Below the pieces are notes generated by a model that did no database searches, was not told the origin of the DNA, and saw only the letters and a program-made list of their open reading frames with translations. A stretch of 34,700 nucleotides of DNA from Okeania sp. SIO3B5 (lineage in GTDB: Bacteria > Cyanobacteriota > Cyanobacteriia > Cyanobacteriales > Microcoleaceae). Each line of letters begins with the position of its first letter. Positions within the stretch are counted from its first letter, which is position 1. The stretch covers positions 1 to 34,700 of the forward strand of contig NZ_JAAHHG010000058.1 of the NCBI RefSeq assembly GCF_010692555.1. Direction: 5' to 3'. A program made the translations under genes and the position numbers. Positions 1-34,700 of this stretch are shown one piece after another.

Positions 1-126
1 ATCATGTTCGGTTGAATACTTACACTTTGGACGAAGGAAGGCAGAAGGCAGCTATGCTGGAGGCAGAAGGGAAGAAAGGGTTAAAGGGGATAAAGTTTTT
101 TTATAACTGATTATCCGAACATGATA
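1..126. repeat. MITE-like element A (left end at window edge)
   Basis: This element begins at the window edge with ATCATGTTCGG and ends with CCGAACATGATA, which are mutually inverted termini. It shares its interior (TTGAATACTTACACTTTGGA, then GGCAGAAGG-type repeats and a poly-T stretch) with the elements at 23329-23560, 23996-24122 and 34353-34566. It is non-coding. The left flank and target duplication lie outside the window. Confidence 0.75.
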
Positions 127-293
127 TAACCCCTCCTGGGAGGGGAACGTGGGGAGATGGAAAAAGAGTTGGCAATGGCGCTCAGATTGTTGATTTCAAA
201 CAGTTTGTAGGAGCTAACAGCAGTTCGCCCCTACGGTTTCTTCAAGCTAAAAAATCTGCCGATCGCTGAGTTGCTGACGGCTGAAGTGCTTCT

Positions 294-1616
294 TTAACGC
301 AATTTGAGAATTTCAGCAGTTATAGCCAAACTCTCTTCATATAAAACTTCCCGGCCCCAACGTTGTAACTGTTGAGCCATCAAATATTCTGCTTTCTGAT
401 CGCTCAAAGCACTAACTTGCTCTGTACGACAAGACTGGGCACTACCACCTGCTTCTAATCGCATACAACCAGTATCTTCAGAACACAAAATCGTGCAACA
501 GTCAGCATTGGGATTATTAGACCCCAAACGCACGCCCACTAAATCTCCAGGAATTTCACCATAGTCAGCAGTAGGAATTGCTGCTAACTCAGCTAAAATC
601 TCCTTATCCGTAGGACTGGTAAACTTGACATGAACGATGTCATAATCACCACCAGTCTCAGTGTAAGCTGTAGGCTGCCAATCAAGACGACTAGCAAACC
701 AACCCAAGAACATTAGTGCTTGAGCGGCATTACCTTTTTCATAGTCAAGAGTAATTTTATCAATTTCACTCAAGGCAGCACGACGTTGTGGTGGATCGAA
801 AGTGGCAGCAGCTAATTCTTGCCATGCAGAGAGACGATGCCAATTTAAGTCAGCAATATATGTTTGATTTTCGATTAGCTCTTGCATTTTGAGAAATTCT
901 GAATCTGCATCGCTAAAATAAGATGAATCCAGTATAATGCAATTGCTATTTTCACAAAGGTTTCGGAATAATTCTTGTTCTGGGTTGGGAGTAGCTTTCC
1001 ACCAAACAAATTTGGGCAAGTCAGGAATCATCAATGATGTCACAACATCACTAACTCTTTCCAGTGCTTCTTTAGTTCCGCGTAGGGTAATGTATTCACA
1101 GCAGATGAGTGAAGATTCCTTTTTCTGTACTGGGCAATAAGCAGAAACTTGTGCTGTTACCCCTGTATCTTCCCCAAAAGTAGGACATAGCGTAATCACT
1201 CGACAAGGATTTTGAGCTGCGATTACTTCACTAATGCTAAATCCTCTAGCATCCATATTGGAGAATTGCCGAGTTTCTGGAGATTTGGCTGCCCACTCTG
1301 AACGTAACTTGGCGAGAGTCTCGGAGTCTACCCTACCCGTTACTGGTAACTGATAAGCTTTTTGAGCCTCTTTGATGGCATCACGGGCCTCATTGCCGTT
1401 AATACCATCTATTTCACCTTTGTAGAATCCCAAACCAGCCAAAAGTTGCTGAAACTCTTCGGGTTCATATACTACCATGCTGAAAGTAGCTGCTCTGGTA
1501 GCGATCGCAGTTGCTTTTCCTCCATTTTGACCAAGCCAGATTTTACTAAGCTCTGCTTCAATTTCTCCGAGAGAAATATCTTTTGGTTGTTGTAAGGCAA
1601 CAAGTGTTGTACTCAT
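294..1616 (-). CDS. opcA: OpcA, glucose-6-phosphate dehydrogenase assembly/allosteric effector protein
   Basis: OpcA is the cytosolic partner that activates and helps oligomerise glucose-6-phosphate dehydrogenase (Zwf) in cyanobacteria, gating carbon into the oxidative pentose phosphate pathway in the dark. The 440-residue product matches the family in length. Residues about 55-108 look like a peptidoglycan-binding-type helical domain (LLAGLGFYKGEIDGINGNEA and following), which cyanobacterial OpcA proteins carry. The rest is the OpcA fold, with a Cys-rich C-terminal segment (DCCTILCSEDTGC). The start ATG has only a weak purine-rich stretch upstream. It lies last in the fbp-tal-zwf-opcA gene order, 414 bp downstream of zwf, and repeats fill that gap. 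Identification is confident from both sequence and context. Confidence 0.93.
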   Translation of the reverse strand: MSTTLVALQQPKDISLGEIEAELSKIWLGQNGGKATAIATRAATFSMVVYEPEEFQQLLAGLGFYKGEIDGINGNEARDAIKEAQKAYQLPVTGRVDSETLAKLRSEWAAKSPETRQFSNMDARGFSISEVIAAQNPCRVITLCPTFGEDTGVTAQVSAYCPVQKKESSLICCEYITLRGTKEALERVSDVVTSLMIPDLPKFVWWKATPNPEQELFRNLCENSNCIILDSSYFSDADSEFLKMQELIENQTYIADLNWHRLSAWQELAAATFDPPQRRAALSEIDKITLDYEKGNAAQALMFLGWFASRLDWQPTAYTETGGDYDIVHVKFTSPTDKEILAELAAIPTADYGEIPGDLVGVRLGSNNPNADCCTILCSEDTGCMRLEAGGSAQSCRTEQVSALSDQKAEYLMAQQLQRWGREVLYEESLAITAEILKLR

Positions 1617-2030
1617 TTTTCTTGTTTGTAAATGCTTTACTGATGGTTATTTGTAGCGCGTAGCGCTAGGGAATTTTCATTAATGGATAATGGATAATGG
1701 ATAATAAATAATGGATAATTACCTCTTTAACAATGGATAATGGATAATGAAAAGTATCTCTAACTTATCAATTATTCATTGGTAATGAGAGGCTTTAAAC
1801 CAAATTGATCAATTATCCATTATCCATTGGGTAAAAGTAGCGAGCCATGTCATCCGCCAAGAAATAAATTTCTTGGCTCAAAGCAAAAGTCATCTTTAGA
1901 TGACTAAAAGATTTTGGTTATCAAGGCTCCTCTTTTAAGGGGATAAAATAAAGAGAATATTTCAGATTTCAATCCCAGCGCCTCAGCTAGAGGTACTGAT
2001 AACTGATAACTGATAACTGATAACTGAAAC
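1617..2030. repeat. Repeat-filled gap: inverted ATGGATA heptamer arrays and a TGATAAC heptamer element
   Basis: No gene is seen here. Bases 1677-1748 are a tandem heptamer array (ATGGATA units). A shorter copy in inverse orientation lies at 1810-1830, so the two could pair. Bases 1915-2026 hold another element: a CTCTTTTAAGGGGAT-type palindrome followed by four TGATAAC heptamers. The same element recurs, inverted, at 5268-5400, 6899-7010, 10970-11090 and 11167-11285. Confidence 0.8.
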
Positions 2031-3560
2031 CTACAATCGGCGCCAACGACGGCCATCGCGGTTGAGCAACAACTCAGATTCAACTGGTCCCCATGTACCT
2101 GCTTCATACAAAGGTATTGCCTCTGGTGGTGCTGGAGCATCCCAGATACTTAGTATTGGTGTTAATGCTCGCCAAGATGCTTCTACTTCATCACCACGAG
2201 TAAACAGCGTTTGGTCTGCTAACATACAATCAATCAACAATCGACTGTAAGCATCTGTACTGGGTTTACCAAAAGCAGTATCGTAACGGAAATCCATATC
2301 TACTGAACGAGTCCGTAGGGAACTGCCTGGAGTTTTTACCTCAAAACGCATAGAAATTCCTTCATTTGGCTGAATTCGCAAAGCCAATACGTTAGGATTT
2401 GCTTGTTTAGCTGCTGACTGGAACATTAAATATGGTACTTCTTTGAACTGAATCGCGATTTCTGAGACTTTTTTCGGCATTCGCTTACCAGTCCGTAGAT
2501 AAAAGGGTACTCCTTTCCAACGCCAGTTATCAATGTAGAGTTTCAGTGCTGCATAAGTAGGTGTGGTGGAGTTGGGGTCTGCTCCTCCTTCTTCCCGATA
2601 AGCTGGTACATCTTTGCCTTTCATCCAACCGTTTGTATACTGACCGCGAATTGCAGAAAGCTCTAGGCGGTCTAAGTCTGCTAGATGGGTTGCTTGAACT
2701 ACTTTTACTTTTTCGTTACGAATGCTGTCAGCATCGAGGGAATTAGGAGGTTCCATTGCTGTGAGGGAGAATAGTTGCATCAGGTGGTTTTGTACCATGT
2801 CTCGCAGGGCACCTGATGTTTCATAATATCCCGCACGTCCTTCTAGTCCTACTGTTTCTGCAACAGTGATTTGAACGTTATCGACAAATTGACGATTCCA
2901 TAGGGGTTCAAAAATGGCATTAGCAAATCGAAATACCATTAAGTTTTGAACTGTTTCTTTGCCTAGGTAGTGATCGATGCGATATATTTGCTCTTCTGGG
3001 CAAACTTGACGCACAATTTTATTCAGCACCTGAGCAGAGCTGAGGTCTCTACCAAAGGGTTTTTCAATTACTAATCTATGTTTTTTGGGGTCTTCCAACA
3101 TTCCTGCTGCCCCTAACTGTTGAGCAGCTTCTCCAAAAAAGCGTGGTGCTACAGATAAGTAAAATACGCGATTACCTCGCGTACCTCTCTCTTCGTCAAT
3201 TTGGCTCAAAAGTTCTTTTAGTTTTTGGTAATCTTCTGGTTTGTCGATATTACCGGGAGAGTAAAAAATCCCTTTGGCAAAGTCATTCCAGAGTTCTTCA
3301 GATTGTAATCCACCACCAAATTCTTCTACGCCAGTCCGCATTTGTTCGCGGAAGTAATCATGGCTCCATTCTCTGCGTGCTACTCCGACTATTGTTAGTT
3401 CGGGGGGGAGTCTCCGCTCTAGCTTCATTTGATAGAGTGCTGGAACGAGTTTCCTTTGAGTTAGGTCCCCTGAAGCACCGAAGATAATTAAAATCTGGGG
3501 TTCTGGGATTCGGTCTTGTTGTAATCCAACCCGCAAGGGATTTTCTAATAATGCTACCAT
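2031..3560 (-). CDS. zwf: Glucose-6-phosphate 1-dehydrogenase
   Basis: This enzyme oxidises glucose-6-phosphate to 6-phosphogluconolactone with NADP+, the entry step of the oxidative pentose phosphate pathway. The 509-residue length is typical. The N-terminal nucleotide-binding loop reads [19 protein letters not shown] (about residues 25-43). The substrate and catalytic motif is [13 protein letters not shown], with the conserved His and Lys. The start is supported by AAGGAG 12 bases upstream of the ATG. It sits between tal and opcA, the partner that activates it. In cyanobacteria the enzyme is also redox-controlled by thioredoxin, which cannot be judged from sequence alone here. No defects were seen. 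Confidence 0.97.
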
Positions 3561-4014
3561 CTATTGTTGACTCCTTCTAATTAGTTAATTTGGTTAATAT
3601 AGAAGCTTTTCTGTATTTTGCCGAGCTGTGCTATTTTTCAGATCAAATCACACCGGACTTAACGCACAGACACTAAATCGAGTGAGGGCGCAATTCGGAG
3701 CTTTGCGTTAGCAAATGCCATTCGCCCCTACATATATATGGCGTGTTAAAGGTTAATTTGCGTAAGTCCTGTCACAATTAGCTATGACTGTTTTATTGTT
3801 TTGTGGAATGGGCATCTTGCCCGTTCCTGATATTTTCACTCCTTGGCAGGGACAGGCAGGATGGAGACAGGCAGGATGCCTGCTCCCACTTAACTTACCA
3901 CTTAATATTCATCCCACCCCTCAGCAATGCCTAATTTTTAATCATCAGTCAAACCGTTTTTTTTCACGTTTCGGCTGTCGCCGACATGAAAATGACTGAT
4001 GACATAAGATTTTT
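3561..4014. repeat. Repeat-filled gap between tal and zwf
   Basis: There is no gene. Bases 3655-3769 form a MITE-like element with inverted ends GGACTTAACGCA and TGCGTAAGTCC. Bases 3808-3895 contain short GC-rich repeats (GGGCATCTTGCCC palindrome, GGCAGGATG units). Bases 3942-4002 form a hairpin with perfect 10-bp arms TCATCAGTCA/TGACTGATGA around an inner TCGGC/GCCGA stem. The hairpin lies just 3' of tal and has no poly-T tract on the tal-sense side, so it is not a clear terminator. Confidence 0.75.
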
Positions 4015-5163
4015 CTAGCCTGAAACAGGTGCTAATTTCTTAACTTTTTCTTCTAGGGAGTTGATTAAAGAACTAAAGGGTTTGATAAATTTATCGATCC
4101 CTTCTGCTAACAGTTCATCCATTACATGGTTGATATTGATATTAATATCGGGGTCTTTGAGACTTTCTATAAGCTGGATCGCTTCTTCTATATTAGTCTC
4201 TACTCGATTGTCAACATGACAGTGATCAGCACAAGCATCTATGGTTTGGGGAGGCAAAGTATTTACTGTGTCAGGCCCAATTAATTCATCCACATACATC
4301 ACATCACTGTAGGTGGGATTTTTGGTGCTAGTACTTGCCCATAATAGCCTTTGCATTGTTGCACCTTTTGCAGATAGAGCTTTCCAACGATCGCTCTGAA
4401 TTATTTTTTTGTATTCTTGATAGGCTATTTTGGCATTAGCGATCGCTACTTTTCCTTTGATGGTTTCTAGTTTGGCCTTGACAGTTTCATCGGTTACATT
4501 CTTGGTTTTGCTATCAATAGTAGCGTCAATATTACTATCAATGCGACTCAAAAAGAAACTTGCCACAGAAGCTATCTTACTGACATCTTCTCCTTTAGCT
4601 GCTCTTGCTTCTAGACCTTCAATATACGCCCAAGCGGTGTTTACATAGCTTTCTACAGAAAATAGGAGAGTGACATTGACATTAATTCCTTCACTAATAA
4701 CTTTTGTTACTGCTGGTAAACCTTCTGGCGTACCTGGAATTTTAATCATTAGGTTTTCGCGACCGATAGCAGTGTAATAACGAATTGCTTCAGTGATAGT
4801 ACTTTCTGTATCTTTAGCTATAGTAGGTGGAACTTCAATACTAATGTAACCATCTAATCCATTAGTTTGTTCATAAACTGGCATAAATATATCGCAAGCA
4901 TCACGAATATCTTTAAAAACTAGAGATTCGTAGATTTCCATCACTGACTTACCAGCGCTGATACCTGCTTCAATATCTGCATCATAGATAGCATTACCAG
5001 CGATCGCTTTCTCAAAGATAGCGGGATTAGAAGTGATTCCACGAATCCCTTTTTGGGCAATCATATTTTTGAGTTCCCCAGACTCAATGATATTACGACT
5101 GAGATTATCCATCCAGATACTCTGACCGAAGTCTTTGATTTCGAGCAAATGATTAGTTGTCAT
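4015..5163 (-). CDS. tal: Transaldolase
   Basis: Transaldolase moves a dihydroxyacetone unit between sugar phosphates (sedoheptulose-7-phosphate and glyceraldehyde-3-phosphate) in the non-oxidative pentose phosphate pathway. The 382-residue product fits the longer Tal type. It has the N-terminal GIRGITSNPAIFEKAI motif and the Schiff-base lysine region ENLMIKIPGTPEG. The C-terminal half keeps the STKNPTYSDVMYV motif. AAGG lies about 12 bases before the ATG. Its position between fbp and zwf is the usual cyanobacterial arrangement. The gene is intact. Confidence 0.96.
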   Translation of the reverse strand: MTTNHLLEIKDFGQSIWMDNLSRNIIESGELKNMIAQKGIRGITSNPAIFEKAIAGNAIYDADIEAGISAGKSVMEIYESLVFKDIRDACDIFMPVYEQTNGLDGYISIEVPPTIAKDTESTITEAIRYYTAIGRENLMIKIPGTPEGLPAVTKVISEGINVNVTLLFSVESYVNTAWAYIEGLEARAAKGEDVSKIASVASFFLSRIDSNIDATIDSKTKNVTDETVKAKLETIKGKVAIANAKIAYQEYKKIIQSDRWKALSAKGATMQRLLWASTSTKNPTYSDVMYVDELIGPDTVNTLPPQTIDACADHCHVDNRVETNIEEAIQLIESLKDPDINININHVMDELLAEGIDKFIKPFSSLINSLEEKVKKLAPVSG

Positions 5164-5593
5164 AGCTGTCTTACCTTAATTGTTACTATTTTCCTTGGAG
5201 TTTTTTGTGTTCTTATATACTGCAAAAAAAATAACTAAGTTGTTAAATTTTTAAAGGCAGTATTCAAATATCAGTTATCAGTTATCAGTTATCAGTTATC
5301 AGTACCTCTGCCTAAAGTAAAGTGCATTGAAATATTGAACTTGATTTTTTTTCATCCCCTTTAAAGGGGAGGCTTGAGACCTTATTTTTTGGTCAGAAAG
5401 TTGAAATTAAATCTGCGTTCTGATGACAAATTCTTAAAAACCGATGTTAAGTTCTATTAACTAGCTATCAGCTTTTATAGCTCTGGGTAAAACATCCCCG
5501 GTTTCTATAAACCGGAAGGTGCGCGGAGGGGTATCAGTCCCCTTCTAAACGTTTACTGCTGAGGTACTGACTGCTGAGGTGCTGACCGCTTTT
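5164..5593. repeat. Repeat-filled gap between fbp and tal (TTATCAG heptamers)
   Basis: No coding region. Bases 5268-5302 are five TTATCAG heptamers. They are followed by the element body with the palindrome CCCCTTTAAAGGGG (5357-5370) and a poly-T stretch. A second GC-richer inverted segment (ACATCCCCGGTTTCTATAAA, then CCGGAAGG) lies at 5490-5525. CTGCTGAGGTACTGA-type direct repeats lie at 5557-5586. Confidence 0.75.
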
Positions 5594-6652
5594 TTAACCC
5601 TGATGAGAAATGCGTGCTTGTTCCTTAATAAAAGACTCTACAAGTGTCACATCTTCTTTACTGCCAATCACCAATGGTGTACGTTGATGTAGTTCATTTG
5701 CTACAACATCTAATATTTCTTCAGTACCCGTACTAGCTCTACCACCAGATTGTTCTATTAAATAAGCCATAGGTGCTGATTCATATAATAGGCGTAATTT
5801 TCCTTCTGGCTTTTTCACTGTACCTGGGTATAAAAATACGCCACCTTGGTATAAAATTCGATGAAAGTCTCCAACTAATGCACCACCATAACGGGCAGTA
5901 TAACCTTCATGACGATGAACATACCGGATATAATCCCGCATGGAATCATCCCACTGCCAAAAGTTACCTTCGTTGACACTATATATTGGGCCGTGGTCGG
6001 GAGTTTTAATATTCTCATTGGCCAGAATAAACTCACCCAAACTAGGGTCAAGAGTAAATGCGTGAACTCCAGTACCAATGGAATATACTAGCATTGTGCT
6101 AGGGCCATACAAGATATAACCAGCAGCAATTTGTTTACGTCCACTTTGGAGTAAATCTTGAGCGGAACCATCTTCATCGTTGCCTTCTTGTTGCCGAATA
6201 GAGAAGATAGACCCCACGTTTAGATTTATGTCTAAATTAGAGGAACCATCTAGAGGATCGTAAAGTAATGTATAGCGACCTATTGGACAGTTTTCTGGAA
6301 TGTAATAGGGTTTTTCCATCTCTTCGGATGCCAAGCGACAGACAAGGCCACTTTGCTTAAATACCGAGATAAATACATCATTGGCATAGATATCCATCTT
6401 TTTGACGGATTCTCCCTGGACATTAACTGAGCCAGTAAACCCCAAAGCGTCTTCTACTAATCCAGCGCGAGTCAAACGACGAGCGATTAACTTTCCTGCT
6501 AAAGCAATTCGATTCATCAGGGCGCTAATATCTTGAGCATCTGGTGAGAACTGAAGTTGCTGTAGAACATGACGTGATAAGGTTGTACAATCACGATCTA
6601 ATACTTGTGCTTCCTCCAGACGAATGTGGAGGTTTTCCTGGGTATTGACCAT
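5594..6652 (-). CDS. fbp: Fructose-1,6-bisphosphatase class I
   Basis: This enzyme hydrolyses fructose-1,6-bisphosphate to fructose-6-phosphate for gluconeogenesis and the pentose phosphate/Calvin cycles. The 352 residues and the metal-binding signature [20 protein letters not shown] identify a class I enzyme; the class II GlpX/SBPase type looks different. Other family motifs present are [11 protein letters not shown] and the C-terminal [16 protein letters not shown] upstream of the ATG supports this start. It is the first gene of the fbp-tal-zwf-opcA order on this strand and is well preserved. Confidence 0.97.
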
Positions 6653-7140
6653 AAATATTTAGTTCCTCCATTTTTATTGGTTCCAGTGGTGGCATAGATG
6701 ATTTGCAAAGGCTTTACCTTTACTTGGACTTCTATGACTGGATGTGTCTAACGTTCATCTTATTTAGGCTTGAGCAAGAGGAGGCTAAATTTTATATGAA
6801 CTTTAGATAGTTAATCGCTTTTTGAAGAGTAAAAAGCAAATTTTAAAAGTCAAAAGTTAAAAATATCTAAACGCTTCTAGTTTTACACCTAATGTCATTT
6901 CAGTTATCAGTTATCAGTTATCAGTTATCAGTACCTCTGCAATAAGGAGGCAAGAAAATACGGAATTCTGTTTTTTTTATCCCCTTAATAGGGGAGGCTT
7001 TAGAGCAGAATTTTTAGGTAAAAAAAAGTTTGTGTTATCTACTAAAAAAAATATAGTAGTAACACGAACTTTGTATTATTTAGGAATAAGCAACAAGGGT
7101 AGGCTGGGTTGAGGAACAAAACCCAACAAAGAATGATACT
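6653..7140. repeat. Intergenic repeats upstream of fbp
   Basis: This gap holds any fbp promoter, but no convincing -35/-10 pair was recognised. Bases 6901-6935 are TTATCAG heptamers. They are followed by the same element body as at 5268-5400, with palindrome CCCCTTAATAGGGG near 6982. A terminator-like hairpin is listed separately. Confidence 0.7.
7018..7072 (-). terminator. Rho-independent terminator-like hairpin
   Basis: Read on the minus strand, an imperfect stem of about 19 bp (AAAGTTCGTGTTACTACTA pairing with TAGTAGATAACACAAACTTT) is followed immediately by seven T residues. It lies about 70 bases downstream of the stop of the minus-strand gene at 7141-7542, a plausible place for a terminator. 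It could equally be a MITE remnant. Confidence 0.5.
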
Positions 7141-7542
7141 TTAACCTTGGTCTTTAAAATAAAAGCCCAATGCAACACCCAATAATGTTACTTGTGGGGT
7201 GATAATAATGGGAATCATTTCCCTAATAAACTGCTTATCTGATTGTGGAGAAATAGATGCCAAACCAATCAGAAGATAAGTAATCCCTAACGATGCACCA
7301 AAAAATACTAAAAGTTTTTCAGCAATATTTTTTCTAGTCTTTTCCTGTTCAACTTTTACCCATTTATATATCTGTTTTTTATTTTCATGGCTTAAGTCTT
7401 TATCAGAGATATAATTCTGAATATAGCTGTCAACATCTAGTGTTTCTAGATTTTTTGTTTCTAGATTCTCTGGTATTTCTAGATAGAAAACATTGTCTTG
7501 ACTTTCATTTTCTTCTGGATTGAATTCTTGATTAGTTGTCAT
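7141..7542 (-). CDS. Hypothetical small membrane protein, two TM segments
   Basis: The family is not recognised. The product has 133 residues. Residues 1-75 are acidic and hydrophilic (ENESQDNVFYLEIPENLETK), followed by a basic stretch (EQEKTRKNIAEK). Two hydrophobic segments follow, about 78-97 (LLVFFGASLGITYLLIGLAS) and 109-128 (IPIIITPQVTLLGVALGFYF). They predict an inner-membrane anchor with a cytosolic N-terminal domain. It sits 83 bp downstream of a ribbon-helix-helix gene on the same strand, so the two may be co-transcribed. No function is assigned. Confidence 0.65.
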   Translation of the reverse strand: MTTNQEFNPEENESQDNVFYLEIPENLETKNLETLDVDSYIQNYISDKDLSHENKKQIYKWVKVEQEKTRKNIAEKLLVFFGASLGITYLLIGLASISPQSDKQFIREMIPIIITPQVTLLGVALGFYFKDQG

Positions 7543-7625
7543 GAATAAATGAGGTTGGTAATTGCTAAATTTGACAATTTTTACCCGTCCCCAATATAAA
7601 TATCAAGCAACTAACTACTAAGCTA

Positions 7626-7865
7626 TTATCTGAAAACTACTTCTTTTACTGATTTATCAGAGTTCATAATTAGTACGGTAGAACCTTGCTTTATTTCCTT
7701 CTGAAAATAGGCTTCAGTTGCAATAGCTTTCCGAATTGCTTCATTTTGAGTAATGCCTTGATTAGTAGCAAGAAATTCTAACATTTCAGCGACGTCTGTG
7801 GGCAAAGTTACAGACATTCGCTTTGTAGGGGGACGGGATGTTTGAGTTGTTTTGTTCATCTTCAT
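7626..7865 (-). CDS. Ribbon-helix-helix (CopG/Arc-like) small protein
   Basis: The 79-residue protein has the ribbon-helix-helix pattern: a basic beta strand KRMSVTLPTDVAEML (about residues 16-30), then two helices ending NEAIRKAIATEAYFQ. Such proteins are dimeric DNA-binding repressors, often antitoxins. The C-terminal tail GSTVLIMNSDKSVKEVVFR resembles the end seen in cyanobacterial CopG-type genes that lack an obvious toxin partner. The only neighbour on the strand is the two-TM gene downstream, which does not look like a known toxin. The role is therefore probably regulatory but unproven. Confidence 0.7.
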   Translation of the reverse strand: MKMNKTTQTSRPPTKRMSVTLPTDVAEMLEFLATNQGITQNEAIRKAIATEAYFQKEIKQGSTVLIMNSDKSVKEVVFR

Positions 7866-8089
7866 ATTGAAGGTAGAGGTAGTATGTGTTTTATTTTAAG
7901 AAGGCAATCTTTAGCCACTTTGTTTAAGTATTACTAAGGAACTTAAATACAATATACACTAAATTTTTGTTTTTGTGGTGTTTTTATTACACCATTTTGG
8001 TGTTCAGTAAATAAAAAATATTTTTGATAATCGAAACTTGTTTTAAGATTACTGTGTAGAGTCAACCAAATATGTTTAGGACTTACGCA

Positions 8090-8190
8090 AAGACACTATA
8101 TAGAAACCCTCACCGTATCTTTGACATTGATTTTCCTTTCTACAACCGGAGCGATCGCATTTCATGTGTGTCGCAAAGCGGAGCGGAGTT
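8090..8190. repeat. MITE-end fragment AGGACTTACGCA
   Basis: AGGACTTACGCAAAGACACTA matches one terminus of the element at 34242-34330. The matching inverted end is not seen here. Bases 8168-8195 (TCGCAAAGCGGAGCGGAG) resemble the inverse of a sequence at 14918-14950. Confidence 0.5.
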
Positions 8191-8371
8191 CTATCGCCCT
8201 TGAAACCATACTTTTTAGGTTGAATAAAGAATCAAGTGCATAGGCGAACAACCCCTTATAAATTTATGATAACACAAAAATTGTGAAGATACAACCATAA
8301 ATCCTCTGAGATTTTTTGAGCTTACAACAATGAGAATGTTTGCGGTTTTCCACTAAGCAGAGAAGGTATAG

Positions 8372-8425
8372 GTGGAAAGATTTAATTATGGGAGTAAGGG
8401 AGTATTTTTAAATCTTTTCTACTAA
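8372..8425 (+). CDS. Candidate micropeptide ORF, unit 1
   Basis: A 17-codon ORF starting at GTG, preceded by AGAAGG. It reads as (GTG)ERFNYGSKGVFLNLFY. It is the only array copy with a non-ATG start and a weakened Shine-Dalgarno sequence. Confidence 0.2.
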   Translation: MERFNYGSKGVFLNLFY

Positions 8426-8611
8426 ATTCGCGATCGCCCTTGAAACCATACTTTTTAGGTTGAATAAAGAATCAAGTGTATAGGCGAACGACCCCTTATA
8501 AATTTATGATAACACAAAAATTGTGAAGATACAACCATAAATCCTCTGAGATTTTTTGAGCTTAAGGAAATGAAAATGTTTGCGGTCTTCCACTAAGCAC
8601 AGAAGGTATAG

Positions 8612-8665
8612 ATGGAAAGATTTAATCATGGGGGTAAGGGAGTATTTTTCAATCTTTTCTACTAA
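8612..8665 (+). CDS. Candidate micropeptide ORF, unit 2
   Basis: The ORF reads MERFNHGGKGVFFNLFY and is preceded by AGAAGGTATAG. It differs from unit 3 by Lys-to-Glu, Tyr-to-His and Ser-to-Gly changes. Length and stop are identical. Confidence 0.22.
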   Translation: MERFNHGGKGVFFNLFY

Positions 8666-8848
8666 ATTCGCGATCGCCCTCTACGCTATTTTTAGTTGAA
8701 CAAAAAGTCAAGTATATAGGCGGACGACCCCTTATAGTTTTATGATAATACAAAAGTTGTGAAGATACAACCATAAATCCTCTGAGATTTTTTTGAGCTT
8801 AAGGAAATGAAAATGTTTGCGGTCTTCCACTAAGCAGAGGAGGTATAG

Positions 8849-8902
8849 ATGAAAAGATTTAATTATGGGAGTAAGGGAGTATTTTTCAATCTTTTCTACT
8901 AA
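8849..8902 (+). CDS. Candidate micropeptide ORF, unit 3
   Basis: The ORF reads MKRFNYGSKGVFFNLFY. The strong Shine-Dalgarno AGAGGAGGT lies four bases before the ATG. This copy and unit 5 look like the consensus. Confidence 0.28.
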   Translation: MKRFNYGSKGVFFNLFY

Positions 8903-9085
8903 ATTCGCGATCGCTCTCTACACTATTTTTGATTGAATAAAAAATCAAGTAAGTAGGCGAGCAGCCCCTTATAAATTTATGATAATACAAAAATTGTGGA
9001 GATACAACCAGAAATACTCTGATTTTTTTTGAGCTTAAGGAAATGAAGATGTTTGCGATCTTCCATTAAGTAGAGGAGGTTATAG

Positions 9086-9139
9086 ATGGAAAGATTGAAT
9101 GATAGAAGTAAGGGAGTATTTTTAAATCTTTTCTACTAA
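9086..9139 (+). CDS. Candidate micropeptide ORF, unit 4
   Basis: The ORF reads MERLNDRSKGVFLNLFY and is preceded by AGAGGAGGTTATAG. This is the most diverged full copy, yet it has no indel inside the ORF although the unit length differs. Confidence 0.25.
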   Translation: MERLNDRSKGVFLNLFY

Positions 9140-9323
9140 ATTCGCGATCGCCCTTGAAACCATACTTTTTGATTGAATAAAAAGTCAAGTGTATAGGCGA
9201 GTAACTCCTTATAGTTTTATGATGACACAAAAATTGTGAAGATACAACCAGAAATCCTCTGAGTTTTTTTAGCTTAAGGAAATGAAAATGTTTGCGGTCT
9301 TCCACTAAGCAGAGGAGGTATAG

Positions 9324-9377
9324 ATGAAAAGATTTAATTATGGGAGTAAGGGAGTATTTTTCAATATTTTCTACTAA
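9324..9377 (+). CDS. Candidate micropeptide ORF, unit 5
   Basis: The ORF reads MKRFNYGSKGVFFNIFY and is preceded by AGAGGAGGTATAG. It is the last copy before the array degenerates. Confidence 0.28.
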   Translation: MKRFNYGSKGVFFNIFY

Positions 9378-9742
9378 ATTCGCGATCGCCCTCTACACTA
9401 TTTTTTAGTTGAATAAAAAGTCATGTACATGGGCGAACGAACCCTTATAATTAAATAGTATCATCATTTTTTTGAAAATGCAACGACAAAACCTTCAAAT
9501 ATTTTTATGAGCTTCACAAAATGCAAGTGCAAAAGTTAGTGCTAGCTAAGATAACGATCTAAGCAAATAATAAAAAATAAAATCAATTACCCCACAGAAA
9601 TCATCAATTATTTTTCCCTACTTTGTACGGACGTTGTATGCAACCTCCCTACATTCCTTCTCAATCAAACAACATAATTAATATCCTCTCCTATTCGTTT
9701 CCCTAAATGACTAACCACCCCAATGCTCTTAGCTTTTAACAA

Positions 9743-9916
9743 TCACTTAATACTCATATCCTCATCTCCCAGAAAATATTCTGCCTTAGCAATATAACAA
9801 CTACAAAAAGCAACAATCTTTGGTTTATTATCTGGTACAGTAAAAGGTAAAAACATTTCCTTTCCCTCTGCATAATTTTCTATCTCTACATCTACAGAAC
9901 TACAGAATATTAGTTT
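9743..9916 (-). pseudogene. In-frame open stretch following the FkbM stop codon
   Basis: Directly after the TAA of the FkbM gene, and in the same frame, 57 sense codons run to a TGA. The stretch includes KPKIVAFCSCYIAKAEYFLG and ends DEDMSIK. It has an internal ATG (MFLPFTVPDN) but no good ribosome site. It could be the tail of the FkbM protein lost to a stop mutation, a remnant of another gene, or a small ORF. The family is not recognised. Confidence 0.3.
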
Positions 9917-10840
9917 TTACATAATAATTTCACCACGTTGAATTGCTTCACGATAAAAAGAGTCTTGAAATAATATCCTATCAGCTTGTGGTAAAAGTAA
10001 TTCTAGTCTATCAGATTGAAAAAATATTGATGAATACAAGCAATTCAATATTTTTTCGCACAACTCTCCCTTAACAAACAAAAGGTTGAAGAAAGGTTTT
10101 TTAAGTTCTCCTTGGTTTGTGAAAGTTTCTGGATCTTTAACCACATAAAATGTATGTAAATCAGCTTTTTTAAGAGAAAGAATTAAATCTTGTACTGACA
10201 TTCCCTGTCTTTGAAGCAGATAAGGAGTTACTTCACATATAATTGCCAAATTATCTAACTGAAAAAACCATTTTAACCCTCCTTTAATAACCTGATTTTC
10301 ATACCCTTCCACATCTATTTTTAATAAGCTAGGTGAAAGATACTGCTGCCGATCAAAGAATATGGCATCAAGGGTTGAAACTTCTACTTTTTCTCCTGTT
10401 TGAGTTCCAGGTCTAGATAAAAAAGAATGAATCATGCGATTAGAGTTCGTTGATATATTTAGATTCAAATACCCTTGATGTTCACCTAAACCTTTTTGAT
10501 AGCACTCCACAAAAGATAAATCATTTATTTGACAGTTTTTTTTCAGCATCAAAAAATTATTTTTTTCTGGCTCAAAAGCAATAAATTTTTGCTGAGTATG
10601 ATTTTTTTTGAAAGCTGCTGCTAAAAGATGAGAACCAATATGAGAACCTACATCTAAGAAAGAAAAACCGGCTTCAACAAAACTTTGTATTATCAATATT
10701 ATTGTTGGTTCATAAACACCGAATTTTTGAATTGATTGGTAAATTCGATGTTCTGGACATAGCCATATTTGACCATCTAAATAAGAAACTAATGAACAAG
10801 ATTCTTCTTCCATGTGAATTTTGGAAAATTCAGGTTGCAT
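9917..10840 (-). CDS. FkbM-family SAM-dependent methyltransferase
   Basis: FkbM-type enzymes O-methylate sugars or small molecules with S-adenosylmethionine, often in polysaccharide or natural-product loci. The 307-residue protein has motif I FLDVGSHIGSH (residues 61-71) and the acidic motif AFEPEKNN. The FkbM signature LLKIDVEGYE lies near residues 171-180. The last ~80 residues are not conserved-looking. Its neighbours upstream on this strand are an NDP-sugar epimerase-like gene and an O-methyltransferase, which suggests glycan or metabolite tailoring, but repeat blocks separate all three. The substrate is unknown. Confidence 0.85.
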   Translation of the reverse strand: MQPEFSKIHMEEESCSLVSYLDGQIWLCPEHRIYQSIQKFGVYEPTIILIIQSFVEAGFSFLDVGSHIGSHLLAAAFKKNHTQQKFIAFEPEKNNFLMLKKNCQINDLSFVECYQKGLGEHQGYLNLNISTNSNRMIHSFLSRPGTQTGEKVEVSTLDAIFFDRQQYLSPSLLKIDVEGYENQVIKGGLKWFFQLDNLAIICEVTPYLLQRQGMSVQDLILSLKKADLHTFYVVKDPETFTNQGELKKPFFNLLFVKGELCEKILNCLYSSIFFQSDRLELLLPQADRILFQDSFYREAIQRGEIIM

Positions 10841-11326
10841 ATTTACTCTTGATATCTATATAAAATAGATTGTTTGCCGAATAATTAAGGTTTAAAGTCT
10901 CTCCTTTCAAGGAGAAAAAAATAAAAAAATTCCCTACCGCGTCAATTCTCTTCTTTTCAAGGAGAAGTAATTTCAGTTATCAGTTATCAGTTATCAGTTA
11001 TCAGTACCGACCACTAAAGCCGGAGGCTTGAAATACTGAACTGAATATTTTTTCATGCCCTTAAAAGGGGAAGCTTTGGACCTCATTTTTTTTAAAATTA
11101 TTAATTATTAATTATTCATTAAAAAATTCCCTACCGCGTCAATTCTCTTCTTTTCAAGGAGAAGTAATTTCAGTTATCAGTTATCAGTTATCAGTTATCA
11201 GTACCGACCACTAAAGCCGGAGGCTTGAAATACTGAACTGAATATTTTTTCATGCCCTTAAAAGGGGAGGTTTTGGACCTCGTTTTTTTGTAATTATTAA
11301 TTATTAATTATTAATTATTAATTGTC
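10841..11326. repeat. Directly duplicated ~197-bp repeat block with TTATCAG and TTATTAA heptamers
   Basis: The sequence from 10930 (TTCCCTACCGCGTCAATTC) recurs from 11127, a direct duplication with 197-bp spacing and only a few mismatches. Each copy contains four TTATCAG heptamers, the palindrome-like CCCTTAAAAGGGG and a poly-T stretch. TTATTAA heptamers follow (about 11095-11120 and 11290-11322). No gene was seen. Confidence 0.85.
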
Positions 11327-12391
11327 CTACTTCCATCGTTCAATATTCTGGGTAAAAATATCTGATAAAATATCCTTAATTGTGTAATTTAACTTCCAGT
11401 CAGGATAGTGACTTTGAAATTTTCTAACATCAGTAATCCACCAAATATGATCTCCACTTCGATGTGAATCAACATAGCTCCAATTCAGCTTTTTGTCAGT
11501 AATTTCATTGCATAATTGGATAGCTTCTAACAAAGAGCAATTGCTGAAACGACTACCACCAATGTTATAAACTTCACCACATCTTGGAGATTGATAAAAA
11601 TGATAGAAAGCATTAACTAAATCATAGCTATGAATATTATCTCGAACTTGCTTTCCTTTATATCCATAAATTTGGTAAGCAGTATCCGTCATAGTACACT
11701 TCATTAAGTAAGATAAAAAGCCATGTAACTTAGTTCCTGAATGAGTAGGACCAGACAAACAATTCCCTCGAAAGCAAACTGTTTTCATTCCCAAGTAACG
11801 ACCATATTCTTGAACAAGAATATCAGCAGCAGCTTTAGATGCACCTAAAAAACTATGTTGACAATTATCAATACCTATATTTTCATCAATTCCCAAACTA
11901 TAAGGATGAGTAGGATCTATTTCCCAGCGTAATTCTTGTTCAATAAAAGGCAAAGAATTAGGTTTATCTCCATAAACTTTAGCAGTTGAACAAAAAATAA
12001 AAACAGCATCCGGACAGTATTTTTGAGTATTTTCTAATAAAACTAAAGTCCCATTAGCATTAATACTAAAGTCAGTGTATGGGTCTTTACTAGCCCATTC
12101 ATGAGAAGGTTGAGCGGCTGTATGAATAATTAGTTTAATATCTTTTTCATAGGTTTGAAAGATTTGAGAAATCGTTTCTCTATCTCTAATATCTGCATGA
12201 TGATGAATATATTGTTCTTGATAATTGTCTAACAGATGTTGTTTATTCCAAGCTGTTGAGGCATCTTTTCCCAGTAAAACTTCACGCATATTGTTGTCAA
12301 TTCCAACAACAGTAAACCCTTTTTCACAGAAAAATTTTACTGATTCCGAGCCAATTAGTCCTGCCGAACCTGTCACAATCACTATTTCCAT
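11327..12391 (-). CDS. NAD-dependent epimerase/dehydratase (CDP-paratose 2-epimerase-like extended SDR)
   Basis: This is an extended short-chain dehydrogenase acting on a nucleotide sugar. The Rossmann motif GSAGLIGS is at residues 8-15, with the NAD-region motif [11 protein letters not shown] near 90-100. CSTAKVYG (134-141) supplies the Ser/Thr. [20 protein letters not shown] and [14 protein letters not shown] are typical of the paratose/tyvelose epimerase branch. In place of the usual catalytic YxxxK the sequence is HSFLGASK, so Lys186 is kept but position 182 is Leu. The 354-residue length is normal. It probably serves surface glycan or metabolite sugar synthesis; the exact substrate cannot be given. 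Confidence 0.85.
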
Positions 12392-12548
12392 TTTTATCTC
12401 CAGTTTTCTATTTTTAACAAGTAATTATTATTGATTAAATTGTAACTATTCAGCTATTAGCATTCAACTTTTAGATGTTTCATAAATAATGAATATACAG
12501 TTTCCCTCGTCAAGGTCAGTTTTTTTCCAATACTTTTAATTCTCCTTA

Positions 12549-12673
12549 TATCAATTTTATATGAGGTTGCATAGAATAATGAAATTCATTAAATCGATCT
12601 ATATTTATCTACGCTTACCTACGGTATATTCTGCTTGAAATATTATTCTATGCAGCTTCATTTCAATTTGGTA
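12549..12673. mobile_element. MITE copy in tandem unit 1, TTA target duplication
   Basis: A 125-bp element with imperfect inverted ends of about 32 bp (TATCAATTTTATATGAGG and the inverse of TTTCAATTTGGTA), including perfect GCATAGAATAAT/ATTATTCTATGC arms. It is flanked by TTA on both sides. Units 2 and 3 show the uninterrupted site CTCCTTAAATC. The duplication can also be read as TA with an extra T on the element, as in IS630/Tc1-mariner MITEs. Confidence 0.88.
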
Positions 12674-13159
12674 TTAAATCTATCAATACTAATTCCTACT
12701 CAAAAAGTAATAAATCAATAGCTGATAGCTGAATGCTAACTGCTGAATGCTTACAACTTTTAGATGTTTCATAAATAATGAATATACAGTTTCCCTCCTC
12801 AAGGTCAGTTTTTTCCCAATACTTTTAATTCTCCTTAAATCTATCAATACTAATTCCTATTCAAAAAGTAATAAATCAATAGCTGAATGCTGAATGCTAA
12901 CTGCTGAATGCTTACAACTTTTAGATGTTTCATAAATAATGAATATACAGTCTCCCTCCTCAAGGTCAGTTTTTTCCCAATACTTTTAATTCTCCTTAAA
13001 TCTATCAATACTAATTCCTATTCAAAAAGTAATAAATCAATAACTGATAGCTGAATGCTAACTGCTGAATGCTTACAACTTTTAGATGTTTCATAAATAA
13101 TGAATATACAGTCTCCCTCCTCAAGGTCAGTTTTTTCCCAATACTTTTAATTCTCCTTA

Positions 13160-13284
13160 TATCAATTTTATATGAGGTTGCATAGAATAATGAAATTCAT
13201 TAAATCGATCTATATTTATCTACGCTTACCTACGGTATATTCTGCTTGAAATATTATTCTATGCAGCTTCATTTCAATTTGGTA
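13160..13284. mobile_element. MITE copy in tandem unit 4
   Basis: This copy has the same length, site and sequence as the copy in unit 1, and the same flanking TTA. It was probably multiplied by duplication of the unit, not by a second insertion. Confidence 0.88.
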
Positions 13285-13365
13285 TTAAATCTATCAATAC
13301 TAATTCCTATTCAAAAAGTAATAAATCAATAGCTGAATGCTGAATGCTGAATGCTTACATTAAAT

Positions 13366-14382
13366 TTAAGCAGGTTTACACCCGGTAACAATACTCCAAT
13401 ATCCAAAAGTCGATTTAATTTGGATGTCAATAAAACCAGCATCCAATAACATTTGAGTAAGTTCTAGTCCTGAATATTGCTGACCTTGAGGACACCAAAG
13501 AAGCATTAGTGCATTATAAGCTGCTGCTGAAAATGGCCCGGTTTTCTCATTGTTAAATAACCATTCGTGAATGATAATTCGCCCTCCCGGTTCAAGACTA
13601 TCAAAACTTTTTTGGGTCAAAAATTTACATTCTTCAGGACTCCAATCATGATAAATTAAAGAGTAAAAATGTAAGTCAGCCTCAGGAAAAGACTCCTTCC
13701 ACATATCTCCAACTACTGTATCAATTCGATCTTGCAAATTCTGCTCAGTAATAAACTCTAGTGCTATTTCACAGATAGGTTTTAGATCTAAAACTGAGGC
13801 TTTAAGATGAGTCCATTGTTGTGTTGCGCCAATACAATGAGCTCCCGATCCCCCGCCAATATCGAGCATTTTTCGATTGCTAGATAGATCCAAAGCTGTA
13901 GGCCAAGCTAAAGCTGCTGGTATGCTAGCAGAATGCATAGCCTTGGTAAAGGTTTTTGCTTTTTCATTTTCTTGTTCGTGGACTTCAAAAAGCTCTTGAC
14001 CTTGATAAACTTGAGTTACATCGTTTAAAATTGCGTGTCGGAAATTTGAATAAGATAAGATATCAGCGTTATCAATAATTAAATCAAAATATTCACAAAA
14101 AGAAGTATTACTGTTCCTGAGTAAATATTCTTTAGCAACTTGTGTGAGATAGTAGTGATGATGATCCAATTTTATTAACTCTGTTACACAAGCAGCAGAT
14201 ATAAGTACCTGGGTTGCACGATCAGTCAATTTTAGCTTTTGAGAAATTTCTTCAAAAGTAAGAGGTTGTTCATTAAGAAGAGCAAATAAATTTAAGTCAT
14301 GAGCAATCAGTACAGGTATACTGATGTGTAAGTTCATTACAACATCCCAAACCTGTCTGCCATCTGTTTGAGGTTTAATCAT
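13366..14382 (-). CDS. O-methyltransferase, COMT/ASMT-like (Methyltransf_2 type)
   Basis: A SAM-dependent O-methyltransferase of the small-molecule class. The 338-residue protein starts with a helical dimerisation domain (VMNLHISIPVLIAHDLNLFA). It then has motif I KMLDIGGGSGAH (residues 171-182), GDMWKESFPEADLHFYSLI, the catalytic-His region YHDWSPEEC, and LEPGGRIIIHEW. The C-terminal YSGLELTQMLLDAGF is the usual family ending. Such enzymes methylate phenolic or polyketide-type hydroxyls; the substrate is unknown. The stop codon sits eight bases from a repeat array, and no damage is seen in the ORF. Confidence 0.9.
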   Translation of the reverse strand: MIKPQTDGRQVWDVVMNLHISIPVLIAHDLNLFALLNEQPLTFEEISQKLKLTDRATQVLISAACVTELIKLDHHHYYLTQVAKEYLLRNSNTSFCEYFDLIIDNADILSYSNFRHAILNDVTQVYQGQELFEVHEQENEKAKTFTKAMHSASIPAALAWPTALDLSSNRKMLDIGGGSGAHCIGATQQWTHLKASVLDLKPICEIALEFITEQNLQDRIDTVVGDMWKESFPEADLHFYSLIYHDWSPEECKFLTQKSFDSLEPGGRIIIHEWLFNNEKTGPFSAAAYNALMLLWCPQGQQYSGLELTQMLLDAGFIDIQIKSTFGYWSIVTGCKPA

Positions 14383-15210
14383 AAGGCTTTCTAGAAAATC
14401 AATCTGAAATATTTCGGGCTGATTTTAACATCAATTGCGTTCAAGAATTTAGAATTTAGAATTTAGAATTTAGAATTACCTCTCCTTGAAAAGAAGAGGA
14501 TTGGGTTAAAAGGAATTTTTTTCTTCTCTTGGTGGATTGGATATGGCGAGGAGAACCGCTCTTATCAGAGCCGCTCCACTTTATATGTTGCGGAGTAAAA
14601 CGCCATCCCATCCTACGGAATGCTCCGCAAACGACCGCTTTTTTCTCCATGAATGGAGAGGCTTTATACCTTAATTTTTCGGTAAGAAAGAAATTGTTTG
14701 TAAAAAAAATCTGGCATTGCTGAATTAAGGAATGAAAGTAGGTTTATAGGGAATAGGGAACAGGGAACACTTAACTGGGAACAGGGAACAGTTAATATTA
14801 ACAAGTAGTTCAAACCATCCAAAATACAAAATCAAAAATATAAAATTATCAAATCATACCCAGAATCAGCAACGCCAAAAATCTTAATGTTAATCTTTCC
14901 CTATCTACTATAGGAGAGCACAGCGATAGAACTCCGTTCCGCTTGCGCGACTGCCAAAAATTGTTCTCTTTAGAAAGACAATTTTCTAAATTTATATAAA
15001 ACTATAGCAATCCTAAATAAGTTGCGGGTAATCAAAAAGTAGATAAAAAAACTGAAACTCCCATCTGTTCCCTGTTCCCTGTTCCCTGTTCCCTAAAAGC
15101 GATAAGATTTTTATACACAAATAAAATAGGATTGCTATATATTTATTGATTATTATTTTTTCCCAACAATAAGATAGTCATATATCGTTGAAACCATCAT
15201 TGAATATTAT
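14383..15210. repeat. Repeat-rich gap: TTTAGAA and GGGAACA/TTCCCTG heptamers, SDR-like site, MITE
   Basis: Bases 14450-14476 are TTTAGAA heptamers. Bases 14480-14690 are an element body with inverted CTCTCC/GGAGAG segments. It contains, at 14611-14632, a 22-base small dispersed repeat (core CGGAATGCTCCGCAAAC) that also occurs inside the tnpB copy at 28720. GGGAACA heptamers lie at 14750-14790 and inverse TTCCCTG heptamers at 15065-15095, so the two could pair. No gene was recognised. Confidence 0.8.
15003..15139. repeat. MITE-like element with TATAGCAATCCTA ends
   Basis: TATAGCAATCCTA at the left and TAGGATTGCTATA at the right are perfect inverted ends. The interior carries TTCCCTG heptamers. 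The same termini bound a longer element at 22410-22794. Confidence 0.7.
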
Positions 15211-15967
15211 ATGTTAACTACCGTATCTTTACTAATCTTATTAATTTTAATAGTATTATTATCTGCTAGCCTAAAAATGAATTTTGAATACCATAAATCG
15301 GTAATTTTTAGACTAGGAAGATTTAGTCATGTAAGAGGTCCTGGTGTATATTTAACTATTCCAATCATTGACCAAATAAAGCAAGTAGACCGAAGAACTA
15401 TTACTGTTGATATTGAATCCCAAGATACATTTAATAATTAATAATTAATAATTAATAATTAATAATTAATAATTAATAATTAACAATTACCTTTCCTTGA
15501 AAATAAGAGGATTGACTCAAAGGAAAAATTTTTCCTTTTTAAGGGAAAAAAAGAAATAATATTTCCTTATATTCAATTCCGTAACGGTTTTAACCAGAGG
15601 TAATTATCAATTATCCATTATCAATTATCAATTAATGAAAAATCCTTGGGGTATAGAAATTGAACGTATCGAAATAAAAAATCTAGAAATTCCTAAACCA
15701 ATGCAGCGTGCAATGGCAAAAGAAGCTGAAGCTGCAAGAGAGAAAAGGCCGCGTATGATTAAGGCCGAATCTGAGTATGAATCAACTATTAAACTAACAC
15801 AAGCTGCACAGGAAATTGCTAAGTCTCCAGTAGCATTAGAACTACGTAGAATTCAGATGATTGCTGAGATTGGAACTGAACAAAATACTACTACTATTTT
15901 GATGATTCCATCTGATATTTTATCTTTAGCAAAAGATTTTTCTCAGTCTATTTCAAAAGATAAATAA
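15211..15967 (+). pseudogene. SPFH/stomatin-like (slipin) gene with its centre replaced by repeats
   Basis: The first ORF (15211-15441) gives a TM anchor (VSLLILLILIVLLSASL) and the slipin start KSVIFRLGRFSHVRGPGVY through DIESQDTF. The second ORF (15635-15967) resumes at NPWGIEIERIEIKNLEIP and ends with the family's helical tail. The intervening ~90 residues expected in slipins are absent. TTAATAA heptamers (15430-15485) and an element body occupy their place. Slipins are membrane scaffold proteins, often paired with NfeD, but no nfeD is present. Because sequence has been both lost and gained, simple excision would not restore the gene. Confidence 0.85.
15430..15634. repeat. TTAATAA heptamer array and element inside the SPFH gene
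   Basis: About seven TTAATAA heptamers are followed by a body like that at 14480-14690 (ACCTTTCCTTGAAAATAAGAGG). The right side (15600-15634) carries related TATCAATTATCCAT units just before the ORF resumes. Confidence 0.8.
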
Positions 15968-16064
15968 AAACTCTCCCAACCTCTGAGCAAGGGGTTGTTT
16001 AATCTAACCTAGAAAATGCAAAGAGGTGGGAAAAATCTTTCAAGTAAAATAAGTATTAATATTA

Positions 16065-16138
16065 GACCTCTTGCAAAAGTTTTAATTAAATCAATTCAAG
16101 AGATGAAATCAACAATTCCCTGACTTCTGCAAGAAGTT
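16065..16138. repeat. Short inverted-repeat element with GACCTCTTGCA-type ends
   Basis: GACCTCTTGCAAAAGT on the left faces ACTTCTGCAAGAAGT on the right, forming an imperfect inverted pair. It ends two bases before the stop codon of the next gene. A solo GACTTCTGCAAGAAGTC hairpin lies at 33991-34007. Confidence 0.55.
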
Positions 16139-16140
16139 TA

Positions 16141-16359
16141 TTATTCTATAGTGATTGATTGAGGACCTTCACTTTTGTCACTACCTACTTCTGTATTAGA
16201 GTTAGTAGTGGCAGTATAACCATTCTGCTTCTCAAGCCAACTTTTGACTGGATCGTCATTAAGATTTAGTCGGAACATACCAGAGAAAAAACCTCCAAAA
16301 AAGGCAACTGGTTGTTCAATTAGTTCTTTTACAACTGGAGTTAGTTCATCTAAAAACAT
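16141..16359 (-). CDS. Small conserved cyanobacterial hypothetical protein
   Basis: The product has 72 residues. The N-terminal half (ELTPVVKELIEQPVAFFGGF, then RLNLNDDPVKSWLEKQNG) looks like a conserved cyanobacterial family of unknown function. The C-terminal third is Ser/Thr/Asn-rich and probably disordered. AGGAAAGAC-like purines precede the ATG. No function is assigned. It stands alone, with repeats on one side and a 464-bp gap on the other. Confidence 0.65.
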   Translation of the reverse strand: MFLDELTPVVKELIEQPVAFFGGFFSGMFRLNLNDDPVKSWLEKQNGYTATTNSNTEVGSDKSEGPQSITIE

Positions 16360-16823
16360 ACAGTCTTTCCTCTCGCTAAAGAATATTTATTTAATCAAAT
16401 TAAATTTTTCCCTCGTATTCTAACGTACTGAATATGAAACTATCGTAGCGATCGCCTCAATTAACTTAATTAGCTTTTAATCGCAGTATCTACGAATTTG
16501 TGGACTGACAGAATAAATGAAATAAGAATTAACCCTTCTACCTTCTGCTACAATTAACTAGGGCTTGCGCTGATAAAGCTAAAAGTCAGGATAGCTGACG
16601 GTAATGGAGCTTTTTATATTCAGTTGATCTCCTAATTTATGGCTCTTATTGGCCTCAAAATACTGAATTTTTCTGCTGAAATTCAAGAAAATTTCTTCAC
16701 ATAAAATGGCCTAAACCCTTGCCTGTCAACGCGTCTCCCCATCTCCGCGTCTCCCCATCTCCGCGTCTCCGCTTCTCCGCGTCCCCGTGTCCTACCCCCA
16801 CCAACCAATTTTTTCACCAAACC
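16360..16823. repeat. Gap with an octamer repeat (NNNTCTCC)
   Basis: No gene. Bases 16730-16790 are a tandem array of period 8 (GCGTCTCC alternating with CCATCTCC), unlike the heptamers elsewhere. TAGGGCTTGCGCTGATAAAGC near 16559 resembles a sequence at 22535. A HIP1-like site lies at 16448. Confidence 0.65.
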
Positions 16824-17492
16824 CTAACTACTTTGGGCTACCTTGGCCTCCTGAGCAACCTGCTCCACCTGATCGTTGGCTAACTCTGCAATAACTTGCT
16901 CCGCTTGTGGCCCTCCTAATTTATGCAAAGTTTGTACCAGTCTATAACGTATTTGCCAATCACTATGGGTAGCAAAAGGTGTTAAGAAAGAAACAGCTTC
17001 TGGGTTTCCTAGTTCCCCTAAAGCACTAATAGCTATAGTCTGTATCAGTTCATTATCTGACTTGAGAGCATCTTCTAGTAAAGAGAATGCTCTTGGTTCC
17101 CCCATTCCTCCTACTACTGCAACTATGCTCATTTTAATTATCCATTCTGGAGTATTCTGGTAGACCTGTTCTAGGTCGTCAAAGGTTTCAGTAAGTTTTA
17201 ATGCCCCTAAAGCATCTGCTGCCGCTGCTTGGACATCTGGTTCGGGATCGTTGAGCAAACAGTTTCGCAATATTTCTTGGGATATTTTTAAATTTTGTGT
17301 TCCTAAACTTGACATTTGGCTCACTGCAGCATATCTAACACGAGTATCTTGGTCTTTGATTGAAGTTTGAATTAATTCAAAAGCGGTAGCTAAATCTATT
17401 TGACGTAATTGATTAACTCCACGCAAGCGATCGCCTAGATCCTCTGATATTAATAGTTGCTGAATTGAATCTGGGGTAACACTCATTGCCAT
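16824..17492 (-). CDS. HEAT-repeat protein, NblB-like phycobilisome degradation family
   Basis: The 222-residue protein is built of HEAT repeats, helical hairpins with the pattern D..VR..A...LG; RVRYAAVSQMSSLG, PDVQAAAADALGALK, ELIQTIAISALGELG and WQIRYRLVQTLHKLG are clear. Length and the start (SVTPDSIQQLLISEDLGDRL) fit NblB, the lyase-related protein needed for phycobilisome breakdown or chromophore detachment under nutrient stress. It could instead be another E/Z-type or scaffold HEAT protein. It lies 95 bp downstream of the CBS gene on the same strand, so they may be co-transcribed. Confidence 0.75.
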   Translation of the reverse strand: MAMSVTPDSIQQLLISEDLGDRLRGVNQLRQIDLATAFELIQTSIKDQDTRVRYAAVSQMSSLGTQNLKISQEILRNCLLNDPEPDVQAAAADALGALKLTETFDDLEQVYQNTPEWIIKMSIVAVVGGMGEPRAFSLLEDALKSDNELIQTIAISALGELGNPEAVSFLTPFATHSDWQIRYRLVQTLHKLGGPQAEQVIAELANDQVEQVAQEAKVAQSS

Positions 17493-17587
17493 AAATTTTA
17501 TTTTTTTTATTTTCCTGGATTATCTGAGCTATAAACTAGAGTAGATTTTTGATCCCCCGCCATAATTAATTTTTAATAGAATCAAAA

Positions 17588-18046
17588 TTACTCACTTGCC
17601 ATAGCTCTAATAATATCCCCACGAGTTAGTATACCAATCACTTTATCATTTTCACCTAATACTGGTAACCGATGAATATTCTGTTCGTGCATGAGTCTTG
17701 CTGCTGCTGAGAGTGATTGTTCCGGTGTAGTAGTTAGAGGATCTTTAGTCATGACTTCTCCCACAGTTTCTCCTAAAGCTTTATGAATTTGTTTTTCATA
17801 ACGAGCTGGATTTTCTAGAAAAATCACGCTATCTAGCAACATAATATAGGGTGGAGGAGTGACTCCGCTTTCTTGCCACATCAAATCTGTTTCTGATACG
17901 ATCCCGACTAACTTATCCTGTTCATTAACTACAGGAAGACCACTAATACGTTGTTCTGCTAATATTTTAATTGCCTCTTTTAAAGGCATTTCTGGCTTAA
18001 CAGAGATTGGATTATTGCTCATAACATCTGCTACAGTTTTAGTCAT
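17588..18046 (-). CDS. Two-CBS-domain protein
   Basis: The 152 residues are almost entirely a CBS pair (Bateman module). CBS1 covers about residues 5-60 (VADVMSNNPISVKPEMPLKE, then RISGLPVVNEQDKLVGIVSE). CBS2 covers 95-150 (EVMTKDPLTTTPEQSLSAAA, then IHRLPVLGENDKVIGILTRGD). Such modules bind adenosine nucleotides and regulate partner proteins; in photosynthetic organisms stand-alone CBSX proteins act on thioredoxins. The 35-residue linker between the two (WQESGVTPPPYIMLLDSVIF) is typical of cyanobacterial homologues. The actual partner is unknown. Confidence 0.92.
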   Translation of the reverse strand: MTKTVADVMSNNPISVKPEMPLKEAIKILAEQRISGLPVVNEQDKLVGIVSETDLMWQESGVTPPPYIMLLDSVIFLENPARYEKQIHKALGETVGEVMTKDPLTTTPEQSLSAAARLMHEQNIHRLPVLGENDKVIGILTRGDIIRAMASE

Positions 18047-18226
18047 GTTTACCTCAGATTTTGTTCTAGTTGGAGTAACTATGAGAGCGTCAAAAAGTAA
18101 AAATTTTCCTTTTTAGTTTCGGCTTCAATAGTAATCATATAAAGAAAGTACAACATACTATAATTGCACCTTTCTCAAATCAAAGTTTACAATGTAACAT
18201 AAAGCTATATTAAGAATTTTTGATTA

Positions 18227-18553
18227 ATGCCAATGCCTGAAGGCCAAAAACCAGAAGAAACTTCTCGCGATCGCTGTGTACTTGTCTGCCAAAATACGTC
18301 TTGTCTACGCCACAATTCTCAAGAAGTCCTCAACACCTTCATAGCTGAGGCAGAAAATGTAGTTGATGTTAATATTGAGGCCAGCGGTTGTCTAGGTCAA
18401 TGTAGTACTGGCCCTACGGTAAGAGTTACCCCTGATGAAATTTGGTATTACCGAGTCCAACCTAGTAATGTCCCAAAAATAGTTACACAACATTTGCAGG
18501 GCAATGAACCTGTAGATAATTTGCTTAATCCTAGAATTCATCCTCGTTTCTAG
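18227..18553 (+). CDS. Thioredoxin-like [2Fe-2S] ferredoxin family protein
   Basis: The 108-residue protein has the TRX-like ferredoxin cysteine pattern. An N-terminal group has Cys17, Cys21 and Cys26 (CVLVCQNTSC), followed by C55 and C59 (ASGCLGQCSTGP). The family binds one [2Fe-2S] cluster in a thioredoxin fold; the same fold occurs in the NuoE-type subunit of hydrogenases and complex I. The C-terminal YYRVQPSNVPKIVTQHL fits cyanobacterial members. It is monocistronic and divergent from the CBS gene, with 180 bp between them for both promoters. The electron partner is unknown. Confidence 0.88.
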   Translation: MPMPEGQKPEETSRDRCVLVCQNTSCLRHNSQEVLNTFIAEAENVVDVNIEASGCLGQCSTGPTVRVTPDEIWYYRVQPSNVPKIVTQHLQGNEPVDNLLNPRIHPRF

Positions 18554-19047
18554 GAGTAGGGAGCAGGGAGTAGTTAAGAGTCACGAGAAATGGGAGTTAT
18601 AGAGTAGGTAGTTGTTCATAATGGTTTCTTGATTGTCTGCCGTAGTTACCCCAAAATGCGCTCTTTTTGGAACCAAGGGCGACCTAATACTTTTTCTGGG
18701 CATAAAAAGGCACTTTCCTTTATCTGTCAATGGCTTTAGATTTAATCAGTAAGCCCTATATTAAATTTATTTTGTATAGGCACATTCTTCAATTAGCTCG
18801 ATAGGATTCTCCCGCTATAATCTGCGATTTAGCGGTGAGAGGAATATCGGGACAATGAAAGTATGAAGTTGTCCAATAATTATTATCAAAATAACATGGG
18901 TCTAAAACCCCGCCTTTTAAGGCGTAATATTTTTGGAGCGGGGCTTAAATCCCCGTTACAAAAATAACTTCTGACTTCTGACTTCTAACTTCTGACTTCG
19001 TTAACCCATTCTTTTGTGCTAAAAGTTATTATTTGTTTCACCATTAA
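18554..19047. repeat. Repeat-rich gap
   Basis: No intact gene. Bases 18905-18955 carry an inverted pair, CCCCGCCTTTTAAGGCG and GGAGCGGGGCTTAAATCCCCG. Bases 18966-18998 are ACTTCTG heptamers. They run straight into GTTAACCCATTCTTTTGTGC, which resembles the last codons of the hydrolase at 19329 read on the minus strand (KEWV...EVRS). This suggests a duplicated hydrolase 3' end. Confidence 0.6.
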
Positions 19048-19254
19048 GACTGTGAATCTTGCGGTTTTGAACTCCATGCCGACTTAATTGGTGCAAGGAA
19101 TATAGCAATGCGAGGGCTGCTTTTTCGGCAAGACTGGGAAAGTACGGGGCTTTTGTCAGCCGCCCCTGATGGTTCGTCGGCTGAAGCCAAAGCTGCACGT
19201 ATGCACAAGGTTTGCAGAACTGCGGTGGACGGCAGAATCAAGCCAACATTATAA
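19048..19254 (+). pseudogene. C-terminal fragment of an IS200/IS605-type TnpB
   Basis: The open frame between TAA (19045) and TAA (19252) reads DCESCGFELHADLIGARNIA, then ends with TAVDGRIKPTL. This is the second Cys pair of the TnpB zinc finger, the RuvC-III-type DLIGARNI segment and the usual tail. The first ~300 residues are missing. It belongs to a different tnpB family from the copies at 21986, 25001 and 28720, which read SIDRDLNASINLR. Confidence 0.8.
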
Positions 19255-19328
19255 TGTTTGATTTGATGTTTGGTAGTTGACAATTGATATAGCATTCAAA
19301 GCAAAGCTTAGGAGGTTACTTCTGAATT

Positions 19329-20252
19329 CTAACTTCTGACTTCTAACTTCTGACTTCTGACTTCTGATAACACCCATTCTTTAATTAATTTGTTAACTTG
19401 TTCTGGTACTTCATCATGAGGGCAATGACCCGCCTCTAAAAAGTATTCTGTTAACTGAGGATAATACTTACGAAACTGGGCACTTCTACTCTGAGTATTT
19501 ATCCAGGGATCTGCTTTTCCCCATAGCATGAGTAAGGGACATTTTAACTGACCTAACAACACATCAACTTTTTCGCCAGATGGAGTTTTGAATATAGAAG
19601 CAAAAACTTTAGCCGCACCAGGATCGCAAGAAGGCCGATATATATCTTCTACTAACTGGTCTGTAACAGCACTTTGATCTAAATAAACTTTATGTAGTGT
19701 TTTTCTGATAGTGCTACGTCGTCGCGTCCATTGAAATAATAAAAAACTAGGCCAATCTTGTAAGAGTAACCACTTTATACTTTGAGAAATAACTTTTCTC
19801 CACAAGGGAGGTTTGGCAGTAGGTTGAGATTCACTAAAAGGTCCAGCACTGTTCAGTAATATTAAACCTGCTGTGGAGCTGGGATATTGAGTCGCTACAC
19901 ACAATGCTGCATAACCTCCTAGAGAATTTCCTGCTAGTACCACAGGTTTACCAATTACTTCAGTAATAAAGTCATTTAGTTGTTCTCTCCATAGCTGACC
20001 ACTATATTGCCAGTTTGCTTTTGTCGAACGTCCAAATCCTAGCAAATCGATTGCCCAAACCTGAAAAAACTGGCTCAGATATCCAATATTTTTGCGCCAA
20101 TGGTCTGTTGATGCTCCAAAGCCATGTATTAATAATATGGGTGGAGTTGCGGGATCGGACTTACCTGCACATACATAGTAGATGGACTGATCCCGCCATT
20201 GCCAATAACTGCCAGGAAGCGAAGCTGTGATGGAGGTTGATGTAGTTAACAT
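19329..20252 (-). CDS. Alpha/beta-fold hydrolase
   Basis: The 307-residue protein has the oxyanion motif LLIHGFGAS (residues 40-48), the nucleophile elbow GNSLGG (Ser110), Asp248 in WGKADPW and His276 in EAGHCPHD, giving a complete triad. It is probably cytosolic, since no signal peptide is evident. Cyanobacterial relatives include pheophytinase/chlorophyllase-like and carboxylesterase types; the substrate is unknown. The last dozen residues (SEVRSQKLEVRS) are encoded by TCAGAAG heptamer repeats, so the C-terminus has been extended or rewritten by a short tandem repeat. Confidence 0.9.
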   Translation of the reverse strand: MLTTSTSITASLPGSYWQWRDQSIYYVCAGKSDPATPPILLIHGFGASTDHWRKNIGYLSQFFQVWAIDLLGFGRSTKANWQYSGQLWREQLNDFITEVIGKPVVLAGNSLGGYAALCVATQYPSSTAGLILLNSAGPFSESQPTAKPPLWRKVISQSIKWLLLQDWPSFLLFQWTRRRSTIRKTLHKVYLDQSAVTDQLVEDIYRPSCDPGAAKVFASIFKTPSGEKVDVLLGQLKCPLLMLWGKADPWINTQSRSAQFRKYYPQLTEYFLEAGHCPHDEVPEQVNKLIKEWVLSEVRSQKLEVRS

Positions 20253-20594
20253 ATATAAAGTTTTATTAAATTACATTAATTATTGTATCAAAATTGAGAC
20301 GGGATCAAATTATTTCTAAAATATTTCTCGTCAGCAATAAAAATCTATAGAAAAAACCTAGGCCAGAAAAAAAGAAACCTAAATGTAGATAGTAGATAGT
20401 AGATAATAGATATTAGATACTTTAAGTAGAAAATATATATAAAATTTGCACTAATTTTGCTGAGGTACTTTATTTTTCTTAAGAGTTTTGATACTATAAA
20501 AATATGAAAGCAGGGATGCTCATTAAAGAAAAGATTTTTAATTGCACGAGGAGATTGACAAAGGTTTACTAAGAAAAGCTAGGGAGTTTTTTCA
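20253..20594. repeat. Gap with GTAGATA heptamers
   Basis: Bases 20384-20420 are a degenerate GTAGATA heptamer array. The remainder is AT-rich. It probably holds the promoters of the divergent hydrolase and ATPase genes, but no clear promoter boxes were recognised. Confidence 0.55.
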
Positions 20595-21071
20595 GTGATT
20601 GCTATCTCATCACGTCCACGTCTAATAGGTCAAAACTGGGTGACAATTAGCTTTGCTTCCACCCTGTATTTGTGTCCGATTCTCGATCTTTTACTGGCAG
20701 ATGTTCCTAAACATTGGCATCCAGAACTACGACTAGGATTACAAGAAGCTTTGGTAAATTCTGCAAAGCATGGAAATAATTTAGACCCCAGTAAAAAAGT
20801 TTTCGTCCGTTTTTCAATTGTACAAGACCATTACTGGTGGGTGATTTCAGACCAAGGCTCGGGTTTTAAACCACCTTGTAAATCAAACCAAAATCATAGG
20901 CAAACTACTACCTATTCCCCAGAAAATTGTTGTGATGATGAAAAAGAATGTGGTCGAGGTATATACATCATCTACCAAGTTTTTGATTATGTGGAATGGA
21001 ATTCCAAGGGTACAGAGTTAACGCTATGCAAAAGAGTAAGAAATAACTCCAGATTACCCCTGGTTATGTGA
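20595..21071 (+). CDS. HATPase_c anti-sigma-type regulatory kinase (RsbW-like)
   Basis: The 158-residue protein is a single GHKL ATPase domain. The N-box EALVNSAKHGN is at residues 51-61, the G1-type box DQGSGF at 86-91 and the G2-type GRGIYII near 120-126. Such stand-alone domains are Ser/Thr kinases that phosphorylate anti-sigma-factor antagonists (STAS proteins) and bind sigma factors. No STAS or sigma gene adjoins it. The start is GTG, with AGGGAG about ten bases upstream. A Cys/Asp/Glu-rich insert (SPENCCDDEKECG) precedes the G2 box. Confidence 0.88.
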   Translation: MIAISSRPRLIGQNWVTISFASTLYLCPILDLLLADVPKHWHPELRLGLQEALVNSAKHGNNLDPSKKVFVRFSIVQDHYWWVISDQGSGFKPPCKSNQNHRQTTTYSPENCCDDEKECGRGIYIIYQVFDYVEWNSKGTELTLCKRVRNNSRLPLVM

Positions 21072-21095
21072 AGAATTTAAGTTAACTTCAACTGA

Positions 21096-21410
21096 TTAAT
21101 CCTTCTTTACTCCATGAGTTGGACATGGAGGAGCTGAAATAGATCGATCTAACCAGCTAGTAGCTTGTTTGAGACGCTCGATCGCTTCAGTAGGTTGCGC
21201 CTTAATTAGAAAAACTAGGGCAGCTACAGTTAGCTCTAATGCACGAACTTGGCGATTAGACTTAAGTCGATGCCAGTCTCTTTCTGGTATAGCCAGTCTT
21301 TGGGCTAAAGCTTGAGCTAGTTCTAATGTACTATACTCCTGTAAATCTCTTTTATTAGGAGTGTTGAGTTTGCTAGTTACAGTTGCAGAAGCTGAGTTAG
21401 AGTTAAGCAT
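21096..21410 (-). CDS. Conserved cyanobacterial hypothetical protein
   Basis: The 104-residue protein is helical and soluble. Its core is LAQALAQRLAIPERDWHRLK, then NRQVRALELTVAALVFLIKA, and its C-terminal end PPCPTHGVKKD has a single Cys. No enzymatic motif was seen. It reads divergently from the next gene across 53 bp. It is probably a conserved lineage-specific family. Confidence 0.65.
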   Translation of the reverse strand: MLNSNSASATVTSKLNTPNKRDLQEYSTLELAQALAQRLAIPERDWHRLKSNRQVRALELTVAALVFLIKAQPTEAIERLKQATSWLDRSISAPPCPTHGVKKD

Positions 21411-21463
21411 ATTTTCCTAGATTAATTTTTTCAGGTGAACTTACTATACTTAAGTATGCCAGG

Positions 21464-21877
21464 ATGAATCCTCCTCCAGAACATTCTGAGAAAAAAATAA
21501 ATGATGGGTACTCAAATTCTGCACCAGTTGATGGAGAGTCAGAAGTTTCAGAGACTGATTTTGCACAAGCGCTAGTAGAGGTAGAGCATTCCTTTGCTGC
21601 TCTGAAAAAACGTTATTCTCAAGTTCAGTATTATCAGAGGCGAAAAGCAGAATTAAAGCATCGCTTGGAAGAAGTTCAACCGGAAGTACGTCGCCAAAAA
21701 ACTAATGAATTGAGAAAAGAGTTACAACAGATACAGACAGAATTAGAAACAATAGAATTAAACCTAGAGAGTAGTTTATTTGGTTGGAATAGCATAAAAG
21801 AACCATTTTGGCAAGCTGTGAGATTTGGTGGTTTAGGAATTGCGATCGGTTGGCTGTTAAAGTCTTGTGTTGGATAA
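21464..21877 (+). CDS. Hypothetical coiled-coil protein with C-terminal membrane segment
   Basis: The product has 137 residues. Residues 1-35 are acidic and probably disordered. Residues about 40-105 form a long charged coiled coil (AALKKRYSQVQYYQRRKAEL, then KTNELRKELQQIQTELETIE). The end, AVRFGGLGIAIGWLLKSCV, is a single hydrophobic anchor. This suggests a tail-anchored membrane protein. The family is not identified. Confidence 0.65.
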   Translation: MNPPPEHSEKKINDGYSNSAPVDGESEVSETDFAQALVEVEHSFAALKKRYSQVQYYQRRKAELKHRLEEVQPEVRRQKTNELRKELQQIQTELETIELNLESSLFGWNSIKEPFWQAVRFGGLGIAIGWLLKSCVG

Positions 21878-21887
21878 TGTCAACAGG

Positions 21888-22003
21888 ACTTACGCAGAAC
21901 CTTTATCTTTTGGTGCGCGTTCCCTCTCTTGGTCAGCGTTCCCTTGCGTCTGACGCCGACGCCGGGTCGCACCGCTATCTAGCGAATGGCATTCGCCCTC
22001 TCT
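21888..22003. repeat. MITE end plus GC-rich palindromic repeat replacing the 5' part of a tnpB
   Basis: AGGACTTACGCA at 21888 is the end of the element family seen complete at 34242-34330. Bases 21911-21974 are a GC-rich repeat with GGTGCG/CGCACC ends. A longer copy in the opposite orientation lies inside the tnpB element at 29904-29998. AGCGAATGGCATTCGCCC (21981-21998) is a small palindrome also seen near 3710. Confidence 0.8.
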
Positions 22004-22243
22004 AAGTTAGTAGTAGTTGATAGATTCTTTCCATCATCAAAGACTTGTTCTAACTGCGGTCACGTCCAAGATATGTCATTAAATGTAAGGACTTATGATT
22101 GCCCAGATTGTGGGTTATCAATAGATAGAGATTTAAACGCCAGTATAAATTTAAGAAAGCGAGTGCGTAATTCTGAGGTTTCCTCAGAATGTAAGACGCA
22201 CTCAAGACATGCGATCGGCTCGGTCGTGAATGCGTGTGCATGA

Positions 22244-23070
<827 letters not shown>

Positions 23071-23328
23071 TTGTATCATGTTCACGATCGCCATCAAGCC
23101 ATACGGGAAATTCATCGTGTACTTAAGGAAAGGGGTACGTTCATATTTGATGACCTGGTGTCACCTACACAGAAAATCAACACAATAGCCCGCAAATATG
23201 TCTACGATCGATTGCTGTTTGAACCAATATTTAGCTTGGACTCCTATAAAGATTTCCTGGGTCAGTTAGGGTTGATGGTTTTGGCAGCTAAAGATTTGAA
23301 AGAGCATTTGCACAAGAGTTATGAGTTA

Positions 23329-23560
23329 TATCATGTCCGGATAATCAGTGATAAAAAAACCTTTTCCCTTCTAACCTTACAGCGGTTTTCATTTGGGTAG
23401 ACCACAGTAGGGACGTTCCATGGAACGTCCCTACAGGGTTTTTGTTTGTTAAGATGTGGTTCATCAACTTGAAAAGCGCTGTATTCTTTCCTTCTGCCTC
23501 CTGCCTCCAGCATAGCTGCCTTACCTCCTCCAAAGTGTAAGTATTCAACCGGACATGATA
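23329..23560. mobile_element. MITE-like element B (232 bp) inside the methyltransferase
   Basis: The ends are TATCATGTCCGG and CCGGACATGATA, flanked by TTA on both sides (23326-23328 and 23561-23563). It lies in the orientation opposite to element C. The interior holds a perfect 28-bp palindrome at 23407-23434 (half-site GTAGGGACGTTCCA) and GCCTCCT-type repeats. Confidence 0.92.
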
Positions 23561-23995
23561 TTACTTTCCCAGTTAGCTTTGCCTCAATATCCAGAATTGA
23601 GCGCAGCTTATGATAAAATGTGCGAGGCAATTCAAACCGATAAATTAGGTTGGGCTTATTACTTATGTGAAAAAGTTAGCGATCGCCTCTCCTGGATCTA
23701 CGAAACTAACAACCAACAAAGTCTGCGGGATAAATACGATGCCTGGTCTCGTATTTACGATGCCGAATTGGACCAACCCTATCGCATTAGTCCAATTCTC
23801 TCTGCTAGGGCTCTTGCTGGAGTCCTGCCCGATAAAGAGGCTAGTATCCTCGACGCAGGGGCCGGGACGGGAATGGTAGGAGAAGCCTTGGCCGAACTGG
23901 GTTATAGCAATATAGTAGGAGTCGATTTGTCAGAAGAAATGCTGGAAGTTGCCCGCAATAAACAGGTTGATCGAGCATTGCACCAGGGTAACTTA

Positions 23996-24122
23996 TATCA
24001 TGTCCGGTTGAATACTTACACTTTGGAGGTCCGAAGGCAGGAGGCAGGAGGCAGGAGGCAGAAGGGAAGAAAAGGCGCTCATGAGAAAAAGTTTTTTATC
24101 ACGCTCTTATCCGGACATGATA
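23996..24122. mobile_element. MITE-like element C (127 bp) inside the methyltransferase
   Basis: It has the same TATCATGTCCGG/CCGGACATGATA ends and the same flanking TTA (23993-23995 and 24123-24125). The interior is made of GAGGCAG heptamers (24036-24062). The inserted length plus duplication (130 bp) shifts the frame. Confidence 0.92.
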
Positions 24123-24928
24123 TTAGAAGAACTACTCAAATTTGCAGCTATCGAAAACTTTGATGCTATAATCGCTGTCGGAGTTTTTACCTTTGGTCAT
24201 GCTCCGATCGAAGCCTTGTACAATTTATTCCCCCTGTTAAAAACAGGAGGTTATTTCGTCTTGACAGTACGGGCGGACTACCACGACGATAACCCTGCCG
24301 TCCAAGAAGTTATCAAAAGCCTTTCTTGGAATTTAGTTGGCAAGGAGGAGTTTAACATCTTTGACAAGGAAGCCATGTATGCTATGGTCTTGAAAAAGGA
24401 TTAATTACCTTTGGTCTGACCTGCCCAAGAAACGAGGTTAAAACCTTTGTAAAACAAGTTTGATAAGGGCCAAAATGGAATTATCGAACGGGTCTAATAA
24501 TGGAGTTTTCTAGCAAGTAAACTAACAATAATAAAGATGGCAAGAATTAAATTGATGCACGCCAAGCTTCATCGCGTCAGGGTGACTGAGGCAAATCGCG
24601 ACTATGTAGGCAGCGTTACTATCGACCGAGAATTATTGGAAAAGGTGGGAATACTACCGCTAGAAGAAGTGGAAATTGTAAATATCGACAATGGAAATCC
24701 TTGGTACACTTATGTACTAGCAGGAGAACCTGGAGAAGGTTAGATTTGTCCCAACGGTGGCGGTGCGCTAATGTGCGAACCTGGAGATATCTTGATTATC
24801 TGGGCAAACGAGGAAATAGAGCGATCAGAAGTCTTGCGTCAGGGACACCAGGCGCGAGTGCTAGTCGCCGACGAAAATAACCGGCCTAAGGAAGTTTTCT
24901 ACCAAACTCTTACTCCGAATGGGGAGCA

Positions 24929-26168
24929 TTGACTTAATCAAAGAATAACGATATAATACGTTATAAAACGTACTATTAGACAGGCTGTGTTCACAAATAA
25001 ATGAAATCCATTAGAACCAAACTTAAATTAAATAATCAGCAAAAAACTCTGATGGCTCAACACGCGGGGTATAGCAGATGGTGCTATAACTGGGGTTTAA
25101 GTTTGTGGAATGCTGCATATATTCATGGTTACAAGCCTAATGCTCGAAAGCTAAGAGAGGTTTTTACCAACCAGACAAAGCCTTTATACCCTTGGATGAA
25201 AAACTTGTCATCTAAAGTTTACCAATATGCTTTTATCAACTTAGGTGAAGCATTTAAAAGGTTCTTTAAAGGATTAGGAAAATACCCAAAGTTTAAAAAG
25301 AAGGGTAAACATGATTCATTCACAATAGATAATTGTGGAAAACCAATAGAATTAAATGGATGGAATCATAAATTACCTTTTATTGGTATGGTCAAAACTT
25401 ATGAACCAATTGAAGCAACAACTAAAAAAATAACCATTAGTAGACAAGCTGGTGATTGGTATCTCAGTTGTAGCTATGAATTTCATTCTCATACTACACC
25501 AAAAAAAACTGATGTTATTGGTGTAGATTTAGGTGTGAAAACCCTAGCTACACTAAGTGATGGTCAAGTATTTGAAAGTGTGAAACCACTTCAGAAATTT
25601 GAAGCTAAGTTATCTAGGCTCCAATACCTAAATCGTCACAAAGAGGTAGGCTCTGCTAACTGGAAAAAGGCACAACAAAAGATAGCTAGATTACATAGAA
25701 AAGTAGCAAATATCCGTAAAGATGCACTTCATAAATTGACAACATACTTAGCCAAAAACCACGGCAGAGTCTCAATTGAAGATTTGAATGTAAGCGGAAT
25801 GCTATCCAACCATAAGCTAGCTAAATCAATAGCTGACCAAGGATTTTATGAATTCAGGCGACAACTAGAATACAAGTGCAAATGGTACGGTTCTGAGTTA
25901 GTAGTAGTTGACAGGTTTTTTCCATCATCAAAAACTTGCAGTAGGTGTGGTCATGTCCAAGATATGCCCTTGCATCTGAGAACTTATGATTGCCCAGAAT
26001 GTGGGTTATCAATAGACCGCGATCTGAATGCAAGTATAAATTTAAGAAATGCGGTCGGCTCGGTCGTGAATGCCTGTGGATGAGAAACCGCCGACGGCCT
26101 CAGTAGAAGCAGGAAGTAAACATCAATTTGTTACGTTATGTAACGCTTTGTATCAGTTTTATGGAGCA
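24929..26168 (+). mobile_element. IS200/IS605-type element, tnpB only (copy 2), inserted in panD
   Basis: The left boundary is set after GGAGCA (24923-24928). The left-end sequence TTGACTTAATCAAA, then ATAACGATATAATACGT, is shared with copy 3. The right end contains GAAGCAGGAAGTAAACA and TTTGTATCAGTTTTAT, and closes with GGAGCA (26163-26168). No tnpA is present. The 3' part of tnpB and the right end should encode the omega-RNA, whose guide would be the flank beginning GACTTTGG. Confidence 0.85.
25001..26083 (+). CDS. tnpB: TnpB RNA-guided nuclease of an IS605-type element, apparently intact
   Basis: TnpB proteins are RuvC nucleases guided by an omega-RNA and are ancestors of Cas12. This 360-residue copy keeps the helical N-terminus and the RuvC residues Asp176 (VIGVDLGVKTLA), Glu260 (SIEDLNVSGM) and the DRD at 339-341 (SIDRDLNASINLR). 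The zinc finger is Cys313/316/331/334. No frameshift or stop was seen, unlike copies 1 and 3. It starts 72 bp inside the element's left end. It would depend on a TnpA elsewhere in the genome for movement. Confidence 0.93.
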   Translation: MKSIRTKLKLNNQQKTLMAQHAGYSRWCYNWGLSLWNAAYIHGYKPNARKLREVFTNQTKPLYPWMKNLSSKVYQYAFINLGEAFKRFFKGLGKYPKFKKKGKHDSFTIDNCGKPIELNGWNHKLPFIGMVKTYEPIEATTKKITISRQAGDWYLSCSYEFHSHTTPKKTDVIGVDLGVKTLATLSDGQVFESVKPLQKFEAKLSRLQYLNRHKEVGSANWKKAQQKIARLHRKVANIRKDALHKLTTYLAKNHGRVSIEDLNVSGMLSNHKLAKSIADQGFYEFRRQLEYKCKWYGSELVVVDRFFPSSKTCSRCGHVQDMPLHLRTYDCPECGLSIDRDLNASINLRNAVGSVVNACG

Positions 26169-26356
26169 GACTTTGGAATATAACGGTTATGAAACAGCGA
26201 ACGGTAAACAATTGACTAATTTCTCAGTCATGGTAGATGTGTAAAACTGGGGAAAAATTTAATTGTAAATTGGCCGATCGCCCAATTCTGAAAAGCCAGA
26301 CAAGCAGGACATTCAATTGTGATCGACAACATTGAAGTTACCTTGACGATAAACAT

Positions 26357-27838
26357 ATGTGTGGAATAGTTGGATTTTTTGGCTCAAATTTACTAGGCTT
26401 TGAAGACGCATTGTCAATCTTAGCTCATCGCGGACCGGATGGTACCAGTAGCATTTGCCAGGAAAACTATGCTTTAGGACATAATCGTCTTGCCATTATT
26501 GATGTAGAAGGAGGACAGCAACCATTATACGATCCGCAGAGCAAATTATACGCTATTGCTAACGGAGAAATTTATAACCATCAACAATGGCGCGATCGCT
26601 TGCAGGGAAACTACAACTTCTCAACCAACAGCGATACGGAAATTCTGCTACCGCTCTACCAACAGTTTGGCACTCAGATGCCTCAAAAACTCAGGGGTAT
26701 GTTTAGCTTTATCTTGGCTAGCGATCGGGAATTATTTGTCGCTCGCGATCGCTTAGGCATTAAACCTTTATACTATGCTCAAAGTGAAGAAGGTTTATTT
26801 TTTGCTTCGGAAATCAAAGCTTTAATAAAGCATGGCGAAGAAATTAAAGAGTTTCCTCCAGGACATTATTACCATTCTAATGAGGGTTTACAACCCTACT
26901 ACGATTTACCCGAAGTCGATGTGTTTTTAGAAGATGTAGAGGTGATTTTAGAAAAAATTCGCCAAGGACTTTCTCAAAGTGTCCGCAGGCGTTTAATGTC
27001 TGACGTTCCTGTAGGAGTATTTCTCAGTGGAGGACTCGATTCTAGCATCATTGCGGCCTTAATGAAGCGAGAGCTGTCAGAACTACATTCTTTTTCCACC
27101 GGATTTGCTAACTCTCCGGATATGAAAGCAGCAAGATTAGTAGCAGAATATTTAGGGACAATTCATCACGAATATATTTACTCAGAAGCAGAAATGCTTT
27201 CTGTTCTACCCCAGGTAATTTACCACTTTGAATCCTATGATGCCGCTTGGTTAAGAAGTTGTGTACCTACCTACTTGCTATCTCATCTTGCTAGCCAATA
27301 TGTCAAAGTAGTTCTCGGAGGAGACGCATCAGATGAGTTGTTTGCTGGCTATAGTTATCTAGCTGATTACAATGATGGCAAGACGTTAAATCAAGAATTG
27401 GTATATCGGATTAAAGGATTACATAATCTCAATTTGCAAAAATTAGACAGACTGACAATGGCTCATGGTTTAGAAGCAAGAGTTCCTTTTCTAGATATAG
27501 ACTTTGTGGAAATGGCACTGACTATAGATCCTACCCTCAAGCTTTACCAGAGCTTTGGCATTGAAAAATGGTTGCTCCGTAAAGCTTTTGAAGACTATTT
27601 ACCGCCAGAAATAGTTTGGCGAGACAAGATGGAATTTGCTCATGGTTCTGCTTCCTCTAAAGTTTTAGCAGCTCACGCTGAGGCTACTATTTCTGACGAG
27701 GATTTCGATCAGGCACGCTTTCGGGGAGACCCCATAAAAAGTAAGGAGGAATTACTCTACTACAGGATTTTTGAGCAGTATTTTCCTCAGCCATTTGCCG
27801 TCAATTTAGTTGGCAAGTGGGATCGAACTTTCCATTAA
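26357..27838 (+). CDS. Asparagine synthetase-like glutamine amidotransferase (AsnB family)
   Basis: AsnB-type enzymes use ATP to adenylate a carboxylate and transfer glutamine-derived ammonia to it. The N-terminal glutaminase starts MCGIVGFFG, so Cys2 becomes the nucleophile after Met removal, and keeps LAHRGPDG and ANGEIYNH. The synthetase domain has the ATP PP-loop SGGLDSS (224-230), VVLGGDASDELFAGY and GLEARVPFLD. The 493 residues are somewhat short of E. coli AsnB (554). The intact Cys and synthetase motifs argue for an active amidotransferase. Its place among oxygenases and a decarboxylase suggests a secondary-metabolite acceptor instead of aspartate, which is inference. The upstream ribosome site is weak. 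Confidence 0.93.
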   Translation: MCGIVGFFGSNLLGFEDALSILAHRGPDGTSSICQENYALGHNRLAIIDVEGGQQPLYDPQSKLYAIANGEIYNHQQWRDRLQGNYNFSTNSDTEILLPLYQQFGTQMPQKLRGMFSFILASDRELFVARDRLGIKPLYYAQSEEGLFFASEIKALIKHGEEIKEFPPGHYYHSNEGLQPYYDLPEVDVFLEDVEVILEKIRQGLSQSVRRRLMSDVPVGVFLSGGLDSSIIAALMKRELSELHSFSTGFANSPDMKAARLVAEYLGTIHHEYIYSEAEMLSVLPQVIYHFESYDAAWLRSCVPTYLLSHLASQYVKVVLGGDASDELFAGYSYLADYNDGKTLNQELVYRIKGLHNLNLQKLDRLTMAHGLEARVPFLDIDFVEMALTIDPTLKLYQSFGIEKWLLRKAFEDYLPPEIVWRDKMEFAHGSASSKVLAAHAEATISDEDFDQARFRGDPIKSKEELLYYRIFEQYFPQPFAVNLVGKWDRTFH

Positions 27839-27863
27839 CAAAAACTTAACAGTTCAATTCTTA

Positions 27864-27984
27864 TACCATTTCCAAAAAATCATGCAACAGTAGAACAAAC
27901 CGAAAAACCCTCTTATCTGTTCCCTCTTATCTGTTCTCTGTTCCCTAAAGCGTTGGTACTTTAGAGAATCAAATAAAACTGGTA
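27864..27984. mobile_element. MITE-like element with TACCA/TGGTA ends, TTA-flanked
   Basis: It starts TACCATTTCC and ends AACTGGTA, with TTA on both sides (27861-27863 and 27985-27987). The interior holds repeats of the ATCTGTTCCCT type. The start codon of the next gene is 18 bases beyond the second TTA, so the element sits in that gene's leader. Confidence 0.7.
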
Positions 27985-28004
27985 TTAGTTAAATTCAAGA
28001 AAAA

Positions 28005-28613
28005 ATGGCGACCACAGTTAATTACTATGATGTTCCCTTAAAAAGGTTGAATTCCCAAAATGCTCTGGGATTAGGGGTTGTATTCACGGATATTGAAGAT
28101 GCAAAAATAGAGTTATGCAAATGGCCTACTTCAGGAAAACGACCTCTAATTTCCAAGGGGGGTTACGGTACTGTTATTGAAGAGGAGTTCAGAGTCTATT
28201 GGAAGGGTTCGACCATATTTTCTGCTGGTCATCAGAATGCTCGCGGCGGTCCTGCGGGTAAGATTGTATCCGAACCAGGAAGTAACTCTAAATATCTTCT
28301 AGTAAACTGGCTGAGTGCCCATCTGGATGCAGGAGAAGCTTTTATGCCTAAAAATGGCGAACCAAGTATATTTCTTTTGGCTCCTCCTAAAGAAGATGTC
28401 AAACCTCAAGATTTTGTAGCTCTTTATTCAGATGGTAGTTGTGGCATCTCAATACATCCTGGAGTCTGGCACACAAATCCAATATCACTTTCAGAAAAAG
28501 AAGTAGTTTATCAGAGAAAACAAGGCAGTATTTATGCAACAATCGATTGTGTCTTAACCAAAGAGCATAAGACTTGGTTAAAAATTCCCCTAGGTCAACC
28601 GCAAGACCGTTAA
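28005..28613 (+). CDS. Ureidoglycolate lyase (AllA)-like cupin protein
   Basis: AllA cleaves ureidoglycolate to glyoxylate and urea; the family has a cupin-like beta barrel. The 202-residue product resembles AllA over its C-terminal two thirds. GEAFMPKNGEPSIFLLAPP matches the AllA strand pair, and ALYSDGSCGISIHPGVWHTN matches the signature that in AllA ends in NYHxxxWHHP. The two His residues of that signature are kept (IHPGVWH). The N-terminal 70 residues are longer than in AllA. No purine pathway genes are nearby, so a role in the adjoining pathway, on a ureido or hydroxy-amide-like intermediate, is more likely but unproven. The gene is intact. Confidence 0.72.
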   Translation: MATTVNYYDVPLKRLNSQNALGLGVVFTDIEDAKIELCKWPTSGKRPLISKGGYGTVIEEEFRVYWKGSTIFSAGHQNARGGPAGKIVSEPGSNSKYLLVNWLSAHLDAGEAFMPKNGEPSIFLLAPPKEDVKPQDFVALYSDGSCGISIHPGVWHTNPISLSEKEVVYQRKQGSIYATIDCVLTKEHKTWLKIPLGQPQDR

Positions 28614-28719
28614 ACTTCTATATTCTATTTATCAATAAAAGGAGCATTGACTTAATCAAATAATAACGATATAATACGTCAAAAAGCATACGATTTAGAC
28701 AGGCTGCACTCACGCATAC

Positions 28720-29838
28720 ATGAAATCCATTAGAACCAAGCTCAAACTTAATAATAAACAGAAAACCCTGATGGCTCAACACGCAGGTTATAGCAGATGG
28801 TGTTCTAATTGGGGTTTAAGTTTGTGGAATCAGGCATACAAAGATGGTTATAAACCAAATGCCCATAAACTCAGAGAAGTGTTTACCAATCACACAAAAC
28901 CTCGTTATCCTTGGATGAAAAACTTGTCGTCTAAAGTTTATCAGTATGCTTTTATCAACTTGGGTGAGGCATTTAAGAGGTTCTTTTCCTGCGGAATGCT
29001 TCGCAAACAAGGGTTAGGTAAACATTCAAGATTTAAGAAGAAAGGTAAACATGATTCCTTTCCTTCGGAATGCTTCGCAAACACAATAGATAATTGCGGA
29101 AAACCAATAGAATTAAATGGATGGAGTCACAAATTACCTTTTATTGGTATTGTCAAAACTTATGAACCCATTGAGGCAACAACCAAAACAATCACTATTA
29201 GTAGACAAGCAGGTGACTGGTATCTGAGCTGTAGCTATGAATTTAATGCCACAACTACACCAAAAAAAAAATGATGTAGTTGGTGTAGATTTAGGAGTGA
29301 AAACCTTAGCGACTTTGAGTGATGGTAAAGTTGTGACAAGTATGAAATCTTATCGCAGATTTGAAACTAAGCTGTCTAGAATGCAATACCTAAATCGTAA
29401 TAAAGAGATAGGTTCTGCTAACTGGAAAGCAGCACAACTGAAAATAGCCAGGCTGCATAGAAAAGTAGCAAACATCCGTAAAGACACACTTCATAAATTG
29501 ACAAGATATTTAGCCAAAAACCACGGCAAAATTGTCATAGAAGATTTGAATGTTCGCGGTATGTTAGCCAATCATAAGCTAGCTAAATCAGATAGCAGAT
29601 AGTGATTTTATGAATTCAGGCGACAGCTAGAATATCAGTGCCAATAGTACGGTTCTGAGTTAGTAGTAGTTGATAGGTTTTTTCCATCATCAAAGACTTG
29701 TTCTAGTTGTGGTCACGTTCAAAAAATGCCATTAAATCTAAGGACTTATGACTGCCCGGAGTGTGGGTTATCAATAGATAGAGATTTAAACGCCAGTATA
29801 AATTTAAGAAATGCGGTCGGCTTGACCGCGAATGCCTG
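28720..29838 (+). pseudogene. tnpB: tnpB pseudogene, copy 3
   Basis: It is closely similar to copy 2 but damaged. Two 21-bp small repeats are inserted in frame at 28987-29007 and 29062-29082. A run of ten A residues (29262-29271, one more than the frame needs) shifts the frame after TTTPKKK. The second block (to 29602) ends at a scrambled KLAKS region, and TAG replaces a Trp codon near 29647. Cys pairs and the SIDRDLNASINLRN end remain readable. It is inactive unless the A-run slips, and the later stops make that unlikely to help. Confidence 0.92.
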
Positions 29839-29903
29839 TGGACGGAGTGCTGCCGACAGTTCCGGTGGAAGCAGGAAGTAAACAGTAAAATGTCATATTA
29901 TGC

Positions 29904-29998
29904 GGTGCGACCCCGCGACGACGAAAGTCGCAAGCGGTCAGACCCCGCGTCGCCGTTAGGCGCAAGGGAATGCTGACCAAGAGAGGGAACGCGCACCA
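29904..29998. repeat. GC-rich palindromic repeat inside the tnpB copy 3 right end
   Basis: Ends GGTGCG/CGCACC. It is the inverse of 21911-21974 but contains an extra ~30-bp internal segment (GACGACGAAAGTCGCAAGCG). It splits the right-end sequence, which is continuous in copies 1 and 2. Confidence 0.85.
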
Positions 29999-30035
29999 AG
30001 AGAGACGTTTTATATCGGTTTTATGGAGCAGTAAT

Positions 30036-31355
30036 ATGGTCACATTAGTTCAGCAACTCAAATCGGCTTTTCGCATCCAATCGGTTACCACCGTCGATAA
30101 CGGGGTGCAAATTACTTGGAAAGATGGTCACGAAAGCTTTTATCACAACCTCTGGCTGCGGGATACTTGCCACTGTCCCAAATGTTTCCAACCAAACACA
30201 TTAAGCCTCAACAGTGGAGAAGGAGAAGGACACGACCCCCTGAAAATGCCACTAAATCCGATAACTGAAACGGTCAAAATAGACCCCGACGGAAATTTAG
30301 ATATCATTTGGGGTGGTGAAGAACCGGGACATCATAGTGTTTACGATCCATCTTGGCTGCGAGTTCACTGTCAAAAAGAGCCCGCTCTCAAACAGCGACG
30401 AAAACCCCAACTGTGGGACTCATCGCTGTCCATTCCATACTTCGATTACCAGGAAGTGATGAGAGACGATGAAACGCTACTGCATTGGTTGGATAAAATG
30501 CTGGATGTGGGAATGGTAATTATTGACGGCTTTCCCAAAACGAGAGAAGCATTTCAGGCATTAGTAGAGCGCGTCGGACCGATTCAGCAACGATATCATC
30601 CTACCGACATCTATACTTTAAATACAGAAAACCAACTGGCAGGGAAAATTCACCACTCTTATAAGTACTTGCATCGGCTGGACAATCATACCGATCACGT
30701 CTCCTACAACGTTCCTCCCAGACTTCAATTTCTCGGATGTATTGAATACGACAATCCTGACAATGACAGACAAGGATATTCAACTCTGGTAGATGGTTTC
30801 AAAGTTGCCGAAGTTCTGAGGACTCAGCAGCCAAAATATTTCGAGCTACTCACCCAAGAGTATATATCAACAGGTCGCAGACGGCTCGGTGTAGAGGAAA
30901 AAGTATCTGATAAGGAAAAAGGCACCAAAAAATACCAATGGGAAACCTATCATCGCCAGCACGTCATTAATTTGGATGAAAATGGCGAAGTTTACCAGAT
31001 TCGTCACAATGAAAAAGACCGGGTGCCGCTCGATGTTTCCCCGGACAAAATTCAAGACTTGTACGCAGCCTACCAAGCATTTACTGCCCTAGCTGAATCT
31101 CCAGAGTATAATGCCGAATTTCTTATAGCTCCCGGACAGGTATTGGTAAATGATAACTGGCGACTGCTCCACGGACGGACGGGTATTCACAATCCCCAAC
31201 TGCGACGAGTTTTACTGGGAGCGTATATGAAGCCAGAAACATTCCGCAGCCGACGGCGACTGTTGCTCGGGAAAAAAAGTGGGATGCCGGATATGTGGTT
31301 AATGGGATGTTCGGACCGCGCTTTAGAAATTCTGGCAGACCGCACCACGATCTAA
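30036..31355 (+). CDS. Gamma-butyrobetaine hydroxylase-like Fe(II)/2-oxoglutarate dioxygenase, paralogue 1
   Basis: BBOX/TMLH-type oxygenases hydroxylate trimethylammonium substrates. The N-terminal domain (about 1-115) carries the zinc ligands seen in BBOX: Cys45, Cys47 and Cys50 (LRDTCHCPKC) and His99 (GHHSVYDPSWL). The catalytic TauD/TfdA domain has His218 and Asp220 (LDNHTDHVSYNVPP), His379 (DNWRLLHGRTGI) and a 2-oxoglutarate Arg in RRVLLGAY. About 40 extra residues follow (FRSRRRLLLGKKSG...). I place the start at 30036, just 3' of the IS end. An ATG further upstream at 29970 would add IS-encoded residues. GGAG lies seven bases before this ATG. It is closely related to the gene at 32647. 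Confidence 0.92.
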   Translation: MVTLVQQLKSAFRIQSVTTVDNGVQITWKDGHESFYHNLWLRDTCHCPKCFQPNTLSLNSGEGEGHDPLKMPLNPITETVKIDPDGNLDIIWGGEEPGHHSVYDPSWLRVHCQKEPALKQRRKPQLWDSSLSIPYFDYQEVMRDDETLLHWLDKMLDVGMVIIDGFPKTREAFQALVERVGPIQQRYHPTDIYTLNTENQLAGKIHHSYKYLHRLDNHTDHVSYNVPPRLQFLGCIEYDNPDNDRQGYSTLVDGFKVAEVLRTQQPKYFELLTQEYISTGRRRLGVEEKVSDKEKGTKKYQWETYHRQHVINLDENGEVYQIRHNEKDRVPLDVSPDKIQDLYAAYQAFTALAESPEYNAEFLIAPGQVLVNDNWRLLHGRTGIHNPQLRRVLLGAYMKPETFRSRRRLLLGKKSGMPDMWLMGCSDRALEILADRTTI

Positions 31356-31360
31356 AAAAC

Positions 31361-31438
31361 GACGGCGGGCAGTTCGTCCGTGACAGCTTGTGGACTGGAT
31401 AACGCCGACGTTACCGAGTGGGAAGCAGGAATAGAACA
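31361..31438 (+). mobile_element. Solitary tnpB right-end / omega-RNA-like remnant
   Basis: Six bases after the oxygenase stop, GCGGGCAGTTCGTCCGTGA, then GCTTGTGGA, AACGCCGACG and GGAAGCAGGAATAGAACA, aligns with the end of tnpB and the right end of copies 1-3 (GCGGTCGGCTCGGTCGTGA, GCCTGTGGA, ACCGCCGACG, AGAAGCAGGAAGTAAACA). No tnpB coding sequence precedes it. It is either a scar of a deleted element or a stand-alone guide RNA relic. Confidence 0.7.
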
Positions 31439-31440
31439 GA

Positions 31441-31470
31441 TAATCATAGATTTCTATAGATTATCGTAGG
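31441..31470. repeat. Small hairpin in the oxygenase intergenic region
   Basis: GATAATCATAGA and TCTATAGATTATC are near-perfect inverted arms separated by two bases. It is not followed by a T-run, so termination is not indicated. It could be an mRNA-processing or stability element between the two oxygenase genes. Confidence 0.45.
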
Positions 31471-31520
31471 TTTCTAAGAACGGCTTAAGAGATAACTTAC
31501 CAACTGGATGGAACAATAAG

Positions 31521-32576
31521 ATGTTCTGGACAGCATTTAGTTCGGGAGGGAGAAAGGTATTTTTTGATTATTATTGTCAGTTCAAAGAACCTAAAGATTA
31601 CCGTCCCAGAGAATCTGTTCGGCCAGAGTTTCAATTGAGCGAACAAGACATTAAGTTTTTCTACGAGAATGGATATCTTGGTCCTTTTGATTTAATGTCC
31701 CCAGAGCAAGCGGAAAACTTACGACATGATTTACTAAACTCAGTATCTAACACTGAATCTTTCCTAGCTAACAATTATCAATTTGAGGAAGAAAAAAATA
31801 TTACTGAAGGTCTATTGCCAGTAGCGAAAAATGCACGCAATAAAATAACGGAGGAGTATAAAAAAACCGGACTCAACAGATATAACACTTTCATCAATCG
31901 CCATTTGGATAACTCAAAAATCAGGGACTTATTTAAACTGCCTGAAATCACGGAACGTTGTGCCCAACTATTAGGTCCAGATCTAATTTTATGGCGATCT
32001 GCTTTTTTTAATGTGAGTCCTCATAGTAAGGGTACTCAATTGCATCAAAACAGCACTTGGCTTTATCAGGATATGAGAGAATCTGTTGTCAATCCACCCC
32101 GTACGGATGAACTTTATCAAATAACTTGCTGGGTTGCATTGACAGAAGCTAATGAGAAGAATGGGTGTATGACTCTGGTACCTGGAACTCATAAGGAGAT
32201 GGTTCCCCTTAAACTAGGAGAAAAGTCAATTTATGAAGCCGAAAACTTTCGCTTATATGGTAATAGTTTTTTTGCAGAGCTAGATTATCCAGTTGATAGT
32301 GCAGAGAAAAAGTCGATCGAAATGAAAGCTGGGCAATTCTTTCTGTTTTGCGAGAGAGTTATTCATGGTTCTGTTGATAATACAACAGAAGATTCGAGAT
32401 GGGCAATAAGCGGTCGTTTCGTAAGAACAGACACTCGCATATATACTCAAGAAGTTCTTGAGAAAGGTCATCGAGAAACTTTATACAACATTAAGAACAT
32501 TAGTCTTGATGATTGGAAAGTCGTTTTAATACCTGGGAAAGACCGTTTTGGATACAATAGACTGCTTAAAGACTGA
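31521..32576 (+). CDS. Phytanoyl-CoA dioxygenase (PhyH)-family oxygenase with an HxN facial motif
   Basis: PhyH-family enzymes are Fe(II)/2-oxoglutarate oxygenases that hydroxylate, and in some branches halogenate, small molecules. The 351-residue protein has the family block ITCWVALTEANEKNGCMTLV, then PGTHK. The distal His282 is in VIHGSVDN and a likely 2-oxoglutarate Arg299 in AISGRF. The proximal motif reads GTQLHQNSTWLY, so His175 is kept but the position of the usual Asp is Asn177. It lies between two related BBOX-like genes and looks more AT-rich than either. The spacing of 70 bp to the next gene supports co-transcription. The substrate is unknown. Confidence 0.88.
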   Translation: MFWTAFSSGGRKVFFDYYCQFKEPKDYRPRESVRPEFQLSEQDIKFFYENGYLGPFDLMSPEQAENLRHDLLNSVSNTESFLANNYQFEEEKNITEGLLPVAKNARNKITEEYKKTGLNRYNTFINRHLDNSKIRDLFKLPEITERCAQLLGPDLILWRSAFFNVSPHSKGTQLHQNSTWLYQDMRESVVNPPRTDELYQITCWVALTEANEKNGCMTLVPGTHKEMVPLKLGEKSIYEAENFRLYGNSFFAELDYPVDSAEKKSIEMKAGQFFLFCERVIHGSVDNTTEDSRWAISGRFVRTDTRIYTQEVLEKGHRETLYNIKNISLDDWKVVLIPGKDRFGYNRLLKD

Positions 32577-32646
32577 ATTAAAATGACTGCCAAAAATTTA
32601 GCTCTTTAGTCAGTTCCCTATATTTAAAAAATCTTGGAGGTGTAAC

Positions 32647-33948
32647 ATGACAGCAGTATTGCAGCAACTTAAACCTGCTTTTCGCATCGAATCAGTGGCA
32701 ACAACGAACAACGGTGTCAGCATTACTTGGAAAGACGGTCACGAAAGTTTTTATCATAACCTTTGGCTTTTAGATAGCTGTCGGTCTCCTAAATTCTTTC
32801 ACCGAGATACTTTGAGTATCAGCAGCGGGCACGATGTGATCGAAATGCCTTTAAACCCAACTCCCGAAGAGGTTAAGCTCGATCGCGAAGGCAATTTAGA
32901 TATTATTTGGGGTGGCGACCAAACAGGTCATCAAAGTGTCTTCGATGCCTCGTGGCTGCGGGTTCACTGCCAAAACGACCCGGCCCTGAAGCAACGCCGC
33001 AAACCTCAACTGTGGGACTCGTCTGTGTCGGTGTCTCATTTTGATTGCTATGAGGTGATGAACGATGATGGAGTATTATTGTCGTTCCTCAATAAAATAG
33101 TCGATATGGGAGTGGCAATAATTGACGATGCTCCGAAAAACGAAGAAAGCTTCCGGGCATTGATAGAACGAGTAGGACCGCTACGGCAACGATACCATCC
33201 TACCAATGTGTTTGCGATGGATAGAAGCAACAAAAAGGCTCAGGCTATCCAACATTCCTATCAAGTGGGAACTTTAAGAAATCATACGGATGTTACTGCT
33301 TATGACATTCCTACCGGGCTGCAATTTCTCGAATGCATCCTCTACGAGAACCCAGATGGCGATCGCCAGGCTTATTCTACGGTGATTGACGGTTTCAAAC
33401 TGGCAGAAGTTATCAAAGCAGAAAATCCGTGGTTTTTTGAATTGCTAACCACGGAATATATCCCCGCAGGTCGCAAGCGGCTTTCCGTTGAGGAGAAACT
33501 GGGCGAACATGAATCTAGTGCCCGTAAGTACGAATGGGATGCTTATCGGCACAACCATGTCATTAATTTGGATGAAAATGGGGAGGTGTATCAGATTCGG
33601 TATAACCACAATACACGGATACCGTTAGAAGTTTCTTACGATAAAATTCACGACCTCTTGGCAGCCTATCAGCGATTTTCTCAATTGTTGCAATACCCTG
33701 AATATAATGCCGAATTTTTGTTAACTCCAGGACAGGTATTGGTGGTTGATAACTGGCGAGTTCTTCACGGGCGAACTGGTATTTGGAACCCTAATCTACA
33801 ACGAATTTTATTGGGTGCTTATTTAGAAGAAGAAAGTTTCCGCTGCCGACGGCGAGTTTTATTGGGGGACAAAACGGGGATGTCTGACTTGTGGTTAATG
33901 GGATGTTCGGATCGTGCTTTGGAGATTCTGGCAGACCGACATTTATAA
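32647..33948 (+). CDS. Gamma-butyrobetaine hydroxylase-like Fe(II)/2-oxoglutarate dioxygenase, paralogue 2
   Basis: The 433-residue protein is clearly related along its length to the product of 30036-31355. The catalytic set is present: His213 and Asp215 (LRNHTDVTAYDIP), the distal His in VVDNWRVLHGRTGI, and RRVLLGDK/RILLGAY arginines. The zinc site of the N-terminal domain is eroded, with LLDSCRSPKF replacing LRDTCHCPKC, so only one of three Cys remains. GGAGGTGTAAC before the ATG is a strong ribosome site. It is the last gene of the cluster and is followed by a terminator. It probably acts on a related intermediate with altered specificity. Confidence 0.92.
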   Translation: MTAVLQQLKPAFRIESVATTNNGVSITWKDGHESFYHNLWLLDSCRSPKFFHRDTLSISSGHDVIEMPLNPTPEEVKLDREGNLDIIWGGDQTGHQSVFDASWLRVHCQNDPALKQRRKPQLWDSSVSVSHFDCYEVMNDDGVLLSFLNKIVDMGVAIIDDAPKNEESFRALIERVGPLRQRYHPTNVFAMDRSNKKAQAIQHSYQVGTLRNHTDVTAYDIPTGLQFLECILYENPDGDRQAYSTVIDGFKLAEVIKAENPWFFELLTTEYIPAGRKRLSVEEKLGEHESSARKYEWDAYRHNHVINLDENGEVYQIRYNHNTRIPLEVSYDKIHDLLAAYQRFSQLLQYPEYNAEFLLTPGQVLVVDNWRVLHGRTGIWNPNLQRILLGAYLEEESFRCRRRVLLGDKTGMSDLWLMGCSDRALEILADRHL

Positions 33949-34024
33949 AGAGCTGAAATAAATAATTTTATCTCCCTATTCCCTATTCCCTGACTTCTGC
34001 AAGAAGTCTTTTGAATATGGCTGA

Positions 34025-34069
34025 AGCTCTAGGAATGGCAAAAAATGCCAATTTCTAGGGCTTTTTTTG
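34025..34069 (+). terminator. Rho-independent terminator of the oxygenase cluster
   Basis: AGCTCTAGGAATGGCA pairs with TGCCAATTTCTAGGGCT across an AAAAA loop, with small mismatches, and is followed by seven T residues. It lies 76 bases after the last oxygenase stop codon and points in the same direction. Confidence 0.82.
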
Positions 34070-34241
34070 ACAAAGAAAAACTTTATTTGATTGATAGTTT
34101 ATATCAAATCCGCTTAATTTGGTATAAAAAAAGATTCCATCTTCACCTAGAGCGGAAAGAATTCTGAGTTCTCTTCCCTTCTAAATTCTGGATTCTGATT
34201 CACTATCTTATTACACCGATGCTACCGGATTTAATATTATC

Positions 34242-34330
34242 AGGACTTACGCAAAGGCACTATATACAGCGTCTTGGTGTGTGACGCTAGCGCTAACACA
34301 CCCTACTAATAGCGTTCATGCGTAAGTCCT
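34242..34330. mobile_element. MITE-like element with AGGACTTACGCA ends
   Basis: Perfect 12-bp inverted ends AGGACTTACGCA/TGCGTAAGTCCT enclose 65 bp, including a TGTGTGACGCTAGCGC partial palindrome. Degenerate or one-ended copies lie at 3655-3769, 8090 and 21888. Confidence 0.8.
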
Positions 34331-34352
34331 AATTATGCTAAACTTTATATAA

Positions 34353-34566
34353 TATCATGTCCGGTTGAATAGTTATAAATAAGGGAGTAGGGAGTAGGGA
34401 GTAGGGAGAATAAAAAGATTTGTACTGCAAGTGACTGTTTTGGTTTTTTTCCAGATCGCTCTTATCCGGACATGATATTACACTTTGGAGGTCCGAAGGC
34501 AGCTATGCTGCTATGCTGCTATGCTGAAGGAAAAGAAAGATTTAAAGGGAGAAGGTTTTTTATCAC
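34353..34566. mobile_element. MITE-like element D joined to a second copy
   Basis: Bases 34353-34477 are a complete element with TATCATGTCCGG/CCGGACATGATA ends and a GTAGGGA heptamer interior (34383-34408). Directly after TTA, the interior of another copy resumes (CACTTTGGAGGTCCGAAGG) and runs to TTTTTTATCAC near 34566. Its own left and right termini are missing. This looks like insertion of one copy into another at TTA, with later loss. Confidence 0.8.
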
Positions 34567-34700
34567 GGTAGATCAACGCCTGGTTTAAATCATTTAAAGA
34601 TTGCTGCAATGGTATGTTAGAAACCTCTGACAACCATTCTCTTTCTTCAGTCTTTTTAGACTGAGTAATAAAAAGCTTTTGTAGTTCTGAATTATCAGAT
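34511..34700 (-). pseudogene. Partial TnpB N-terminal coding region, cut by a MITE and by the window edge
   Basis: Read leftwards from the window edge, the frame gives SELQKLFITQSKKTEEREWL, then SEVSNIPLQQSLNDLNQA. This is the N-terminal helix-turn-helix region of IS891/IS1341-type TnpB. After ALIYRD (about 34567) it runs into MITE sequence and stops at 34511. The family differs from the copies at 22-30 kb. The 5' end lies outside the window, and the gene is evidently broken by the element. Confidence 0.8.

Follow-up and report, generated by a model that had tools for sequence, protein, structure and literature searches.

The window, the whole 34,700-nt stretch of Okeania sp. SIO3B5 that was analyzed (contig NZ_JAAHHG010000058.1), carries at positions 23,071-34,069 a rarely seen set of seven genes, in a copy whose first two genes are broken (Table 1). 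The set codes for a two-domain methyltransferase (MT), PanD, an AsnB-like amidotransferase, an AllA-like protein, two GBBH-like oxygenases (gbbA and gbbB), and a PhyH-family enzyme, and it probably builds a small oxygen-decorated compound from beta-alanine. We put at about one in two the probability that the window holds a degenerating copy of a biosynthetic cluster that spreads horizontally and makes a small zwitterionic compound by the route proposed below.

Recurrence and decay of the gene set

Two sponge symbionts of different families have their genes in the same order, MT-panD-asnB-allA-gbbA-phyH-gbbB: Candidatus Paraprochloron terpiosi LD05 (locus L038) and, with some shifted frames, Hormoscilla GM7CHS1pb (locus L037); the gene set in the window is thus not a product of chance. 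An earlier note on this DNA had proposed a search for the neighborhood in other cyanobacteria, and panD and the two-domain MT are indeed found there unbroken and in the same order, the MT of LD05 spanning L038:4353-5759. From asnB to gbbB the genes differ little between families (dS 0.02 to 0.53), and these low values suggest that they were recently transferred. Purifying selection is seen in MT (omega 0.08 to 0.17), panD (0.07 to 0.19), asnB (0.21 to 0.36), allA (0.14 to 0.26), gbbA (0.07 to 0.22), gbbB (0.09 to 0.11), and phyH (0.32 to 0.34 in two pairs with LD05); the phyH value of 0.66 between the window and locus L037, at a dS of 0.02, comes from copies too close to inform.

The flanking gene up137 forms the left border of an insertion site common to five congeneric genomes, and in genome G001 the site is empty, at 412 bp. 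In the congeneric copies of G000 and G004 the MT is broken and the later genes that are present are open; the G004 copy is partial, occupies the same chromosomal site, lacks phyH, and has its MT in remnants. Congeners also carry analogous sets in which other decarboxylases, of the Orn/Lys/Arg or DAP type, accompany GBBH and/or PhyH genes.

Table 1. Positions of the cluster genes, mobile elements, and flanking features in the window
Feature	Position	Strand	Remark
Flanking gene up137	21464..21877	+	no Pfam match at 1e-4
MT remnant a	23071..23328	+	residues 144-229 of 468-aa homologue
MITE-like element 1	23329..23560	.	TATCATGTCCGG inverted ends
MT remnant b	23561..23998	+	residues 229 to about 376 of homologue
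MITE 2	23996..24122	.	inverted-repeat element
MT remnant c	24123..24404	+	residues 376-468 of homologue
panD pseudogene	24537..24932	+	in-frame TAG at 24741-24743, codon 69
IS605-type tnpB, open	25001..26083	+	inserted in cluster; Pfam
AsnB-like glutamine amidotransferase	26357..27838	+	family match, open frame
AllA-like, distant ureidoglycolate lyase family	28005..28613	+	PF04115
Broken IS605-type tnpB	28720..29820	+	DNA resembles the open tnpB copy
GBBH-like Fe/2OG oxygenase A (gbbA)	30036..31355	+	family match
PhyH-family enzyme	31521..32576	+	HQN metal-site motif; SyrB2/CytC3 lineage
GBBH-like Fe/2OG oxygenase B (gbbB)	32647..33948	+	64% identical to gbbA
Stem-loop, then seven T	34025..34067	+	likely transcription terminator, read directly in the sequence
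Third member of the MITE family of elements 1 and 2	34353..34477	.	3' of cluster

The earlier note placed all genes on the plus strand, as they are, and the five later ones (asnB to gbbB) are open and match families. The bi-domain methyltransferase that it described is traceable in both domains, but the gene itself is broken in the window: two MITEs, the first exceeding the common copies in length (232 bp), split it into three remnants that align to residues 144-468 of an intact 468-aa homologue, and the first ∼143 residues are missing. PanD fares similarly, the gene and its Gly-Ser self-cleavage site being present but the reading frame stopped by a TAG. A single terminator was also claimed; the stem-loop and T-run are readable, but a simple scan of the window did not have this stem-loop among its sites and found 9 terminator-like sites against 11.3 in shuffles, which is no excess, so the claim stands on direct reading. 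The window yielded no Rfam families at gathering score and no tRNA genes.

Gene products and their departures from known families

Seven loci were found to carry the two MT domains, intact or as remnants (the window, L037, L038, L069, L083, L096, and L103), and in every one of them panD is the next gene on the same strand. PanD makes beta-alanine, and this pairing, together with the MT family, makes methylation of beta-alanine or a beta-alanine derivative the best first step to propose. The matches of the MT's N domain include N-methyltransferases for sarcosine/dimethylglycine and for phosphoethanolamine, but O- and C-methyltransferases are matched as well, and among the 25 models listed not one reaches its cut-off. 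panD is open at the six loci other than the window, both of the open cluster copies that were scored (L038 and L096) pass the PanD model cut-off, and YVGS is found in all seven cluster-type copies; the window copy also has Pro where the other eight aligned panD sequences have Arg. A second MT-panD pair, open, lies on another contig (C177) of the same genome.

The AsnB-like protein shares with E. coli asparagine synthetase B its domain order, Cys2, SGGLDSS, and a passing model score (NF006949, 568.1 bits against a cut-off of 499), but has GDASDE for the GEGSDE of the E. coli and human enzymes and AW for the TT of their YDVTTIR/YDITTVR, positions that we take to carry functional weight. It also differs in having oxygenase neighbors and in being missing from some congeners. 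Three of six genomes lack a match to it at 1e-40, and the gene is therefore not a housekeeping one; plain asparagine synthesis is probably not its role. The AllA-like call of the earlier note passes the Pfam gathering score but is a weak assignment (PF04115, 25.1 bits against 23), with the likeness to ureidoglycolate lyase confined to residues 98-164, and the best NCBIfam ureidoglycolate lyase equivalog scores 29.5 against a cut-off of 230. Its neighbors, unlike the setting of AllA, include no ureide pathway, and its AlphaFold2 model (mean pLDDT 27.4) is useless.

The nearest solved structure to both gbbA and gbbB is BBOX1, and the Fe ligands HxD...H are retained in all six gbbA/gbbB rows aligned. 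They score 235.4 and 212.7 bits, respectively, with the gamma-butyrobetaine dioxygenase model TIGR02409 (cut-off 414.75) and 174.8 and 167.3 with the TmpA model NF049936 (cut-off 400). At the BBOX aromatic cage, which we take to be Y177/W181/Y194/Y366, they have H, Y/F, H, and Y, two of four being aromatic, with an uncertain alignment near position 194, where a Tyr lies two columns off. Aromatic residues bind substrate in gamma-butyrobetaine dioxygenase, and N191 and N293 are its acid-binding residues (excerpts of PMC9296572); here 191 is K or A and 293 is E or H, with the adjoining column 292 keeping N. The expectation that these enzymes act on a trimethylammonium acid is thus not borne out, as the cage and acid-binding residues are mostly changed, and a betaine need not be the substrate of gbbA or gbbB. 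We dropped trimethylammonium as a proven substrate on this comparison with BBOX1.

The PhyH protein belongs to its family (PF05721, 95.4 bits against a gathering score of 22), and its closest solved relatives are SyrB2 and CytC3, with which the best Foldseek matches of a mediocre model (pLDDT 54.7, pTM 0.62) agree. It shares sequence family and fold with these halogenases but differs at the metal site, HQN...H, having Asn where halogenases have Ala/Gly and hydroxylases have the Asp of HxD...H. Among 16 aligned rows six have HQA and one HQG, and in the tree the HQN clade is nested within HQA/G proteins (0.977) and sister to an HQA protein (0.987). It is therefore not an ordinary hydroxylase by descent, which weakens the earlier note on this point. 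When plasmids were searched with PhyH, 45 records matched, every one below 60% identity.

Alternative readings

It is possible, in a tentative way, that two units sit side by side, with MT-panD making methylated beta-alanine and asnB-allA-gbbA-phyH-gbbB making another product while travelling alongside. Between L038 and L037 nucleotide identity jumps between panD and asnB (77% versus 93%), and between GM7CHS1pb and LD05 dS is 2.06 for MT and 0.14 for asnB; divergence this different may mean two pathways. L069, L083, and L103 have MT-panD without asnB, allA, or phyH in the stretches examined, with pterin-type genes nearby. However, MT-panD adjoins asnB-allA-gbbA-gbbB at all four loci found (the window, L037, L038, and L096), and GBBH-like genes come after MT-panD in both settings; for the one next to MT-panD in L069 and for the second of the two in L083 the best-scoring model is TmpA, at 237 and 252 bits, below its cut-off of 400. 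Very unlikely is a pathway in which beta-alanine betaine or a hydroxylated form serves as a compatible solute and no specialized metabolite is made. A plant N-methyltransferase makes beta-alanine betaine, a known osmoprotectant (PMC9699165, in part), but a single MT would do for this, leaving the amidotransferase, the AllA-like protein, and three oxygenases superfluous, and the distribution is very patchy, gbbA being present in 1 of the 386 genomes sampled from the phylum.

We consider it unlikely that PhyH works as a halogenase, or as an enzyme of cryptic chlorination/cyclization, with chloride replacing or displacing the Asn ligand. Its SyrB2/CytC3 kinship and the HQA/G proteins around its clade speak for this reading, whereas Asn fills the halide position and the score with the chlorinating-enzyme model TIGR01762 falls below the cut-off (144.5 versus 226.3). 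The substrates of SyrB2 and CytC3 are amino acids bound to a carrier protein, and no carrier-protein gene was noticed among window ORFs of at least 80 aa. Hydroxylation is moreover possible without a carboxylate ligand, as in AspH with two His ligands (excerpts of PMC10947486). Extremely improbable is ordinary metabolism, with carnitine hydroxylases and asparagine synthesis: it would fit the AsnB score and the kinship to BBOX1, but we rejected it on the oxygenase scores, the changed residues, and the patchy distribution, including that of asnB. The earlier note had held that its reading would fall if the genes were never neighbors elsewhere or belonged firmly to carnitine and asparagine metabolism, and neither is the case.

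Proposed route and comparison with known systems

In the biosynthetic route that we favor, PanD would convert aspartate to beta-alanine, as its family and residues indicate, and the SAM-dependent two-domain MT may methylate the amine to give N-methylated beta-alanine or beta-alanine betaine. The AsnB-like enzyme would amidate an acid that is not aspartate, the AllA-like protein would have some polar intermediate as its target, and the two GBBH-like oxygenases and the SyrB2-lineage His/Asn/His enzyme would oxidize the skeleton, to judge from their families. The open MT-panD pair on C177 could supply methylated amine to the five open cluster genes. The statement that no such pathway is described agrees with the titles and abstract openings of the open-licence literature searched, where the gene set is absent.

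Dysibetaines are betaines with a trimethylammonium group, and some of them also bear cyclopropane and amide groups; the sponge Dysidea herbacea is now called Lamellodysidea; we know of no dysibetaine biosynthetic genes. The open-licence literature searched held no title on their biosynthesis. Reference titles give D. herbacea as their source, and Lamellodysidea houses Hormoscilla (PMC7313196, in part). Nothing found here links dysibetaines to the cluster. It is quite unlikely that the product is a sponge-symbiont zwitterion, possibly dysibetaine-like, derived from methylated, amidated, and oxidized beta-alanine by recently transferred genes, in which a former halogenase, its emptied metal site refilled with Asn, would run the key step as a 2-His/Asn iron enzyme of new reactivity such as ring closure.

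The TmpA/DfmD route on 2-(trimethylamino)ethylphosphonate likewise joins a trimethylated two-carbon amino acid analogue to a GBBH-family oxygenase, and its phosphonate, with a carboxylate in place of the phosphonate group, would be beta-alanine betaine. DfmD-clade genes sit in operons with N-methyltransferases (excerpts of PMC9296572). The cluster differs in that its amine would derive from PanD, with no phosphonate gene noticed in it, in that gbbA and gbbB are closer to BBOX1, with most of the cage and acid-binding residues missing, and in its extra AsnB-like, AllA-like, and SyrB2-lineage genes. The cluster is thus a possible carboxylate counterpart of TMAEP/DfmD chemistry and provides a candidate bacterial beta-alanine N-methyltransferase that can be put to the test, and the series HxA, HxG, HxN, HxT, and HxE in one protein group may show how enzymes of the halogenase lineage lose or change their reaction.

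Recurrence and decay of the cluster

A pattern-based contig scan with the window PhyH protein over 84,980 species (one genome per species) returned 19 loci with a relative, two of which are near relatives, at 98% in Hormoscilla sp. GM7CHS1pb and 83% in Candidatus Paraprochloron terpiosi LD05. Both carry, in the same order and on one strand, a two-domain SAM methyltransferase gene (MT), panD, asnB-like, allA-like, gbbA, phyH, and gbbB (gbbA and gbbB code for GBBH-like Fe/2OG oxygenases), so the neighborhood that the earlier note had proposed to look for does recur. All seven genes are open in LD05; in GM7CHS1pb, MT, panD, asnB, and allA are open and gbbA is open from residue 12 onward, with phyH shifted near its start and gbbB split, possibly through sequencing errors. 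NCBI taxonomy places the two hosts in separate families and orders (Gomontiellaceae versus Prochloraceae); GM7CHS1 is described as coming from a Lamellodysidea sponge of clade III (PMC7313196), and LD05 as the dominant cyanobacterial symbiont of Terpios hoshinota (PMC12465263).

The congener G004, which shares the window's site, has open panD, asnB, allA, gbbA, and gbbB, with MT present as remnants and phyH absent. We note that the position of phyH is taken by a 499-aa ORF that matches nothing in Pfam or NCBIfam at 1e-4, and that the start of a 516-aa ORF at another locus resembles it by eye. In a sample of 386 genomes of the phylum (an incomplete draw; G004 and LD05 were found through other searches), gbbA at 1e-40 matched the window's genome only, and AllA at 1e-5 matched two. 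PhyH at 1e-3 matched 40 of 98 relatives, mostly weakly and to other PhyH-type proteins. The seven-gene cluster did not turn up in the titles and abstract openings surveyed; it is real and rare.

The window copy, in which phyH lies between the two GBBH-like genes, is decaying. The gene inventory proposed in the earlier note stands, but the working state that it implied does not, as MT and panD are broken. MT survives as three pieces aligning to residues 144-229, 229-384, and 376-468 of a 468-aa homologue, with no piece matching residues 1-143 at this site, and the gaps between them are occupied by two elements with TATCATGTCCGG inverted ends. This motif occurs seven times in the window against 0.03 expected, with one mismatch allowed, and these MITE-type elements have broken the methyltransferase. 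Across the whole genome the family has 253 copies (exact ends, 90 to 120 bases between), and the reversed control pattern has none. In the window panD, codon 69 is an in-frame TAG, and a Pro replaces the Arg of the other eight aligned panD sequences. The row of genes also contains two intervening IS605-type tnpB genes, of which one is broken.

Positions of the cluster, its elements, and related loci
Feature	Genome	Position	Remark
Cluster genes	window	23071-34069	plus strand
MITE copies	window	23996-24122; 34353-34477	
Longer MITE relative	window	23329-23560	
499-aa ORF	G004	L096:11608-13107	
516-aa ORF		L105:6891-8441	
AllA-like relative of G268 with neighboring ORFs; AllA-like fragment of own genome		L062:7635-11284; L061:2279-2539	
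DUF3326 sets	congeners	L033:8197-13303; L035:8011-14522	
Set in up137-asnS gap	G002	L032:3916-13659	
MT-panD locus	own genome, contig C177	L069:1601-10446	
MT-panD locus	G004	L083:8511-18497	
MT-panD locus	G004	L096	MT remnants
MT-panD locus	G010, another genus	L103	MT with stops
Single-domain methyltransferase locus		L085:4480-10162	
Primary-type panD site		L070:10280-10405; L071:6878-7234; L072:7142-7498	

Probable transfer and the chromosomal site

Pairwise codon comparisons divide the cluster in two. Between GM7CHS1pb and LD05, dS is 2.06 for MT, 0.49 for panD, 0.14 for asnB, 0.21 for allA, 0.17 for gbbA, and 0.27 for phyH (gbbB was excluded because its frame is split in GM7CHS1pb); between the window and LD05 it is 1.05 for panD, 0.12 for asnB, 0.22 for allA, 0.13 for gbbA, 0.26 for phyH, and 0.50 for gbbB. 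Low dS between hosts of different families points to recent transfer of the asnB-gbbB segment, and by the same measure MT-panD has been diverging for much longer. Omega is below 0.37 for every pair with usable dS except window-GM7CHS1pb phyH (0.66 at a dS of 0.02), saturated MT and panD pairs being given no omega.

The flanking gene up137, the left border of the site, is present in all five genomes of the genus searched (G000, the window's own, to G004); the window contig stops short of the right-hand border. The asparaginyl-tRNA synthetase gene (asnS), identified by model in G004 and elsewhere by likeness of its first residues, lies 412 bp after up137 in G001, an empty site, and the cluster fills this gap in G004. 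The same gap in G002 holds DAP-decarboxylase-like, HD, ATP-grasp, GBBH-like, AlaDH-like, PhyH (with HQN), SDR, methyltransferase, and DUF2785 genes, a third cluster type, and in G003 two genes, one resembling the G002 AlaDH-like gene by eye. In our reading, clusters of this type have inserted into the gap repeatedly.

Predicted enzymes of the asnB-gbbB segment

The AsnB-like protein scores 568 bits as asparagine synthase B and keeps Cys2 and SGGLDSS, with changes in two stretches common to the E. coli and human enzymes, and it has no match at 1e-40 in G001, G002, or G003; we take it for an amidotransferase that would act on another acid. The AllA-like protein is distantly related to ureidoglycolate lyase (5e-5 with PDB 2bdr). 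A 33% relative in G268 is near ORFs that resemble, by eye, phosphonatase, FAD oxidoreductase, and NUDIX proteins, and a fragment of such an AllA-like gene is present in the window's genome.

The solved chains nearest to PhyH are SyrB2 (1.6e-26) and CytC3 (1.7e-24), followed by phytanoyl-CoA dioxygenase (4.8e-10), and Foldseek on a mediocre predicted model agrees with the SyrB2/CytC3 relation. SyrB2 carries the metal-site motif HQA, whereas the window PhyH has HQN. Across a 16-row alignment (the window, 11 of the 19 scan loci, L032, L033, L035, and L036), HQN is found in the window, GM7CHS1pb, LD05, and L032, HQE in L039, HQT in L033 and L035, HQG in L043, HQA in L040, L041, L042, L044, L045, and L036, and HQD in the SAR11 rows L046 and L050. 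In a SAR11-rooted FastTree phylogeny of 17 sequences and 367 columns, with near-identical GM7CHS1pb dropped, SyrB2 and CytC3 added, and the motif column kept in, the HQN proteins group in a single clade (0.977) that has an HQA protein as its neighbor (0.987) and lies among HQA/HQG proteins; a deeper node joining the HQE and HQT branches has a support of 0.354. The simplest reading is that the Asn would be derived from a halogenase-type Ala. The enzyme may halogenate, hydroxylate, or cyclize, and its Asn may or may not bind iron; hydroxylation by AspH is reported to work with two His ligands (PMC10947486). Two analogous congener sets combine DUF3326, a SyrB2-lineage PhyH (HQT), and an Orn/Lys/Arg-type decarboxylase, one of them (L035) also with C-domain-type and CmcI-type methyltransferases and a TmpA-like GBBH.

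The suggestion that BBOX-like enzymes here act on a trimethylammonium acid fared poorly. Aligned with BBOX1, TmpA, and DfmD, gbbA and gbbB have their iron ligands intact, but most substrate residues are changed: cage positions 177, 181, 194, and 366 are H, Y/F, H, and Y (with an uncertain alignment around 194), 191 is K or A, and 293 is E or H, with N kept at 292. These proteins therefore need not bind such an acid as BBOX1 does. In the L069 GBBH and the first GBBH of L083 the cage positions are G, Y, E, and Y.

The methyltransferase-panD pair

Seven loci were found with the two-domain methyltransferase, either complete or as remnants of its two domains (the window, GM7CHS1pb, LD05, and four others), and at every one panD follows directly on that strand. 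This count leaves out N-half-only relatives (G000:C545, G001:C1, G425:C162, and G010:C228), a short N-half match (G002:C238), and C-half-only relatives (G000:C166, G003:C201, and G002:C143); panD had no match in the N-half loci L084, L085, L104, and L105 or near the C-half relatives in L086, L087, and L035. At L085, a single-domain relative adjoins two EctB-type diaminobutyrate transaminases.

This linkage is the strongest clue to the substrate. PanD produces beta-alanine, and the linkage leaves the first step of the pathway well supported; we infer the rest. MT has relatives among the sarcosine/dimethylglycine and phosphoethanolamine N-methyltransferases as well as among O- and C-methyltransferases, and of the 25 NCBIfam models listed, none reaches its cut-off; beta-alanine betaine is therefore a putative product. 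This betaine would be the carboxylate analogue of 2-(trimethylamino)ethylphosphonate, described as a substrate of TmpA and DfmD (PMC9296572). TmpA is the nearest solved structure to the GBBH protein adjoining MT-panD in L069, and its model scores best, below cut-off, for this protein and the second GBBH of L083.

MT-panD-GBBH stands in a row with pterin-type genes in L069 (HPPK, SDR, divergent FolP-like, and PTPS by Pfam) and L083 (by likeness, with a CmcI-type methyltransferase by Pfam), and L103 has HPPK-MT-panD-GBBH by likeness. A distinct and much stronger FolP occurs in each of G000, G004, and G010. A pterin-linked product of these rows is conceivable.

The only panD match in LD05 is the cluster copy. 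In the window's genome, three TAA codons interrupt what is left of the primary-type panD, at a site where the gene is open in G002 and G003. The C177 copy is the one open panD found there, the assembly being listed as 96.9% complete. Pantothenate synthesis in this strain may depend on that methyltransferase-linked panD.
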